A stretch of 64,000 nt of DNA from Methanospirillum hungatei JF-1 (GTDB lineage Archaea > Halobacteriota > Methanomicrobia > Methanomicrobiales > Methanospirillaceae), in the NCBI RefSeq assembly GCF_000013445.1, contig NC_007796.1:1958936-2022935 (forward strand), in the 5' to 3' direction. The notes beneath the pieces were generated by a model. That model had not been told where the DNA came from. It saw nothing but the letters and a program-made list of their open reading frames with translations, and made no database searches. Made by a program: the position numbers and the translations under genes. Positions 1 to 64,000 of this stretch are shown in pieces; positions within the stretch are counted from its first letter, which is position 1, and each line of letters starts with the position of its first letter.

Positions 1-507
1 CTTGTGCCACCGCTCAGTGTCGTCGGAATCTCACTTTCAAAATTTCAATGGGGAGATGCTATTGGCTCTCTGCTTCTCTTTCTCACGAACCTTTTTGCAA
101 TCCTGGTCTCCGGTGGAGCAGTATTCTGGCTTTCAGGCATAAAACCCGGATGGATGGACGAAGAGCGCTCAAAAAAACGGAAACAGGCGTTTTCCATAGC
201 CGTCATCTGTGTAGTCCTGATATCGGTCCCGCTTTTTATATCAGGATATGAGACGTTGGAGCAGGCATATTACTCGAAAGAAGCACAGGAAATTACAAAG
301 AACTGGCTGTATGGATCCGGGTATGAGATAACAGATTTTGATCTCCGCAAACAGAACCTGACCCTGCATATCATCGGAACAGGAGATATGCCTGACCCTG
401 AACTCCTGCACCGGATGTTGGAGGACCATTTTCAAAGACCTATAGCCATTGATCTGCGGGCAATACCAGTGAATATAATTCATTACCCCTCGAAAACTGG
501 GTCGTAG
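1..507 (+). CDS. DUF389-family membrane protein, C-terminal part (5' end outside window)
   Basis: The reading frame is already open at base 1, so this is the tail of a longer gene; the GTG at 4 is only the first start-like codon. The opening LVPPLSVVGI segment and the following helices (about residues 17-45 and 63-82) match the conserved hydrophobic core of the DUF389 family (TIGR00341-like) as I recall it. The last ~80 residues are a soluble domain with a DxRxQNLTLHI-type strand. The family is uncharacterised and sits in the cell membrane. The next gene starts 51 bases downstream on the same strand and may be cotranscribed. Confidence 0.6.
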   Translation, partial: LVPPLSVVGISLSKFQWGDAIGSLLLFLTNLFAILVSGGAVFWLSGIKPGWMDEERSKKRKQAFSIAVICVVLISVPLFISGYETLEQAYYSKEAQEITKNWLYGSGYEITDFDLRKQNLTLHIIGTGDMPDPELLHRMLEDHFQRPIAIDLRAIPVNIIHYPSKTGS

Positions 508-558
508 AATGCGGGAGTTTTATCCACTTATCCGGAGTATCATTACCAGAGAGATAGT

Positions 559-1242
559 ATGAAAAAGGTAACCGGAGCCATTCTGCAGCGGGATGGAAAA
601 ACATACGGGATTATGACCCATACCCCCTCTGGTATAGTAACCCCTGAGGATCTTGAACGTATCGCCGCAGTCGGGAGAAGATTCCACATTCCAATCATGA
701 AAATTACCTCAGGACAGCGGATGATTCTTGCTGGAATACCCGCTGATAATGTTGATTCGGTAATGAAAGAACTTGGAACACTCGGAAGGCCAGACCTTGG
801 GCCAGGTGTGAAATTTGTCCAGGCTTGTCTTGGCATAGAGAGCTGTAAGTGGGGATCACAGGATTCAATTGGCCTTGCAGCCAAAATTGAGGCCTGTGTT
901 CAGGATAAAAAATTCCCGGCAAAAGTTAAGATCGGGGTATCGGGATGTCAACGATGCTGTAGTGAAAGTCATCTCCGTGATATCGGGCTTATCGGAACCA
1001 CCAGGGGATGGATTGTCCTTTTTGGAGGAAATGGGGGAAAAAAGCCAAGGTTCGCCGACCCGATAGCATATGGTTTGTCTGATAGTGAAGCATGCGATCT
1101 GGTTGGACGCCTGCTTGAATTTTATCAAAAAAACGGAGAAACCCAGGAACGGACTGCCCGATTCATGGAACGTATCGGGATCGATACATTAAAGTCAGAG
1201 CTGCTCTCTATGATCCCTTACATACATCTGGACAAGGTGTAA
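559..1242 (+). CDS. Small siroheme/4Fe-4S nitrite-sulfite reductase-like protein
   Basis: A 227-residue protein with an N-terminal ferrodoxin-like half-domain (residues ~1-75) followed by the siroheme-4Fe-4S half-domain. The cluster and siroheme cysteines are visible as C90-x5-C96 and C130-x3-C134, the C-x5-C...C-x3-C pattern of the nitrite/sulfite reductase family. At this length it is a one-repeat 'mini' protein like the small dissimilatory-sulfite-reductase-like proteins of methanogens, roughly half the size of assimilatory enzymes. No separate ferredoxin or F420-binding domain is fused, so electrons must come from a partner. Substrate (sulfite, nitrite or other) cannot be told from sequence. 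The cupin gene starts 2 bases after the stop, suggesting one transcript. Confidence 0.8.
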   Translation: MKKVTGAILQRDGKTYGIMTHTPSGIVTPEDLERIAAVGRRFHIPIMKITSGQRMILAGIPADNVDSVMKELGTLGRPDLGPGVKFVQACLGIESCKWGSQDSIGLAAKIEACVQDKKFPAKVKIGVSGCQRCCSESHLRDIGLIGTTRGWIVLFGGNGGKKPRFADPIAYGLSDSEACDLVGRLLEFYQKNGETQERTARFMERIGIDTLKSELLSMIPYIHLDKV

Positions 1243-1244
1243 CC

Positions 1245-1583
1245 ATGATCATAACCGACGTAGCACAGGTTGTTTCAGGACCAAATCCACACCACGTGGA
1301 TGCCAGAAAGATCTATGACTCTCCGCATGCAATGGCGGTGGTCATCACCCTTAAGCCGGGAGAATCACTGAAAAAACATATTACTCCGGTCGATGTCTTC
1401 TTTTATGTCCTTGAAGGGACAGGAATCGTTGAGATTGGAGATGAGCGATCAGAGGTAACAAAGGATATGCTGGTGGAAAGCCCGGCAAGGATTCCTCACC
1501 GGTGGATTAACCAGAGTACTGAAATTTTCAGAGTCCTTGTTGTTAAAGTCCCAAAACCAATAGAAGAGACGAAATTACTCTGA
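1245..1583 (+). CDS. Cupin-domain protein
   Basis: A 112-residue single-domain cupin (cupin_2 type). The two cupin motifs are recognisable: the first around KPGESLKKHITPVDVFFYVLEG, the second around ESPARIPHRWINQ. Metal-binding positions are reduced (one His in each motif). The start is 2 bases after the sulfite-reductase-like gene, so translation is probably coupled. A role in binding a small ligand or protecting the neighbouring redox protein is possible; no specific function can be assigned. Confidence 0.75.
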   Translation: MIITDVAQVVSGPNPHHVDARKIYDSPHAMAVVITLKPGESLKKHITPVDVFFYVLEGTGIVEIGDERSEVTKDMLVESPARIPHRWINQSTEIFRVLVVKVPKPIEETKLL

Positions 1584-1622
1584 CCGTACCATCTTTTCAA
1601 AGGGTGCAGTATGAACGGCCTG

Positions 1623-4163
1623 TTATTTCACAATCCTCCATCCACCTTTCGGTACCCGGATCTCAAATAAGGCTCCCTGCCCTTCCTGCCCTCGTTCGAT
1701 AATAGAAATTCCGGTAAGTGCAAGGATCTCCCGTACTAGAAATAATCCAAGCCCGGTATTATTCCCAAATCCCCGCTCAAAAATTTTTTCTTTACATTCC
1801 AGAGGTATACCAACGCCGTCATCGGCATACGTAATAAGGAACTCATCACCGGATCTCTGTGCAGATATATGAATTGAAGTGACCGTTTTTCCATGCCTGA
1901 TAGAATTATCTATAAGGTTCAGGAATACCCTGGAGAGCATCTGATCTGCATAGAGGTAGACATCAGGAAGATCGAGAATAATCCGAATAGACTCTGGCAG
2001 ATGAGTTTCTTGAATACAATGTATCAGAGCCTGCCATTCAGGTTCATGCAACCCAAGACCCTCATAGGTTTTGGTAAATTCTATGTGAGACTGGATTTTT
2101 TCCGTACATGCCATGATATTCTCAATAAACTCGTCGATTCTCTGATCATGGGCCATAGCCTTCATCGCATCAAGATAGATAAAAATGGCATTAATCTGGT
2201 TTAAAATGTCATGGCGGGTAATCGAACTGAGCAGGTTGAGCTGACGGTTTGCCTGAAATAGTGCCTCCTCTGACTTTTTTCGTTCGGTGATATCATGGGC
2301 AATTCCTAAAAATGCCTTCGGAGTCCCGTCAGGATTTCTAACCAGAGTTACGCTTGATACATGCCATTTCCATGAACCATCCTTATGCCTGACCCGGTAT
2401 TCAACCCCTCCCATCTTTTGCCCGGTACTGATTATTGTCTCCAGGAACTGGCTTGTCGCCCCAATATCGTCAGGGTGAACAATATTTGTATATGAACTCC
2501 CGATAATCTCCTGTGTATTATGGCCCAGCACATCAGCCCAGTTTGGTGAGATGTACGTAAATACTCCATCGGGGGTAAGTGAGTAGACAATATCATACGC
2601 ATATTCAACGAACGATCTGAACCGCTCTTCACTTGCCTTTAGCTCCTCTTCTGCAGCTTTCCGATCAGATACATCACGAATTGAAAGAAGATCCGCATCC
2701 TGACCCTCATACCGGATCAGTTTCCCGACACATTCAACCCATATCTTCTCTCCATGAATGGTACAGATCTGATACTCTGCAATGAATGGATCGATTCCTT
2801 CCCGGACCCGTGAGAGATCCTGAAGAACCTGATCCCGCGATTCCGGGGCGATGAAATCCATAACATTTACACCTGAAAGAAGGGCCGGGTCCGAAACCCC
2901 TACAAGGTGGAGTGCAGCTATGTTTGCAAATAAGAGCTTCCCTTCAAAATCAAGAATTACAATTCCTTCAAGTGAATAACTCACCAGTGACCGGTATTTT
3001 TCCTCGCTCTCAATCAATGCAGCATATGCTTCTTTCTCTCTGGTAATATCAGTAATAACACCAAAATATTTCAGGTTCCCACCGGTATCTGTAACCGGTC
3101 GTGTTGAGGTTCTGACCCAGGATAACGATCCGTCCTTTTTTATAAGTCGCCATTCCAATGGTTTCAATACTCCCTTTTCCATTTCCTCAAACCTCTTCAG
3201 AATAGCCGGGCGATCCTCTTCATACACCATATCCAGAAAGAACCTTCCAGCAAGATCAGCAGAGCGGTATCCAAATAACCGCTCACCTGCAGGACTAAAA
3301 TAGGCGATCTGGCCTTTCGGATTTACAGAAAAGATGACATCGTTAATATTTTCAACAAGCATCCTGAACTTGGATTCACTCAGACGAAGTGCACGCTCTA
3401 TCTTTTTCCTTCCGGTAATATCCTGGATTATTCCAAAAACGGTATGAGATGCAGGATCATATTCTGCGATAAAATGGACGTCTATAAGGGCATTATCTGT
3501 CGGTCTTCGTATTTTACATTCTTCATTTAAGGTTCGTTTTCGAAGAATAAAATCCTGAAGGGATGCACTAAAACGGGACCTGTCTTTTATGAGAAGCACA
3601 TTGAGGAGGTCATCAATGGTAATCTTTTCAGTATTGCAGCCGATTATCACCTGGGCACCAAGTGATGCTAATATCATTCCTGAATCTGGATCATATGTCC
3701 AGTGACCCAGCCCGGCAATATACTCAGCATGGTACAGCTGGGCAATACTTTTCTGTAAAGCCTGTTTTATCTCTCTGCCTTCTATAATGCGATTGATAAC
3801 ATGGATAAGCCGTGTTCGTTCAAACCGGATATCAATATAATCCGTCAGACAGAGATCTGCCCCATACGAGAGGGCATCGTTCGCAATATCCTCTTTTTCT
3901 GCTCCTGTGTAGAGGATGAAAGGTAGATCTCCGAATAATTCCCTGACATGATGGAGGAGATCAATACCATTCATCTCTGGAAGATGATATGCCGCGAGAA
4001 CCCCATCATATGATACGGATTTTAACTTTGAAAGGGTCTCATGATAAGTCAGAGAAAAATCCAAGGATATATTTGGGCTTTGACTCAGGATTTGTATATA
4101 CCTGCTCAAGGGTCCTTTCCCGTCACCAACACAGAGGAGAGAGATCATACATGCCCGTTGCAA
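1623..4163 (-). CDS. Sensor histidine kinase: pseudo-receiver, four PAS domains, HisKA-like, HATPase
   Basis: An 846-residue cytosolic signalling protein with no transmembrane segment. Order: receiver-like domain (residues ~6-125), PAS (~145-250), PAS (~260-385), PAS (~385-505), PAS/PAC (~510-635), a dimerisation/phosphoacceptor helix with the SITRHDILNQ motif (His about residue 650), and a HATPase with N box LNLIDNSIRHG and G boxes DDGVGI and NTGLGLFLV. Family knowledge: it autophosphorylates on the His and passes phosphate to a response regulator, which is not adjacent. The receiver lacks the phosphoacceptor Asp (A58 where D is expected in the xDYxMP motif) and the conserved Lys (D108). A second Met at 4148 would remove five residues and is equally possible as start; neither has a clear Shine-Dalgarno site. 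Confidence 0.9.
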   Translation of the reverse strand: MQRACMISLLCVGDGKGPLSRYIQILSQSPNISLDFSLTYHETLSKLKSVSYDGVLAAYHLPEMNGIDLLHHVRELFGDLPFILYTGAEKEDIANDALSYGADLCLTDYIDIRFERTRLIHVINRIIEGREIKQALQKSIAQLYHAEYIAGLGHWTYDPDSGMILASLGAQVIIGCNTEKITIDDLLNVLLIKDRSRFSASLQDFILRKRTLNEECKIRRPTDNALIDVHFIAEYDPASHTVFGIIQDITGRKKIERALRLSESKFRMLVENINDVIFSVNPKGQIAYFSPAGERLFGYRSADLAGRFFLDMVYEEDRPAILKRFEEMEKGVLKPLEWRLIKKDGSLSWVRTSTRPVTDTGGNLKYFGVITDITREKEAYAALIESEEKYRSLVSYSLEGIVILDFEGKLLFANIAALHLVGVSDPALLSGVNVMDFIAPESRDQVLQDLSRVREGIDPFIAEYQICTIHGEKIWVECVGKLIRYEGQDADLLSIRDVSDRKAAEEELKASEERFRSFVEYAYDIVYSLTPDGVFTYISPNWADVLGHNTQEIIGSSYTNIVHPDDIGATSQFLETIISTGQKMGGVEYRVRHKDGSWKWHVSSVTLVRNPDGTPKAFLGIAHDITERKKSEEALFQANRQLNLLSSITRHDILNQINAIFIYLDAMKAMAHDQRIDEFIENIMACTEKIQSHIEFTKTYEGLGLHEPEWQALIHCIQETHLPESIRIILDLPDVYLYADQMLSRVFLNLIDNSIRHGKTVTSIHISAQRSGDEFLITYADDGVGIPLECKEKIFERGFGNNTGLGLFLVREILALTGISIIERGQEGQGALFEIRVPKGGWRIVK

Positions 4164-4420
4164 TATTTTTATCTACTGATATCACCCAATATGTCTCATC
4201 AACCATAATAAAGATACCCTAAAAATCCCATGAAAAGTGGTTTTTTCTGTGAGGTCATCTTTTGATCTCTTTTGAATATGAGAATCATTTCAATACCTTT
4301 CAGGAACCCGGATGAGATCAGAGAGATCAGATGTAAGGGGAATACCCTCTGATTATAGCCATTCTTCATCATTCTACCAGTTCGTGAGAGTGATCAGACA
4401 CACCAGGACAAGGAACGAGT

Positions 4421-5254
4421 ATGTATCAGCCTCCGGTACTTATTAACAGAGAAGCCTGTACAGCCTGTGGAATATGCGGTAAAGTCTGTATGTTTTCCAT
4501 TATAATAAGCGATGAATCCGGATCTCCGGGTCTGAATCCGCATGCTCCTCCCTGCAGCCGGTGCGGTCATTGTATTGTATTCTGTCCTTCATCTGCAATA
4601 CAATTGTCCGGTTTTGGAGAAAGACAAATTGTACCCGTGCTGTCTGAAAAGCCGGTTACTCCAGACCAGATCAAAACCCTTGTTACCTCCCGCAGGTCAA
4701 CCAGACAGTACCTGAAAAAAGTCATTCCCCGAGAGGTTTTTGAAAATCTGTTTGATATCGTCAGGTATGCTCCATCAGCAATGAACCTTCAGACCGTCCA
4801 CTGGCAGGTCATCTATGATACCAGCATTGTGGGGTCTGTTGGATCAGCAATCATCTCATGGATGAACCGGATGATAGAAGAACAAAGACTTCATGAGTTT
4901 GCTATTGGTTCATCATTTCCCTATATTACCAGGGAGTGGGAGAAAGGAAGGGACCTTATCACGCATGGGGCTCCCCATCTTCTCATGACATACTCAGGAG
5001 CCAGTGACCCTACAGCACCAACCGATGCCATAATTGCAACCAGTTACCTTGAGCTGACATCTATGGCATATGGTCTTGGAACCTGCTGGGCCGGGATAAT
5101 AAAACGGGCAGCAGAATGGTCTCCGGAAGTCAGGTCTGTAATGGATCTTCCCGAAGGCACCATCCCTCAAACGGTTCTTCTCATCGGGTATCCGGCTTTA
5201 CGGCACTATGCCATCCCCCCACGGGAACCAGCGAGGATTCGATGGAACGGGTGA
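4421..5254 (+). CDS. Ferredoxin-nitroreductase fusion protein
   Basis: A 277-residue protein. Residues 1-60 carry two 4Fe-4S motifs, C13-x2-C16-x2-C19-x3-C23 and C45-x2-C48-x2-C51-x3-C55. From residue ~85 it is an FMN-dependent nitroreductase, with SRRSTRQY (FMN phosphate-binding Arg/Ser) and the APSAMNLQ motif, and a C-terminal GLGTCWAG segment. The fusion lets electrons pass from ferredoxin to FMN within one polypeptide; the substrate is unknown. It is common in anaerobic archaea. It stands alone, with 257 bases of AT-rich sequence upstream that separate it from the divergent kinase gene. Confidence 0.88.
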   Translation: MYQPPVLINREACTACGICGKVCMFSIIISDESGSPGLNPHAPPCSRCGHCIVFCPSSAIQLSGFGERQIVPVLSEKPVTPDQIKTLVTSRRSTRQYLKKVIPREVFENLFDIVRYAPSAMNLQTVHWQVIYDTSIVGSVGSAIISWMNRMIEEQRLHEFAIGSSFPYITREWEKGRDLITHGAPHLLMTYSGASDPTAPTDAIIATSYLELTSMAYGLGTCWAGIIKRAAEWSPEVRSVMDLPEGTIPQTVLLIGYPALRHYAIPPREPARIRWNG

Positions 5255-5705
5255 ATTTCCATGTATGTTATTCATACCATAATTGAAAATGATCGACATT
5301 CAAATAGAGCCACGCTATCCACTTTTTGGAACATACCCCTATAGAATTACACTCCGGCATCAGACCAGAATAGCACCCCTCTATAAAAACAACATAATCG
5401 TAGATCATCGTAATTGAATCAAGAATTAACCATAATTTTTTCTGCGTGCATATGTAATTATTGAGCGTATCAAATAAAATTTATTTTCCTGAAATAACAG
5501 CAATTTAGCTAAATTTTCTCGACACAAATTCTCTAGAGCAGAACATTTTGTAAGATGGGGCCTTTTACGCATAACGGGGAATAAAAACATCGACAATTCA
5601 CGAATGGTCTCTTCTTTCGTTTCGAATTAAAATAAAAACACATAAATTACCTTTGTATTCATCTTGATTCCTACCAACTGTCATGATAAATAATGATAAA
5701 TATCC
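5255..5705. promoter_or_regulatory. Long AT-rich upstream region of the ech operon
   Basis: 451 bases without a convincing gene. It is much more AT-rich than the flanking genes. TATA-like boxes are visible at 5382-5389 (TATAAAAA, preceded by a C-rich BRE-like stretch) and within 5626-5650. A short direct duplication (atgataaata twice, 5682-5701) lies directly before the echA start, and there is no Shine-Dalgarno sequence there. I infer it holds the ech promoter, possibly with a long leader if the 5382 box is used. Confidence 0.4.
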
Positions 5706-7640
5706 ATGCTCTCAAACGATACATACATGGAACTGCTCATCTTCCTGATACTCTTTCCTCTTCTGATGGCTGGCCTTTTGACACTCATTCAGGGCGAGAA
5801 TTTCAGAAGAGCGGCAGTTATAAGTGGAGCAGTCCTGGTTGGGATTGCTTCTCTCATTACCCTTGCAGACAGTATCACCACCCAGGCAGTATACCACTCT
5901 GTTCCGGTCGATATGATTGGTATACTCATATTTATTGGTGATATCCTCATTAGCGGGTATATCATCTTTGTCAGTCTGAAAGCACGGCAGTATCTGGTAA
6001 CCGGCATCACCATCCTGCAGCTTATTCTCCTGTGTGCCGTCGAATATCTGGCACTCGCAGACCATGCCCATATTCCTGAATTATTTTCAGATCAACTTTC
6101 AGGAATCATGGCTGCCATTATCGGAGTCATTGGAGGCCTTATCTGTGTATATGCTCTTGGATACATGCGAGAATATCATGCAGAGCATCCGGACCGTCCG
6201 GATAAGAGGCCCAGGTTCTTCGGAATCATGTTCCTCTTCCTTTCGGCAATGTTCGGAGTGGTCTTCTCAAATAACCTTCTCTGGCTGTTTTTCTTCTGGG
6301 AAATAACCACACTCTGTTCATTCCTGCTTATCAGATATCCGGAGACGGATGAAGCGGTAAAGAATGCTTTCAGGGCTCTGCTCTTCAATCTGGTCGGAGG
6401 AGCATGTATTCCGGTTGCGTTCCTGGTAATTTTCCTAGGCCAGGGATCACAATATATCGGACTTCATGAACTGGTAACTGCAGGACCCGGTATTGCCCTT
6501 ATTCCCGCAGGACTCATAGCCATTGCAGGACTTGCAAAATCTGCACAATTCCCCTTTTCATCATGGCTTGTCGGAGCAATGGTTGCACCAACCCCGGTTT
6601 CAGCCCTTCTTCACTCAAGTACCATGGTAAAAGCAGGGGTCTATATTATTGCACGGTTCGCCCCGGTCTTTGAAGGACAGATTGTAGGGATCCTTATTGC
6701 GCTTATCGGGGGAATCACGTTCCTTGCTGCATCCGCCATTGCCATTTCACAGAGCAATGCAAAAAAGGTCCTTGCGTATTCAACTATTGCAAATCTGGGA
6801 CTGATTGTTGCATGTTGTGGTGTCGGAACTGCAGAGGCACTCTGGGCTGCAATCCTTCTGATCGTCTTCCATGCTATTGCAAAATCCCTGCTCTTCCTCT
6901 CGGTTGGAACGGTGGAGCACCAGATTCATAGCAGAGATATTGAAGACATGAACGGTCTTGTCACCAGGATGCCCCGGATTACCATGATTATCCTGATAGG
7001 AATTGCCGGCATGTTTCTGGCACCGTTTGGAATGCTCATCTCGAAATGGGCATCCCTCCATGCCTTTGTGGAATCAGTTCCTCCATATGGTATCCTCCTG
7101 GTTATCATCATCGCGTATGGCAGCGGGATTACCGCCTTTTTCTGGGCAAAATGGATGGGGAAACTCATCGCCGTCGGAGAACCACAGACAAAAGACGAAT
7201 CCCATATCCCAAGATCTGAAAAGAACATTCTCTATATTCTCTCAGCACTTACCATAGGAGTCTGTTTCGGGTTTCCCATCATCTCATGGTACCTGATTGA
7301 ACCCTGGCTCCTAACCATGTATCAGTCGGTCACGGATCTCATCTCACTGAGCAATATCGAGATCATGTTCATGATGCTCTTTTTAGTGCTCATTATGCCG
7401 TTTTCTCTCGCCCGGTTCACGCATTCAGCACGACGGGTTCCCCGATACCTGTGTGGTATTCCGGAGGGACGGAGCACTGCATTCATGGGTAGTTGTGGGA
7501 TAAACCGGGAAATAGCACTCTCAAATTACTATCTTGAGCGGATATTTGGTGAAGAACGTCTCTCCCGAATCAGTGTGGGGATGGGTATCTTCCTGATAGT
7601 CCTGCTTCTCAATATTCTTATTATCGGAGGTGGCCTGTGA
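5706..7640 (+). CDS. echA: Ech-type hydrogenase membrane subunit A (antiporter-like, NuoL family)
   Basis: A 644-residue integral membrane protein with about 16 hydrophobic helices and the proton/cation-antiporter core of complex I subunits NuoL/M/N. The motif around residues ~275-305 (KSAQFPFSSWLVGAMVAPTP, then SALLHSSTMVKAG) is the hallmark of this family, with a conserved Lys and His in the ion path. A Glu at the end of the segment LFFFWEITTLCSFLLI corresponds to the essential TM5 Glu. Function by family: ion translocation coupled to H2/ferredoxin chemistry. First gene of a six-gene operon; its last bases overlap echB. The start has no clear ribosome-binding site; the in-frame ATG at 5727 is an alternative. 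Confidence 0.9.
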   Translation: MLSNDTYMELLIFLILFPLLMAGLLTLIQGENFRRAAVISGAVLVGIASLITLADSITTQAVYHSVPVDMIGILIFIGDILISGYIIFVSLKARQYLVTGITILQLILLCAVEYLALADHAHIPELFSDQLSGIMAAIIGVIGGLICVYALGYMREYHAEHPDRPDKRPRFFGIMFLFLSAMFGVVFSNNLLWLFFFWEITTLCSFLLIRYPETDEAVKNAFRALLFNLVGGACIPVAFLVIFLGQGSQYIGLHELVTAGPGIALIPAGLIAIAGLAKSAQFPFSSWLVGAMVAPTPVSALLHSSTMVKAGVYIIARFAPVFEGQIVGILIALIGGITFLAASAIAISQSNAKKVLAYSTIANLGLIVACCGVGTAEALWAAILLIVFHAIAKSLLFLSVGTVEHQIHSRDIEDMNGLVTRMPRITMIILIGIAGMFLAPFGMLISKWASLHAFVESVPPYGILLVIIIAYGSGITAFFWAKWMGKLIAVGEPQTKDESHIPRSEKNILYILSALTIGVCFGFPIISWYLIEPWLLTMYQSVTDLISLSNIEIMFMMLFLVLIMPFSLARFTHSARRVPRYLCGIPEGRSTAFMGSCGINREIALSNYYLERIFGEERLSRISVGMGIFLIVLLLNILIIGGGL

Positions 7641-8494
7641 ATTCCATGGATCCGTTCATTGCAGCAGCATTGTTTATCATTCTTGCACCGGTTGTCGGCA
7701 TACTCATCACCGGGCTGGACCGGATATTGACTGCACGGATGCAGGGGAGAGTCGGACCGCCGGTTCTCCAGCCCTGGTATGATATCCGCAAATTATTCCA
7801 GAAGAAACAGGTCGCAGTATGGGGAGCACAAAGCTTTTTCATCTTCTGCTATCTCATATTCATCATATTCACCGGGGCACTCTTCTTTGCCGGAGGGGAC
7901 ATCTTACTGGTCATATTCGCCTTTACCCTTGGCCATGTCTTCCTGGTGCTTGGTGCCTATGTATCGTACTCGCCCTATGCTCATATCGGAGCTGAGCGGG
8001 AACTTATCCAGCTGATGGCTGTCGAACCGATGATCATCATCGCAGCCATCGGACTTTACCAGGTGAATGGTTCATTCCTGATTGGTGATATGGCAAACCA
8101 TCCTGGTCTTCCCATACTGCTTCTACCGGGCGTATTTCTCGGATTTATCTATATATTAACGTTTAAACTGAGGAAATCACCCTTTGATCTGGCAACCTCA
8201 CATCATGCACACCAGGAACTCGTAAAGGGAAGTACGACCGAGTTTTCAGGCTGGACCCTTGCAATGGTCGAACTTGCCCATATCTATGAACTTGTCGTGA
8301 TGCTCGGGTTTATCTGGTTATTCTTTGGGGATAATCTGATCCTGTGTGTGGCTGCAATAGCAATCATCATGATCCTTGAGATTCTGGTCGATAACTGCAC
8401 ATCAAGAGTCCGCTGGCAGGATGCCATGACCAGTGCCTGGTTTGTCACCCTTGTTGCCGGAGCCGGAAATATCTTTGCCCTTTCAATTATGTGA
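7637..8494 (+). CDS. echB: Ech-type hydrogenase membrane subunit B (NuoH family)
   Basis: 285 residues with eight predicted helices, homologous to NuoH/ND1, the subunit that joins the peripheral arm to the ion-pumping membrane arm. The conserved N-terminal segment with LTARMQGRVGPPVLQPWYD and the central segment with KSPFDL...HAHQELV carry the charged residues typical of the NuoH/EchB quinone-site-like funnel (no quinone is expected here). It overlaps echA by 4 bases using a GTG start 4 bases after a GGAGGT site; the ATG at 7646 is an alternative. It overlaps echC. Confidence 0.92.
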   Translation: MNSMDPFIAAALFIILAPVVGILITGLDRILTARMQGRVGPPVLQPWYDIRKLFQKKQVAVWGAQSFFIFCYLIFIIFTGALFFAGGDILLVIFAFTLGHVFLVLGAYVSYSPYAHIGAERELIQLMAVEPMIIIAAIGLYQVNGSFLIGDMANHPGLPILLLPGVFLGFIYILTFKLRKSPFDLATSHHAHQELVKGSTTEFSGWTLAMVELAHIYELVVMLGFIWLFFGDNLILCVAAIAIIMILEILVDNCTSRVRWQDAMTSAWFVTLVAGAGNIFALSIM

Positions 8495-8499
8495 GAATC

Positions 8500-8946
8500 A
8501 TGTCATACCTACAGAAATCACCCTGGATAATTCATTATGATGCCTCAAGCTGTAATGGCTGTGATATTGAGGTACTGGCCTGTCTGACTCCACTCTATGA
8601 TGTAGAGCGGTTTGGGATTCTCAACACTGGAAACCCAAAACATGCTGATATATTCGTCATAACCGGTGGTGTCAATGAGATAAACAAAGAAGTTGTGCTG
8701 AACATCTATGAGCAGATGCCTCATCCGAAGGTTGTTGTTGCGGTTGGGATCTGTGCATGCTCCGGGGGAGTATTCAGAGAATGCTACAATATTTCAGGGG
8801 GTGTTGCAACAGTCATCCCGGTTGATGTCTATGTCCCCGGGTGTGCAGCAAGGCCTGAGTCAATCATTGATGGTATCGTGCAGGCTCTGGGGATACTTGA
8901 ACAAAAACGGAGTGCGATGAAAGCAGGAGCGGAGGGAGTCGCATGA
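8500..8946 (+). CDS. echC: Ech-type hydrogenase small subunit (NuoB family)
   Basis: A small [NiFe]-hydrogenase subunit of ~148 residues carrying the proximal 4Fe-4S cluster. Ligands are visible as CNGCDIEVLAC near the N terminus (two Cys separated by two residues), a Cys in the GICACSGG segment, and a Cys in VPGCAARPE, the NuoB/EchC pattern. It passes electrons between the large subunit EchE and the ferredoxin subunit EchF. An in-frame GTG at 8491 precedes the ATG at 8500; I favour the ATG. It overlaps echD by 4 bases. Confidence 0.9.
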   Translation: MSYLQKSPWIIHYDASSCNGCDIEVLACLTPLYDVERFGILNTGNPKHADIFVITGGVNEINKEVVLNIYEQMPHPKVVVAVGICACSGGVFRECYNISGGVATVIPVDVYVPGCAARPESIIDGIVQALGILEQKRSAMKAGAEGVA

Positions 8947-9332
8947 AGCAGCCACAACAGACAATCAAGACCATCGCAGTGGAGGAACTCATTCACCAGG
9001 TTCATTCATTTCATGATGACGGATATCGCCTGGTCCAGATCAGTTGTGCATCGGAAGGGGATGCTTTTGAAGTGACCTATAGTTTTGACAAGGATCTGAC
9101 ACTGATTCACCTTCGGATCCCTGCTTCCACTGAAAAACCAATCCCCAGTATCTCAAGGATTTATCTTGCCGCATTCGTGTACGAGAATGAAATTGCAGAT
9201 CTCTTTGGAATTCCTTTCAGCGGGATAGCAATCGATTACAAAGGTACCTTTATCAGGACCAGTATTCCCCACCCCTTTGGATCGCCACAGATTTCGGTTG
9301 TGAAAAAGAAACCGGAGGGCCAGCATGAGTAA
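8943..9332 (+). CDS. echD: Ech-type hydrogenase subunit D (NuoC family)
   Basis: 129 residues, a shortened relative of NuoC (30-kDa subunit) with the conserved end segment around YENEIADLFGIPFSGI. It is thought to be a structural piece of the peripheral arm that packs on the large subunit. A good ribosome-binding site (GGAGGGAG) precedes the ATG, which overlaps the echC stop. It overlaps echE by 8 bases. Its identity depends partly on its place between echC and echE. Confidence 0.88.
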   Translation: MKQPQQTIKTIAVEELIHQVHSFHDDGYRLVQISCASEGDAFEVTYSFDKDLTLIHLRIPASTEKPIPSISRIYLAAFVYENEIADLFGIPFSGIAIDYKGTFIRTSIPHPFGSPQISVVKKKPEGQHE

Positions 9333-10404
9333 ACAGATTATCGTCCCGTTCGGACCTCAGCACCCGGTCCTTCCTGAGCCCATTCATCTTGACCTCGTCT
9401 TGGAGGATGAGCGGGTCGTTGAGGCAATTCCCTCCATCGGGTATGTCCACCGTGGTCTTGAAAAACTTGTGGAAAAGCGTGATTACAAGGACTATGTCTT
9501 CATATCCGAACGCATTTGCGGTATCTGCAGTTTCATCCATGGAGCTACCTATTGCCAGGGAGTAGAACAGATTATGGGAATTGAAATTCCCAGACGTGCT
9601 GAGTTTCTTCGGGCAATATGGTCAGAATACTCCCGTATGCACAGTCATCTCCTCTGGCTTGGATGTTTTGCAGACGGCATAGGGTATGAAAACCTCTTTA
9701 TGAACTGCTGGAAAGTCAGGGAGAAGATTCTTGATGTGTTGGAGCGGACAACCGGAGGTCGGGTCATCCAGGGAGTGAACCGTGTCGGTGGTGTCAGCAG
9801 GGATATGGATGCAGCAGAGCTGAAGCGGATTGAGTGTGAAATCCCAGGTTTACGGGATGACTTTACAGAACTGACCCGTATCTTTGATGAAGATCTGACG
9901 GTTCAGACGAGGACCAAAGGAATTGGTATACTCCCGAAGGATAAGGCATGGGATCTTGGGGCAGTTGGTCCGGTTATCAGGGGCAGTGGATATGCCGTTG
10001 ATGCACGATCCACCGGTTATGGTGCCTATGATGAACTTGATTTCAAACCGGTTGTCAGAAATGAGGCTGACTGTCATGCCCGTTGTCTGGTGAGAGCAGA
10101 GGAACTCTTCACATCGCTGGATCTCATAGAGAACGCTATTGACCGGATCCCTGCCGGTGATATCCTGGCACCAGTCAAAGGCAACCCGTCCGGTGAATAT
10201 TATGCACGGGCAGAGCAGCCACGGGGAGAAGTTATCCACTATGTGAAAGCGAACGGGAAGAAAAACCTGCTCCGTCACCGGGTCAGAACCCCAACGCTTG
10301 CCAATGTTCCTGCTCTTGTCCATATGCTGGCCGGATGTGAACTAGCCGATGTTCCGGTTATCGTGCTGACAATTGATCCCTGTATCGGCTGTATGGAGCG
10401 GTGA
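9325..10404 (+). CDS. echE: Ech-type [NiFe] hydrogenase large subunit (NuoD family)
   Basis: 359 residues with both nickel-binding pairs: C65-x2-C68 in ERICGICSF and C353-x2-C356 in DPCIGCMER. This shows a true NiFe active site and not a complex I-like subunit that lost nickel. The protein ends three residues after the last Cys (MER), without the usual cleavable C-terminal extension found in many group 4 enzymes, so maturation may not need a protease here. It oxidises or evolves H2, coupled to ferredoxin and to ion flow through EchA/B. Good ribosome-binding site (GGAGGGCC) before the ATG. Confidence 0.93.
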   Translation: MSKQIIVPFGPQHPVLPEPIHLDLVLEDERVVEAIPSIGYVHRGLEKLVEKRDYKDYVFISERICGICSFIHGATYCQGVEQIMGIEIPRRAEFLRAIWSEYSRMHSHLLWLGCFADGIGYENLFMNCWKVREKILDVLERTTGGRVIQGVNRVGGVSRDMDAAELKRIECEIPGLRDDFTELTRIFDEDLTVQTRTKGIGILPKDKAWDLGAVGPVIRGSGYAVDARSTGYGAYDELDFKPVVRNEADCHARCLVRAEELFTSLDLIENAIDRIPAGDILAPVKGNPSGEYYARAEQPRGEVIHYVKANGKKNLLRHRVRTPTLANVPALVHMLAGCELADVPVIVLTIDPCIGCMER

Positions 10405-10409
10405 TTCTC

Positions 10410-10790
10410 ATGAAAGTAGGAGTTATGGCCCTGACCGTCCTCAAAAACCTTGTCAAAGGACCTGCAACCATCAGATATCCATACCAGCCGGCAAAGATGA
10501 CGCCGGTAACCCGTGGTCACCTTGTTATCAATATTGATGATTGTATCTTCTGTGGTCTGTGTAAGATGCATTGTCCTGCTGATGCCATTGAAGTCAGCAA
10601 ACCTGACCGGACCTGGAGGTTAAACCAGTTTCAGTGTGTTATCTGTGGGTGCTGTGTGAGTTACTGTCCGAAAGATTGTTTATCCATTGAGCAGACGTAT
10701 CTTCCGCCGACGACATCAGCAACGATTGTTTCTGTAACCGGGCCTGAACCTGATAAGAAAGAGGGGCAGGGAGAACCAGTATCAAGTTAA
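10410..10790 (+). CDS. echF: Ech-type hydrogenase ferredoxin subunit (2x 4Fe-4S)
   Basis: About 126 residues with two 4Fe-4S motifs, CIFCGLCKMHCP and CVICGCCVSYCP, homologous to NuoI. It is the entry/exit point for electrons from soluble ferredoxin. I chose the ATG at 10410 because GGTGAT (10399-10404) lies 5 bases upstream; an ATG at 10401 is also in frame. The C-terminal 25 residues are a charged low-complexity tail. Last gene of the operon; a T-rich tract follows at once. Confidence 0.92.
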   Translation: MKVGVMALTVLKNLVKGPATIRYPYQPAKMTPVTRGHLVINIDDCIFCGLCKMHCPADAIEVSKPDRTWRLNQFQCVICGCCVSYCPKDCLSIEQTYLPPTTSATIVSVTGPEPDKKEGQGEPVSS

Positions 10791-10807
10791 TTTTTATAAT
10801 TTTTTTT
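10791..10807 (+). terminator. T-rich archaeal-type terminator after echF
   Basis: Directly after the echF TAA the non-template strand reads TTTTTATAATTTTTTTT. Oligo-T runs of this kind end transcription in archaea without a hairpin. Position at the end of a six-gene operon supports the call. Confidence 0.5.
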
Positions 10808-10913
10808 GAGAAATTCTGAACTAATAAGCCAGATAATATATTCAATTTTCTCCCCTGACAAGTTTAAAATCAGGAAAGAGAATATATGAGAGAGAACAAT
10901 TGAGGACTGCCAG

Positions 10914-11153
10914 ATGAAAAGATATCAATTTACAACCCTAATTTGGGAAGAGGAGGGAGTCTACGTTTCAAAATGTGTGGAAATCGAAGTTGCATCCTGT
11001 GGTGACACCCCAAAGGAAGCTCTTGATAACCTCCGTGAAGCGATTGATCTCTGGCTAAAAAATGCTGAGTTTCTCGGAATCTTAACAGATGCTCTCCCTT
11101 CAATAACCTCATCAGAAAAATTTACCTCGGTGATAGAGGTTGAAGCAGCGTGA
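10914..11153 (+). CDS. hicB: HicB-family antitoxin
   Basis: A 79-residue HicB-like protein: partial RNase H-like fold with the YQFTTLIWEEEGVYVSKC opening and the pattern GDTPKEALDNLREAIDLWL typical of the family. It would neutralise the mRNA-cleaving toxin HicA, whose gene overlaps its stop codon but is broken here. There is no C-terminal DNA-binding helix-turn-helix or ribbon-helix-helix, so it belongs to the short HicB class. Confidence 0.82.
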   Translation: MKRYQFTTLIWEEEGVYVSKCVEIEVASCGDTPKEALDNLREAIDLWLKNAEFLGILTDALPSITSSEKFTSVIEVEAA

Positions 11154-11387
11154 AGTTACCATAGGTTTCATCAAATACCTTAATAAAAAAAGTTTAAAAA
11201 AATTGGTTTTCAAGAAGCACCATATCAAGGTAAGGGGAGTCATCTCGCCCTGTACAAGGAGTCTAACGGGACAAAAATCCTCATAATAATTCCAAAACGT
11301 GATCCTATTCCGATTGGAACCCTTTTGTCAATTATGAAGCAAGCCCGGATGGAAAGAGAAGAATTCGTGGATTTTCTGAATCAGTGA
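11150..11387 (+). pseudogene. hicA: hicA toxin pseudogene
   Basis: Starting at the GTG that overlaps the hicB stop, the frame reads VKLP, then an in-frame TAG at 11162-11164, then VSSNTLIKKV. After this the frame changes: a further frame gives KKIGFQEAPYQGKGSHLALY and on to RDPIPIGTLLSIMKQARM and a TGA at 11385. Together these rebuild a complete HicA of ~79 residues, with the catalytic His in GKGSH and the IPIGTL-SI-KQA motif. One missing T in the GTTTAAA run near 11195 would explain the shift. So the toxin has both a nonsense and a frameshift lesion, while hicB is intact. Confidence 0.75.
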
Positions 11388-11545
11388 GAGAGATATAATC
11401 AAATAATAACGAATAGATGGCCGGATATGGTTTCTTAAAACAGTTGGGATTTACCGGGACTGGATCTTTTTTAACCAATTTTAATGTAATTCTCGAAACG
11501 CTCAATTTCGAAACTTATTATCCATTATAGACCAAACTGTATGTA

Positions 11546-13735
11546 ATGGGGAAACTTGAAGATCTAGAGCCAGGTGCAATAGTCAGAGGCATCCTCCCCT
11601 CATCACTGGTTACGGTAACCAGTGTGAAATGGTATGGGAAGGACTCACTTAAACTCACCTATGAAGATTCTTCAGGCCGGGCAGATAACCGTCTCTTATA
11701 TCGGGATAATGAATCAGAGTTTGAAATTGAGACTGAAGGGAGACCCTGGAGTTTTCTGGGAGACTCGGATCTATTCCGGATGGCTGCAGAAGCCAGGAGA
11801 ATACATCTTGCTCATCTCTTTGATCCCCTCCTTGCTATTCATACCTCCCTCGTCGAACCCCTTCCTCACCAGATTACCGCCGTATATGAGGAGATGATCA
11901 CCCGACAACCACTCAGGTTTTTACTGGCAGATGATCCAGGTGCTGGAAAGACCATCATGGCCGGTCTTCTCATCAAGGAATTAATTGCCAGAGGTGATCT
12001 TCAACGATGCCTGATCGTTTGTCCAGGAAATCTTGTCGAGCAGTGGCAGGATGAGATGGATAGAAAGTTCAGCATCCCGTTTGAGATCATGACAAATGAC
12101 AATTATGAGGCAGCCAGAACCGGTAACTGGTTTTTAGAAAACCCTCTTGCCATCTGTCGCCTTGACAAACTCTCCCGAAATGAGGATGTTCAGGAAAAAT
12201 TACGGGTTACAGATTGGGATCTGGTCATCTGTGATGAAGCCCATAAAATGAGTGCCAGCTTTTTCGGGGGAGAGGCCAGGTTTACAAAACGATACCGGCT
12301 TGGGGAACTACTCTCCGGAGTTACCCGGCATTTTCTGCTCATGACGGCAACTCCTCACAATGGGAAAGAAGAAGACTTTCAGCTCTTTCTTCGACTCCTT
12401 GACGGTGATAGGTTTGAAGGGAAGTTCAGGGATGGCGTCCACCTTTCAGATCCCTCTGATCTCATGAGGAGACTGCTGAAAGAACAACTCCTCAAATTTG
12501 ATGGGACTCCTCTCTTTCCTGAACGTCGGGCATATACCGCAAATTACACCCTTTCAACCATCGAGGCTGAGCTATACCGTCGTGTTACTGAGTATGTCAG
12601 GGAGGAATTCAACCGTGCTGATAGCATAGAAAACGAGGGACGAAGAGGGACAATTGGATTTGCCCTTACTATCCTTCAACGTCGTCTGGCATCTTCCCCT
12701 GAAGCTATCTATCAATCTCTTCGGAGAAGGCGTGAACGACTCCAGGACCGTCTCCGGGAGGAAAGACTTCTCCAGCGTGGTGCCGATCGCCCGGATATCA
12801 GTCGATCAATCCCTGAAATGAGTCGGGATGATATCGATGAACTTGAAGATGCCCCTGACGAAGAACTTGAACAGATAGAAGAGCAGTTGGTAGACCGTGC
12901 ATCTGCAGCCCGGACGATTGAGGAACTGAAGATTGAGATAGAAACTCTTCAAACTCTCGAAGAACTGGCACTCCGGGTCAAACAATCCGGTTCTGATAAA
13001 AAATGGGAAGAACTCTCCGCAATATTGCAGGGTGATCAGGAGATGTTCGATGTTCATGGTTCCCGGAGAAAATTGATCATTTTTACTGAACATCGGGATA
13101 CGCTGAATTATCTGACTGAAAAGATCCGGGCACTTATCGGAAGGGAAGAAGCAGTTGTTGTTATTCATGGAGGTTTGGGGAGGGAACAGAGAAAGAATGC
13201 TGAACAGGCATTTACCCAGGATAAAGAAGTCCTCATCCTTATTGCTACGGACGCTGCCGGGGAAGGTATCAACCTTCAACGTGCTCATCTGATGGTCAAT
13301 TATGATCTCCCCTGGAATCCGAACCGGCTTGAACAGCGGTTTGGCAGGATTCACCGTATTGGGCAGACTGAGGTCTGTCATCTCTGGAACCTTGTAGCGG
13401 CAGAGACCAGGGAGGGTGAAGTGTGGAAGCGACTGCTCGAAAAATTGAATATTGAACGGGAAGCTCTGGGAGGTCAGGTCTTTGATGTGCTGGGGAGTCT
13501 GACTTTTAATGATCAACCGCTTCGTGATCTGTTGATCGAGGCTATTCGATATGGTGACCAGCCAGAGATTCGTGCAAAACTGAACAAGGTCGTCGAAGCA
13601 GCTCTTGACCATGATCACCTCAAGAAACTGATCGAGGAACGAGCTCTTGTCTCCAATGCCATGGATGTCAGCATGGTTCAGAAGATACGGCAAGATATGG
13701 AACGGGCAGAGGCACGGAAATTACAGCCCCACTAG
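11546..13735 (+). CDS. SNF2-family helicase of an Hma-type defence locus, N-terminal part (interrupted by IS)
   Basis: 729 codons encoding both helicase lobes. Walker A (DDPGAGKT) is at residues ~130-137, the DEAH box at ~230, motif III (LLMTATPHNG) at ~270, and motifs V/VI (ATDAAGEGIN, then RFGRIHRIGQ) at ~570-605. A charged coiled-coil insert sits at ~395-470 between the lobes. The last real residues are ARKLQPH; the TAG is made at the junction with an IS element. The frame continues at 15494 as PHYIGSFF, so the intact protein was ~1160 residues with a C-terminal DUF3883 domain. By family it is a DNA-translocating ATPase of DrmD/Hma type. The truncated form keeps every ATPase motif and may still fold. 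Confidence 0.85.
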   Translation: MGKLEDLEPGAIVRGILPSSLVTVTSVKWYGKDSLKLTYEDSSGRADNRLLYRDNESEFEIETEGRPWSFLGDSDLFRMAAEARRIHLAHLFDPLLAIHTSLVEPLPHQITAVYEEMITRQPLRFLLADDPGAGKTIMAGLLIKELIARGDLQRCLIVCPGNLVEQWQDEMDRKFSIPFEIMTNDNYEAARTGNWFLENPLAICRLDKLSRNEDVQEKLRVTDWDLVICDEAHKMSASFFGGEARFTKRYRLGELLSGVTRHFLLMTATPHNGKEEDFQLFLRLLDGDRFEGKFRDGVHLSDPSDLMRRLLKEQLLKFDGTPLFPERRAYTANYTLSTIEAELYRRVTEYVREEFNRADSIENEGRRGTIGFALTILQRRLASSPEAIYQSLRRRRERLQDRLREERLLQRGADRPDISRSIPEMSRDDIDELEDAPDEELEQIEEQLVDRASAARTIEELKIEIETLQTLEELALRVKQSGSDKKWEELSAILQGDQEMFDVHGSRRKLIIFTEHRDTLNYLTEKIRALIGREEAVVVIHGGLGREQRKNAEQAFTQDKEVLILIATDAAGEGINLQRAHLMVNYDLPWNPNRLEQRFGRIHRIGQTEVCHLWNLVAAETREGEVWKRLLEKLNIEREALGGQVFDVLGSLTFNDQPLRDLLIEAIRYGDQPEIRAKLNKVVEAALDHDHLKKLIEERALVSNAMDVSMVQKIRQDMERAEARKLQPH

Positions 13736-15493
13736 AGGGTGTTGCACCAATGATCAATATCATGCAGGATCACAAATGATCGATCTCTACCCCTTAAGCT
13801 ATCAACCAAAATAGACTAATTGATGTATGAACCTGCATGTATCAATTCCCACTTTACATACTGTGTTTGCAAAAATATAGGAAAAACCTGAACCTCTTGA
13901 CGGTTTTATAATATTCGTAGCAAATTCTTTAATTTTAACTATACCCTCAAATCTGATAAGTTTTTTTATATTATGCACTAATGCAGCTAAAAAGAATTCT
14001 CCCTCGCAATTCTCTTTCCCTTTTTGAGAGAAACTCCTAAACCTCATATTATGTTTCATATTACCAAAAACTGGTTCGACCATGTATTTTCGTTTTCGAT
14101 ATAACTCTCTACCAGTGGGGGATTTCACACGTACTTCCATAACTCGTTTACAAATTTCCTGAGTTGTTGCTTGTTTCTCTCTGTTCATAAAAGATTGCCA
14201 AACAAACGTCCCGATACTTTGCAATTCCGGAAATGTGATTATTTCTCCCATACAAATCGCCCGACATATCATTTCCATTCGTGAGATATACCCATCATTA
14301 TCTGAATATTCTGGAATTTTTCTTTCTTTAGAAGGAGGGATGATGAGTTGAATGCCATAATCCAATTCTGCTAAAGAATTCGGGTATGAGAAATAACCTG
14401 CATCAGATAGTAGTATATTAGGCGAAATTGATGGATGAATACCCGTAAAAAGGTCTTCGAGTTCATTTAGCATAGGTATTAATAATTTTTTATCGTTTTG
14501 CTCATCTGATATCATTGCAGCGAGGATAAATTGATTTTCAGAAACGATAATCTGCCCATTATACCCTTGAATCCAGCCATTGGTGGTTGACATTATCTGA
14601 CTTTCAGGATCAGTGAGATTTACTTTTGAATCTGAAGATGGCTCTTTTTTAGGCTCTAAAGGCTTTCTACCTCGTTTCTTTTTACCCGATTCTAATTCTT
14701 CTTTTTCGCGGTCCAGAATCTTTTCTTCTTGTTTTTTAGATTCGATATCATGTCGTTCAATTAATTTCTCTTTAGCCCGATTAAGAACTTCCTTTCGTTT
14801 TTCTTTTGTTGAAAGATGCTCAGGTAGTCGGTTAATCTCCATATCCTGAATATTTATATCATCGTTTTCTAACTCATCAATTTCCTGTGATTCATCAAAA
14901 AGCCGACCTAGCTCTGCTTCAAGGTATTTTAATTTTTTATTGGCTGATAAAGAGGCATTACAGCCAAATTTTGATCCATCGAGGGCTAGGACACCGATTC
15001 TTGCTATCCCGGATTCTACGATAATTTGAGATAATTGTTTAAAAAGGGATTTGATTTCTTTTGAATTATTCTTCTTGAAACGATAGATCGTTGTATGGTC
15101 AGGTGTAAGATTATTGGCGACGATCCGATATCCAATATCATAATGGCAGCACATCTCAATTTTTCTGCTAGATTTTTCTCCACGAATCATTGAATAAATT
15201 ATTATTCCAAGCATTGAACGAGGATCAAAAAAGGCAGAACCGCGACCATCGTCACGATATTTATTAATAAATGGACTAATATCGAGAATCGAAAGAATTT
15301 CTAATATGCCATAAGTAATATCATTTTCAGATAGCCAGTCCATCGCATTGACAGGGAGTAAAAATTGTTGTTCATTACCATATCCTCTAATCATGTTATA
15401 GCGATGAGACATATAATATATTGATCTTAATAATATATATAATTAAGCTTTAATAATTTATATTAAGCTTTTTTTGTGTTTGTGCAACAGCCT
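13735..15493. mobile_element. IS1182-family insertion sequence
   Basis: About 1.76 kb inserted in the helicase gene. Near-identical terminal inverted repeats are visible: AGGGTGTTGCAC at the left end and AGGCTGTTGCAC read inward from the right end. CACTA occurs on both sides (13730-13734 and 15494-15498) and looks like a 5-bp target duplication. The element carries one intact transposase on the minus strand and is much more AT-rich than the host gene. Removing it together with one CACTA restores the helicase frame exactly. The exact left boundary is uncertain by one or two bases. Confidence 0.8.
13802..15412 (-). CDS. IS1182-family transposase
   Basis: 536 residues, full length for the family. 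An N-terminal DUF772-like domain is recognisable (DPRSMLGIIIYSMIRGEKSS...). The DDE catalytic residues are apparent: D145 in LALDGSKFG, D in LSDAGYFSYP, and E in MVEPVFGNMKHN. A lysine-rich coiled coil lies between the first and second Asp. The frame is intact, so the element may be active or recently arrived. It is transcribed against the helicase. Confidence 0.9.
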   Translation of the reverse strand: MSHRYNMIRGYGNEQQFLLPVNAMDWLSENDITYGILEILSILDISPFINKYRDDGRGSAFFDPRSMLGIIIYSMIRGEKSSRKIEMCCHYDIGYRIVANNLTPDHTTIYRFKKNNSKEIKSLFKQLSQIIVESGIARIGVLALDGSKFGCNASLSANKKLKYLEAELGRLFDESQEIDELENDDINIQDMEINRLPEHLSTKEKRKEVLNRAKEKLIERHDIESKKQEEKILDREKEELESGKKKRGRKPLEPKKEPSSDSKVNLTDPESQIMSTTNGWIQGYNGQIIVSENQFILAAMISDEQNDKKLLIPMLNELEDLFTGIHPSISPNILLSDAGYFSYPNSLAELDYGIQLIIPPSKERKIPEYSDNDGYISRMEMICRAICMGEIITFPELQSIGTFVWQSFMNREKQATTQEICKRVMEVRVKSPTGRELYRKRKYMVEPVFGNMKHNMRFRSFSQKGKENCEGEFFLAALVHNIKKLIRFEGIVKIKEFATNIIKPSRGSGFSYIFANTVCKVGIDTCRFIHQLVYFG

Positions 15494-16795
15494 CACTATA
15501 TCGGCTCATTTTTCCTGACTGCATTCCGTTCCCTGGGTGGTTCTATTCATGAGCGGGAGAGTGACCGGTATGAGATCCCACATGTCCCGGTAGTCATCCG
15601 AAACCGGGACCGGATCATCGGGACTCGTGAGTCTATTCTGAAATCATACGAACGGGTAACTTTTAATAAGAAACTCATCAGAGCTCAGGGAAAACCACTT
15701 GCAGAGTTTATCTGTCCTGGTCATCCGCTTCTTGAATCGGTCATTGATCTTATCAGTGAACGATATCAGGATCTCCTGAAACAAGGCGCTATCTTCATTG
15801 ATGAACTGGATACATCAGAAAAAATCCGTGCATTGGTTATCCTTGAACACAGTATCTCTGATGCCAGTATTACCCGGACCGGAACCAGACGGATTATTTC
15901 CCGAAGGATGCAGTTTGTTGAGATCTCTGAAGACCAAACGATTCATTCTGCCGGATATGCTCCATATCTGGATTACCGACCACCAAAAGAGGATGAGTTG
16001 CCGGTTATTGAAAGTTTTGGAGTTCCTGAATGGATTGCCCGGAGTCTTGAAGAAACGGCGAGTGATTATGCTATTCAACATCTGGTTCCGGAACATCTGG
16101 CAGAAGTAAAACGGCAGCGGGAACCATTGATTGATAAAACGCTTCAGGAGGTTCATAACCGCCTCACTCGGGAGATCACTTACTGGGATTACCGTGCTGA
16201 GCAATTGAAGGAACAGGAACAGGCCGGCCGGGTCAATGCTAAGATTAATTCAGCAAAAGCCAGGGCTAGAGCCGATGAACTGTCTGCCCGTCTCCATCGT
16301 CGTGAGGACGAACTGAATGAGGAACGGACCCTTACCCCATCTCCTCCTGTTATGACTGGGGGAGCGATGATTATTCCGATTGGACTACTCTGGAAATTTG
16401 AGGGGAAAACTCATACTCCTAATCTGTTTGGCTGTGATACCAAACGGGTTGAACTCCTTGCGATGAAAGCAGTAATGGAGTATGAAAAAGGACTTGGGTT
16501 TATTCCCCGGGATGTGAGTGCTGAAAAGGTCGGATATGATATTGAATCGGTAATTCCGGGGACTGGGAATCTCCGGTTCATTGAGGTAAAAGGCAGGGTG
16601 AAAGGGGCAACAACGGTAACGGTAACCAGGAATGAGATCCTGACCGCTTTGAATAAACCAGATGATTTCTATCTGGCCTTGGTTGAGGTTGAGGGGGAGC
16701 AGACAACGGTTAGGTATGTTCAGCATCCGTTTAAAAAAGAGCCGGATTTTGCTGCGACAAGTGTGAACTATGATATCAGTGAATTAATTCAATGA
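15476..16795 (+). CDS. C-terminal part of the interrupted helicase, with DUF3883 nuclease-like domain
   Basis: 439 codons open from a GTG that lies inside the right end of the IS. The residues after the IS (PHYIGSFFLTAFRSLGGSI) continue the upstream helicase. A long coiled coil (~residues 225-285) is followed by DUF3883 at ~320-420, with the GYDIES...RFIEVKGR pattern: an Asp and an E-x-K that fit a PD-(D/E)XK-like fold. If translated alone it would be a free DUF3883 protein, but no ribosome-binding site is seen at the GTG. It is otherwise a fragment of the same gene as 11546-13735. Confidence 0.8.
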   Translation: MFVQQPHYIGSFFLTAFRSLGGSIHERESDRYEIPHVPVVIRNRDRIIGTRESILKSYERVTFNKKLIRAQGKPLAEFICPGHPLLESVIDLISERYQDLLKQGAIFIDELDTSEKIRALVILEHSISDASITRTGTRRIISRRMQFVEISEDQTIHSAGYAPYLDYRPPKEDELPVIESFGVPEWIARSLEETASDYAIQHLVPEHLAEVKRQREPLIDKTLQEVHNRLTREITYWDYRAEQLKEQEQAGRVNAKINSAKARARADELSARLHRREDELNEERTLTPSPPVMTGGAMIIPIGLLWKFEGKTHTPNLFGCDTKRVELLAMKAVMEYEKGLGFIPRDVSAEKVGYDIESVIPGTGNLRFIEVKGRVKGATTVTVTRNEILTALNKPDDFYLALVEVEGEQTTVRYVQHPFKKEPDFAATSVNYDISELIQ

Positions 16796-16798
16796 AAA

Positions 16799-16835
16799 CC
16801 TATGATTATATAGGTAATTCTAACAAATATACCTA
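16799..16835. promoter_or_regulatory. Nested inverted repeats upstream of the OLD-like ATPase gene
   Basis: Just after the helicase stop the sequence has CCTAT (16799-16803), ATAGGTA (16810-16816) and TACCTA (16830-16835). The first two form one inverted repeat and the last two another. A TATA-like stretch (ATTATATA) lies between the first pair. This is the only gap between the helicase and the AT-rich cargo genes, so a promoter/operator is plausible. Confidence 0.3.
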
Positions 16836-16880
16836 ATATTAATGGAAGAGCGATCATTCATAGTAAATTGATGTTGGATT

Positions 16881-18428
16881 ATGTTAAAAGATGAATTTGA
16901 ACGAATTTGGGAGCAATTAACCCAAAAACGTCCGCATGTAAATAATCGATTAGAACAAGTACGTATTCAAAATATTCGTGGCATTGTGGATATTTCAATT
17001 CGCTTTCCATATCCAGTTAGTGTACTCGCTGGACCAAATGCATGTGGGAAAACAACAGTTCTTCATGCATTAGGATGCCTGTATATAAATAAATTGGGAC
17101 GATCATTTACTCCTGCAAAATTATTTCCTGATTTTAAGACAAAAAATCCAGATATTCCTCATGATTCTGGTGGAAATAATCAAATTTCATATCTATATTA
17201 TTCTAATAAGGTTCCATCAGAGATGTTATGGAAGAGAAACGCGGATAAATGGAATAAAAGTTATTTTGGGAGGAAGGGCGTTAATCAGCCGGAAAGAATA
17301 GTTTATCTTCGCAATCTTTCACAACTCAGTAGTCCTGCAGAAATTATTAGCCTTCAAAAAATGGGACAAGAACAAATTAACTGTGATGAAATTCCTCCCC
17401 AACTGATTACTCTCGCTCATCAAATCCTGCCTCATCATTATGCCCGTCTTTATTTATTATCCCATAAAGCCAAAGATTTGTTATTTGCTGAGCGGGATGA
17501 TGCTGATCATCCAAGTTACTCAGAATTTCATATGTCAGCCGGTGAAAGAGCTATTCTTCGCCTATCAAGGGATATATCAACTCTTCACGATGCCCTCATA
17601 TTAATTGATGAAATCGAGGCAGGATTACACCCATATACACAACAAGTGCTTATGCTAGAATTACAGCGTCTTGCTCTTCGGCAGGATCTCCAGATTATTG
17701 TTACATCACATAGTCCATTTATTTTAGAGTCTGTGCCATCTGAGGGGCGCATTTTCTTAGAAAGGTCTGATAATGGGGTGACCGTTACCCCACCGTATCG
17801 CGACTTTGTTCAAAGGGCATTGTACCACCAATATTTGGACTTATTATCTGTTGTTTGTGAGGATGATATAAGTGAAGAATTGGTGAGAGGGGTTGTCGAA
17901 ATTCTTTCTCCGAAATTGGATCTTCGACAGTCAATAATTCAGGTTGGACGTGATACAGGTAAGGATGAATTTAATCATTATATCCGTGCGTTGGCTAAAT
18001 TTAACAGATTGGATCAATTTATCTTTGTCCTAGATGGAGATTCTAGAGACTATAAAGATCAACTTGAGAAGACTGCAAAAACTGAACGATGCTCCTTAAT
18101 GATTTTAGTCCTTCCTGGTGAGTATTCACCTGAACGCTATATTATTACAACCTTAAATCAGTACTCGAGTGAATACGCAGAACATTTCGGTTGCTCAAGT
18201 CATGATTTTCGGAAGATTGTATCTGACTTTATTCAGTTATATGAAAAAAGTACAGGAAAGGAACGAGATATTGCAAAGGAGATTCTCCATTCCATCAGTT
18301 TAGAGATTAAGACTGATGAAGGCAGAATAGCCAGAACGGTCGGTAGAGTAGAGACTAGTCGAATAGGATCAGATATGGAAATTTTTTCAAGGGGACTAGA
18401 AGAATTTATTCTTCTCTGGAGGTCCTAA
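16881..18428 (+). CDS. OLD-like ATPase/TOPRIM protein
   Basis: 515 residues. An ABC-type AAA ATPase fills the first ~310 residues: Walker A G51-PNACGKTT, signature-like HMSAGERAILRLS, Walker B LILIDEIEAGLHP, and an H-loop VTSHSPF. The C-terminal part looks like a TOPRIM nuclease domain: an acidic VCEDDISEELV segment and VLDGDSRD carry the Glu and DxD metal ligands. This is the layout of OLD-family nucleases (also GajA and related defence ATPases). Codons are much AT-richer than the helicase and the DUF499 gene, which suggests separate acquisition. No UvrD-like GajB partner is adjacent. Confidence 0.78.
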   Translation: MLKDEFERIWEQLTQKRPHVNNRLEQVRIQNIRGIVDISIRFPYPVSVLAGPNACGKTTVLHALGCLYINKLGRSFTPAKLFPDFKTKNPDIPHDSGGNNQISYLYYSNKVPSEMLWKRNADKWNKSYFGRKGVNQPERIVYLRNLSQLSSPAEIISLQKMGQEQINCDEIPPQLITLAHQILPHHYARLYLLSHKAKDLLFAERDDADHPSYSEFHMSAGERAILRLSRDISTLHDALILIDEIEAGLHPYTQQVLMLELQRLALRQDLQIIVTSHSPFILESVPSEGRIFLERSDNGVTVTPPYRDFVQRALYHQYLDLLSVVCEDDISEELVRGVVEILSPKLDLRQSIIQVGRDTGKDEFNHYIRALAKFNRLDQFIFVLDGDSRDYKDQLEKTAKTERCSLMILVLPGEYSPERYIITTLNQYSSEYAEHFGCSSHDFRKIVSDFIQLYEKSTGKERDIAKEILHSISLEIKTDEGRIARTVGRVETSRIGSDMEIFSRGLEEFILLWRS

Positions 18429-18648
18429 TCGTTTGAATGCATAGGATCTTCAAATCCAATATATGAGAATGTGCAGGAATTACTCGAATTATTGTAGACT
18501 TACCTTAAATTGTACTCCATATCCCAATATGACGTTGGTGGATGCTTTAAATAAATGATCAGAAAATATTTCACCATATCTATTTTGAAACGTATAACCA
18601 ATAAATGTTTATTCAAACAAATGAAAAACAAGGCAATATAGGGATCTC

Positions 18649-20190
18649 ATGACAGAGAGACAAAAAAAGAAAAAAACATTATCAATATCACAACGGTATT
18701 CCTCATCAGAGCCACCAAGGACAATACTTACCAATGAATCAACTGCACACCCTCATAAGTTTTCAATAGGCCTGAAAAACATCGGTCCAATTGAATCGGG
18801 TGACATTACAATAAAACCCTGTACAATTATTATTGGTTCAAATCGTTCAGGAAAATCCTATATAGCAAAAATAATTTATGCAATGTACTCCCTTCAGAAT
18901 GACCTTTATTATTCAACAGGTTCTTTTCAATATTTTCAAAATAATTATCTTAAAGATGAACTCCCAATACCCCAGGAATTATTTAAATTAATTCAGGAAT
19001 GGGATATAAAATCAGACTTAATTCTTCCTGATTCAATTCTATCAGAAATATCTGATTCTCTTTTTTCTAATATTACAGAAAAACTCTTTACAAATGCACT
19101 AATCGATGTTTTTAACACTCAATTAAATGAATTAATTTCAAAACAACGCAATGAGGGTGAATTCCTATTTAAAATTCGAGGAGAAACTCTTTCCACGACA
19201 TTAGATAAGGAAGGGCTTCATTTACACATTAAACCAGATATTCTCAAGCTAATACAGTATAAAATTACGTATCAAAAAAACGATGATAAAATAGACATAA
19301 GTTATCACAATTTTCATTTTGTTCATCCATATTCTCTAATAAGAGATAATGATGGGCTTTTAAAAATTGCTCGTGATATGACCTATTGCATTGCAGCAGG
19401 AATACTACAGGATTATTATTTTTACAATTCTTTTGATGGTGTGTATTTCCCGGCAGGAAGAGCATCTCTCATGGAGATGAAACCTTTTGTCGCAATGCAA
19501 TTGTTAAGTTCATCTCGTGCCAGTGCAAAACCCTCTCCAAAGATGAGTTCAGTCTTCTCTGACTTTTTTGCATTACTTGAGAAGGTATTAGCAACGAAAG
19601 ACATCTCAAATGATCAGTATGATGAACTTATAGGGCATTTAATCGGAGGAAGATTTGAAATAAATAAATTATCGGATAATGAGTTTGAGTACCAATATTA
19701 CTCTGAAAAAAATCCTATTCCGTTTCATCTTCTATCTTCAGGAGTTCAGGAATTGGCACCCATTCTTCTCTACATTAAATATCGTATGCAACCTGGTGAT
19801 CTGATCATCATCGAAGAGCCAGAAGCCCACCTACACCCTGCAAATCAGTTACTGATGGCACAATTGATTACAAAGATGATTCGGGAGAAAGTAACGGTTG
19901 TTCTTACTACTCATAGTGATTATCTGGTTGAACAACTTGCTAATTATCTTAAAACGGGATTATTATCCCCGGATGACCGTAAAGGTCTTGTTTCAGATAG
20001 TGATCTCTACATTCATGATGATGAGATCGGCGTGTATGTCATGGAAAAATCCGAAAAAGACGACCTTTATCATGCCAGGGAATTACCCATTGATCCACTG
20101 ATAGGAATTCCTTCAGAAGAATTTGTCCGTGTCTCTGAAATACTATACAATGAGACAATTCAGATTGAACAGGAATTAGAGGCAGAATAA
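18649..20190 (+). CDS. AAA-family ATPase (RecF/ABC type), defence cargo
   Basis: 513 residues. A basic, Ser-rich N terminus (residues 1-35) precedes Walker A G63-SNRSGKS. The central ~250 residues are variable and probably form the coiled-coil or target-sensing arm. The signature region is LLSSGVQELAP, Walker B LIIIEEPEAHLHP, and H-loop LTTHSDYLVEQL. Unlike the previous gene it has no recognisable TOPRIM tail, so a separate effector is expected; the gene starting 2 bases later is the obvious candidate. AT-rich like its upstream neighbour. The 220-base gap before it suggests its own promoter. Confidence 0.78.
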   Translation: MTERQKKKKTLSISQRYSSSEPPRTILTNESTAHPHKFSIGLKNIGPIESGDITIKPCTIIIGSNRSGKSYIAKIIYAMYSLQNDLYYSTGSFQYFQNNYLKDELPIPQELFKLIQEWDIKSDLILPDSILSEISDSLFSNITEKLFTNALIDVFNTQLNELISKQRNEGEFLFKIRGETLSTTLDKEGLHLHIKPDILKLIQYKITYQKNDDKIDISYHNFHFVHPYSLIRDNDGLLKIARDMTYCIAAGILQDYYFYNSFDGVYFPAGRASLMEMKPFVAMQLLSSSRASAKPSPKMSSVFSDFFALLEKVLATKDISNDQYDELIGHLIGGRFEINKLSDNEFEYQYYSEKNPIPFHLLSSGVQELAPILLYIKYRMQPGDLIIIEEPEAHLHPANQLLMAQLITKMIREKVTVVLTTHSDYLVEQLANYLKTGLLSPDDRKGLVSDSDLYIHDDEIGVYVMEKSEKDDLYHARELPIDPLIGIPSEEFVRVSEILYNETIQIEQELEAE

Positions 20191-20192
20191 AT

Positions 20193-20756
20193 ATGGGTTC
20201 CAGGATTCGGAAGTTGCCTCTTGATTGTCTTAAAGATAAGTCTGAAGATGGTTTTTTGGAGGAAGAGACTAAAAGGAAGAGATGTTCTGAAAAGGGAACC
20301 GGGATTAGATTTGAACAGATTGAGGATGTTCTCATAATTAAATCAGAAAAATTACGAAATGAAAAAGGAACTTTTCTGACCGAAATTGATGGATATAAGG
20401 TCTGTGATCACATTGTTTTCATCAAAGGGGAGCTGGAATTTATTCTTCTTATTGAATTATGTAAAGGTTCTTCAAAAAGCCATGATGAGATAATTCAGCA
20501 ATTCTCTCATGGAGGTGAAGAATCCCTTCGACTTCTTAAAGAATGTTCACATCCCCCTGATTCATGTATTTTTGGTTTTTTTTATATTTACACAACCGTG
20601 AGAAGTAACCAGTTTTTCAAGATACTGAAAGGAAAAAGGGTCCGATTCAGGGGCAAAGATTACCCAGTACGTCCTATGCAAGCAAGGAAGAATGGTTTTT
20701 TCGTAGCAACACCTGAAATTCTTGATTCTGAACTCATTCCTCGAAAAAAACGCTGA
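20193..20756 (+). CDS. Unknown 187-residue protein, likely partner of the upstream AAA ATPase
   Basis: I do not recognise the family. The start lies 2 bases after the ATPase stop, so the two are almost certainly cotranslated. The N terminus is charged. The middle has a D-x(13-15)-E pattern: CDHIVFIKG followed by a hydrophobic strand and IELCKGS, then a helix with IIQQFSHGGE. That resembles the strand-turn-strand core of PD-(D/E)XK nucleases, although the E-to-K spacing is one residue longer than usual. The C terminus is basic (LIPRKKR). An effector nuclease is a reasonable guess but not shown. Confidence 0.6.
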   Translation: MGSRIRKLPLDCLKDKSEDGFLEEETKRKRCSEKGTGIRFEQIEDVLIIKSEKLRNEKGTFLTEIDGYKVCDHIVFIKGELEFILLIELCKGSSKSHDEIIQQFSHGGEESLRLLKECSHPPDSCIFGFFYIYTTVRSNQFFKILKGKRVRFRGKDYPVRPMQARKNGFFVATPEILDSELIPRKKR

Positions 20757-20766
20757 TTGTGATCCA

Positions 20767-23649
20767 ATGACACAACAAACCACCCCACCCTACCGAAAAA
20801 AACTGATCGAAGTCGCCCTCCCTCTCGAAGCCATCAACAAAGAATCCGCCCGTGAAAAAAGTATCCGCCATGGTCATCCCTCAACCCTCCACCTATGGTG
20901 GGCAAGACGACCACTTGCTGCCTGTCGTGCCGTGATATTCTCCTCCCTGGTCGATGATCCTTCTGCCTGGCCTGAACTCTTTCCCACCGAAGAGGAACAA
21001 GAGAAGGAACGTGAGCGACTCTTCAGGATCATCGAAGAACTGGTCATCTGGGAGAACTCGAATAATCCCGGCGTTCTGCTGAAGGCTCATACCGAGATTG
21101 CCCGGTCACTCGCCAGGGGCCGGAATGAGCCTCTTCCAGAAGGAGCAGATGCGATTAGGGCATACATTGCTGAACATGCTCCCCCGCTCTATGATCCGTT
21201 CTGTGGTGGCGGGTCGATCCCCCTCGAAGCCCAGCGGCTTGGTCTGAAGGCATATGCGAGTGATCTCAACCCGGTCGCCGTGTTAATCACCAAGGCCCTC
21301 ATCGAGATCCCGCCAAAGTTTGCTGGTATGCCCCCGGTCAATCCGGAGTCCCGGAAAAATAAAAAAATATCAGGGGGATGGGAAGGAGCAAAAGGACTGG
21401 CCGAGGATGTCAGGTATTATGGGCAATGGATGCGGGATGAGGCAGAGAAACGGATTGGACATTTGTATCCGAAAGTCAAAATTACGGAGGAGATGGCAAA
21501 AGACCGGCCTGACCTAGTACCGTATGTGGGACAGGAGTTAACGGTGATTGCCTGGATCTGGGCAAGGACAGTGCAATCACCGAACCCTGCAGCGGGGGGG
21601 GCAGAGGTTCCATTGGTTAGGTCATTTTGGTTATCTACAAAAAAAGGGAAAGAAGCATGGGTTGAACCAATAATTGATCGAGAGAAAAATGAATATCATT
21701 TTGAAGTAAGAAGGAGTGATCCCACGATAAATGGACCTTTAGAAGGCATTATGAGTAGGAAAGGAGGAAGATGTCTAATCACCGATGTTCCAATGCCATA
21801 TCCTTACATACGATCAGAAGCAAAGGCTGGTCGAATGGGAACCCGTTTAATGGCTATCGTTGCTGAAGGAAATCGTGGTAGGGTTTATCTTTCTCCCTGT
21901 GTTGAACATAGTGAGATCGGTGAACAGATTAAAGCAATTTGGAAACCAGAGGGGGAAATCCCCAAAAAACACCGAAATTTTCAACCCCCTGTATATGGTA
22001 TGGATAATTTTGGTGATCTTTTTACTAAACGGCAATTAGTAATACTTAATTGCCTTTCTGATCTCATTCCCGAAATACATAGTGAAATATCTAAACGAAT
22101 TAAGGATTTAAAATTAGAATCCAGCGACGAAAATTATAATGATTATGCAGATGCAGTCGCAACATATCTTGGCTTTGCAATAGATAAAGGTGTGAATTAT
22201 TGGTCTACTCTATCTAGTTGGCACTCGGGAAGAGACACAGTTACCAGTACATTTTCGAGACAAGCTTTACCAATGGTTTGGGATTTTACTGAAGCCAATC
22301 CCTTTAGCAATTCATCGGGAAATATCTCTTCAGGAATTGATCAAGCCAAAAAAATGTTAGAAAATATATATGCAAATAATCCAGGTGAAGTATATCAAAG
22401 AGATGCATCCAGTTCATTATTGAATATCAATTCAACAATAATTTCAACAGATCCCCCTTATTATGACAACATCTGTTATGCTGATTTGAGTGATTTTTTT
22501 TATGTATGGCTACGTCGCTCTTTAAATAGTATATATCCAGATATATTTTCTACTCTATTAACTCCTAAAAATCAAGAATTAATTGCTAGTTCAAATCGCC
22601 ATGATGGAGATATTCATAAGGCTAAAGTTTTTTTTGAAAATGGGTTAAAAAAGGTTTTTCTGCAAATTAAAACAAATTACAATACTTTGTTTCCATTTAC
22701 AGTTTACTACGCGTTTAAACAATCTGAAGTTGATAATTCTGATGACTTAAATTCCCAAATAATTTCAACAGGATGGGAAACTATGCTTACTAGCCTAAGT
22801 GAAGCAGGTTTCATGATTATTGGCACTTGGCCTATGAGAACAGAATTAACGGGAAATTTGAAAAAGCAGTTTTCAGCACTCGCTTCCTCCATCGTTCTCG
22901 TCTGTCGTCCCCGTCCTGACGATGCCAAGACCGTAACCCGCCGGGAATTCCTCTCTGCTCTAAAAAAAGAACTCCCTAAGTCCCTTCACAATCTCCAACA
23001 GGGACTCATTGCTCCGGTCGATCTCGCCCAGGCTGCTATTGGTCCCGGTATGGCCGTATTTACCCGGTATGCCAAGGTAATGGAATCAGACGGATCTGCC
23101 ATGACCGTCCGGACTGCTCTCGGAATCATCAACCAGATCCTTGACGAAGTTCTGGCTGAACAGGAAGGAGAATTCGATACCGATACCCGGTGGGCTGTTG
23201 CCTGGTTTGAACAACACGGAATGGAAGAAGGGCCATATGGAGAAGCAGAAACCTTGGCAACTGCTAAGAATATTGCGGTCCAGGGGCTTGTCGATGCAGG
23301 CATTCTTACCGCAAAGGGAGGAAAGGTTCATCTTATCAATCGGTCAGAATATCCGAATAATTGGGACCCTACCACTGACACCCGTCTCCCAGTCTGGGAA
23401 GCGACCCAGCACCTTATCCGGACGCTTGAAAATCAGGGTGAGCAAGGGGCTGCTGATCTTTTGAATAAGCTTGGAGGGACGATGGGAGATCAGGCCCGTG
23501 ATCTTGCATACCGGCTCTATGCCATCTGTGAACGAAAAAAATGGTCCTCTGAAGCCCTGGCATACAATAGTCTGATTATTTCATGGCCGGAGATCAGTAA
23601 ATTGGCTCAGGGAAGTCTTACTGGGACGACTGGACAACAGACATTGTAA
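20767..23649 (+). CDS. DUF1156 DNA methyltransferase of the Hma-type locus
   Basis: About 960 residues. The N terminus is DUF1156: KLIEVALPLEAINKESAREK, then HPSTLHLWWARRP. SAM-binding motif I (DPFCGGGSIPLEA) is at residues ~143-155 and catalytic motif IV (DPPYYD) at ~562. The large span between them fits an I-TRD-IV (alpha-like) order for an amino-methyltransferase, probably N6-adenine or N4-cytosine. I chose the ATG at 20767, where homology begins, over 20722, which overlaps the previous gene. Bases ~21600-22860 are visibly AT-richer than both ends, suggesting exchange of the recognition region. It would mark host DNA for the island. Confidence 0.87.
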   Translation: MTQQTTPPYRKKLIEVALPLEAINKESAREKSIRHGHPSTLHLWWARRPLAACRAVIFSSLVDDPSAWPELFPTEEEQEKERERLFRIIEELVIWENSNNPGVLLKAHTEIARSLARGRNEPLPEGADAIRAYIAEHAPPLYDPFCGGGSIPLEAQRLGLKAYASDLNPVAVLITKALIEIPPKFAGMPPVNPESRKNKKISGGWEGAKGLAEDVRYYGQWMRDEAEKRIGHLYPKVKITEEMAKDRPDLVPYVGQELTVIAWIWARTVQSPNPAAGGAEVPLVRSFWLSTKKGKEAWVEPIIDREKNEYHFEVRRSDPTINGPLEGIMSRKGGRCLITDVPMPYPYIRSEAKAGRMGTRLMAIVAEGNRGRVYLSPCVEHSEIGEQIKAIWKPEGEIPKKHRNFQPPVYGMDNFGDLFTKRQLVILNCLSDLIPEIHSEISKRIKDLKLESSDENYNDYADAVATYLGFAIDKGVNYWSTLSSWHSGRDTVTSTFSRQALPMVWDFTEANPFSNSSGNISSGIDQAKKMLENIYANNPGEVYQRDASSSLLNINSTIISTDPPYYDNICYADLSDFFYVWLRRSLNSIYPDIFSTLLTPKNQELIASSNRHDGDIHKAKVFFENGLKKVFLQIKTNYNTLFPFTVYYAFKQSEVDNSDDLNSQIISTGWETMLTSLSEAGFMIIGTWPMRTELTGNLKKQFSALASSIVLVCRPRPDDAKTVTRREFLSALKKELPKSLHNLQQGLIAPVDLAQAAIGPGMAVFTRYAKVMESDGSAMTVRTALGIINQILDEVLAEQEGEFDTDTRWAVAWFEQHGMEEGPYGEAETLATAKNIAVQGLVDAGILTAKGGKVHLINRSEYPNNWDPTTDTRLPVWEATQHLIRTLENQGEQGAADLLNKLGGTMGDQARDLAYRLYAICERKKWSSEALAYNSLIISWPEISKLAQGSLTGTTGQQTL

Positions 23650-23703
23650 ATATCGGTTAAACAGAAATTGCATGCTATAACCCGCATTGAATAATGAAAA
23701 AAG

Positions 23704-23720
23704 GTCACACACTGTGTGAC
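23704..23720. promoter_or_regulatory. 17-bp perfect palindrome between methyltransferase and AAA genes
   Basis: GTCACACA, a single C, then TGTGTGAC. It lies 55 bases after the methyltransferase stop and ahead of the AAA-DUF4276 pair. It could be a dimeric operator or a short hairpin; no T-run follows, so an operator is the better guess. Confidence 0.35.
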
Positions 23721-23812
23721 GTATTGATATTATCACAAAATAATCTCCAAGGAACAATTATAGAACCTGACTCCTATACCAATCAACGATTACAATAAGA
23801 GGGATCCTGATA

Positions 23813-23956
23813 ATGAATGAAATTCCAGAGCAACCTGATCTACAGGAGGAAAAGATGAAAGAGAAGGTTTTAACCTTCCCGGTGAAATATCGTGGTATAC
23901 TCACAGGTTTTAATGGAAGAGAAGAAGAACGTCTCATGCGAAATGAATGGGACTGA
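23813..23956 (+). CDS. Possible 47-residue protein upstream of the AAA-DUF4276 pair
   Basis: ATG at 23813 to TGA at 23956. The product begins MNEIPEQPDLQEEKMKEKV, is highly charged, and ends with a Glu/Arg-rich helix. No family is recognised. A second ATG at 23855 has a strong purine-rich GGAGGAAAAG just before it, which could be its ribosome-binding site. It overlaps the first possible start of the AAA gene by 10 bases. It may be a small antitoxin-like protein, a leader ORF, or chance. Confidence 0.3.
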   Translation: MNEIPEQPDLQEEKMKEKVLTFPVKYRGILTGFNGREEERLMRNEWD

Positions 23957-25197
23957 AAAACACGAACAAAAAGGATAAGATGAGAATGGGAAGATCTGAG
24001 AAACCTCCCCAGATAGAAAAACTGGAGGTGAAAAATTACCGGGTCCTTCGTCACCTGGAATTATCAAAACTTACCCCCTTAACCATATTTATCGGACCGA
24101 ATGGAAGCGGTAAATCTACAATATTTGATGTATTTGCGTTCCTGTCTGAATGCTTCACCCAACCGGGAGGACTACGAACTGCATGGGAGAAGAGGGGAAG
24201 GTTTAAACATCTGCGTTCACGAGGGAGCACCGATCCAATATCCATTGAGATAAAGTACCGGGAAAAAAGTGACTCCCCACTCATCACCTATCATCTTGAG
24301 ATAGATGAACGAGAACGAGGTCCAGTTGTAACGAGTGAATGGCTACAATGGAAGAGAAGTTCATGGGGGAGACCATTTAAATTTCTTGATTTTTCTGAAG
24401 GGCACGGCACCGTCATCACCGGTGAGAACCCGGATGAATCAGCAGAACGACAGGTCGAATCTCTCAATTCACCGGAGACATTAGCCGTTGCAACACTGGG
24501 TCTGTTCTCAAAACACCCCCGGGTGAGTGCTCTTCGGGATTTCATCACCAGATGGCATCTCTCATACCTGACTGCAGATAATACCAGGACCACTCCTGCA
24601 GCCGGAGGGCAGGAACACCTCTCATCAACGGGCGATAACCTGCCGAATGTGATACAATATCTCATGGAGCGGCATCCCTTTGTATATGAAGAGATTCGCC
24701 AGACCCTGACATCCCGCATTCCACGGCTCAGCCGTATTGATGCAGAGATAATGGGAGATACCCGGTTAAACCTTCAGATATATGATGAACCATTTAAAGA
24801 ACCAATCCTTGCACGCTTTGCATCCGACGGGACTTTGAAAATGCTTGCATACCTGGTTCTCCTCAATGACCCGGTTCCAGGATCACTTATCGGAATCGAA
24901 GAACCTGAAAACCAGCTTCACCCCCTGCTCCTCCCTCACCTTGCAGAAGAATTTCATAAAGCAACAAGCAGGACGCAATTACTGGTGACAACCCACTCAC
25001 CTGCCCTTATCAACGAAGCAAAACCGGAAGAAGTCTTCTCGATCTACCGGGATGAAGATGGATATACCAGGGCAGAACGGCTGTCAGATATCGAAGAACT
25101 GAAAGGCTTTCTGGAGGAAAAGATCCCTCTCGGAGATCTCTGGATGGAGAATTTTGTCCCGAACAGTGATCCCATTACCTATTCCAGATACCAATGA
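23947..25197 (+). CDS. AAA-family ATPase paired with DUF4276
   Basis: 416 residues from the first ATG. Later in-frame ATGs at 23980 and 23986 lie closer to the conserved part, and 23980 follows an AAGGAT site. RecF/ABC-like ATPase: Walker A G50-PNGSGKST, Walker B LIGIEEPENQLHP, and H-loop VTTHSPALINEA. It overlaps the DUF4276 gene by 4 bases, so translation is coupled. Base composition is like the helicase and DUF499 genes, not like the AT-rich ATPases further upstream. Together with DUF4276 it looks like an OLD protein split into two chains. Confidence 0.8.
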   Translation: MGLKNTNKKDKMRMGRSEKPPQIEKLEVKNYRVLRHLELSKLTPLTIFIGPNGSGKSTIFDVFAFLSECFTQPGGLRTAWEKRGRFKHLRSRGSTDPISIEIKYREKSDSPLITYHLEIDERERGPVVTSEWLQWKRSSWGRPFKFLDFSEGHGTVITGENPDESAERQVESLNSPETLAVATLGLFSKHPRVSALRDFITRWHLSYLTADNTRTTPAAGGQEHLSSTGDNLPNVIQYLMERHPFVYEEIRQTLTSRIPRLSRIDAEIMGDTRLNLQIYDEPFKEPILARFASDGTLKMLAYLVLLNDPVPGSLIGIEEPENQLHPLLLPHLAEEFHKATSRTQLLVTTHSPALINEAKPEEVFSIYRDEDGYTRAERLSDIEELKGFLEEKIPLGDLWMENFVPNSDPITYSRYQ

Positions 25198-25811
25198 AGA
25201 TTGACATTCTGGTTGAAGAGCCATCCATGAAAGGATTTCTGGAGCCAGTTCTTCCAAAGATTATACTTCCTCCGGATACCTGGAGTATCCATGTTTTGTC
25301 TTGCTTTAAGACTAAACTTGAAAAACGGCTTCGAGGATTTACTCATCAGGACCCAGGAAAATACAGAATAATCATCATAAGTGACCTTGATCGAAAGGAT
25401 TGCAGGGAGATGAAACAATGGCTCGAAGAAATCGTCCATCGGGCTGGTCTTCATACAAAAACCAACCCAGATATGGATGGTTCCTATTCGGTGATAACAA
25501 GACTTGCAATTCAGGAACTCGAATCATGGATATTAGGAGATTTCCGAGCAATACATGCGGTTTATAGTCGTGTCCCGGAAACACTTGGAACCCATACGAA
25601 ATATAAAACTCCTGATAATGTAGGAAATACCTGGGAATCACTTCATGCTTTGCTGAAAAAAGGTGGGTACTGTGGTGACATCTATCCAAAGATTGAAGTA
25701 GCCCGAAAGGTAGCTTCACATATCGACCCTCACATGAATCAGTCTCAAAGTTTTCAGATATTTCTTCAGGGACTGAACACACTCCTCTCTCCTTCATCCA
25801 CATCCACATAA
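25194..25811 (+). CDS. DUF4276-family TOPRIM-like protein
   Basis: 205 residues. The N terminus has a strand followed by acidic E8/E9 (ILVEEPSMKGFLEPVLPKI), and a second strand ends in D64-x-D66 (IIISDLDRKD). This is the Glu...DxD metal-site pattern of TOPRIM domains and of the DUF4276 family as I know it. A later QELESWILGD segment is also typical. It overlaps the upstream ATPase by 4 bases. By analogy with OLD nucleases it would be the nuclease half activated by the ATPase. Confidence 0.78.
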   Translation: MKIDILVEEPSMKGFLEPVLPKIILPPDTWSIHVLSCFKTKLEKRLRGFTHQDPGKYRIIIISDLDRKDCREMKQWLEEIVHRAGLHTKTNPDMDGSYSVITRLAIQELESWILGDFRAIHAVYSRVPETLGTHTKYKTPDNVGNTWESLHALLKKGGYCGDIYPKIEVARKVASHIDPHMNQSQSFQIFLQGLNTLLSPSSTST

Positions 25812-25922
25812 TCAGGAGAGAACTTTTTCTTTTTCACCCTCACTCAAGAATCAAAACCGAAAAATTCTATTATCTTTAATTAAGAGTTCTATTAACCGGT
25901 CTTTATATTCTGGTGCATTGAG

Positions 25923-28900
25923 ATGGCATTATCAAATTACGACAGAGTGGGGAGGGCAATGGATCAGCTCAAAACCGGACTTATGCGGTTTGTTGAGCGG
26001 GAAATGAAATCTGCATATGGTGAAACCTGGCAGGAGATGGTTACAGATATTCCTCCACGGGATGGCTGGGTGGATTACTGGGATGTCCAGAAATTGCTGC
26101 TTGTCATGTGGGATCAATGGGCAAAGGTCTTCTCACAAATATTAGGTCATACCGAGAGAAGCCTTGTTTCAGAACTCAGGGAGACCAGAAACCAGTGGGC
26201 CCACCAGAAACCATTCTCTACGAATGATACTCTTCGTGCCCTCGACAGCACCGCCCGCCTTCTCAATGCAATATCAGCATCTGCAGAACATGCCGAAGTG
26301 GAAAAGATGCGAATGGACCTCCTTCGACTCCAGTTTGAAGAGATGCGAAGGAATGAGATGCGAAAATCATCATTCCAACCAACCGAAGGAAAACCAATGG
26401 GGGGCCTTAAACCCTGGAGGGAAGTCATCACCCCTCACCCTGATGTAGCCTCCGGGCGATATCAACAGGCTGAATTTGCCGCTGATCTCTGGCAGGTATA
26501 CCTGGGAGAAGGATCTGATGAATATAAACACCCGACAGAATTCTTCCGCCGGACATTCCTGACTGAAGGACTCAGACAACTTCTCGTGAAAGGTCTGGAG
26601 AGACTTGCGAATAATGGCGGAGATCCAGTAGTTGAATTACAGACGAACTTTGGTGGGGGGAAAACCCACTCAATGCTTGCACTCTGGCATATCTTTTCCG
26701 GAAGTCCGGCATCAGACCTTCCGGGGGTTGAAGAACTCCTCAAAGATAGAGCCGTAACAATACCTCATAATGTCAGAAGGGTCGTTCTTGTGGGTACAAA
26801 GATATCGCCCGGTCAGCCGGTTACAAAACCTGACGGCACTCTAGTCCGGACCCTCTGGGGAGAAATTGCATGGCAACTTGGCGGCAAAGAAGGCTATGCA
26901 ATGGTCAAAGAGGATGATGAAAAGGCGACCAACCCTGGAGACCGGCTTCGTGAACTTTTTAACAGGTACTCTCCCTGTCTTATCCTTATAGATGAATGGG
27001 TTGCCTATGCCAGACAACTCCATGAAGGAACCAATCTTCCGGCTGGAACTTTTGAAACACAATTCACCTTTGCCCAGGCCCTTTCTGAATCAGCAAAGGC
27101 CGCAAAAAACACCATGCTCGTGGTCTCAATACCGGCATCTGACAACGAAATTGGTGGAGAATGGGGGAAAAAGGCACTTGAGCGGTTGAAGAATGCAATC
27201 GGGAGGGTAGAATCTCCCTGGCGTCCGGCAAGCCAGGATGAGGGATTTGAGATCGTCAGGCGTCGTCTGTTTCAGCCACTTACCCATGAGCAGGCAGTCC
27301 ACCGTGACGCAGTAGCCAGGGCATTTATTGATTTTTACGGAACTCACACTACGGAATTTCCGATTGAATGCCGGGAAGGGGAGTATGAGCGACGGATAAA
27401 GATGGCATACCCCATTCATCCAGAACTCTTTGACCGGCTCTATAACGACTGGTCAACGCTGGACAAATTCCAGAGAACCCGTGGTGTCTTACGGCTCATG
27501 GCTGCAGTCATCCATTCCCTGTGGGAGAGACAGGATGCCAATCTCCTCATTATGCCTGCAACGGTCCCGATTGATGATTCAAATGTTCAGTTTGAATTGA
27601 CCAGGTACCTTGAAGACCAGTGGGTCCCGGTCATTGAGAAAGATGTTGACGGGCCACACTCTCTTCCGCTCAGTCTTGACCGGGATAATCCAAACTTAGG
27701 GAGATTCTCTGCATGCAGGAGAATAGCACGTACCATTTATCTTGGTTCAGCCCCGACTATCCGGGCATCAAATCGCGGCATCGACGAAAAACGGGTGAAA
27801 CTTGGATGTGTCCAACCGGGAGAGACGGTCCCGACATTTGGTGATGCCCTCCGAAGACTGACTGATAAGGCAACCTATCTCTATGTTGATGGAACCCGGT
27901 ACTGGTATTCCACACAACCCTCTGTAACCAGAACGGCTGAGGAACGGGCTGAAAGAAAATCTCCTGAAGATGTATGGGATGAGATTCAACAGAGACTGAA
28001 CAAACACGCGAGAACACGAGGGGATTTTTCAAAAGTTCATGTCTGTACGCGGTCACAAGATATCCCGGATGAACGGGATGCCAGACTCATAGTACTGCAT
28101 CCTAAATTTGCACACACCGGACGAGAAGATTATAGCCCTGCGATTGAGGAAGCAACAAATATTTTGTCTTTTCGGGGTTCAAGTCCTCGAACGTACCGGA
28201 ATACTCTGGTGTTTTTAGCTCCTGATTCGACCAGACTCTCTGACCTGGAAAGTGCGGTGAGATATTATCTAGCCTGGAGTAGCATTCTCCATGATCAGGA
28301 AGAATTAAACCTAGATAACTTCCAGAAACGGCAGGCAGAGACGAAGAAGAAATCAATGGATGATACCATTGAGGCGAGAATTCCTGAGACATATCAATGG
28401 CTCATAGTTCCAACTCAGCCAGATGTAAGGGGAGAGATTGAATGGGAAACTCTTCGCCTGCAAGGGCAGGATGAACTAACCATCCGGGCTTCAAAGAAGC
28501 TGAAAACTGATGAGATGCTGCTTACCGAAATGGGAGGAGTCCGACTACGACTGGAGTTAGATAGGGTACCATTATGGAGAGGAGATCATGTCTCAATCAA
28601 ACAACTTATCGAGGATTTCGCAACATACCTCTATCTTCCACGATTAAGAGATGAACAGGTCCTCATATCAGCGATTAAAAATTCTCTGAACACTATATCA
28701 GTTAATCCTGATACTTTTGTGTATGCTGCCGGTTTTGACGCTGAGAAAAATGAGTATCTGGGACTCCAGTTCATGGCAAATGGGGCGGTTTTCTCTGATA
28801 GTATGAGCCTGTTAGTAAAACCGGGAATTGCACAAGCACAGTTAGAAAGAAAGGAAAAATTAATCATTGATGACTCAGGAAACCTAAAGCCAATAAATAA

Positions 28901-29207
28901 TCCTACTCCCGAAACTGATGGGGGAGGCATTCCAACTAGAATTAATCCCCCATCTCCTGTTGTAAAACCAAAGGTATATCATCGGTTCCATGGGCATGTC
29001 ACGGTTGATGCAGAACGGGCAATACGGGACTTTGGTACCATAAAAGAAGAAATTATCAATCAATTTACAAGCAAAATTAAAACAAAAGTTAAGATTACAA
29101 TTTATATTGATGCGGATATAGAGAATGGTGCAGACGAAAAACTGATTCGGGATGTATCCGAAAATTGTAAAATATTACATTTTGATGCCTGTGAGTTTGA
29201 AGATTAA
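25923..29207 (+). CDS. DUF499 AAA+ ATPase with N-terminal HEPN motif (Hma-type ATPase)
   Basis: 1094 residues. Residues ~1-125 form a helical domain like the Swt1-type HEPN fold, with R89-NQWA-H94, an R-x4-H motif of the kind that forms HEPN ribonuclease sites. The ATPase follows at ~150-700: Walker A NFGGGKTH (K247) and Walker B CLILIDEWVAYA (~350), matching DUF499. A long C-terminal region of unknown fold ends at residue 1094. BREX ATPases of the BrxC/PglY type are, as I recall, related. With the DUF1156 methyltransferase and the DUF3883 helicase it completes the helicase-methylase-ATPase set. Last gene of the island, converging with the first ATP synthase operon. Confidence 0.87.
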   Translation: MALSNYDRVGRAMDQLKTGLMRFVEREMKSAYGETWQEMVTDIPPRDGWVDYWDVQKLLLVMWDQWAKVFSQILGHTERSLVSELRETRNQWAHQKPFSTNDTLRALDSTARLLNAISASAEHAEVEKMRMDLLRLQFEEMRRNEMRKSSFQPTEGKPMGGLKPWREVITPHPDVASGRYQQAEFAADLWQVYLGEGSDEYKHPTEFFRRTFLTEGLRQLLVKGLERLANNGGDPVVELQTNFGGGKTHSMLALWHIFSGSPASDLPGVEELLKDRAVTIPHNVRRVVLVGTKISPGQPVTKPDGTLVRTLWGEIAWQLGGKEGYAMVKEDDEKATNPGDRLRELFNRYSPCLILIDEWVAYARQLHEGTNLPAGTFETQFTFAQALSESAKAAKNTMLVVSIPASDNEIGGEWGKKALERLKNAIGRVESPWRPASQDEGFEIVRRRLFQPLTHEQAVHRDAVARAFIDFYGTHTTEFPIECREGEYERRIKMAYPIHPELFDRLYNDWSTLDKFQRTRGVLRLMAAVIHSLWERQDANLLIMPATVPIDDSNVQFELTRYLEDQWVPVIEKDVDGPHSLPLSLDRDNPNLGRFSACRRIARTIYLGSAPTIRASNRGIDEKRVKLGCVQPGETVPTFGDALRRLTDKATYLYVDGTRYWYSTQPSVTRTAEERAERKSPEDVWDEIQQRLNKHARTRGDFSKVHVCTRSQDIPDERDARLIVLHPKFAHTGREDYSPAIEEATNILSFRGSSPRTYRNTLVFLAPDSTRLSDLESAVRYYLAWSSILHDQEELNLDNFQKRQAETKKKSMDDTIEARIPETYQWLIVPTQPDVRGEIEWETLRLQGQDELTIRASKKLKTDEMLLTEMGGVRLRLELDRVPLWRGDHVSIKQLIEDFATYLYLPRLRDEQVLISAIKNSLNTISVNPDTFVYAAGFDAEKNEYLGLQFMANGAVFSDSMSLLVKPGIAQAQLERKEKLIIDDSGNLKPINNPTPETDGGGIPTRINPPSPVVKPKVYHRFHGHVTVDAERAIRDFGTIKEEIINQFTSKIKTKVKITIYIDADIENGADEKLIRDVSENCKILHFDACEFED

Positions 29208-29300
29208 CTTTCAGTTTCTTATGGATATATCCAATATAACTAGGAATACTTAGTGAAAAACTATTTCAGTTGAACAAAAAATCTTTGTTTAATCACTCCT

Positions 29301-29969
29301 TTACCCTGATCTCACTGCTGCCTGAGCCATTTTCTTTTTCACTTTCTTCCGTTCAATCAATTTCTTCACTTTTTTCAATCTGAACAGATCTTCCCGTTCC
29401 CGCTCCTCGATACTGAACCGGATATACTTAGCCTGCTCTTTCAGTTCCGGAATAATAATCTGATCCAGGGCATTCACCCGTCTGCGGTTCATCTGGATCT
29501 CATTCCCGATCCGGCGGAGAGTCGTCTCGGTCTCGGCAAGCCGAATTATCATATCCATCTCGGCCTCGAACTTTTCAGCCGCTTCATTTATCCGGCTGCT
29601 GGTCCCGATAAGCCCGTATCCCCGCTGCATGACGTTCAGGGCAACACTCTTCTTCTGGATAACCGGAACCGGGACTCCCATGATATTCTTCCCGGATATA
29701 TCAACCATGATCTGCCGCTTGGTTGCATAGGAGGCAGATTTAACCGCAATCGGATCATCTACCGCTTCAGCTACGAGGAGGGCAAGATCGGCCTCGATGG
29801 CAAGTTGTTCAAGCCCTTCCCGTGATTCTGAAAAATTGACCATGATCTTAAAAAATTCCTGGATGAGAGCCTCCATCTTCTCTTTGAGGAGGTCACGGCC
29901 CTGCTCTGCCAGCACGATCTGGGACCGTTTTTTCATCAGCTCCATCCGGGTCGGGTGCACCTGCTCCAT
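29301..29969 (-). CDS. atpD: A1AO ATP synthase subunit D, operon 1
   Basis: 222 residues of nearly continuous coiled coil, the central rotor shaft that turns inside the A3B3 head. The N-terminal HPTRMELMKKRSQIVLAEQGRDLLKEK motif and the C-terminal RRRVNALDQIIIPEL segment are diagnostic. A GGAGGG site lies just upstream of the start, 3 bases after the subunit B stop. Last gene of operon 1. Confidence 0.95.
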   Translation of the reverse strand: MEQVHPTRMELMKKRSQIVLAEQGRDLLKEKMEALIQEFFKIMVNFSESREGLEQLAIEADLALLVAEAVDDPIAVKSASYATKRQIMVDISGKNIMGVPVPVIQKKSVALNVMQRGYGLIGTSSRINEAAEKFEAEMDMIIRLAETETTLRRIGNEIQMNRRRVNALDQIIIPELKEQAKYIRFSIEEREREDLFRLKKVKKLIERKKVKKKMAQAAVRSG

Positions 29970-29972
29970 GGC

Positions 29973-31373
29973 CTACCCTCCGGATATGATAAGAGTCCGG
30001 TATTTATCGATATACTCTTCCTTAATCCGCTTCAGCTCCTCATCTGGCAGCAGGCTGAAGAGTTCCCAGGCGACCTGCAACGTTGTCTCAATGCTTCGCT
30101 CAACGTTCCCCTGTGATATAAACCGTTTCTCAAAGTGATCAGCAAACTTGAGATAATTCCGGTCAAGCTCCGAGAGTGCTTCTTCTCCGACAATGGCAAC
30201 GAGTCTTCGAAGGTCCCGCCCATAGGCATATGAAGCATATAGCTGATCTGCCACATTCCGATGATCCTCACGGGTCTTACCTGGCCCGATTCCCAGGTTC
30301 ATGAGCCGCGAAAGACAGGGGAGAGCATCAATGGGCGGATTAATCCCTTTCCTGAACAGATCACGGGAGAGTACAATCTGCCCCTCAGTGATGTACCCGG
30401 TCAGATCAGGCACCGGATGGGTGATATCATCATCCGGCATCGTCAGGATCGGGATCTGGGTGATCGAACCGGTACAGCCCTTGATACGACCGGCCCGCTC
30501 GTAAATGGTTGCAAGGTCGGTGTACATATACCCCGGATACCCGCGACGACCAGGAATCTCCTCCCGTGCTGTTGAGATCTCACGAAGAGCATCGCAATAA
30601 TTTGTCATATCGGTCAGGATGACCAGTACATGCAGATTGTGTGTATACGCCAGGAACTCAGCAGCAGTCAGAGCACACCGGGGCGTTGCAATCCGTTCAA
30701 TCGTCGGATCATCGGCCAGGTTTAAGAAGAAGACGACCCGTTCAAGGGCTCCGCTCTCTTCAAACTCCTTCATGAAGAATGACGCTTCCTTGTAGGTGAT
30801 ACCCATCGCTGCAAAGACCACGGCAAAGTTCTCACCCTCACCAAGAACCTTTGCCTGTTTTGCAATCTGGGCAGCCAGCTGATTTGCCGGAAGTCCTGCA
30901 CCTGAGAAGATAGGAAGTTTCTGTCCCCTGACAAGAGTGTTTAATGCATCAATTGCCGATATACCGGTCTGGATAAACTCGGCAGGTTTGTCACGGGAGT
31001 AGGGATTGATCGGCATACCGGCGATATCGAGCCGTGCCTCCGGAATGATTTCCGGACCACCATCCCGTGGCCGTCCGACCCCGTCCAGTACCCGACCAAG
31101 CATATCATAGGAGACATCAAGAAGGGGTGACTGGCCGGTAAACCTGACCGTAGTCACATGGCTATCTATACCCCGTGTCCCCTCAAAGACCTGGACAACT
31201 GCAATATCCTCTGAAATATCAAGAATCTGGCCGGTCCGTGCCTCACCATCCGGAAGAATGATCTGTGCTGTCTCTCCAAACGAGATCTCCTTGGGCCGTT
31301 CAACAAAGATCAGGGGACCTGATACATAATTGACCGTCTGGTACTCAACCGTAATCAGGCTGCCGTGCTGCAT
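29973..31373 (-). CDS. atpB: A1AO ATP synthase subunit B, operon 1 (non-catalytic)
   Basis: 466 residues, homologous to the F1 alpha-like, non-catalytic nucleotide-binding subunit. The degenerate P-loop region reads [15 protein letters not shown], as normal for subunit B. The C-terminal helical domain carries [20 protein letters not shown]. It starts inside the end of subunit A (19-base overlap), with GGAGGTG 6 bases before the ATG. It alternates with subunit A in the A3B3 hexamer. Confidence 0.96.
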
Positions 31374-33109
31374 GTCTGCACCTCCAGGTTTTCAGTCTGT
31401 TCCCAGACAATATCACTCAGTCGTTTCAACCGGTCCAGATCCCTCTGCTCTTTCATCCGTGCTATCTCTGACCGTGCCGGGATGGAGAGGAGCTGACGAA
31501 GCGGGACATTCCGTCTCATGGCTGCACGGATTGCATCATAATACCAGATAATGATCTTCAGCATCCAGTACTGTTTTTCAAGCGGACAGAATGAATCATC
31601 ATCACTGTATGCACTCTGCTGCAGGAAATCTTCTCGGATGATCTTTGCAATCTCAAGAACGACCTTCTCCTTGTCAGGAAGGGCATCAGGCCCGACAAGC
31701 TGCACGATCTCCTGCAGTTCTACTTCCTTTTGCAGAATATACATCGCCCGTCCCCTGAACTGGTACCAGTCTCTGGCGACCTTCTCCGAAAACCAGTCCT
31801 CGACATCCTCCAAATACAGGGAATAACTCCGGATCCAATTTACCGACGGGTAATGCCGGCGGTATGCAAGATTTGCATCAAGTGCCCAGAATGTTCCGGC
31901 AATACGAAGAGTATTCTGTGTAATCGGCTCTGAGAAGTCCCCGCCTGGTGGTGATACCGCCCCGATGATCGTCACCGACCCGGTCTTCTCCTCCGAACCG
32001 GCACAGATGACACGCCCGGCCCGTTCATAAAAGGCAGCAAGACGGGTTGCAAGATAGGCAGGATACCCTTCTTCCCCTGGCATCTCCTCAAGCCGTCCTG
32101 ACACTTCACGAAGTGCTTCACCCCACCGGGACGTTGAATCGGCTAGAAGTGCAACATCCATGCCCATGTCCCGGTAATATTCAGCGATAGTAATCCCGGT
32201 ATAAATGGATGCTTCACGGGCAGCGACCGGCATATTTGAGGTGTTTGCTATCATGATCGTCCGCTCAATCAGGGGATAGCCGGTCCTCGGGTCGGTCAGT
32301 TCTGGAAACTCAGTCAGCACATCAGTCATCTCGTTGCCCCGTTCACCGCACCCGATGTACACAACCACCTGGGTATCTGCCCATTTCGCAAGAGTCTGCT
32401 CAGACACCGTCTTTCCGGTTCCAAATCCGCCCGGAATCATGGCAGTCCCACCCTTTACCAGGGGGAACATGGTATCAAATACCCGCTGACCGGTGAGCAG
32501 GGGAACCTCCGGATCCAGTCGTTTGACAAAGGGCCTCCCTTTCCTGACCGGCCACCGCTGAAGCATGGTTATCTCGGTCCCGTCTGCAAGGGTACATACT
32601 ACATCGGTTACGGTGAACTCTCCAGAAGCGATCGTTTTTATCTCGCCTGATACGCCGGGTGGGACCATGATCGAATGGACCAGATGAAACTCCTGGACCG
32701 TTCCAAGAACATCACCGGTCTGGACCATTTCACCAGCTTTCTTCACCGGATTAAATGCCCATCTCTTCTCCCGGTCTAGGCCGGGGACCATGATCCCCCT
32801 GCTGATATAGTTCCCGCTTTTCGCATACAGGGCAGGAAGCGGCCGCTGTACCCCGTCATAAATAGATGCCAGCAGACCCGGACCCAGCTCGACGGAGAGC
32901 GGAACACCGGTATTCTCCACCGGTTCGTGGATCATAAGACCGGTGGTATCCTCATAGACCTGGATGACTGCCTCATCACCTTCAAGGCGGATAATCTCAC
33001 CGGGAAGAGCAGCCCTACCCACCCATACCACATCATACATCCGCGATCCGGTCATATTCCTGGCAGTAATCACCGGCCCTGAAATCCTGGCTATTGTTCC
33101 GGTAATCAT
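31355..33109 (-). CDS. atpA: A1AO ATP synthase subunit A, operon 1 (catalytic)
   Basis: 584 residues, the catalytic subunit with the ~90-residue 'bulge' insertion typical of V/A-type A subunits. The P-loop reads [11 protein letters not shown], against GPFGSGKT in operon 2 and in the textbook archaeal enzyme. Walker B-like and switch residues follow in [12 protein letters not shown] and [15 protein letters not shown]. The start is 1 base after the subunit F stop with a GAGGAG site. Confidence 0.96.
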
Positions 33110-33110
33110 A

Positions 33111-33431
33111 TTAGCTCCTCATTACCACATTGTATCCAATTGCTCTCCGGAGCAGCCGTTCCACATATCCGCTCACTTCATCGCCTTTTCGTGGTGCAGG
33201 AATCGGGATGATGACCGGGTGATAACACCGCTCAACCTGTTCATACAGACTCTTGTCAAGATTGGCCAGGTAATCCTCCCTGATGGCAATTATTCCGGTC
33301 TCCTCTTCGTGAAGGAGAGATGAAAGAACTCTGGATGCTTCAAAGGAATCTTCCACCTCAAGGACATCAGATCCGGCAAGACGAAACCCGGTTGCTGATT
33401 CCGGATCAGTGATGACGACGACTTTATACAT
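33111..33431 (-). CDS. atpF: A1AO ATP synthase subunit F, operon 1
   Basis: 106 residues. Rossmann-like N-terminal domain ([20 protein letters not shown]) and a C-terminal helix ([15 protein letters not shown]) that reaches into the head. It binds the D shaft and modulates ATP hydrolysis. Overlaps subunit C by 8 bases. Confidence 0.92.
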
Positions 33432-34473
33432 ACACCATCTCAGCCTCCATATCTTCAGGGGGGATCAGGGCATTTTTACACCGGGCGATGATACGCAGGT
33501 TCATTATCTCGGTGTATTTTGCCCACAGATACCCGATAACCACCGTCACCGACAGAGGATCCCCCCGGTATAACCTGACTGCATGTCTGATGAGATATTC
33601 ATCAAGAAGATGCTGGTACGTGGATATTTTAACTGTATCGCCTTCGGTGCTTCGAAGATCAGAAAGAAACCGGTACGGAGTCTCTTCAAGATATTCAATG
33701 AGCGATGCTATGGAGCCAAGATTTAATAGCATTTTGAGCTTCTTTCGGTTGAAGACCTTTCCACCATCCAGAAGCATTGGCTGAGCATCTTCAGGATCCA
33801 CATGATCCCGAAACATCATCAGGAGTGATTTAATATTGATAAGATCGATTTCAGTTCCGATAATCTCACGGATCTTACGCTCTTCAACAGATTTGCCACC
33901 GACAAGAGAAAGAGCCCGCTCATAATAGAACCGGTCCAGGGCATTTTCCAGTATGAAGAGATCTCCCTGAGCATTATAATCAGGAAATGCCTGGGTGAGG
34001 GGTATGGCATAGGGGACTTCCCAGGTTGCCAGAAGATCAATGACGCTTTTGACATCCGGCTGTTTTAAGAGTTCAGATAGGAGTGATTCATCAAATTCTC
34101 CAGCTGGAACCAGATTCTCCCGGATCTGCATGGTTGGCACTTTAATCCTCTTTCCACGCAGAATGGTTTTTAAATTGTGAATATCCCATCGGGAAGAAAA
34201 GATGAGGATATACCGCTCTCCTTTCTCTCCCTGAAGAAATTCCGAGATCTTCTGAATCGTTCTGATAAGATTCAGCCGGAGAGCTTCCTCTATCCCGCTC
34301 AGCCCGGATTTTCCGACAAGGGCACGCTCGAGATCCTCATGATATGAAGTCTCTTCCAGGGCAGTTATCAGGGAACTGATGTCAGGCTTTAAAATCAGGT
34401 TGCTTAAACTTTTTTTATCAAGCAACCGGGAGTACATACCCCGAATCCTGGCATTGACATACCCGCTATCCAT
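33424..34473 (-). CDS. atpC: A1AO ATP synthase subunit C, operon 1
   Basis: About 349 residues, all helical, soluble. It sits on the K ring like a socket and connects it to the D/F shaft. Diagnostic: GYVNARIRGMYSRLL at the N terminus and the C-terminal GYLWAKYTEIMNLRIIARC. I chose the ATG at 34473, which has GGAGGG just upstream; an ATG at 34485 is also in frame. Overlaps subunit E by 8 bases. No transmembrane segment, unlike its operon 2 paralogue. Confidence 0.93.
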   Translation of the reverse strand: MDSGYVNARIRGMYSRLLDKKSLSNLILKPDISSLITALEETSYHEDLERALVGKSGLSGIEEALRLNLIRTIQKISEFLQGEKGERYILIFSSRWDIHNLKTILRGKRIKVPTMQIRENLVPAGEFDESLLSELLKQPDVKSVIDLLATWEVPYAIPLTQAFPDYNAQGDLFILENALDRFYYERALSLVGGKSVEERKIREIIGTEIDLINIKSLLMMFRDHVDPEDAQPMLLDGGKVFNRKKLKMLLNLGSIASLIEYLEETPYRFLSDLRSTEGDTVKISTYQHLLDEYLIRHAVRLYRGDPLSVTVVIGYLWAKYTEIMNLRIIARCKNALIPPEDMEAEMVYV

Positions 34474-35059
34474 CAGGCCCTCCAAGAATCAGGTTGATAA
34501 TCTCAAGGGTAGACGTATCCCTGATCCGTTCCATTCTGCTTTCCAGGGTGTTATATGCACGAATCCTGCCATCTGCAGATGTTCCGGATAATCCACCAAT
34601 TGTCGTGATATCCTGCATAATATCACAAACTATACCGGTTTTTTTGAGTACATCACTGCAAATTTTCGAATCTGCCGGATCAATATGAAGAATGATTTCT
34701 TCTCCAGCAAGGGCGGAAATAACCTCACGAGTCAGCCGCTCATACAAAGCAGGATATGATGGATCAGACCTGATTCCGGAGATCTTCTCTTTGGAACGGG
34801 AAAACGCATCATCAATGAGTTTTTGTCTGACTGCACTGATCCTTTTCTTCACTTCCTGTTTCGCAAGGAATTTCTGGCGGTTATTCTCCAGAATCAGGTC
34901 CCGTTTCGCTTTCTCCAGGTATTGAGCATGGATGGCAGATGATTCTGTCTCTGCTTCCCGAAGAATTGCCTCCACTTCTCGTTCAGCATTCCGGAGAACT
35001 TCCTGTTTTTTCTCCTCGGCTGCTGATTCTATGGACTTGATAAGGTCTTCGTATGCCAT
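34466..35059 (-). CDS. atpE: A1AO ATP synthase subunit E, operon 1
   Basis: About 197 residues, with a long N-terminal coiled coil (MAYEDLIKSIESAAEEKKQE...) and a globular C-terminal domain. It forms the peripheral stator stalk with subunit H. The start at 35059 follows a GGTGAGC site by 5 bases; the longer frame to 35107 would overlap subunit K and adds 16 residues without family similarity. Confidence 0.92.
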   Translation of the reverse strand: MAYEDLIKSIESAAEEKKQEVLRNAEREVEAILREAETESSAIHAQYLEKAKRDLILENNRQKFLAKQEVKKRISAVRQKLIDDAFSRSKEKISGIRSDPSYPALYERLTREVISALAGEEIILHIDPADSKICSDVLKKTGIVCDIMQDITTIGGLSGTSADGRIRAYNTLESRMERIRDTSTLEIINLILGGPDG

Positions 35060-35099
35060 TCTTCGCTCACCTTCTGCATCACCTGGGTAGCAGCTCTCT

Positions 35100-35318
35100 T
35101 CACTCAACCATAATGATGATCATTGCCGCTACGACAAAACCAAGAATAACCAGTGTTTCCGGAATTGCTTCAAGAACAATCACCGTACCGGCCGATTCAG
35201 GTCTTTCGGCCACGGTTCCGGCTCCGGCAGCACCAATCTTTGACTGAGCGATTCCTGTGGCAATTGCGCCTCCTGCAAAGGCGATTGCTGCGCCAATGGG
35301 GACTTCCCATCCTGTCAT
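35100..35318 (-). CDS. atpK: A1AO ATP synthase rotor subunit K, operon 1 (single hairpin)
   Basis: 72 residues from the ATG at 35318 (GGAGGT 4 bases upstream); a longer frame from 35330 adds 4. Two transmembrane helices form one hairpin: the first is rich in Gly/Ala (IGAAIAFAGGAIATGIA), the second carries the ion-binding Glu in IPETLVILGFVVAA. This is the standard one-carboxylate-per-hairpin c subunit. Copies assemble into the membrane rotor ring. Confidence 0.94.
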   Translation of the reverse strand: MTGWEVPIGAAIAFAGGAIATGIAQSKIGAAGAGTVAERPESAGTVIVLEAIPETLVILGFVVAAMIIIMVE

Positions 35319-35402
35319 GATAACCTCCATCGTTTACCTTATCCTGTGCAGATTTATATATTGTGGTTTGTCTGTCAAAAGAAAGAGAATGGAAAAAAAG
35401 AA

Positions 35403-37316
35403 TCAGAGTCTCTCTTTTCCAAATGGCTTATACGGAACGCCTCCGCCTTCATAAAACTTGGAGAAAAATTCCACGACATGCAATCTCAGTGAGTGAATTG
35501 ACGGACTGAACATGGCGAGGAAAATATTGAGTGTATGAAGGAGAATAGCGACAATAATTCCCAGAACAAGGATACCCAGCTCATGCGAAAGACGGTTCGC
35601 CACTAAAGCCAGAATAACTGATGCAAGACCTATTGCCATCAGACGGGCATAAGACATGATATTTCCAATAGTCCCCATCACTTCTATGACTCCCCTGCTT
35701 CCTCCGCCATAGATGAGACAGCCAATCGAAGCCAGCATCAGCGCGATTACGGCAAATGTTACCGACCCAGGTACATGACCGGCATATGCACCAAGTAAGA
35801 GAAGAATTCCAGATAACAGTCCGAGCATCCCGGCTTTTTCGATGATATGCCTGGTTTTATGGTGTCGGTACGCATTCAGAATCCCTAGGGACAAACCCAG
35901 GAACACATGAAATACCCCGATACCAATGGTCAGTATCAGAAGAGGGATGATGGCTTCTATCCGATTCCAGGTGATCCCGAATAGCGTGATGGGATGAATC
36001 CAGCCCATGTGTTCCCCAAGATCGCCAAAAAACTCTCCATAGAAATATCCGAAAATCATCGTCGGGATAGATGAGATCATCAGGATACTCATGAGCTGAC
36101 AGATCCAGGGAATCTCCCTGAATTTATACCGGACCGCCAGGCTGAAACACAGGATTACCAGTCCATACCCGATATCTCCCACGATGAGCCCGAAGAAGAG
36201 GGGGAAGAAGATTGCTATCAGAGGAGTGGGGTCTATCTCCCGGTACATAGGCGGTGTGACCAGGTTCATGAAGAACTCGAAGGGTTTTGCCCAGAATGGG
36301 TTATCGAAGAAGACCGGAGCATCATCATACCGTGATGGATCATCGGGGAGTTCATGAACGACAACCGACTCTCCAAAACTCTCCACGAGGGCCTTTTTTG
36401 TTGCCGGTAGAAATTTCTTCGGTATCCATCCCTTTACCACAAAAGTGTACTCAGTCTGACCAAAGTGTGAATATGCGGATGTCTCTTCAAGAAAATCGGT
36501 GAGCAAAATTTTCAGGGTGACGAGATCTGCATACCACCTGGTCGAAATATCACGAATTTTTGCCTCTATTTCAGTAATTTCTGTACGGATTGCATCCTTG
36601 TCTGCCTGTATGAGAGTCAGGGCGTCATCCAGAGGCATATTCGTATACTCCTGGGGTATCCGGACTTCATTCACATTTTTGGAATAGAGAAAATCATGAA
36701 CTTTATTGGCATATTTTTTACTGAAGACCGTAATGACTGCAATGTTTTTCTCATCAAGATCAGCACTGATAAACTCAAACTGGTTTTTTGTGATTTCGGA
36801 GAGAAACGGGTGAATAATATCGAGAACCGATTCAAATTCCTTCTGAATAATCAGGATCGTGACTTCAAATCCCTCAAGAGTAGGGAGTTGCTGCTCAAGG
36901 GGAGAGATCTTCCGTATGATCTTCTCATATCTAAGCAGGGTCGTATACCGGACATCAAGGTCCCCCTTTCTGTTTTCAAGTGACCTGAGTTTCTCCTCGA
37001 GTGAATCACAGATTGTTGTTGCAGTAACTACAAGATCTTTAAAGGGGAGACTTGCGTATTTATCAATAAAAGGGCTTTTGTTATGCTTTTTTGAGTCAAC
37101 CGGAGTAAGGATCTGGATCTGTCCCCTGATTCTGATGAGAAGAGAGGATAACTCTTCAGTATGAAACGTATCAAGAGGACGTACCACCATGCCATCAGGG
37201 ATATCAGTCTTTGCATCTTCAAGATGAATGGAACCTGCCTGGTACAGTACATCAATAATACGCTGATAGTCTTTTTTCGGACCTACCACCAGGATTCTCA
37301 TCATCTTTTGCAGCAT
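35403..37316 (-). CDS. atpI: A1AO ATP synthase subunit I (a), operon 1
   Basis: 637 residues. The N-terminal ~320 residues are cytosolic, alpha/beta plus coiled coil, and attach to the peripheral stalks. The C-terminal half has about eight transmembrane helices that provide the ion half-channels, with motifs FFPLFFGLIVGDIGYG and SYARLMAIGLASVILA (the Arg in the latter region is the essential one). It ends with FFSKFYEGGGVPYKPFG, the usual tail of archaeal I subunits. Confidence 0.95.
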   Translation of the reverse strand: MLQKMMRILVVGPKKDYQRIIDVLYQAGSIHLEDAKTDIPDGMVVRPLDTFHTEELSSLLIRIRGQIQILTPVDSKKHNKSPFIDKYASLPFKDLVVTATTICDSLEEKLRSLENRKGDLDVRYTTLLRYEKIIRKISPLEQQLPTLEGFEVTILIIQKEFESVLDIIHPFLSEITKNQFEFISADLDEKNIAVITVFSKKYANKVHDFLYSKNVNEVRIPQEYTNMPLDDALTLIQADKDAIRTEITEIEAKIRDISTRWYADLVTLKILLTDFLEETSAYSHFGQTEYTFVVKGWIPKKFLPATKKALVESFGESVVVHELPDDPSRYDDAPVFFDNPFWAKPFEFFMNLVTPPMYREIDPTPLIAIFFPLFFGLIVGDIGYGLVILCFSLAVRYKFREIPWICQLMSILMISSIPTMIFGYFYGEFFGDLGEHMGWIHPITLFGITWNRIEAIIPLLILTIGIGVFHVFLGLSLGILNAYRHHKTRHIIEKAGMLGLLSGILLLLGAYAGHVPGSVTFAVIALMLASIGCLIYGGGSRGVIEVMGTIGNIMSYARLMAIGLASVILALVANRLSHELGILVLGIIVAILLHTLNIFLAMFSPSIHSLRLHVVEFFSKFYEGGGVPYKPFGKERL

Positions 37317-37317
37317 G

Positions 37318-37635
37318 TTATCCCAGGATCATCTCGATTATTCTGTTCACCGCATTATCTACTTTTTTCTCTCCTGTCTTCAGAATTTTATCTGCTTCAG
37401 CTTCTCCCGCTGCAAGAATCGAACTGATCTGTACAGCAAGTTCATCAAGCCCGCTCTGCATGTACTGTGATGCCTCCAGAGCTCCTTTTTGTTCTGCATC
37501 CTCCCGCATACTCCGTGCCCTGACCCGTGCATCATGAATCCGGGTTTCAGCCTCTTTACAGGCAATATCACATTGACCTTTCAGCTCTGCTTCTTTTCGT
37601 GATATCTGATCCAGCAATGAGTGTTCAGTCTCCAT
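37318..37635 (-). CDS. atpH: A1AO ATP synthase subunit H, operon 1
   Basis: About 105 residues, one continuous coiled coil rich in Ala/Glu/Lys/Arg, the peripheral-stalk partner of subunit E. First subunit gene of operon 1; its stop is 1 base before the start of subunit I. The ATG at 37635 has a GGGGAAGAG purine stretch upstream; the ATG at 37653 is an alternative. Confidence 0.85.
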   Translation of the reverse strand: METEHSLLDQISRKEAELKGQCDIACKEAETRIHDARVRARSMREDAEQKGALEASQYMQSGLDELAVQISSILAAGEAEADKILKTGEKKVDNAVNRIIEMILG

Positions 37636-37718
37636 ACTCTTCCCCTTTCCCATAAAGCCAGGCTGAAACCCGGCAGTTTAAGAATCAGGAATGCCCGTAT
37701 ATGTCACAAATACCAATA

Positions 37719-37886
37719 TTAAAGACCGTATTTGCTCTTCATTCTCCGGGTCATCCCATAGCTGTCGGTATCTTCAAGATGCTTTTTACAGGGCGGACGG
37801 CTAGCGGCTTCGAGTATTCGATCCTCGCACCGTTTCATTGCAATCTGCTTGAGCTCGAGGATCTTTTTCATATCTGGTACAGCCAT
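37719..37886 (-). CDS. Possible 55-residue small protein upstream of atpH (operon 1)
   Basis: Reading the minus strand, ATG at 37886 follows GGTGATAGGT, a site matching the methanogen 16S tail, and the frame runs to TAA at 37719. The product begins MAVPDMKKILELKQIAMKRC, is basic and helical, has two Cys (in MKRCEDR and PPCKKH), and ends KSKYGL. It lies 66-84 bases ahead of atpH on the same strand, so it may be the first gene of the operon. No family recognised; it could be a regulatory or assembly peptide. Confidence 0.45.
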   Translation of the reverse strand: MAVPDMKKILELKQIAMKRCEDRILEAASRPPCKKHLEDTDSYGMTRRMKSKYGL

Positions 37887-38072
37887 ACCTATCACCCCGT
37901 GTCATGTGAGATAGTGACCTTTTACTATCACATAATATTTAAGAGTAGTACTCCATGTATCCATCAGTGAATAACAACATTTCTATCACCTATCGATACC
38001 AGGCCTTTGTATGGTTTTCAAATCTCTCCCGGAACAGATAATATATCCAATTCGCAATAGTATATCAGGAAA

Positions 38073-38678
38073 ATGTCATCTTCATCTAAACCAAAAGCAT
38101 CTTCACCGGATCAAAATACTCCAGAAGAACCGCTCTCCTTTGAAAAAGTCTGGCTCATGTTCCAGGAGACAGATAAGAAATTCCAGGATACAGATAGAAA
38201 ATTTAAGGAGACTGACCAGAAGTTTAAGGAAACTGATAAAAAACTAAACAAACTGGAACGTTTATTCGTATCCCAATGGGGAACACTCGTAGAATCCCTG
38301 GTTGAAGGAGATATAATTTCGATTCTCAATCAGCGTGGGATAGAAGTAACTGACACCATTAAACGCAGATCCGGGCGGCGTGACGGTGTTGATTACGAGT
38401 TTGATATCATCGCGATCAACGGAACTGAAATAGTAATCGTGGAAGTAAAAACCACCCTCCGACCCGAAGATATCAGAGATTTTTTGAATAAACTAAAATA
38501 TGCGAAGACCTGGATGCCCGAATATTCTGACAAGCGGGTGTACGGTGCGGTTGCATTTATATCAGAAGACGCCGGTACTGCAGCAATGGCTGAGAAGAAT
38601 GGGCTGTTCGTGATCCGTGCAACGGGTGACAGTGCCAGCATAGTAAATACAGATACCTTCATTCCAAAGGTCTGGTAG
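38073..38678 (+). CDS. Coiled-coil, PD-(D/E)XK nuclease-like protein (DUF3782 type)
   Basis: 201 residues. A Ser/Pro-rich head is followed by a heptad coiled coil made of four near-repeats of KFxxTDx (residues ~29-58). The C-terminal domain (~70-201) has the nuclease-fold core: YEFDII, a turn, then IVIVEVKTTL, giving the Asp and E-x-K of PD-(D/E)XK proteins. This matches DUF3782-like proteins that are abundant in methanogens and cyanobacteria; their function is unknown. It stands between the two ATP synthase operons on the opposite strand. Confidence 0.72.
   Translation: MSSSSKPKASSPDQNTPEEPLSFEKVWLMFQETDKKFQDTDRKFKETDQKFKETDKKLNKLERLFVSQWGTLVESLVEGDIISILNQRGIEVTDTIKRRSGRRDGVDYEFDIIAINGTEIVIVEVKTTLRPEDIRDFLNKLKYAKTWMPEYSDKRVYGAVAFISEDAGTAAMAEKNGLFVIRATGDSASIVNTDTFIPKVW
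38160..38243 (+). repeat. Four 21-bp tandem repeats coding the coiled coil
   Basis: Four imperfect copies of 21 bases (38160-38180, 38181-38201, 38202-38222, 38223-38243), e.g. TTCCAGGATACAGATAGAAA. Each encodes one heptad (F-x-x-T-D-x-K). Repeat number could vary between strains. Confidence 0.75.
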
Positions 38679-38705
38679 GCACCCATTCAGTGTGAGGTTA
38701 AACAT

Positions 38706-39554
38706 ATGTTCAGACGAATTCTGTTTCCAACTGATTTTTCAGATTATGCACGGCGTGTCATGGACTGCATCGCAGATCTCCCCGGCGTTGAGGAGGTTGT
38801 GCTGGTTCATATCGTAGGTACAGATAAACCGGCTTCTTTGAGAGGAGATATCACATCAACTGCAAAGAACCGGATAGAGACTGAAGCATCCCTTTTAAAA
38901 AGTCTCGGTATTCCATCCATCAAATCTGAAGTTCTTGTTTCAGAATCTATCGCCTCAGGAATTGATGATGCAGCGACACGAAATAACTCGACCATCATTG
39001 TCATGGGTGCCAGGGGAAAAAGCATCATCAAAGGTCTGCATCTGGGGAGTGTTACCCACCGGATCCTCCATGACTCAAAGAAGAATCTCCTGATCATGAG
39101 GGGGCAGATAATTGAAACCCTATCTGGAGAGAAGTTTCAGAAGTACTGCCCCCTGATCTTTTCACGGGTCCTGGTTCCGGTTGATCTTACCCCTGAATCA
39201 TGGACAGCGGTCGAACAACTGGCGAAGATTCCTGATGTTGGAGAGATCATTGTTGCCTTTGTGATCTCACGGGGTGAGACTGAACGGGAACTTGAACGTA
39301 TCAGAATCCAGGCAGAACAGGACATTCAGGAGAGATGTAAACAGATTCAAACTGCCGGAGCAGAGATCAGGCATCGTATCCTTGAAGGCGATCTTGTCAG
39401 CCGGATACTGGATTATGCACAGGAGGCGGATGTCTCCCTTATCAGTACCGTGCCAACAGAGAAAGGATTTTTCGCCGAGATGCTCCATGGAAGTTTTTCA
39501 TGTGAACTGGCACGGCTGGCAACAAAACCGGTTCTTGTCATCAGAAGATCATAA
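38706..39554 (+). CDS. Tandem UspA-domain universal stress protein
   Basis: 282 residues with two Usp folds. Domain 1 (~1-140) keeps the ATP-binding signature G-x2-G-x9-GS (in MGARGKSIIKGLHLGS). Domain 2 (~150-282) has HGSFSCELARLATKPVLVI but lacks the first two glycines, so it probably does not bind ATP in the usual way. Cytosolic, role unknown. The 3' end overlaps the end of atpD of operon 2 by 6 bases on opposite strands, so the two transcripts converge. Confidence 0.88.
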   Translation: MFRRILFPTDFSDYARRVMDCIADLPGVEEVVLVHIVGTDKPASLRGDITSTAKNRIETEASLLKSLGIPSIKSEVLVSESIASGIDDAATRNNSTIIVMGARGKSIIKGLHLGSVTHRILHDSKKNLLIMRGQIIETLSGEKFQKYCPLIFSRVLVPVDLTPESWTAVEQLAKIPDVGEIIVAFVISRGETERELERIRIQAEQDIQERCKQIQTAGAEIRHRILEGDLVSRILDYAQEADVSLISTVPTEKGFFAEMLHGSFSCELARLATKPVLVIRRS

Positions 39555-40226
39555 CAGATTGGAAGTCTGATCTCCTCCCCTCTCCTTCCGCTCCATGTTC
39601 TGCTTCATCCGCTTTCTTCTGAAGAGGTCCTCCCGCTCCCTTTCCTCAAGCCTGAACTCAATATACCGCATGGTCCGCACCAGCCGGGGAATGACAAGAT
39701 GCTCAAGGGCATTCACTCGTCTTCTCGTTTTGTTCATCTCAAGCGAGATTCGATCCACCCTTCCTTCAAGTGACGCATAGGTGATAAGGGACTCTAAAAC
39801 CGATTCATACCGGAGAGCTGCCTCATCAACCTGCCCGGACGTACCTGCCATGCTATATCCCCGCTGGGTCATGAAATACCCCGTCACGTCAGGCATAGAG
39901 ATAACAGGAACATGGACACCCATAACCTGGGAAGCGGTGACCGTAGGCTCCGGGATCTTTCCACAGGCTGCAGCCAGTTCTTCAAGTCTGACCCATCCGG
40001 TCATGATCCCTGCCAGTTCAAGTGCATTATAGGCAGCCTGCAGTTGATCCTGGATTGAAACAGCCATGGTTTCCAGCTCTTTTGTGAGGCGTGCATGCTC
40101 AATGACGAGGGCATCCAGCTTCTCCTGCAGGATATCCCTGCCTTTGCGGGCGATCTGCTCACGTCGTGAGAGCCGTATCAATTCCAGCCGCGTTGGCCTT
40201 ACCCCGGCAATTACGGCCCTTTGCAT
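39549..40226 (-). CDS. atpD: A1AO ATP synthase subunit D, operon 2
   Basis: 225 residues of coiled coil with the same diagnostic ends as the operon 1 copy: [21 protein letters not shown] at the N terminus and [15 protein letters not shown] near the C terminus. Central rotor shaft. Overlaps subunit B by 16 bases. Last gene of operon 2, converging with the UspA gene. Confidence 0.94.
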
Positions 40227-41620
40227 TCCAGAATCTCCTCGCCATGATAGTACATTTTGATAAACTCAGTGCTGATCCGCTTCAGCTCAGCCTTTGGAAG
40301 AATTGACAAAAGGTCCCACGCAAGGGTGAGCGTGTCATCAAAAGAACGATCCTCGTATGATGCCTGCCTGATGAAATCATTCTCAAACCGGTCACAAAAC
40401 CGGATATAGAGTTTATCAAGCGGCGTCAGCCCCTCTTCTCCCATAACTGCTACGAGACTTTTCAGCCTGATACCCCTGGCATATGCAGAGTAGAGCTGGT
40501 TTTTCACCTCAGCATGATCGGCCCTCGTCCTGCCTGGGCCTATCCCTCCCTGCATAAGACGGGAGAGACAGGGGAGGACATCAACAGGCGGGTAGATTCC
40601 TTTCCGGTGAAGATCCCGTGAGAGAACAATCTGGCCTTCGGTGATATAGCCGGTCAGGTCAGGGACCGGGTGGGTGATATCATCGTCAGGCATTGTCAGG
40701 ATGGGAATCTGGGTAATAGAACCTTCCCTCCCACGAATACGGCCGGCACGCTCATAGAGAGATGCAAGATCGGTATAAATATACCCTGGATACCCACGTC
40801 TGCCCGGAACCTCCTCCCTCGCTGCTGCAATCTCACGAAGTGCTTCACAATAATTGGTGAGATCCGTAAGCACCACAAGGACATGCATACCCTTGTCAAA
40901 AGCCAGGTATTCTGCGGTGGTAAGGGCCAGCCGTGGAGTTATAATCCGTTCAATGGCCGGGTCATCTGCCAGATTGAGGAAGAGAACCGTCCGTTCCAGT
41001 GCTCCGCTCTCCTCAAACTCCCTGATGAAAAAGGCCGACTCTTCATAGGTAATACCCATCGCAGCAAAGACAACCGCAAACTTCTCTGCCTGACCGGTCA
41101 CTTTTGCCTGTCGTGCAATCTGTGAAGCCAGCAGGTTATGGGGAAGTCCTGCTCCGGAAAATATGGGAAGTTTCTGACCCCGGACCAGAGTGTTCATACC
41201 ATCTATGGATGAAATCCCGGTCTGAATGGAGTCGCGGGGATGTTCACGGGCAGACGGATTTATCGGAGATCCGTAGATATCACGGATACATTCAGGAATG
41301 ACCGGGCCGCCACCATCTATTGGCCGGGCACTCCCATCAAATGTCCTCCCAAGCATGTCTGATGACAGGGATATCTTCATCGGCTCTCCCCTGAACCTGA
41401 CTTGTGTCTTCTCGGTATCCAGATCCCTCGTCCCCCGGAATACCTGCACCATGGCCCTGGTCGTTGTTGTCTCAAGCACCTGGCCGATTCGGACCTCACC
41501 GCCGGGGAGCGTGATCTCTGCTATCTCACCATACCCGATCCCCTCGACACCGTCAAGAACCATGAGCGGACCGACCACCTTTGACACTCCGGTATAGGTC
41601 CGAAATCTCAGATCGGTCAT
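40211..41620 (-). CDS. atpB: A1AO ATP synthase subunit B, operon 2 (non-catalytic)
   Basis: 469 residues, co-linear with the operon 1 copy. The degenerate P-loop reads [15 protein letters not shown], and [20 protein letters not shown] is shared with the operon 1 copy. Overlaps subunit A by 4 bases. Similarity to the operon 1 copy is high in the core, low in the C-terminal ~100 residues. Confidence 0.96.
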
Positions 41621-43383
41621 AAAACCTCCTTCAGATCCCGTATCGCGTCCGTATCACGGGCTATACTTTCAAAGAGCGGATCCTCCTCTTCAGGGGATGC
41701 AGTGCCCATTCTTGCAAATGATTCAATGACAGGAAGACCACGGAGCCGTGAGACAGAAATCCCGGTTTCAAGAGCTCGTTCTGCCTGGGAGAAGAACGTG
41801 AAGATGGCTTTTAACATACGATATTGTTTCTTCGGGCCGGTAAATGTATCAAATTCATCAAAGGCATACTGCATGAGGTAACTCTCCCGAAGGATCTCGG
41901 CCTTTAAGAGGAGCAGACGGTCAGATTCAGGAAGTGTTTCCGGACCGACCAGGCGGATGATCTCCTCCAGCTCATTCTCCCGTTGTAATATCTCCATCAT
42001 CTCCTGCTTCATCCTGATAAACTCCGGGCCGATATGCTCCTCCCACCATATCCCGGCGATAGGACTGTACAAAGAGTAAGACATGAGCCAGTTGATCGCA
42101 GGAAAGTGCCGCTGATACGCAAGATCCGCATCAAGTGCCCAGAATACCTTGACAATACGAAGCGTGTTCTGAGTGACCGGTTCTGAAAAATCTCCACCCG
42201 GCGGGGAGACCGCTCCGATTACCGAGATGGATCCCTCATGATCCCCTGACCCAAGCAGAGACACCCTGCCGGCACGCTCATAAAAGTCAGCAAGCCGGGA
42301 ACTCAGGTATGCAGGATAGCCTTCTTCTCCCGGCATCTCTTCAAGCCTTCCGGATATTTCACGCATCGCCTCTGCCCACCGTGATGTCGAGTCAGCCATA
42401 AGGGCAACATGGTACCCCATGTCACGGTAATATTCAGCAATGGTAATCCCGGTGTATACCGATGCTTCACGGGCTGCTACCGGCATGTTACTTGTATTTG
42501 CGATAAGAACCATCCGGCTGCTCAGGGCATGACCAGTCCGGGGATCCTTGAGGGTCGGGAACTGTTCAAGAACATCTGCCATCTCATTACCCCGTTCCCC
42601 GCACCCGATATAGATGATAATGTCTGCATTGACCCATTTTGCCAGCTGCTGCTGAACGACCGTTTTTCCCGAACCAAAGGGACCGGGAATAGCAGCAGTT
42701 CCCCCGCGGGCAAGAGGAAAGAGGGTGTCGATGATCCGCTGCCCGGTCAACAGCGGCTCCACAGGGTCCAGACGTTCACGAACCGGCCTCGGGTCTCGCA
42801 CCGGCCAACGCTGAATCATGGTGAGTTCTTTCTTCTCCTCTCCGGTATCAAGGATGACAATGGTATCAGTAATGACGTATTCTCCCTGTTCTGCAATGAA
42901 ATGTATAGTACCAGACAGGCCGGGCGGGATGAGAATATAATGATTGACCGATACCGACTCACGGACGCAGCCGATCCGGTCACCTTCCCGCACCATGTCA
43001 CCAGACTTTGCAAGAGGATAGAACCGGTATTTTTTTGTCCGGTCCAGAGCCGGAGCAGAGGAACCCCGTTCGATCATATCACCGGTATTCTTCAGGATCT
43101 CTTCAAGGGGCCGCTGGATTCCGTCGTACATGGTGCCGATAAGTCCCGGACCCAGTTCAACCGACAGCGGAAGATAGGTTCTGACTACCGGCTCACCAGG
43201 GGTAAGACCGATCGTCTCCTCATAGACCTGGATGGTGGCACGGTCCCCTTCAAGAATGATGATTTCACCGATTAATCCGTCATTTCCTACCCTCACCGAT
43301 TCATACATCCTGCTGCCGGCCATTCCTTCTGCTTCAACCACCGGACCGGTTACCCGGATAATTACACCGTTTTTCTCACCCAT
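41617..43383 (-). CDS. atpA: A1AO ATP synthase subunit A, operon 2 (catalytic)
   Basis: 588 residues with the V/A-type bulge insertion. The P-loop is the consensus [27 protein letters not shown] and [15 protein letters not shown] follow. The C-terminal domain ends with an acidic tail. It starts 49 bases after the stop of subunit F, an unusually wide gap for this operon; see the F entry. Confidence 0.96.
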
Positions 43384-43432
43384 GGTATCTGTCTCGTTGT
43401 GTTTTTTCCATTGTTTTTCCGACCATCAGATC

Positions 43433-43705
43433 TTACCCGGTGCAGAACGGTCCGGGTTCTGGCACATCCGGTATTACCGAGATAACCGGAATCAGATCTG
43501 ATGAACTCTTTATGTCATGTATTCTGTCCGGAATCATGGAGGCAACGGTTCTGGTCACCAGAATGATTCCAATATCTGAATCCTTCAGGCATGCATCCAG
43601 ATGAGCCCGTGACGCTTCTGCATCCTCACAAACATATCCTCTATGCACACCGCCAAGAAGAAATCCCATCACCATACGCCGGGATGCAAGCAGGGCTACT
43701 TTCAT
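43433..43705 (-). CDS. atpF: A1AO ATP synthase subunit F, operon 2 (truncated by TAA)
   Basis: 90 residues (MKVALLASRRMVMGFLLGGV...), the Rossmann-like part only. The frame stays open after the TAA at 43435-43433 for 18 more codons ([18 protein letters not shown]) to a TGA at 43376, which would overlap the subunit A start by 8 bases like the other junctions. The continuation falls where operon 1 F has its C-terminal helix. A single AAA-to-TAA or similar change could have cut the protein. The short form would lack the helix that contacts the head. Confidence 0.85.
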   Translation of the reverse strand: MKVALLASRRMVMGFLLGGVHRGYVCEDAEASRAHLDACLKDSDIGIILVTRTVASMIPDRIHDIKSSSDLIPVISVIPDVPEPGPFCTG

Positions 43706-44895
43706 GTCTCCTCCGGGACGGTGATGAGCATCGGGGTGATTTTGTCAGCAGAAAACCCATCATACAACCCTGATAAAATGATGCGGATATTGCGTAATTC
43801 AAATTCTTTTGCCACCAAGTACCAGAGCAGCGGACCTCCGATATGGTAATAGGTAAGCCCCAGCCTGGATATGGTATCGAGAAGGTACTGATCAAGAGCC
43901 ATATCCATCCGGAGCATCGTATCCGTAGAGGGATAGGTTCTAAGCACGGGGGAGAGGACGGGATCATATCCGGTCCCTGAGAGTTGCCGGAGAAGATCCG
44001 GAACACTCATCATCTCATTCATCTGAACCAGCCTCCACATGGGAAGTTCCTGACCGCCGTCAACCAGACAGGGCGGGATTGCATCAGGATTCCACCCGGA
44101 GTGTTTAACCCTGATGAGAGCCCGGATATTCTGGATATCAATCAGAACTGCTATAAAATCACGGTACGGGGAGGCCAGATATGTCTGGACCATCGACATC
44201 TGGCTTTTCAGTTCTGAAAAACCCATACAGTCAAGGGCATGATCCAGGTAAAATACGGACTTCTCTTTCTCGTAAAGAGCTAGAGATGAAAGGAGAGGTT
44301 CACCGTACCTGGTCTCCTGCAACAAACGAACGCCTTCACTCATGGACCGAACGTTCCCAAGCTTTGCTGCAAGATCCGGTGAGCATCCTTCCGGCCAGAG
44401 TCCCGGAGTTGCTGCAATCGCCCCTGCCCGGCCCATGTGGATCAGCCGGATGATCCGTTTGACTTTTGCAATCTCCTGAAAGAAGAGAACGGCATCAAAA
44501 AAGAGCCATGCATCCCGGGGAGCCTGCGAACGGAGCAATGTTACCTCCTCATACCATGCAAGGAGCAGTTCTTCTTCTGCCTGATCAGGTGTGCATTCTA
44601 TCGGTACGTCGATCAGATAACCATAACTCTTCAACCTGCTCATACAGTCCTGAACCGAACCACTCTGCATGAGTTCCCGAAGCTGTTCAGGTTCAATGAA
44701 AGGAACTCCTTTCGCCTTCAGCCGTGCTACTATCGGCGTATACGATGTTATCGACAACAGAACCGGAAAATATCCGGCGGTACTGAGAAGAGTCAGAAAG
44801 AGCAGAACCAGGATGACGATAAAAACTGCTCCTGACAGGTGGGTAAAATACGGGGAGCCTGCATCCAGAAGGGTGTTCAAATCAGGGATATCCAT
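43702..44895 (-). CDS. atpC: A1AO ATP synthase subunit C, operon 2, with N-terminal transmembrane helix
   Basis: About 397 residues from the ATG at 44895, whose A is shared with the subunit E stop (TGATG), so the start is well fixed. Residues ~20-50 are a strong hydrophobic segment (LSGAVFIVILVLLFLTLLS then AGYFPVLLS), absent from ordinary soluble C subunits. The rest matches subunit C: YTPIVARLKAKG near the start and GGPLLWYLVAKEFELRNIRI near the end. The socket on the K ring would thus be tethered in the membrane. Overlaps subunit F by 4 bases. Confidence 0.9.
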   Translation of the reverse strand: MDIPDLNTLLDAGSPYFTHLSGAVFIVILVLLFLTLLSTAGYFPVLLSITSYTPIVARLKAKGVPFIEPEQLRELMQSGSVQDCMSRLKSYGYLIDVPIECTPDQAEEELLLAWYEEVTLLRSQAPRDAWLFFDAVLFFQEIAKVKRIIRLIHMGRAGAIAATPGLWPEGCSPDLAAKLGNVRSMSEGVRLLQETRYGEPLLSSLALYEKEKSVFYLDHALDCMGFSELKSQMSMVQTYLASPYRDFIAVLIDIQNIRALIRVKHSGWNPDAIPPCLVDGGQELPMWRLVQMNEMMSVPDLLRQLSGTGYDPVLSPVLRTYPSTDTMLRMDMALDQYLLDTISRLGLTYYHIGGPLLWYLVAKEFELRNIRIILSGLYDGFSADKITPMLITVPEET

Positions 44896-45497
44896 CAACG
44901 TTCACCATGAAAGAGGATACGTGATGCTGCGACGATCATCTCACGTTCCAGGCGTACAAACCTGACCTCTACAGTATTGTCAATCACCACCCGGTCAGAG
45001 ATCCGCTCACAGATGACCCCGCCACTGGTAATAATCGGCTCTTCAGAGAGAATGAGCGAGAATCCTTCCTGGTTTATCCTGGAGATACTATCTGCTGCAA
45101 GCCTCCGATCATCCGGATGAACTTTTACAGCAATATCAGACGGGCCAAGGTTTTTTGCAGATTCGGTAATCATGGCCTCTAAAAATGAAGGATATTCAGG
45201 TCTTGTGCGTATCGTCTTCAGATACGAAGACACCTCATCAAAACACTGCCTGAGCATCTCCTCCCTGACCTCTCTGACCTTTCGTTTCGCTTCTATCCTG
45301 GTCCTCGACTCCTGACTAGCGATAAGCTGTCTGATCTCACGCTGGCCCTCTGCTATCCGGTGATTATAGGCATTTTCTGCTTTTTGTTCGGCCTGGGCTC
45401 TGATTGCACCCACATCACAGGCTTCTTCGGCCCTGATTGTCCGGATTTCTGCCTCAGCTTCCTCCCGTATCCGGTTGATAATGGTTTCAACAGACAT
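44895..45497 (-). CDS. atpE: A1AO ATP synthase subunit E, operon 2
   Basis: 200 residues with an N-terminal coiled coil (ETIINRIREEAEAEIRTIRAEEA...) and a C-terminal globular domain (SGGVICERISDRVVIDNTVE) typical of subunit E. Peripheral stalk. Its stop shares one base with the subunit C start. Confidence 0.92.
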   Translation of the reverse strand: MSVETIINRIREEAEAEIRTIRAEEACDVGAIRAQAEQKAENAYNHRIAEGQREIRQLIASQESRTRIEAKRKVREVREEMLRQCFDEVSSYLKTIRTRPEYPSFLEAMITESAKNLGPSDIAVKVHPDDRRLAADSISRINQEGFSLILSEEPIITSGGVICERISDRVVIDNTVEVRFVRLEREMIVAASRILFHGER

Positions 45498-45508
45498 ATG
45501 CCGACCGT

Positions 45509-46234
45509 TTATCCGCTAAAGAGGCCGAGGCCAAAGAGGATCAGAATGGCAACCAGCAGACCAAAGATGGCAAACGTCTCTGACATTGCAGCGAACACAA
45601 GCGATCTCCCAATCGCACCCGGGTTTCGTGCCGTTGCAGCAATCCCGCTTGAACAGGTAATCCCCTGACCGATGGCTGAAAAACCGGCCAGGCCGACCGC
45701 AAGACCTGCCCCTACAAGCCCGATTGCAACCGGCATCTCAACAGAGAAGTCTGATGATAATATCCCGGTAAGGGCAAGCATGAGAACGGCGATAAGAAGC
45801 CCATAAATTGCCTGGGTCTCACAGACTGCAGAAAATACAACACCTTTCCCAAACATCTCTGGTTTTTCAGCGGTATTAGCAACACCTGATGATGCAGCGA
45901 TGCCCTGACCAATTGCTGAAAAACCGGCCAGACCGACGGCAAGACCTGCTGCAACCGCCACAAGTCCTGCAGGAGTAGGGATGTCAGCGGCAGTCCCGCC
46001 CAGAAAACCACCCGCCTGAAGGATAAGAATTGCAATAAGAAGGCCATATATCGCCTGGGTCTGGGGAATTGCAGTAAACACGAGAGCCATACCAAATTTT
46101 TCAGACCGTTCTGATATCACCCCTGACGCTGCTGAACCCACAATACCCACTCCGATACCAGACCCAATAGCAGAACATCCCACTGCTATTCCGGCCCCGA
46201 TAGCCATTAAAACCGCTCCGGTCCCTATTGTCAT
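45509..46234 (-). CDS. atpK: A1AO ATP synthase rotor subunit K, operon 2 (triple hairpin)
   Basis: 241 residues with six transmembrane helices: three tandem copies of the two-helix hairpin. Equivalent ion-site positions are Q58 (AIPQTQAIYGLL), E139 (AVCETQAIYGLL) and E219 (AMSETFAIFGLL). So only hairpins 2 and 3 keep the carboxylate. The first halves also repeat (GLAVGLAGFSAIGQGI appears twice exactly). As I recall, Methanocaldococcus-type K subunits have a similar triplication with loss in hairpin 1. Overlaps subunit I by 4 bases. Confidence 0.95.
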   Translation of the reverse strand: MTIGTGAVLMAIGAGIAVGCSAIGSGIGVGIVGSAASGVISERSEKFGMALVFTAIPQTQAIYGLLIAILILQAGGFLGGTAADIPTPAGLVAVAAGLAVGLAGFSAIGQGIAASSGVANTAEKPEMFGKGVVFSAVCETQAIYGLLIAVLMLALTGILSSDFSVEMPVAIGLVGAGLAVGLAGFSAIGQGITCSSGIAATARNPGAIGRSLVFAAMSETFAIFGLLVAILILFGLGLFSG

Positions 46235-48210
46235 ATTACCTCCTCTCGTGTACCGCTTGTATACACACGGTGCTCATGAAACGGTACAAACTCTTTTCCG
46301 CCACCGGAATAGAATTTTCCAAAGAATTCAATATAATGCAGTCGCAGGGCATGGATTACACTTCCAAGAGTCTGGATGGCCAGGTTAAAGAGCTGGCCGG
46401 CAATACAGAAGAGTATTGCAGGTATTATCATCAACGGATGAACAGATGCAATCATTTCAGACAGTATGTTAATTGTCATGGCAATTCCTCCGGTTGCAAG
46501 AGCAAGAGCCAGGATTCTGACATAAGAAAGCCAGTCTCCCAAAAAACCGGTAAGACTGAAAAATCCCATCGGACCATTCCGGAAAAACAGAACCAGCAGA
46601 CCAATCACCGTGCCAAGAATTGCGAAATGCGTAACCAGGGGAGAGAAGGTCATCCATCCAAAGAAATCGATCAGCAGAACCACCGCTGCCGGTTGAATAA
46701 CGAACCAGATACCATGGTCCATAATGGCTGTCCGGTACATCCGGTCACGAACATTCTGCCACAATCCAAGGAAAATTCCCAGATTGATGTGAATAGTGCC
46801 GATAATCAGTGCTATCTGGAACAGTAGTATCGGCTGATTCAATGGCTCGATAAGAACAAACGGCGGCGTTACATTGAAAAACCGGGGGAGAAGATCCCCA
46901 AACCAGCCTCCCTGCAGTGTCCCAAGAAGGATATCAGCAACACCACACCAGATGAGAATATAACTCATGTCACGAAATGCCACATCATGTCTGCCCGGTC
47001 CCCGGTAGAGCAGCCACCCAACAAGGGCTATGATGATACCGTATCCGGCATCACCCAGCATCAGTCCAAAAAAGAGCAGGTATGCAGGGGCAAAAAAGGG
47101 CGTTGGATCAATCTCATTATACCGGGGCCTCGAGAATGTGGTGGTGAGGATCTCAAATGGTGCAAGCCATCCCGGGTTATCATACCGGACCGGAACATCA
47201 TCCTCAGGATCTGCAGGTTTTGAGAAGAGGAAAAACTCATCACCCGTGACTTTTCTAAGGACGTCGTGCAGGCGAGCCTGATCTTTTTCCCGAATCCACC
47301 CATGCAGGTATATTACATCCCTGCTTGAGCCAAAGTTCCGGGATACCTCATAACGGTCACGCCAGATCGAAAGTTCTTCCCGTATTACCCGAAGAGGGGT
47401 GAGATGGGACTCAGCCATGGAGATGAGATGAGCAGTCAGGCTCTCTTCCTCTCTCATATACTCTTCCAGCCGGTTCTGTTCGGTACGAATCATCTCACCT
47501 GGCATACCGGTATATGAATCAGGAAGCGTGATACGGAAGAACCATGCATGATGAGCCAGTTCTTCAAGACGCGGTCTCATTGCCAGGGTCCCAATGCACA
47601 AAACGATTATTTCCTGCCCGTTTTGTATCGTGTGATGATAGATCTCATCAGTTCCTGATTCTCTGAACCATGCCTCAAGAAGAGGGAGAGATTCCTGGAG
47701 AATCCACCCTGCTACCAGAAATGTATACGGAGCAGGTGCCAGGTAGGAGAGCGAACAACCTGGGACAGCAAGCCGGTTTAAGTTCTCTATCCTTTCCCGT
47801 GTTACCTGCTGCAACTCACGGTTTTGTTTTAAAGCCTCATATGTTGTAAGAACCGGTTCGGCCTGATCGAGCATCTCATGTGCAGCCTGAAAGACATCTC
47901 CAGGTGTATCATATCTGACCGGGAGCGGCTGAGAGTCTTTGGGAAAGAGCAGCGATAAAACCCCCTCCGGTCTGACCTCGTAGGGCTCAAGGATCTCCAA
48001 AATCCTGTCATATCTGAACTGAAGCGAAATAATCCTCTCAATATCTCCGCGGGGGATCTCAAATGATGTCTGGGGGATCTCAGTGCCCGTTCCCTTTTTC
48101 AGATCTAGGACTTCAAGCTCACCCTGCTCATGTAACGCAGAAGTAACATCCATGAGCCACCGGTTATGAATACCGATAACAACACTGTTCATTCTGGCCG
48201 GATAAAACAT
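46231..48210 (-). CDS. atpI: A1AO ATP synthase subunit I (a), operon 2
   Basis: 659 residues. The cytosolic N-terminal half is more diverged from the operon 1 copy than the membrane half. About eight C-terminal helices, with FFAPAYLLFFGLMLGDAGYG and SYVRILALALATGGIA (essential Arg region). The end reads FFGKFYSGGGKEFVPF, the standard subunit I tail. Its start is 1 base after the stop of subunit H. Confidence 0.95.
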   Translation of the reverse strand: MFYPARMNSVVIGIHNRWLMDVTSALHEQGELEVLDLKKGTGTEIPQTSFEIPRGDIERIISLQFRYDRILEILEPYEVRPEGVLSLLFPKDSQPLPVRYDTPGDVFQAAHEMLDQAEPVLTTYEALKQNRELQQVTRERIENLNRLAVPGCSLSYLAPAPYTFLVAGWILQESLPLLEAWFRESGTDEIYHHTIQNGQEIIVLCIGTLAMRPRLEELAHHAWFFRITLPDSYTGMPGEMIRTEQNRLEEYMREEESLTAHLISMAESHLTPLRVIREELSIWRDRYEVSRNFGSSRDVIYLHGWIREKDQARLHDVLRKVTGDEFFLFSKPADPEDDVPVRYDNPGWLAPFEILTTTFSRPRYNEIDPTPFFAPAYLLFFGLMLGDAGYGIIIALVGWLLYRGPGRHDVAFRDMSYILIWCGVADILLGTLQGGWFGDLLPRFFNVTPPFVLIEPLNQPILLFQIALIIGTIHINLGIFLGLWQNVRDRMYRTAIMDHGIWFVIQPAAVVLLIDFFGWMTFSPLVTHFAILGTVIGLLVLFFRNGPMGFFSLTGFLGDWLSYVRILALALATGGIAMTINILSEMIASVHPLMIIPAILFCIAGQLFNLAIQTLGSVIHALRLHYIEFFGKFYSGGGKEFVPFHEHRVYTSGTREEVI

Positions 48211-48211
48211 A

Positions 48212-48526
48212 TTACTCCCCGGTTATGAGTCGGATCAGGGTTGAAACAGCCGTATTTTTCTGTCTTTCTGCATAGGCCCTGATCTGTCCGGCCTCATGAT
48301 GCACCTCATCCATAAGACGGGCATGCTCCCGGGCAACCTGGCTTTCTGCCCGCTCCCTCTCTTCACGCAATCTTTTTTCAGCATCTGAAAGCCGCATCAG
48401 AACGAGACCTTCCCCCTCCCGTTTCGCTTCCTCAATTGCCAGCATCCTTCTGTGTCGTGCGGCTTCGATCAGAGCAGCAGCCTCTTCTTCACTGCGTTTT
48501 ATCTGATCTATTTCAGGGATTGCCAT
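48212..48526 (-). CDS. atpH: A1AO ATP synthase subunit H, operon 2
   Basis: 104 residues, one amphipathic coiled coil (EIDQIKRSEEEAAALIEAAR...), peripheral-stalk partner of subunit E. First subunit gene of operon 2. Identity rests on its coiled-coil character and its place before subunit I, the same as in operon 1. Confidence 0.85.
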   Translation of the reverse strand: MAIPEIDQIKRSEEEAAALIEAARHRRMLAIEEAKREGEGLVLMRLSDAEKRLREERERAESQVAREHARLMDEVHHEAGQIRAYAERQKNTAVSTLIRLITGE

Positions 48527-48635
48527 TTCTATCTTTCTAGTCTATCTTCACCTCATTTATCTGTTGTCATCCATGTAATCACTGGTTGAGAAATATCAGA
48601 AATAAAAAGGGAAAAGAAGATCTGAACAGACAGGA

Positions 48636-48776
48636 TCAACTCATCCACATACCATGATACAGGGAGAGAAATAGTACCAGCAGAACCATCGGTATGACGA
48701 GATGTATGGTAAATGCTGCTCCTTCCAGGCAATACAATACATGTTTAGCAATTTTTACAGGTTTTTGAAACTGCAT
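48636..48776 (-). CDS. Possible 46-residue single-span membrane protein upstream of operon 2
   Basis: On the minus strand ATG at 48776 opens a frame to TGA at 48636. The product begins MQFQKPVKIAKHVLYCLEG, then has one hydrophobic helix (IHLVIPMVLLVLFLSLYHG) and ends MWMS, giving a positive-inside N-in topology. It lies 109 bases ahead of atpH on the same strand and between two real genes. No clear ribosome-binding site; a TATA-like AAATATAA sits ~14 bases before the ATG. It may be a small accessory subunit or chance. Confidence 0.4.
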   Translation of the reverse strand: MQFQKPVKIAKHVLYCLEGAAFTIHLVIPMVLLVLFLSLYHGMWMS

Positions 48777-48822
48777 GTACAGTTATATTTACAAAATGGA
48801 ATACATCCTTTCCTCTGTCGCC

Positions 48823-49932
48823 TCACCGTTCCACAAGGGTATACGATCGTGACCCAAGGCCGATCTTTTCAGCATACTCAAGAATATATCCTCCATCGAC
48901 ATAGTCCCACACACCGGTAAACTTGTTCTCACCTGGTTCATGATGACAATGAAGTGAGGAAGAGGGGAGTCCCCGTTCCTTATTAATAAGGTCAAGCGCT
49001 GCGGCATCAATTGCGACCGGATCAGTTGATGCCAGAAATCCGATGTCAGGCACTATCGGTGCATCACTCCAGGGAACACAGTCACAATCAGGGGTGATAT
49101 TCATCAGGAAACTTATATAGAGGACCTTATTTTTAAGGGTAGAAACGGCTCCCAGGGCATATTCTGCCATCCGCTCTAGGAACCGTGGGACATCCCGCTC
49201 CCAGTGGAATAATATCGCCTGTTCCGGACAGACCTGAAGACAGGCAGAACACCCGTAGCAGACAGATTTATCAACGGTTGCTTTTTTTCCCATATGAATG
49301 GCATCAAAAGGGCATTGCGTCACACAATACCCGCACCCGACACAGCGGGACTCGTTGATCTCCGCCTGCATCCCCTGATGCTGATCACGCTTTCCGATTG
49401 GTGGTGCACATCCCATGGCCACATTTTTTATGGCACCCCCAAATCCGGCAAGAGCATGGCCCTTAACATGGGAGAGGACAACCATGGCATCTGAATCACT
49501 AATATCCTGCGCAATCTTTACGGTTTTGAAATGTTTCCCGTTTATTGCAACCTCACGGTAATTGTTCCCTTTCAGCCCGTCTGCGATAATGACCGGACAG
49601 TCAACAACAGCATAGGCAAACCCGTGACGAATCGCTGTAGACAGATGATCTGCCGCATTATGCCGGGAACCGATGTACATCGTATTGGTATCGGTCAGAA
49701 ATGGTTTTCCAGATATCTCCCGGATACTATCCACAATAGACCTGACAAAAACCGGCTTTATGAACGTATCATTCCCAAGCTCACCAAAATGGAGCTTAAC
49801 TGCAGTCAGGTCTCCTTCGGTTATAATATCAGAAAGGCCTGCTGCTGTGCAAAGGTCCCGTATCTTGACCCCATTGTTCTGATCAGGATTTCGTATCCGC
49901 ATACGTGCAAGATAGACTGTACTGGTGGACAT
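48823..49932 (-). CDS. DUF362 protein with two 4Fe-4S clusters
   Basis: About 369 residues. The DUF362 domain (TVYLARMRI..., ...VKLHFGELGNDTFIKP) is interrupted by a ferredoxin module with CVGCGYCVTQCP and CYGCSACLQVCP. The end of the protein returns to DUF362 (STDPVAIDAAALDLIN). Function unknown; it is common in anaerobes and thought to be a redox protein. I chose the ATG at 49932 (GGGAAG upstream) over the frame start at 50001, whose extra 23 residues are not family-like and overlap the upstream transporter gene. Confidence 0.85.
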   Translation of the reverse strand: MSTSTVYLARMRIRNPDQNNGVKIRDLCTAAGLSDIITEGDLTAVKLHFGELGNDTFIKPVFVRSIVDSIREISGKPFLTDTNTMYIGSRHNAADHLSTAIRHGFAYAVVDCPVIIADGLKGNNYREVAINGKHFKTVKIAQDISDSDAMVVLSHVKGHALAGFGGAIKNVAMGCAPPIGKRDQHQGMQAEINESRCVGCGYCVTQCPFDAIHMGKKATVDKSVCYGCSACLQVCPEQAILFHWERDVPRFLERMAEYALGAVSTLKNKVLYISFLMNITPDCDCVPWSDAPIVPDIGFLASTDPVAIDAAALDLINKERGLPSSSLHCHHEPGENKFTGVWDYVDGGYILEYAEKIGLGSRSYTLVER

Positions 49933-49978
49933 GCTTCCCTGAACATCTACCTGCAACCATAAGAACATACAGGAAAAG

Positions 49979-50899
49979 TCAGGGAAGAAGATAGATCCCA
50001 ATCAGCGGTATTGTAACCAGGGAAAGTAAAGTAGAAATAAATACTCCTTTTGATGCAAGTTCGGCATTCACCCCGTACTCTTCTGACAACAGCACCGTAT
50101 TCGCAGCAACAGGCATGGCAGCAAGGAGGACGGGGATGCCCAGAAGGAGCGGATCTGTTACAAAGGGAGATGTTATCAGGAACACAATCACCGGAATCAG
50201 AATCAACCGTGCGGCGGATATTATCCATACCCGGATATCGGATACCATGGAGAAGAAGGGAAGAGGCGCCAGAAACGTTCCGATGACGATCATCGCCAGA
50301 GGTGTTGTGATGGACCCAAGGAGTGAAACAGATTCATTCAGGGGAGAGGGGATGGTGGTACCGGTCCCGAGAAGGCACAAACCAAGGACTGAAGCAATAA
50401 GACCTGGGGTTAAAATCCGTTTCAGATCAGGATTCCGTGCAAGATCCGGACGCAGAAGAAATACTCCCAGAGTAAATACCAGAAATCCGAACGGGAGGTT
50501 GATAAGAGTGACATAAAAAACAGACTCCTCCCCAAACATTGCATAAGCCACCGGGTACCCCATAAACCCCAGATTTGAGAAGATGAGCATGAACCGCAGG
50601 ACTCCGGTCTCAAAGACTGACCCTGTCAGGCACCAGGGGATGACAATGGCACTGATGAATGAGACGAGGTAAACGACGACCTCAATGAGAGCTATGACTT
50701 CCATCGAGTATACGAGGCCGCTCGAGAGGGGGACCTGCATACTCTCCAGGATAAGGCAGGGTATGGCTACATTTACAAGAAGAGAAGAGAGTCCTGATGC
50801 TCCGCTCCGGGTAATATATCCCATGCGAAACGCGAGAAATCCTACCCCTATCAGAATAAAAAGGGTGAATATGCTTGTTGCAACCGGAAGAAAGTCCAT
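49979..50899 (-). CDS. AEC-family (auxin efflux carrier-like) transporter
   Basis: About 306 residues with ten hydrophobic helices in two groups of five. Family-typical features are the start FLPVATSIFTLFILIGVGFLA, a central FSNLGFMGYPVAYAMFG, and the end LAAMPVAANTVLLSEEYG followed by a final helix pair. Substrates of archaeal members are unknown, probably small carboxylates. The ATG at 50899 gives the usual N terminus; an ATG at 50947 is also in frame. Confidence 0.88.
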   Translation of the reverse strand: MDFLPVATSIFTLFILIGVGFLAFRMGYITRSGASGLSSLLVNVAIPCLILESMQVPLSSGLVYSMEVIALIEVVVYLVSFISAIVIPWCLTGSVFETGVLRFMLIFSNLGFMGYPVAYAMFGEESVFYVTLINLPFGFLVFTLGVFLLRPDLARNPDLKRILTPGLIASVLGLCLLGTGTTIPSPLNESVSLLGSITTPLAMIVIGTFLAPLPFFSMVSDIRVWIISAARLILIPVIVFLITSPFVTDPLLLGIPVLLAAMPVAANTVLLSEEYGVNAELASKGVFISTLLSLVTIPLIGIYLLP

Positions 50900-51042
50900 T
50901 CCCAGTACCTTGTTGTTCTGATAAATCAGAAAATGGTCAGGTATCAATCTTCCCTTTTCTACAAGGAGGGTCTGGACATCAGACCAGATTCGTAAAGAAG
51001 ATTTATTAATCAGTCCTGATGCAATAGGTTTTAGGAATATTC

Positions 51043-51600
51043 ATGATGGAATTTATTCTACCCGGTGTTCTGATTCTTATCCTGATAGCACTTGTTGTCT
51101 GGTTTGTATCTCTGTATAACCGGTTTTATGCACTCAAAAATTCATATGAAGCGACCCTTGGTCAGATCAAGGTTGCCCTTAAAAAGCGGCTTGATATGAT
51201 TGACCAGCTTCTGGGGGCGGTGAAGAGCTATGCCGCTTTTGAAAAGGAGACATTTGAGCGGGTTACTGCAATGCGGGCATCAGTCGGATCTGCTGGAGCT
51301 GGTGATATCGCAGCACTTGAAGCAGAATCACGGACGATTCTGGGAAGACTGTTTGCTGTTATGGAAAATTATCCGGATTTAAAAACCCAGGCAACCGTTT
51401 CTGATCTGATGGGCGCTGTGAAAAGTGTTGAAGATGAGATTGCCCGCCAGCGATATACCTGCAATAACATCGCCGAGCAGTTTAACACCATGGTGGATAC
51501 CATCCCTTCAAACCTGGTCGCACGGTTTTCAGGTCTTTCCAAGCTTCAGTACCTGGAGTTTGAGGAAGAGATTGCTAAAAGACCTGAGATATCCTTCTAA
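51043..51600 (+). CDS. lemA: LemA-family protein
   Basis: 185 residues. One N-terminal transmembrane helix (~4-25), then a helical bundle with NRFYALKNSYEATLGQIKVALKKR, the LemA hallmark, and NTMVDTIPSNLVARFSG near the end. Function unknown. Its stop is 2 bases from the end of the converging diadenylate cyclase gene. Confidence 0.9.
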   Translation: MMEFILPGVLILILIALVVWFVSLYNRFYALKNSYEATLGQIKVALKKRLDMIDQLLGAVKSYAAFEKETFERVTAMRASVGSAGAGDIAALEAESRTILGRLFAVMENYPDLKTQATVSDLMGAVKSVEDEIARQRYTCNNIAEQFNTMVDTIPSNLVARFSGLSKLQYLEFEEEIAKRPEISF

Positions 51601-51602
51601 TT

Positions 51603-52880
51603 TTATCTGGTCTCAAGGATTATCCGGCCCTCTGCCATAATCCTGACCTGCCCGCCACTTTCAGAGACGACAATACCGATCGCTTTTGTCTCCTGCGTAA
51701 TTGCGGCAACTGAAACATGACGGGTTCCAAATCCTTTTGAGAGCTGGACATTACTGGTATCAATAGAGATATACCGGCCGGCTGCTTCAACCGTCCCGTC
51801 CTCCCTGATGACAAAGGCACCATCAAGAAGGGCAAGTTCCTTGATGTTCTCCCGCATGTCCGGATTGGTAATCTTCCGATCTGTTGAGGAATGACCGGCG
51901 AGGGGGTTCAGGATAAGTTGCCTGGACCGTTCGAGGACAGCATCACTATCACCAAGGACAAAGGCGGTGCCTACCGGTTTTCCTTCTCGTCCCTCCCGGG
52001 CAATCTCTATTGCAAGTTTGATGACCTGCATGCAGATCTCCTTATCCCCGTCATAGTACTCTGCAATCTGGTCGGCGATCGCGCTTAGCTCCTCGTTGGT
52101 AACAGGCCCTGTGGATTGCCTGGTCAGGACAACCGTTCCATCTGGAGCAGGACGCCGACGAATATGATAGAGAACAAGACCACTGATAATAAGCCCGCCT
52201 ACTCCGGTCCCGATCAGGATCCAGAAGAACGGCCCGTTCATCACCGACTCTTCACCAGGGGGCTTTGGAAACTCTCCAGGACTGATATTCGAGGTCAGAG
52301 GTTTTGTTACATTTTTATTATCAGAGAAAAACCCTGGCTCTATGGTCAGCAGGAACCGATATGAGTCGTATGCCTCATCATACATCCCCTGTCTTTCATA
52401 ACAGATCGCACGGTGGTACCAGGCATCGGCATAATACGGATCGCGGGCAATCGCTTTTTCAAACTCAACCAGTGCAGCCTGACAGTTCCCGACATCCTCA
52501 TATGCCCGTCCCCATTGGAAATATGTCTCTGCCGTCTCATTATTTCCGGTCATGGTACTGACTGGTGATGGGGTTGGTGTGGCGGTCCCTGTACTCGGGG
52601 CCGGTCTCATGGTCGGACTTTGCACCGGAGGGGGAAGGGTCGGGCTCACTCCAGGCTTTGGGTTTTCAACCGGGGGCTTTACCGCCGGCTCCTTGGTATG
52701 AATCGGAGCGATGGTCGCTTTGGTTGTCATTTCATCCAATGGAACAGGTGCCGTAACCACTGGAGTGATGATATCAGTTCCGGTTACCGATGTTTCAGCA
52801 AAACAGGGGGTAATATATGATACTGCTGTCAGAACTAAAATAAACACCATCAGGTACCGGTACCAGGAGATGGCGTTCAT
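51603..52880 (-). CDS. Membrane TPR-diadenylate cyclase (DAC domain) protein
   Basis: About 425 residues from the ATG at 52880. Signal-like helix at ~5-27, a Thr/Pro-rich linker (~50-110), two TPR repeats (~115-190; YFQWGRAYEDVGNCQAALVE and DAWYHRAICYERQGMYDEAY), one transmembrane helix (~210-235), then a cytosolic DAC domain. The cyclase motifs are D353-G-A (LLDGAFVIRE) and GTRH (~385-388), where the usual RHR reads RHV. By family it makes c-di-AMP from ATP. The layout suggests a sensor with outside TPRs. The frame also opens at 52934, but the signal helix supports 52880. Confidence 0.82.
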   Translation of the reverse strand: MNAISWYRYLMVFILVLTAVSYITPCFAETSVTGTDIITPVVTAPVPLDEMTTKATIAPIHTKEPAVKPPVENPKPGVSPTLPPPVQSPTMRPAPSTGTATPTPSPVSTMTGNNETAETYFQWGRAYEDVGNCQAALVEFEKAIARDPYYADAWYHRAICYERQGMYDEAYDSYRFLLTIEPGFFSDNKNVTKPLTSNISPGEFPKPPGEESVMNGPFFWILIGTGVGGLIISGLVLYHIRRRPAPDGTVVLTRQSTGPVTNEELSAIADQIAEYYDGDKEICMQVIKLAIEIAREGREGKPVGTAFVLGDSDAVLERSRQLILNPLAGHSSTDRKITNPDMRENIKELALLDGAFVIREDGTVEAAGRYISIDTSNVQLSKGFGTRHVSVAAITQETKAIGIVVSESGGQVRIMAEGRIILETR

Positions 52881-53009
52881 AGTAGTACTAAGGTGCTGAT
52901 TACTGATAAAGATGTAACCGGAAGGACGTATCATTTTGGGGTTTATTAAATTATTTACTCTTCAATCTGTATATAAAAGAAAAATGAGAGTCTGATGAGA
53001 AGAGAGGAT

Positions 53010-55166
53010 CTAGCTAAATCCTGCAATGATGGTATGATCCCTTGTTACATTCACAAACTGGTATTCAGATGAAGGGTCAACATTGGAACCGTCTATGAGG
53101 AGATACTCGATCTGGTGTCCCTCATAGGGAGTCAGCACAAAGGTAATATCTCCGCCGGCCATCACTTCAACAGTTCCTTCCGGAAAGATTGCGCCACCGG
53201 GGCCGGCATATGCAGTAACCGTGTGCCCGGGCACCTTTTCTCCGGCACCATTTTCAATGACTATGGATGCAATCCCGGTTTCATTCCCTGACCGCATTTC
53301 AGGAAGATAAGTGAGCACGGGCGGTACAACCTCATATGGTGTGGAATTATTGGCAATATCAACCGACTGACTGGAATCAGGTGTCGGTAGCGGGGAGGTA
53401 CTATCAGGAATAGTCAGGATGGCAGGATCACTGACTGAAAGCACCGCCATTGATGAATTATTCGATGAAAGTGAGGGTGAAAGTTCTCTCAGTGTTACGG
53501 CAATAACCACGGTTTCATCAGCAGCAGGATACCGATCAATGGACCCTTGGGCAGCGGTCGCATTCATCGCCATAACCTTCCAGGAGGTATATAAGGGAAT
53601 ATTTGCGGGAACCGGAACCGAGAGACTTGATGTCATCACTGCGTCAAGTACGACCTCCTGATGAGTGCTGGTGGTGAGAACAACCTGATTCCCGGGGTTT
53701 AGCCCGGTAAAGAGAAGGTAACCATTTTTTACTGCCGGAGCCGTCACCGGGGTCTCATTTGCTGAAATATTTTCTGCGATAACCGTCCCGTTCTCATCCT
53801 TCACCCTGACGACCTCTGAACCCAGGGCTGAAAAGGCAGACTCTTCATCCTGATACTCATTCTGGACAGAGATTGCAGGTGTGGCTGAAGGGGATTTGGT
53901 CGTGGCATTGATCGTCTCATTCACCACCTCATTGGCGGTCTCATTCGTTTTGACCGGTTCAGACGGTTCTCTTTCTTCTACCGACAGTCCCTCACTCGAT
54001 TGATTGGCAACCGGTTCTTCTTCAGAGGTTGTGTTTGTATCTGCAGGAATATTATGTTCAAATTCTGATGAAACCGCTTCAACTGGTTCAGGGGTTGGCT
54101 CAGGAGTTGGGGCAGGATAATTTTTATCGGTATTTGTCAGGGGGAGATAATCGATATTATAAGCATTGATCTCATATGGTTTGTCACCGATTCCATACCC
54201 GTCCTCATCAGGAACCGTATCAGAAAACCCATCAAGGCCTGGTGCAGATCCCCAATAATTACCACCTTTATACGGACCTCCCAGGATATTCACGCCTTCT
54301 TCGAGGGTGACATTCCAGACAATATCGCTGCTGATCTCATCCACGGAGATATTATTCACACTTCCAAAGTAGTTGTTGTATATCTTCGCACCCGTGACCC
54401 CGTTCCCAATGACTACCACCGGACCGGTTGCAGTCTTTGAAAAGTTATTATCGGTGATAACAGAGTCTGTGGTGCTTTCAATCTGAAGTGCTGCATATTT
54501 ATTGTCGCTGATGCCGTTTTTGGTGAGGGTAAATCCTGATGAGTCTGTGACCTGAACGCCATAGACATCACAGGTGTTGATTGTATTATCATGCAATGTG
54601 ACATCTGCGGTCTTCATGACGATGACGCCAACCCCGTTGTTTTTCAGGGTATTTTTCGTCACGGTAACTTTGCTGGAGGTCTGTTCAATATTAATTGCCT
54701 TTGAACAGTCCCGGATCAGGTTGTCGGTTATACCAATGAAATCTGAATACTCGATATGAATACCAGTCGGGCAGTCGATGATATCCAGGTTTGAGATCAC
54801 ATTGGTATCACCCTCTTTTCCCTTTACATACTGGTAACTTACACCATTGTTCCAGTCCTCAAGTTTCAGGTTTTTTATTGTGACATTGGTGATAGAACCG
54901 CCGAACTTGTTCACGTAAATACCGACCGATTTGTCCCGCTGGTCTCCGCCCAGAAAATGACCCTGGCCATCAAGCACCACATCAGATGATTCGATCCTGA
55001 TCCCATACATATCAGTAATTCCCCGTGCATCTGCAGTCAGCTCGTACATCCCAGGTGATGTGATAACGGCAGGAGCAGTTATCGGCTGTGCTGTACCTGA
55101 TACACTGAACGCAACTAAAATTACCAGGATAAGATATCCCAGATATCGGAATGGTTTTCCTGACAT
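53010..55166 (-). CDS. Secreted NosD-like right-handed beta-helix surface protein
   Basis: About 718 residues from the ATG at 55166, which follows GGTG and begins a signal peptide (GYLILVILVAFSVSGTAQ). Residues ~30-340 are parallel beta-helix repeats of the NosD/copper-binding type (VLDGQGHFL, NLDIIDC..., NTLKNNGVGVIVMKTADV). They are followed by a Pro/Glu/Thr-rich linker (PTPEPTPEPVEAV, then many Asn-Thr/Ser sequons) and a C-terminal domain with GHTVTAYAGPGGAIFPEGTV and a final beta domain. It lacks a PGF-CTERM type anchor, so attachment is unclear. Probably an envelope or carbohydrate-binding protein. Confidence 0.8.
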   Translation of the reverse strand: MSGKPFRYLGYLILVILVAFSVSGTAQPITAPAVITSPGMYELTADARGITDMYGIRIESSDVVLDGQGHFLGGDQRDKSVGIYVNKFGGSITNVTIKNLKLEDWNNGVSYQYVKGKEGDTNVISNLDIIDCPTGIHIEYSDFIGITDNLIRDCSKAINIEQTSSKVTVTKNTLKNNGVGVIVMKTADVTLHDNTINTCDVYGVQVTDSSGFTLTKNGISDNKYAALQIESTTDSVITDNNFSKTATGPVVVIGNGVTGAKIYNNYFGSVNNISVDEISSDIVWNVTLEEGVNILGGPYKGGNYWGSAPGLDGFSDTVPDEDGYGIGDKPYEINAYNIDYLPLTNTDKNYPAPTPEPTPEPVEAVSSEFEHNIPADTNTTSEEEPVANQSSEGLSVEEREPSEPVKTNETANEVVNETINATTKSPSATPAISVQNEYQDEESAFSALGSEVVRVKDENGTVIAENISANETPVTAPAVKNGYLLFTGLNPGNQVVLTTSTHQEVVLDAVMTSSLSVPVPANIPLYTSWKVMAMNATAAQGSIDRYPAADETVVIAVTLRELSPSLSSNNSSMAVLSVSDPAILTIPDSTSPLPTPDSSQSVDIANNSTPYEVVPPVLTYLPEMRSGNETGIASIVIENGAGEKVPGHTVTAYAGPGGAIFPEGTVEVMAGGDITFVLTPYEGHQIEYLLIDGSNVDPSSEYQFVNVTRDHTIIAGFS

Positions 55167-55408
55167 CACATACACCTTCCCCATCTTTCGGATCACCAGT
55201 ATCTGATATACGGGAAATCCCAAGATTCTTGTATTTGTTGTTTATGAAAAGGATCCTATAAGGTTCTCGGATAAGAAGTCAGATTTTTCAGAGATTTACA
55301 CACGGTATCAATTATTAATCCCTGAAACTGAAAAGAGAAGACACGGAGATTTTATCAGGAGTATTGAATATTTTCCCTGCAATCTCTGCGATTCATAGTT
55401 ATTTTCCA

Positions 55409-56269
55409 TTATCTCATTCGCATGAGTTCCCTGACGACCCGGATATTATCTGCATCACCGCGCCGATCATCAACCGGTGTTTCGCAGATACAGGGGATAT
55501 TACGAAATCCCGGATGCATGAGGACTGAACGGATACCAGGTACACCAAGGGTACCCATGCCGATGTGTTCATGCCGATCAAGCCCGCTCCCAAGATCTCC
55601 CTTTGCATCATTAAGATGAATCACATGGAGCGATGTGAGACCGATAGTATCCTGAATCTGATCAGCCACCTGGCCAACCAACTCCGGGGTCCGGAGATCA
55701 TACCCTGCTGCAAAGGCATGACAGGTATCAAAACATATACCAATCCGATTCTGCTCTTCACACCGTCCAAAGACATCGCCGATATCCTCAATCGTGCTTC
55801 CCACCGAATGCTTCTCTCCTGCGGTGTTTTCAAGAAGGAGCATGGTCCCCGGTTCTCTGCCTTCAAGTGCGGTATCAATTGCCTGAACAACCCGTGCCCT
55901 CCCGTGCGCACGGTCATCTCCGGCATGTCCCAGATGAGTGATAAGATAAGGAATATGCAGGGCCTGACACCGGTCAAGTTCCATCCTCAATGCATCGACC
56001 GACTTCTCATACATTGCAGAATTGTCTCCGGCAAGATTAGGGAGATAGGAGATATGGGCATATACTGTCCCTGGTCTGAACTGTTCACTTTCGTGGATAA
56101 AGGCATCAGAATCCGGTTTTTCGATTGGTTTCGCCTTCCAACCCCGTGGGTTTTTGGTAAAAATCTGAAAGCAGTCGCATCCCCGTTCTCTGGCCCGGTC
56201 AAAGGCATGTACGAATGACCCGGCTATGGATACATGAACTCCGACCTGACGTAGTGTCATGGTACTCAT
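55409..56269 (-). CDS. nfo: Endonuclease IV (AP endonuclease)
   Basis: 286 residues, normal size for the TIM-barrel Nfo family. Zinc ligands are seen in YLITHLGHAG, LLLENTAG, CFDTCHAFAAGYD and HLNDAKGDLGSGLDRHEHIGMG. It cleaves DNA at abasic sites in base-excision repair. It overlaps the aldehyde dehydrogenase gene by 4 bases, an odd functional pairing. Confidence 0.95.
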   Translation of the reverse strand: MSTMTLRQVGVHVSIAGSFVHAFDRARERGCDCFQIFTKNPRGWKAKPIEKPDSDAFIHESEQFRPGTVYAHISYLPNLAGDNSAMYEKSVDALRMELDRCQALHIPYLITHLGHAGDDRAHGRARVVQAIDTALEGREPGTMLLLENTAGEKHSVGSTIEDIGDVFGRCEEQNRIGICFDTCHAFAAGYDLRTPELVGQVADQIQDTIGLTSLHVIHLNDAKGDLGSGLDRHEHIGMGTLGVPGIRSVLMHPGFRNIPCICETPVDDRRGDADNIRVVRELMRMR

Positions 56270-57681
56270 GGATGAATGAGAATGGTCTTCTCTTCCAGGT
56301 AGTGGAAGAGAGCATACCGCCCGTTTTCCCGCCCAAGACCTGATGACTTCACACCTCCAAAAGGTACTTCAGGAGGTATTCTCAGATGCTGGTTCACCCA
56401 TACAATGCCGGCATCAAGCTCCTGGGTCGCCCGGGATATCGTTCTCATGTCATGAGTCCAGACTGATGCACCAAGACCAAACCGTGTTGCGTTCGCACGC
56501 TCAATTGCGTCGGATATGGAGTCAAATTCTGATATTGGAAGAACGGGACCAAATACTTCTTCACGCATGACCGGAGCATCAGGATCGACATCAGTGAGGA
56601 TGGTCGGAAGATAAAAGCTCCCCATTGCATAGGGGTCAGAATCAGGTATCTTCCCACCGGACAGTACGGTACCCAGCCGGTTATCCACGGTCTCCTGCAC
56701 CAGGGAATGGACTGTATCCCGTTGTCTTTTGGAATGAACCGGTCCCATATCCACACCAGCTAAAAGCCCGTTTCCAACCTGAAGTGCATCGGCCAGTTCC
56801 CTGACCCGCCGGACAAAGGGTGCATAGATGCTGGTATCAACAAATACCCTTTTTATTGCAGTGCAGGTCTGGCCACAGTTAAAGAACCTGCCTGACACTG
56901 CTCCTTTCGCTGCCGCTTCAAGGTCTGCATCCTTGCAGACGATCATGGCATCACTCCCGCCAAGTTCAAGAATAGTCTTTTTTAAGGTTTTTGCTGCATG
57001 CTCTGCAACCTGAATGCCAGTCGGAACAGCACCGGTGAATGAGAGCGATTTGATATCCGGATGACGGGCAAGTGCCTCTCCTACCACCTCCCCCGATCCG
57101 GTGACCAGCTGGAGAACTGATTCAGGAACGCCAACACGATACAGACATCCTGCCAAGGCTTTACAGGTCAGGGGGGCGGTCGTTGAAGGCTTTACGATCA
57201 TCGTATTTCCGGTGGCAAGCACCGGCCCAATCTTCCAACCCATGATGAGGACCGGCATATTCCAGGGTATGATGGCCGCACAGACACCAAGGGGCTGCCG
57301 CACAACCATCATGTGCCCATACGTTTTGCTCAGCCCATAGTCACCCTTCAGAGTGCCGGAGATTGAAGCATAATACTCCAGCACCCGGGCAAATCCTGCT
57401 ACTTCATTCATGGATTCACGAAGTGGTTTACCCTGCTCCCGGGTAAGCAGGCGGGCAAGATCCTTTTGATCAGCCCGTACAAGCTGAGCTGCTGAAAAGA
57501 GGAGTTTTGACCGGTCAAGGGGATCGGTTTGAGACCAGGACCGGAAGGCTTCCCATGCGGTACTGACCGCATTATTCACATCATCAGGTGTTCCCGCAGG
57601 AACGCTGCCGACAAGACTCCCATCAGCAGGATTATAGACCTCATATGATTCCTGATTCATAGGAGCCTGCTTTGATGTCAT
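56266..57681 (-). CDS. NAD(P)-dependent aldehyde dehydrogenase
   Basis: 471 residues of the ALDH superfamily. Asn in the conserved IIPWNMP is N141, general base E239 (in ILELGGSD), catalytic C273 (in NCGQTCTAIK). End motif PFGGVKSSGLGRENG. Nearest kinds are succinate-semialdehyde and lactaldehyde dehydrogenases; the second could feed F420 side-chain synthesis, but substrate cannot be fixed from sequence. Cotranscribed with nfo. Confidence 0.88.
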   Translation of the reverse strand: MTSKQAPMNQESYEVYNPADGSLVGSVPAGTPDDVNNAVSTAWEAFRSWSQTDPLDRSKLLFSAAQLVRADQKDLARLLTREQGKPLRESMNEVAGFARVLEYYASISGTLKGDYGLSKTYGHMMVVRQPLGVCAAIIPWNMPVLIMGWKIGPVLATGNTMIVKPSTTAPLTCKALAGCLYRVGVPESVLQLVTGSGEVVGEALARHPDIKSLSFTGAVPTGIQVAEHAAKTLKKTILELGGSDAMIVCKDADLEAAAKGAVSGRFFNCGQTCTAIKRVFVDTSIYAPFVRRVRELADALQVGNGLLAGVDMGPVHSKRQRDTVHSLVQETVDNRLGTVLSGGKIPDSDPYAMGSFYLPTILTDVDPDAPVMREEVFGPVLPISEFDSISDAIERANATRFGLGASVWTHDMRTISRATQELDAGIVWVNQHLRIPPEVPFGGVKSSGLGRENGRYALFHYLEEKTILIHP

Positions 57682-57747
57682 GCTCAGAGATTATGATGCA
57701 TGAATAAAAATCTCAATGGTCAGGTGTAAAAAGAGAGGAGATCAAGG

Positions 57748-58887
57748 TCAGCTGCAGACTGTCCCATACATACGGTCAAGTTTCTGCGCAATTCCTTCCC
57801 ATCTGAACTGCCGGTACACCTTGGATCGTCCGGTTCTGCCAAACTTAGAGAGACGATTTGTATCTTCAAGGGCCTGGCATATACCTTCTGCTAACCGGTC
57901 AGCTGAGACAGGAACTTTTATGCCATCCCGATATGACTCGATATTCTCATGTAGCCCGCCGACATCACACGCCACCACCGGTCGTCCTGCACTCCATGCC
58001 TCGGGGAGTACTATCCCGAACGGTTCATTCCTGCTTGGTATGACGACAAGGTCAGCCGCGTTAAGGAGCCGGACATACTCGGCATCGGTGATATACCCCG
58101 GGAACCGGACAGGAAGACCCCGATCATATGCAACCTGTTCCAGCCACGGACGCATGCCTCCGTCTCCGGCCATGATCACCTGCAGTCCCCAGTATTCTTC
58201 CTTTACCATCGGAAGGGCATCAAGGAGAAGGTCCGGGCCTTTCTGGTATGCCATCCGTCCGATGAAGAGGATGGTCGGTGCATAGGGGTGAATTCCCATC
58301 TCGGCTTTTAATGATCCCTGATCAAGGTCTACATCAAACTGTTCAGGAATAACTCCGTTTGGAAAGACACGGATCTTCCAGTCAGGAACCTGATACAGGT
58401 TCATAACCTCCTCACGGAGAACATTGCTGACGGTGGTGACCTGACGGGCAATCAGGCCTGCATACCACTCTTTCCCGCATATCTCATGGTATTCCCACCA
58501 GCTTCCGTGCTGATTGCCATTTCGTCCATATTCGGTTGAATGGTACGTGAAGATGGTATTTCTGTCCTGCAGAAGGTGTAATGCTTCAGTTACATGCCAG
58601 TCATGAAAGTGAAGGATATCAAAAGGAGTCCCATCATACTCCCTGAACCGGTTCACCATGGCATGACTCATGTTCCGGCAGTATTCAACGATATTTCCCC
58701 CTTCCGGTCTGACCCCATGGTAATGCACACCGTTGAAGGAAAAATCGCAATCCCCTCTGGTAAAATAATGAACTTCGTTTCTTTTCGCCAGCTCCTGAGC
58801 TAAATATGTTGCCGCGTTCGCAAGTCCACCCACTCGCTCGGAGTACAACGACTCCCAACAGAAGAATGCAATCTTTTTTCGTTCCAC
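57748..58887 (-). CDS. Glycosyltransferase family 4
   Basis: 379 residues with two Rossmann domains (GT-B fold). N-terminal GGLANAATYLAQELAKR glycine loop; C-terminal ILFIGRMAYQKGPDLLLDALP and the E-x7-E nucleotide-sugar motif in NEPFGIVLPEAWSAGRPVV. Probably acts in surface glycan or glycogen-like polymer synthesis. It is divergent from the trp operon and shares its upstream region. Confidence 0.88.
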   Translation of the reverse strand: MERKKIAFFCWESLYSERVGGLANAATYLAQELAKRNEVHYFTRGDCDFSFNGVHYHGVRPEGGNIVEYCRNMSHAMVNRFREYDGTPFDILHFHDWHVTEALHLLQDRNTIFTYHSTEYGRNGNQHGSWWEYHEICGKEWYAGLIARQVTTVSNVLREEVMNLYQVPDWKIRVFPNGVIPEQFDVDLDQGSLKAEMGIHPYAPTILFIGRMAYQKGPDLLLDALPMVKEEYWGLQVIMAGDGGMRPWLEQVAYDRGLPVRFPGYITDAEYVRLLNAADLVVIPSRNEPFGIVLPEAWSAGRPVVACDVGGLHENIESYRDGIKVPVSADRLAEGICQALEDTNRLSKFGRTGRSKVYRQFRWEGIAQKLDRMYGTVCS

Positions 58888-59008
58888 GTATATGCTCCCT
58901 GATATATCATCCGGTAGAGATATCTACCATTTTTGCGGAATATTCGATGTCAGTTGTGTGTTTTACTCTGTTTCTGGAAGGTCTTACTTTGCCATCTTGT
59001 CCACTGCC

Positions 59009-59020
59009 CCCTCATGAGGG
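59009..59020. promoter_or_regulatory. 12-bp palindrome in the GT-trp intergenic region
   Basis: CCCTCATGAGGG is a perfect palindrome; with flanking bases it extends to CTGCC...GGCAG with a two-base bulge. It lies 122 bases upstream of the glycosyltransferase start. It could be an operator or the base of a small hairpin. Confidence 0.3.
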
Positions 59021-59051
59021 CAGAACAGAATCCAATACGACGTGATAACAT

Positions 59052-59080
59052 ATATATGTACTTATTTGCCGTACATTAAA
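59052..59080. promoter_or_regulatory. Distal TRP-box-like inverted repeat
   Basis: ATATATGTAC, nine bases, then GTACATTAAA: an imperfect inverted repeat with TGTAC/GTACA cores. The half-site ATATATGTAC recurs at the proximal site 59216-59241. TGTACA is the TRP-box core bound by TrpY-type repressors in methanogens, from memory. Confidence 0.45.
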
Positions 59081-59162
59081 AAGACAAAATTATCAGATCT
59101 TGTCTGGATCTCACTTTAGAGCGCCTCACACGGTTTTCAAGACTTTTCATAATATATGATAC

Positions 59163-59170
59163 TATAAAAT
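59163..59170 (+). promoter_or_regulatory. trpE: TATA box of the trp operon
   Basis: CTATAAAATATAT at ~59162-59174 is the best TATA element upstream of trpE. A start site ~25 bases downstream (about 59195) would leave a leader of ~90 bases and place the proximal palindrome just after the start of transcription. Confidence 0.5.
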
Positions 59171-59215
59171 ATATCACATGTATTTTCCATTTGTGTAATA
59201 GAGACAACAATGTAT

Positions 59216-59241
59216 ATATATGTACATTATCTTACATATAT
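59216..59241. promoter_or_regulatory. Proximal TRP-box-like perfect inverted repeat (putative trp operator)
   Basis: Perfect 9-base arms ATATATGTA (59216-59224) and TACATATAT (59233-59241) around an 8-base spacer; it contains TGTACA at 59221-59226. It lies between the TATA box and the trpE start, where a bound repressor would block initiation or early elongation. Confidence 0.55.
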
Positions 59242-59283
59242 GATCATGATAAGCCAGGTATTCCAAAAGGTGATGCCGGTGGA

Positions 59284-60801
59284 ATGGATACTGCCATGAA
59301 GGCAGGTCAGTCCATGGGGATTTTCCCATTTCAATTGTATGAGAAGATCGCCAAATCCGCACTACAAACGACCTATATTCCGGTTTTTCTTCCAATACCG
59401 GAACCATCTGTGAATCCTGCAGAGATATATGCTACCCTGTCACAGGAACAGGGTTTTTTACTTGAGTCAATGGAAGGTGTTCCAAAACGTGCAGTCAGAT
59501 CAATCATCGGAGTAAAGCCACTCGCAACACTGGCAGTTTCTGATTCATGCATAATATCCGGCAAGGAGGGAGAAGTATTTCAAAATCTGCTCCAGGATCA
59601 GGAGATAACATCCCCGACTGATGTGCTCCGGATAATCCAGAGAGAATTATCTGCATATACACCAGATGCAGGCACATTTTCTGGTGGTATGGCAGGATAC
59701 TGCCGGTATGATCTGGTTCGGGACATCACCGGAGGGATGGTACAGGCAGGACAGGAGGAGGGCCCGGTTATCAGACTCATGATTCCGGGGGATCTCATCA
59801 TCTTTGATCATGTTGCCCACTCCTGTCTGCTTATTGCAGGGACTTTTATTCAGAAAGGGGACAATTATCAGGAAAAATACGATGATGCCGTCAGAAGAGT
59901 GCACACATTAGAGCAGGAGATTGCAAACCTCAAAAAAAGAGCACCAATCCCCACAGTCATGTATGAGAAGGTGCATCTTCCGGATCATGACAGGGATCTA
60001 TACGAACATGCCGTGGAACAGGCCCTGCAGCACATACGGGCAGGAGATATCTTTCAGATCGTCCTCTCACGAAGATTTTCACTTCCATATTCTGCTGATC
60101 CATATCGGATTTACCAGGTACTCAGGACGATAAATCCCTCACCATACCTGTATTATTTCAATTTTGGTGATGAAGCCATCATCGGATCCAGCCCTGAGAT
60201 GCTGGTAAAGACTAAAGGCAGGACGGTTATGACGGTCCCGATTGCCGGAACCAGGCCGAGGGGAAAGACAGAAACTGAGGATGCACAACTTGCAGAAGAA
60301 CTCCTGGCCGACCCCAAAGAACGGGCCGAGCACCTGATGCTTGTGGATCTTGCACGCAATGACATCGGCAGGGTATCTGAGTTTGGAACCGTAAAGGTCC
60401 CTGATTTTATGTCCATTGACAAATTTTCCCATGTCCAGCATATCACCTCCGTAGTCACCGGAGAACTTCAGGCAGAGAAAGGGCCGGTTGATGTACTGGA
60501 GGCATGCTTTCCGGCAGGGACCGTGAGCGGAGCACCAAAGATCCGTGCCATGCAGATTATCCAGGACCTGGAACCTACCCCCCGGGGAATTTATTCAGGG
60601 GCAGTCGGTTATCTTGGATTTGACGGACTGATGGAATTTGCCATCGCAATCAGAACAGTAATCGTAAAAAATAACATTGCCACTTGTCAGGCTGGTGCAG
60701 GAATCGTTGCAGATTCGGTCCCGTCCAAAGAATTTGATGAGACCCAGGCAAAGGCAGGAGCAATGGCACAGGCAATATTCACCGCAGGAAGATTACCATG
60801 A
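59284..60801 (+). CDS. trpE: Anthranilate synthase component I
   Basis: About 505 residues from the ATG at 59284, which has AGGTGATG 8 bases upstream. The open frame reaches back to 59191, but those 31 codons run through the operator region and are not family-like. The Trp feedback-site motif LLES is present (GFLLESMEG). Catalytic features are IVLSRRFSLPYS, GTRPRGKTETED and AGTVSGAPKIRAMQII. It makes anthranilate from chorismate with NH3 supplied by TrpG. Overlaps trpG by 4 bases. Confidence 0.95.
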   Translation: MDTAMKAGQSMGIFPFQLYEKIAKSALQTTYIPVFLPIPEPSVNPAEIYATLSQEQGFLLESMEGVPKRAVRSIIGVKPLATLAVSDSCIISGKEGEVFQNLLQDQEITSPTDVLRIIQRELSAYTPDAGTFSGGMAGYCRYDLVRDITGGMVQAGQEEGPVIRLMIPGDLIIFDHVAHSCLLIAGTFIQKGDNYQEKYDDAVRRVHTLEQEIANLKKRAPIPTVMYEKVHLPDHDRDLYEHAVEQALQHIRAGDIFQIVLSRRFSLPYSADPYRIYQVLRTINPSPYLYYFNFGDEAIIGSSPEMLVKTKGRTVMTVPIAGTRPRGKTETEDAQLAEELLADPKERAEHLMLVDLARNDIGRVSEFGTVKVPDFMSIDKFSHVQHITSVVTGELQAEKGPVDVLEACFPAGTVSGAPKIRAMQIIQDLEPTPRGIYSGAVGYLGFDGLMEFAIAIRTVIVKNNIATCQAGAGIVADSVPSKEFDETQAKAGAMAQAIFTAGRLP

Positions 60802-61376
60802 AGGTCGTTATCATTGACTGTTTTGACAGTTTTACCTACAATCTCTACCAGCTGGTCGGATCCCTTGGTGCTGAACCGGTACCGATCACCTGTAATAAAC
60901 CGTTAGAAACCATACAAAAGGCAGATCCAGACCGGATTATTCTCTCGCCCGGACCCGGAACACCGAAGGATTCCGGGGTGTGCAGAGAGGTCATACAAAC
61001 ATACATGGGAATGGTTCCCATACTCGGCGTATGTCTTGGACACCAGACCATTATTGACACGCTGGGAGGTGTCATCAGGCAGATGGAGCGGCCGGTTCAC
61101 GGGATGACCAGTGAGATCCATACCACCGGAGAAGGAATATTTAACGGCGTTCCGGATTCTTTTCCTGCTGCCAGATACCATTCTCTCACGGCCGAACCAA
61201 AAACCCTTCCCTCTGTCCTGAAAGTGACTGCAACAACACAGGATGACCAGACAATCATGGCAGTTGCCCACCGGAACCATCCGGTATATGGCCTGCAGTT
61301 TCATCCGGAGAGTGTGATGACTCCGGCAGGCCGCACCATCATGAAGAATTTCCTCAGGTACGGAGGTGAATGCTGA
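60798..61376 (+). CDS. trpG: Anthranilate synthase component II (glutamine amidotransferase)
   Basis: 192 residues, class I glutamine amidotransferase. Catalytic Cys in GVCLGHQTI, His and Glu in [10 protein letters not shown], and the oxyanion region [11 protein letters not shown]. It supplies ammonia to TrpE. It is a free subunit, not fused to TrpD. Shares the base A of its TGA stop with the trpD start. Confidence 0.95.
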
Positions 61377-62380
61377 TGATTCAGGATACTATCAGGAAAG
61401 TTGTCAGTATGCAGGATCTGGCACCTGATGAGGCCCGGGACCTGATGACCTCGATTGCAGACGGAAAGGTAACTGATGCACAGATTGGCTCTATACTGAC
61501 CGCTCTTTCGATGAAGGGGGTGACCGCTCATGAGATAACCGCCTTTGCTCATGTGCTCAGGGACCGGGCTGTTCAATTAAAAACAGATACCTCCGGAACC
61601 TTCGTCGATACCTGCGGAACCGGCGGAGACGGGGCTCATACCTTTAACATCAGTACCGCCGCAGCCCTCGTTGCAGCAGCGGCAGGTGTCAGAGTCGTCA
61701 AGCATGGGAATAGGGGAGTGTCAAGCAGATCAGGATCGGCAGATGTACTCGAAGCCCTTGGAATTCCCATCACCCTCACCCCTGAGGAGGCTGCAGCTTC
61801 GGTCTCATCACATAACATCGCATTCCTGTTTGCCCCTGGGTATCATCCTGCTATCGGGAGAGTTGCTTCAGCACGACGGGAGATCGGATTCTTCTCGGTC
61901 TTTAACATCCTCGGTCCGCTGCTCAACCCTGCCGGAGCTTCGGCACGACTGATCGGTGTGGGAGATACTCGGCACATCCCCTCCATAACCGGGGCACTGG
62001 CAAACCTTGGGGTATCCCACGCCATGGTGGTTCATGGAGACGGCACCGACGAGATTACCATCACCGGTGAGACCGAGGTTTATGAATTATCAGGGGGAAC
62101 CATCTGCAGGTATACCCTGACACCTGAAGAGTTCGGAATTAGACGGGTATCGCGGGAAACCATCGCAGGAGGAAGCCCTGCAGAGAATGCAGAGATCATC
62201 ATGGACATCTTCTCAGGAAGAAAAGGGCCCTGCCGGGATATTGTCCTCCTGAATGCAGCAGCAGCGATTTACCTTGGAGAAAAAGCCACCTGCATCTATG
62301 ATGGGTACAGAATTGCCAGGGAAGTGGTCGATTCAGGACAGGCATACCGGCTGGTTATGGCACTCAGGAGAACAACATGA
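61376..62380 (+). CDS. trpD: Anthranilate phosphoribosyltransferase
   Basis: 334 residues. PRPP and anthranilate binding motifs [35 protein letters not shown] and GPLLNPAG are intact. I chose the ATG at 61376 because GGAGGTGA lies 6 bases before it; the ATG at 61370 would be only one base from that site. Overlaps trpC by 4 bases. Confidence 0.95.
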
Positions 62381-63135
62381 TCCTTGATGATATCGTCGCA
62401 TCAGCCCACCGGCGGGCATCTGAGCTCCCCGGCTTCTTTCAGACACCCTCTCATACCCCCATCAGTCTGAAAGATGCAATCATTCAGAAACGGAGAACTC
62501 ATGCACATCCGGTTATTGCTGAACTCAAGTTTGCGTCACCTTCACGGGGGATCATCAGAAGAGAGACAAAGCCCGAAGATGTTGCAACTGAACTGGTGCA
62601 TGGAGGTTGCTGTGCTCTTTCGGTCCTGACTGAACCTGAATACTTTTCCGGGTGTTCAGCAACCATCCCGGCCATCAGGGACAAGGTAACGGTTCCAATC
62701 CTCAGAAAGGACTTCATCGTGGATGAGCAGCAACTGGACGAAACCAGGGCTCTTGGAGCGGATGCTGTCCTTCTGATCGCCGGGGTTCTTGGAGAAGAGA
62801 CCGGGCACTTTGTCGAAGCAACAAAAAAACGCGGTCTTGAACCTCTGCTTGAAGTACATACCAGACAGGAGGCACGAATGGCAGTCGATACCGACGCAGA
62901 ACTCATCGGGATAAATAACCGCGACCTTCGGACATTCAAAACCGACCTGTCCACCACAAAGCGAATTGCTCCCCTGATTCATCAGGCAGGCAGAACCGTT
63001 GTATCTCTGAGCGGGATGATCTGGCCCTGTGATATCAGGTTTATGAGTCATTACGCAGACGGGTTTCTTATCGGATCAAGTATTATGTCCTCAAAAAATC
63101 CAGGAAAAAGAGTGGAGGGATTGGTATACGCATAA
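62377..63135 (+). CDS. trpC: Indole-3-glycerol phosphate synthase
   Basis: 252 residues, TIM barrel. Catalytic Lys residues are seen in [12 protein letters not shown] and [11 protein letters not shown], and Glu/Asn in [17 protein letters not shown]. It closes the indole ring of CdRP. Not fused with TrpF. Its TAA overlaps the codon used as trpF start. Confidence 0.95.
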
Positions 63136-63707
63136 AGATCTGTGGAATTACCAGACCTGAAGATGCACATCTTGCAGATAAGGCCGGAGCTGATGCAATC
63201 GGGGTTGTCCTCTTCTCAGATTCACCCCGTGAGGTATCTCTTCAAAGGGCTGCAGAGATATTCAAGGCTGCCGGACCATACATGGGAAGGGTCTGTGTAT
63301 CGCATACCAGCTCAGTTCAGGACCTGGCACAGATGCTTACCCTTCAACCGACGGCCATTCAGATATCCCATCCGCATACCCTCCCCACGAACCGCCCGTA
63401 CCAGGTTATACGAGTCATACAGCCGGGTGATCCAATACCCAAAGATGCCGATGCCGTGATTGTCGACGCAAGTATGGGAAAAGGTGCCCTCTACGATCAC
63501 GATTACGCACAATCAATCATATCCATGTCTAAAATTCCAGTCATACTTGCCGGGGGATTAAACCCGGACAATGTGAAAGAAGCAGTACGATTACGACCAT
63601 ATGCCGTTGATGTTGCATCAGGTGTTGAATCATCACCTGGCATAAAGGATGCACGCAAGATCATGGCATTTGTGAAAAACGCCCGGGAGGCATACCATGC
63701 AGCTTAA
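63132..63707 (+). CDS. trpF: Phosphoribosylanthranilate isomerase with apparent ATA start
   Basis: The conserved N terminus [19 protein letters not shown], with the catalytic Cys, begins at 63135, but no ATG, GTG or TTG exists in this frame at or just before it. ATA at 63132-63134 sits exactly where an ATGA-type 4-base overlap with the trpC stop is expected, with GGAGGG (63114-63119) upstream. The catalytic Asp is in [15 protein letters not shown], and [10 protein letters not shown] binds phosphate. The first ATG in frame is at 63282 and would delete the catalytic Cys. About 191 residues, TIM barrel. Confidence 0.85.
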
Positions 63708-64000
63708 TACCCGACTTGGGGAGTACGGCGGATGCTTTGTCCCTGAAACCCTCATGGGAGCCCTGGAAGAACTGGAAGATGCATTCCTGAAGATCTTCCC
63801 GGGATCGGCCTTTCAAAAAGAACTCAGCAAGTACCTGACAACCTACGCCGGACGGGAAACCCCCCTGACCTTCTGTAACAACATGTCACGGGATCTCGGA
63901 TGCAGGGTGTACCTGAAGCGCGAGGATCTCCTCCATTCAGGGGCCCATAAGATGAACAATGCCCTGGGTCAGGCACTACTCGCAAAATATATGGGTAAAA
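63697..64000 (+). CDS. trpB: Tryptophan synthase beta subunit (3' end outside window)
   Basis: The first 101 codons are present. The N terminus [18 protein letters not shown] and the PLP-lysine motif [18 protein letters not shown] are standard for TrpB1. It overlaps the trpF end by 11 bases. trpA probably follows outside the window. Confidence 0.95.

Follow-up and report, generated by a model that had tools for sequence, protein, structure and literature searches.

The window, a 64,000-nucleotide stretch of the Methanospirillum hungatei JF-1 genome (a single contig of 3,544,738 bases), contains two A-ATPase clusters, here termed operon 1 and operon 2; the genome paper describes three A-ATPase clusters, termed highly unusual (PMC4704411). 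The genes of operon 2 lie on the minus strand in the order H-I-K-E-C-F-A-B-D, and are listed below with the parts of subunit C and the operon 1 genes used for comparison.

48212–48526, minus strand: operon 2 subunit H/G-like, PF03179 match below cut-off
46231–48210, minus strand: operon 2 subunit I (stator)
45509–46234, minus strand: operon 2 subunit K, 241 aa, three hairpins with key residues Q, E and E
44895–45497, minus strand: operon 2 subunit E (peripheral stalk), its stop overlapping the C start
43702–44895, minus strand: operon 2 subunit C, 397 aa, with an N-terminal transmembrane (TM) helix; PF01992 with E of 7e-54 over residues 55–386
44842–44895, minus strand: N-terminal tail of C, residues 1–18, acidic (3 Asp, no Lys or Arg), predicted to lie outside
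44776–44841, minus strand: TM helix of C, residues 19–40, an AlphaFold2 helix with a Kyte–Doolittle (KD) value of 2.78
44710–44769, minus strand: first core helix of C, residues 43–62; its R58 and K60 align with Thermus R11/R13
43433–43705, minus strand: operon 2 subunit F
41617–43383, minus strand: operon 2 subunit A (catalytic)
40211–41620, minus strand: operon 2 subunit B
39549–40226, minus strand: operon 2 subunit D (central shaft)
35103–35330, minus strand: operon 1 subunit K, single hairpin, ETLVILG type (comparison)
33424–34482, minus strand: operon 1 subunit C, 352 aa, no TM helix (comparison)

Between the two operons lie genes for a protein with heptad-like repeats (38073–38678) and a tandem UspA-like protein (38706–39554), both recognized by eye. 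A fourth subunit C gene of the same genome (L006:7738-9484, about 3.0377–3.0395 Mb) stands beside a D-like gene only; it belongs to no ATPase operon and is not among the three clusters that the genome paper describes. A C and D-like pair resembling it is found at L222:306-2141.

A-type subunit C is a rotor part and the counterpart of eukaryotic subunit d. The operon 2 protein matched the subunit C/d family PF01992 (vATP-synt_AC39) with 183.8 bits against a gathering score of 29, and its gene lies between those for E and F, as in A-ATPase operons of the order H-I-K-E-C-F-A-B-D. An AlphaFold2 model of the monomer, obtained with a 53-sequence alignment as input, has a mean pLDDT of 88 and adopts the all-helical C/d fold, with a VIA Z of 25.7 to Thermus thermophilus C (1r5z; rmsd 3.6, 308 residues aligned), a VIA Z of 26.5 to rat d (rmsd 4.4, 337 aligned) and a Foldseek E of 4e-7. 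Sequence searches of the PDB gave only weak matches when the single protein was used as the query, while a profile query worked. Against the AhaC equivalog TIGR02923, operon 2 C scored 137.6 bits, below the curated cut-off of 240.5, and operon 1 C likewise fell below it with 229.1 bits. The score of operon 2 C against the long subunit C equivalog NF002267 (PRK01198.1-3) was 133.5 bits, far below the curated cut-off of 488, marking it as a divergent relative outside that equivalog. The NF002267 model, of 390 positions, reaches approximately 45 positions upstream of the core, and the alignment of operon 2 C to it starts shortly ahead of the TM helix, at residue 17; the NF002267 record names no TM segment.

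Subunit C of operon 2 has an N-terminal TM helix, as had been predicted from the window alone. Its best 19-residue KD mean, 2.78 at residue 20 (residues 20–38), was matched anywhere in the chain by 76 of 10,000 shuffles of the protein; the peak elsewhere in the chain is 1.13. AlphaFold2 models residues 19–40 as a helix (block pLDDT about 89–90), followed by a second helix at residues 43–62, and the ordinary PF01992 domain starts right after the TM helix, at residue 55. The original prediction had placed the hydrophobic stretch at residues ~20–50; its strength was borne out, but the TM helix itself comprises residues 19–40, and residues 43–62 form the next, ring-contacting helix. The accompanying statement that standard subunit C is soluble and has ~350 residues agrees with the operon 1 copy, which has 352 aa, a KD peak of 1.09 and no TM segment.

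The start codon is set by the junction with subunit E, also as predicted. The ATG of C overlaps the stop codon of E by one base, in ...CGTTGATGG..., and four relatives (L037, L038, L039 and L041) share this arrangement. The in-frame starts that would skip the helix are a TTG at codon 47 and an ATG at codon 76, and starting at the ATG would cost the protein its first core helix as well. Comparison of codons 1–50 with those of five congeners revealed more silent than replacement changes (pN/pS 0.05 to 0.43), indicating that the segment is translated and under selection.

The distribution of the helix was followed by searching 199 Methanomicrobiales genomes with C. About 55 of the matches, in frames of ~400 aa, have alignments that start close to the helix or within it; the rest, mostly in frames of ~355 aa, align by the C-terminal half alone. 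Three samples were drawn, comprising 60 Methanomicrobiales regions (most with a long C, six with an ordinary C), 20 regions from named methanogens reached through a McrA scan, and a further 60 from Halobacteriota, Methanococci and Methanobacteria; the survey was confined to these samples, and Enterococcus hirae was taken from papers. A total of 148 subunit C genes were scored for a TM segment just before the core and for the number of hairpins in the nearest upstream K.

The TM segment was found in 92 of the 148 genes. It accompanies a K with two or more hairpins in 87 genes and a one-hairpin K in three (L235, L245 and L274), while genes lacking it accompany a one-hairpin K in 37 cases and a K with two or more hairpins in one (L243); for 2 genes with and 18 without the TM segment, no upstream K was found. 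A TM-containing C is thus present with 87 of the 88 upstream K genes that have at least two hairpins. L253, scored as one-hairpin, carries a second K with three hairpins and Gln at every key residue; it is one more multi-hairpin case without the helix. Sharing of the helix by homologues with a triple-hairpin K, proposed as a check in the original prediction, was observed in 22 of the 22 sampled operons in which the nearest K upstream counted as triple-hairpin, and the helix also occurs beside K with 2, 4, 6 or 13 hairpins, the last in Methanopyri-type loci.

TM-containing C is present in Methanobrevibacter, Methanosphaera, Methanocaldococcus, Methanothermococcus and Methanoliparum, and was found in Methanococci, Methanobacteria and Methanopyri; the C of Methanococcoides, Archaeoglobi, Methanomassiliicoccales and operon 1-like loci has no TM segment. 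The helix is not a peculiarity of operon 2 or of triple hairpins, but the rule in a large archaeal clade that includes Methanocaldococcus, Methanobacteria and Methanopyri, and the three single-hairpin-K operons have it as well. Alignment showed that its sequence is poorly conserved while its hydrophobicity is kept, with a clade KD mean of 3.02 and a minimum of 1.97. A strong TM segment with the correct charge bias is retained in divergent C proteins down to about 20% identity. The helix is an old trait of one large archaeal A-ATPase clade, and the TM-containing C a conserved variant of the subunit in a major methanogen clade, undescribed in the literature searched. That search, mostly outside subscription journals, found neither structural nor biochemical work on a C with a TM segment, and no mention of its TM helix.

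For comparison with K, the K type was defined by the surroundings of the ion-binding residue, [E/Q/G]T[Q/H/F]x[I/V/L][Y/F]. ETQ/ETF/ETH-type K accompanies 90 C proteins with the TM segment and two without (L243 and L253); with other K types, none has the segment and 36 lack it. K sequence type is the best correlate of the helix, tracking it better than hairpin number does. The idea that hairpin number brings about the helix is weakened by L235, L245 and L274, which combine one hairpin with a helix, and also by L243 and L253, which combine several hairpins with none. Homologues with the same K type but no helix, which the original prediction regarded as evidence against it, were thus encountered in 2 of 92 cases, the other 90 having the helix. 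With the right K type and no helix, L243 and L253 indicate that the helix is not strictly required and is dispensable in some enzymes. The counts above are not independent of one another, and the link between helix and K type may reflect ancestry.

Several further features of K were observed. The Na+ ligands have been reported to be retained in the K subunits of Methanothermobacter, Methanobrevibacter and M. kandleri (PMC2359735). A search of plasmids with K gave no match. Complete K genes (window 45509–46234; L037-L090 and L206-L279) have 1, 2, 3, 4, 6 or 13 hairpins only. All of these numbers except 13 divide 12, which suggests rings of 12 hairpins built from 12, 6, 4, 3 or 2 copies. Six-hairpin K, of about 480 aa and twice the size of the window K, occurs in many Methanomicrobiales relatives of operon 2 (L043, L044, L046, L049, L052-L054, L056-L058 and others), and four-hairpin K at L055 and L244. 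In fused K, the first hairpin usually has Gln in place of Glu, except in Methanobacteria and Methanopyri, and this substitution would leave 10, 9, 8 or 6 carboxylates per predicted ring, with differing ion/ATP ratios. The operon at L253:2666-3649, with a C lacking the TM helix, encodes a single-hairpin K with Glu and a separate triple-hairpin K with Gln throughout, possibly forming a mixed ring with few carboxylates.

The orientation of the helix was assessed in the 90 of the 92 TM-containing C proteins with a usable start. On average, 0.19 Lys/Arg and 2.7 Asp/Glu precede the helix, while the 25 residues after it contain 3.7 Lys/Arg and 0.8 Asp/Glu. Positive charge is greater after the helix in 89 of the 90, corresponding to an N-out/C-in topology; by the positive-inside rule, this bias places the tail outside and the cap inside, the side on which the cap has to be.

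Structure alignment (Z about 24–26) places residue 51 of the operon 2 C model on residue 4 of Thermus C, and residues 42–45 on residues 1–4 of eukaryotic d, so that the TM helix lies just upstream of the point where solved relatives begin. No solved relative spanning residues 1–40 appeared in the VIA and Foldseek lists, which does not by itself prove that none exists. In the AlphaFold2 model of Methanocaldococcus C, the TM segment and the following helix form one unbroken helix of residues 26–67 (pLDDT 91), with block pLDDT of about 91–95 from residue 31 onward. In the Thermus subunit, R11 and R13 of the N-terminal helix make the contact with two inner helices of the ring (PMC5758568), and R58 and K60 of operon 2 C align with these residues. 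Because the TM segment is joined directly to the ring-contact helix, the ring lumen is its most economical placement. C rotates with the ring and the linker is short, and a helix outside the ring would sweep the stator subunit I; we therefore infer that it lies inside. The threading of the K ring envisaged in the original prediction agrees with this probable placement; judged from sequence, the helix may be a plug that seals the lumen or an axle that anchors and centres the cap, and the prediction is partly supported.

We propose, with a probability of roughly 75%, that operon 2 C is a rotor cap with a membrane helix in the lumen of the K ring. The helix would run down the lumen in line, or almost in line, with the first helix of C, which would itself rest on the inner ring helices. 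It would anchor the cap to the ring, hold it centred on the axis and fill part of a hole otherwise closed by lipid alone, and C, K and helix would turn together. A pure sealing role, as a plug, is less certain, because a single helix would probably be too small to fill so wide a lumen. The broader proposal, that a large archaeal A-ATPase clade, with the enzymes of Methanocaldococcus- and Methanobacteria-type methanogens among its members, has a covalent axle formed by a C helix through the ring lumen, a solution separate from that of the eukaryotic V-ATPase but in the same position, is favoured somewhat less strongly.

Alternatively, the helix could serve only as a co-translational targeting or assembly anchor that brings C to nascent K, with no later mechanical or sealing role. 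A single reverse signal-anchor topology would suffice for this purpose, and the retention of hydrophobicity with little conservation of sequence fits such a role. However, the C subunits of other A-ATPases assemble without a helix, and continuity of the TM segment with the ring-contact helix points to a fixed place in the rotor, making a role in targeting alone unlikely.

Slightly less likely again, the helix could be no more than a mark of descent within one ATPase clade, with its link to K type due to ancestry and not function. On a tree of 145 C cores, a quick tree with long branches flagged, the helix changes 3 times and the hairpin class 6 times; the independent pairs are too few for a sign test. 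With three TM changes on few branches, shared ancestry could explain the link to K without functional coupling, and the TM segment is kept in the three operons with one-hairpin K. Against this, the strong TM segment and its charge bias persist in divergent C proteins, and dN is below dS within the genus. Placement of the helix outside the ring, in contact with lipid or stator, is compatible with the monomer models, and a linker of 15–20 residues could in principle reach out, but rotating C would carry the helix past subunit I at each turn and the helix is attached where C meets the inner helices of the ring, rendering this improbable. That the protein really starts after the helix, at the TTG of codon 47, or that the helix is cleaved, is the least probable of all, given the start overlap conserved in several congeners, the purifying selection on codons 1–50, the conservation of the helix far beyond the genus, and the fact that a cleaved export signal would put C on the wrong side of the membrane.

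The axle placement can be compared with known systems, in which rotor rings need their hole closed and their cap centred. Operon 2 C has the domain (PF01992), fold (Z ~25) and operon place of A-type subunit C, such as Thermus thermophilus C (1r5z) and Methanosarcina AhaC, and the same presumed role as a cap between the D/F shaft and the ring. Thermus C and AhaC begin at the ring-contact helix, whereas operon 2 C adds a 40-residue N-terminal extension with the TM helix. The Thermus ring works without such a helix in C, as does the ring of Enterococcus hirae. Density in the Thermus ring lumen has been taken as lipid (PMC7367684). The E. hirae V-ATPase, a Na+ transporter with a ring of four-helix subunits, resembles operon 2 in having a multi-hairpin ring subunit and a small cap, but its d has no reported TM segment, and the small d on a large ring results in an off-axis assembly; its authors contrast this with eukaryotes, where the axis is fixed by additional subunits in the ring (PMC10382590). 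Should many methanogens rely on an extended cap instead, this would answer how archaeal A-ATPases with fused K hold cap and ring together, in enzymes on which the energy yield of methane formation depends. Accessory helices in the core of eukaryotic V-ATPase rings, cited in the original prediction, do occur: the bovine ring core contains three helices, with Ac45, the (pro)renin receptor and c'' TM1 each contributing a single helix, of which that of Ac45 touches subunit d (PMC7414150). These helices belong to polypeptides of their own or to a subunit of the ring, and Ac45 and the (pro)renin receptor are type I proteins with lumenal domains, unlike operon 2 C, in which the helix is a covalent part of the cap; no homology is claimed. 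One covalent helix in operon 2 C would thus do the job of the separate eukaryotic core helices.

Follow-up and report, generated by a model that had tools for sequence, protein, structure and literature searches.

Does the protein that joins two TPRs, a membrane helix and a putative diadenylate cyclase (DAC) domain, encoded in the 64,000-nucleotide stretch of the Methanospirillum hungatei JF-1 genome analyzed here (the window), possess a genuine and active cyclase, and, if so, what might the TPRs predicted to lie outside the membrane contribute to it? What is known of archaeal c-di-AMP signaling comes mainly from DacZ-type enzymes, and a methanogen cyclase with an outside domain would offer a testable input for this messenger.

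Domain architecture of the TPR-membrane-DAC protein

Pfam searches, AlphaFold models and the charges flanking the membrane helix bear out the layout proposed in a preliminary description of this DNA, in which a signal helix and a Pro/Thr linker lead to two TPRs, followed by a single membrane helix and a cytosolic DAC domain (Table 1). The open reading frame also has an in-frame ATG upstream of the start used here, at 52934, which would lengthen the product to 443 residues. The full-length AlphaFold model comprises a helix at residues 3-21, four TPR helices at 117-180, a long helix at 217-241 and thereafter the alpha/beta DAC part, with pLDDT below 50 over residues 23-113; its mean pLDDT is 65.5 and its pTM 0.43, and the relative orientation of the domains is not readable from it. 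By eye, an A-x-A-like site precedes the cleavage position of the signal peptide. Pro, Thr and Ser make up 47% of the stalk (residues 27-115), within which a segment, KATIAPIHTKEPxVKPPV, is conserved across the genus in the alignment. TPR_1 is recovered by Pfam with 42.2 bits in two stretches, the strongest at 151-183, and the same search of the outside part gave no domain besides TPR. The topology was read from hydropathy and charge: within the 20 residues flanking the membrane helix there are four K/R after it versus one before it, which fits a cytosolic C-terminus, and TPRs outside, a membrane helix and the DAC inside form the likely arrangement.

Table 1. Coordinates of the cyclase gene, its parts and its neighbors in the window, and of TrkH-DAC fusions in the named loci of relatives.
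Feature	Position	Strand	Remarks and basis
TPR-membrane-DAC protein gene	51603..52880	minus	ATG 52880, stop 51603; 425 aa ORF (P0001)
Signal peptide, residues 1-27	52800..52880	minus	hydropathy of relatives; AlphaFold helix 3-21
Pro/Thr-rich stalk, residues 28-115	52536..52799	minus	predicted disordered
Two TPRs, residues 116-183, predicted outside	52332..52535	minus	Pfam, AlphaFold, dN/dS
Membrane helix, residues 217-241	52158..52232	minus	AlphaFold, flanking charge
DAC domain, residues 277-425, predicted cytosolic	51606..52052	minus	Pfam, curated models, fold
DGA motif, residues 353-355	51816..51824	minus	sequence; aligns with solved DACs
RHV at the site of bacterial RHR, residues 387-389	51714..51722	minus	sequence, alignment
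NosD/right-handed beta-helix protein, 737 aa	53010..55223	minus	Pfam NosD, 4.3e-43
lemA	51043..51600	plus	Pfam LemA PF04011, 4.8e-40; convergent to cyclase gene
TrkH-DAC fusion	L058:1277-3478		
TrkH-DAC fusion	L109:4456-6423		cut at 3' end
TrkH-DAC fusion	L174:393-2453		

Identity of the C-terminal domain

The DAC profile (Pfam PF02457) matches residues 294-419 with an E-value of 3.6e-22 and 78.6 bits (the curated cut-off is 27). When the DAC part was modeled alone from a 40-sequence alignment (pLDDT 91), the top Foldseek matches were DisA, DacM and CdaA. In VIA-align, the best 40 entries span Z-scores of 11.7-15.7, and the next row, at Z 2.6, consists of proteasome chains; 39 of these 40 entries are titled as DisA, DacM, CdaM, CdaA or DacA, and the first row, 2fb5, bears the title hypothetical membrane spanning protein. 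The profile search that had been set as the test of DAC identity thus came out well above the Pfam cut-off, with the fold in agreement, and by profile and model the C-terminal domain is a DAC.

Its score against the curated DacZ model (NF041371) is 121.3 bits, relative to an equivalog cut-off of 430, and involves the DAC part only (residues 277-423, E 4.4e-35). The CdaA (TIGR00159; 35.8 bits, cut-off 188.8) and DisA (NF010009; 17.5 bits, cut-off 201) models likewise fall short of their cut-offs, and the protein ends with the DAC, lacking the domains that DisA carries C-terminal to it. The suggestion that this is an unfamiliar layout therefore stands insofar as the curated models assign the protein to none of DacZ, CdaA or DisA, but it falters in that the layout may already be catalogued as DacW (see below).

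Conserved motifs and selective constraint

As described earlier, DGA is intact and RHR reads as RHV. The solved bacterial DACs in the alignment carry GTRHR, and the valine had raised the worry that the enzyme is inactive. However, in a sample of 82 proteins, biased in that its 80 loci were picked by DAC-domain patterns (the window protein and the REC/PAS-class member L002 complete it), the residue after RH is Ser in 36, Ala in 21, Asn in 13, Val in nine, Gly in two, Thr in one and Arg in none; the DGA position of the same proteins reads DGA in 75, DGV in six and DGI in one. Further, DGA is combined with RHM in all eight haloarchaeal-looking DacZ-type proteins (L157-L163, L176), seven of which pass the DacZ equivalog cut-off, the eighth scoring 416 versus 430. 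Since Arg occurs in none of the close relatives and the haloarchaeal proteins have RHM, the third Arg is not, on these alignments, a defining feature of archaeal DACs, and RHV was rejected as a sign of inactivity. The Haloferax volcanii DacZ is reportedly essential and makes c-di-AMP (PMC6741144). The replacement of RHR by AAA reportedly abolishes the activity of M. tuberculosis DisA (PMC3328451), a result that is uninformative for the third residue alone. With RHV not being a lesion, the window protein, as judged from its sequence, probably works as a membrane-anchored diadenylate cyclase; the literature searched yielded no activity report for any DAC of its branch.

A caveat to this tally comes from DacZ-like, DacZ-sized proteins of the order that retain RHR (L129, L130, L131, L138, L169, L171, L175): DGM, DGI or DGV replaces DGA in them. 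A change in one motif thus seems to go along with a change in the other.

Comparison with four congeners (L007, L033, L034, L035) gives dN/dS values of 0.028-0.072 over the TPRs and 0.034-0.062 over the DAC; saturated dS gave no value for either against L036, nor for the stalk in four of six comparisons. The stalk and linkers diverge faster than both domains. Such low values indicate that the open reading frame is not a chance one, and its TPR and DAC ends look maintained for use under strong purifying selection.

Phyletic distribution and relationships

A DAC is present in 93 of 100 sampled genomes of the host's family and in 58 of 58 among the good ones. The family loci inspected, i.e., those returned by this search and 20 more (two of which, L135 and L140, yielded no frame), are part of all matches; among them, the TPR-membrane-DAC layout occurs at nine loci of the host's own genus (L001, L003, L007, L011, L021, L022, L023, L030, L143) and in four further genera (L006, L010, L029, L125). 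Within the set of 80 compared loci, the closest of which is from M. hungatei M59 (95% identical), the layout is whole in nine (L032-L038, L040, L042) and cut at the 5' end in L039, several of these carriers being the same genomes as loci of the other two lists. The TPRs were identified by Pfam in the window protein, L037, L040 and L042, and by alignment in the other loci. By these comparisons, the layout is real and kept in at least five genera of the family.

A profile of the whole protein matches 130 of 148 genomes of the phylum at an E-value of 1e-25 or better; the match is full-length in the own genome only, and elsewhere covers the DAC part, in many cases within frames of about 260-310 residues. 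The layout was not found with this profile in 140 genomes outside the family at E <= 1e-25, a search that weaker TPR types would escape.

In the DAC tree (79 rows, with L064, L095 and L109 omitted as short or cut, and some slices cut at a second DG and hence shifted by about ten residues), the window protein belongs to a supported 9-row clade (SH-aLRT 96). The membrane-type DACs require four changes on this tree, but its starred branches force only one, so that separate origins of this type are not established. The placement of L040, L042 and L101 on long branches is unsure. L040 and L042 are also the most divergent TPR types, with outside parts of 270 and 313 residues versus 184.

Gene neighborhood

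The NosD-type gene adjoins the cyclase gene upstream in the same direction, and its product, with a leader judged by eye, is probably secreted. By tblastn of the window neighbors, it lies directly upstream and codirectional in nine of 12 loci from three genera (L007, L030, L032-L038), two of which (L037, L038) lie outside the own genus; it is absent at L040 and L042, and the L039 sequence is cut there. In L033, L035, L037 and L038, however, the genes for aldehyde dehydrogenase and endonuclease IV likewise keep their places ahead of NosD and DAC, so that the adjacency may partly be plain synteny rather than a functional pair. The beta-helix protein is a possible surface partner of the cyclase.

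On the other side, the convergence with lemA noted previously was recovered, with two bases between the stops of the two genes; the same tblastn search finds a convergent lemA in eight of the 12 loci, all within the genus. Between the NosD-type and cyclase genes, a TATA-like CTTTTATATA noted by eye at 52970-52979 on the minus strand suggests a promoter of the cyclase gene's own. The codirectional NosD-type gene, the genome's second DAC and the non-Arg residue after RH as a rule of the branch were absent from the preliminary description.

Relatives with exchanged N-termini

The DAC is found behind several other N-termini. A TrkH potassium transporter and a DAC share one frame in L058, L109 and L174 (Pfam), the first two being 87.6% identical; among 150 genomes sampled from the order, three (G158, G273, G243), all of one family, match over both parts, with one stop within the matched stretch of G273. 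As read from its sequence, this fusion is a physical link of c-di-AMP synthesis to potassium uptake, and by analogy points to potassium as a c-di-AMP target. By Pfam, an AAA ATPase with Vps4_C is fused to a C-terminal DAC in L057 and L063, and one with an AAA lid in L094; L065 is an AAA-DAC by sequence pattern only. The N-terminus at these four loci (Methanoperedens and a euryarchaeon MAG) appears MIT-like by eye. PKD domains were recovered by Pfam in L072 and L074 and by eye in L078, L079 and L086, and PKD-membrane-DAC is a second outside-facing DAC design within the order; L126, L134, L137 and L141 also look to be of this type by eye. Pfam finds the DAC only in L062, L101 and L173, the last of which has the membrane-DAC plan with a different ectodomain. 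The commonest class, termed REC/PAS (about 555 residues), accounts for 46 of the 79 tree rows by a script rule; within this class Pfam was run on L002 alone, where PAS passed and REC did not, the latter being assigned by eye.

The DAC domains of the own genome, sought across its one contig of 3,544,738 bases, are two: the TPR-membrane-DAC protein and a 540-residue PAS-PAS-DAC. No GGDEF was found in this genome, so one or both DACs must supply any c-di-AMP. Seven TrkA_C/RCK_C stretches and one MscS are candidate effectors, and a phosphodiesterase might be among five DHH stretches; a close TrkH was not found (no match at E 1e-60).

GGDEF serves as a general sensory output module in many bacteria. 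Tentatively, and with somewhat less than even confidence, the DAC could be a comparable module in this order, coupled to outside TPRs or PKDs via a membrane helix, to REC/PAS or to TrkH, and to AAA+ in Methanoperedens, with the window cyclase reading the surface beta-helix protein.

Functional implications

We give a little better than an even chance to a membrane-anchored diadenylate cyclase controlled through the outside TPR pair, which would bind a surface protein or peptide. Beyond the architecture itself, catalysis, ectodomain control, ligand and effectors are all matters that we infer. The TPR pair, carried on the disordered Pro/Thr stalk, would bind its ligand outside, the neighboring NosD-type beta-helix protein being the first candidate, and binding or clustering would be relayed through the single membrane helix and a short inner linker to the DAC. 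Catalysis by DACs requires two ATP-loaded domains facing each other, and because the domains need to be paired, clustering of a single-pass protein by a ligand could switch the enzyme. Altered pairing would then change c-di-AMP synthesis in the cytosol, and the messenger might act on potassium or osmotic transport via the RCK_C-type proteins and MscS.

Control by the TPRs faces the objection that there are only two of them, few for ligand specificity, and that they may serve assembly only. Indeed, the cyclase could be always on, with its TPRs merely anchoring or placing it in the envelope (at the sheath, the poles or in complexes) and signal control left to the PAS-PAS-DAC, which bears recognized sensory domains. 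TPRs are common as scaffolds, and Pfam found nothing beyond them outside. However, relatives carry other outside folds while keeping the membrane-DAC plan, which is how an exchangeable input would be expected to look and is more input-like than anchor-like. That the TPRs are strongly constrained favors neither reading; on balance we regard the always-on cyclase as a serious possibility, albeit an unlikely one.

Two readings would deny the protein its enzymatic role altogether. That its architecture is a product of chance or misreading, with separate genes fused by mistake or the DAC falsely called, is refuted by the recurrence of the same fusion as a single open frame in several genomes and genera, together with the Pfam score and fold match; no point in its favor was found, and we consider it virtually impossible. 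It is quite improbable that the DAC has lost its catalysis and works as a receptor by binding ATP or c-di-AMP: the valine in place of the third Arg and the inactive AAA version of M. tuberculosis DisA (PMC3328451) speak for it, but DGA and RH are intact, Arg is absent from the selected set of 82, dN/dS of the DAC is 0.03-0.06, and a member of the uniformly DGA-RHM haloarchaeal set, that of H. volcanii, is reported as a c-di-AMP maker (PMC6741144).

If the cyclase is indeed controlled by its TPRs, outside conditions might set the internal level of c-di-AMP. The domain swaps, those with TrkH and PKD above all, suggest a role of this messenger in envelope state and potassium balance.

Comparison with known diadenylate cyclases

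Archaeal DACs were divided into classes DacV-DacZ by their attached domains in a 2013 review (Corrigan & Gruendling 2013), here known via a 2019 paper (PMC6741144), where DacW lists a M. hungatei member (Q2FM57) and DacX is named from Methanoregula. Of the two DACs in the M. hungatei genome, TPR-membrane and PAS-PAS, either might be the DacW member; judged by length and by eye, the Methanoregula DACs inspected here (e.g., L110) belong to the REC/PAS type, and hence we think it fairly likely that DacW is the TPR-membrane-DAC layout. The layout is thus probably already catalogued and, as far as the literature searched extends, uncharacterized: no description of a TPR-membrane-DAC or TrkH-DAC was seen there, the 2013 review and Galperin's 'All DACs in a row' lying beyond its scope. 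What is new here is the NosD-type gene upstream in three genera and the swapping of N-termini among REC/PAS, PKD-membrane, AAA+ and TrkH-DAC forms.

DacZ/CdaZ (H. volcanii, M. jannaschii) provides the closest curated model to the window DAC, and its haloarchaeal versions likewise have DGA and RH followed by a non-Arg residue. However, DacZ is described as having a PK_C-like N-terminal fold (PMC6741144), whereas the N-terminal part of the window protein consists of a signal helix, the stalk, the two TPRs and the membrane helix. CdaA/DacA of Firmicutes resembles the window protein in being membrane-anchored with a cytosolic DAC (fold Z about 12-14). To our knowledge, CdaA lacks a sizeable ectodomain. 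Its N-terminal transmembrane domains (PMC6741144) differ from the single helix and ectodomain of the window protein. The PKD-membrane-DACs of Methanomicrobiales (L072, L074, L078, L079, L086) share the signal helix (not seen in L086, which is cut at its 5' end), the P/T-rich outside part, the one membrane helix and the DAC; they differ in bearing PKD where the window protein has TPRs and in that their DAC belongs to another clade (SH-aLRT 100).
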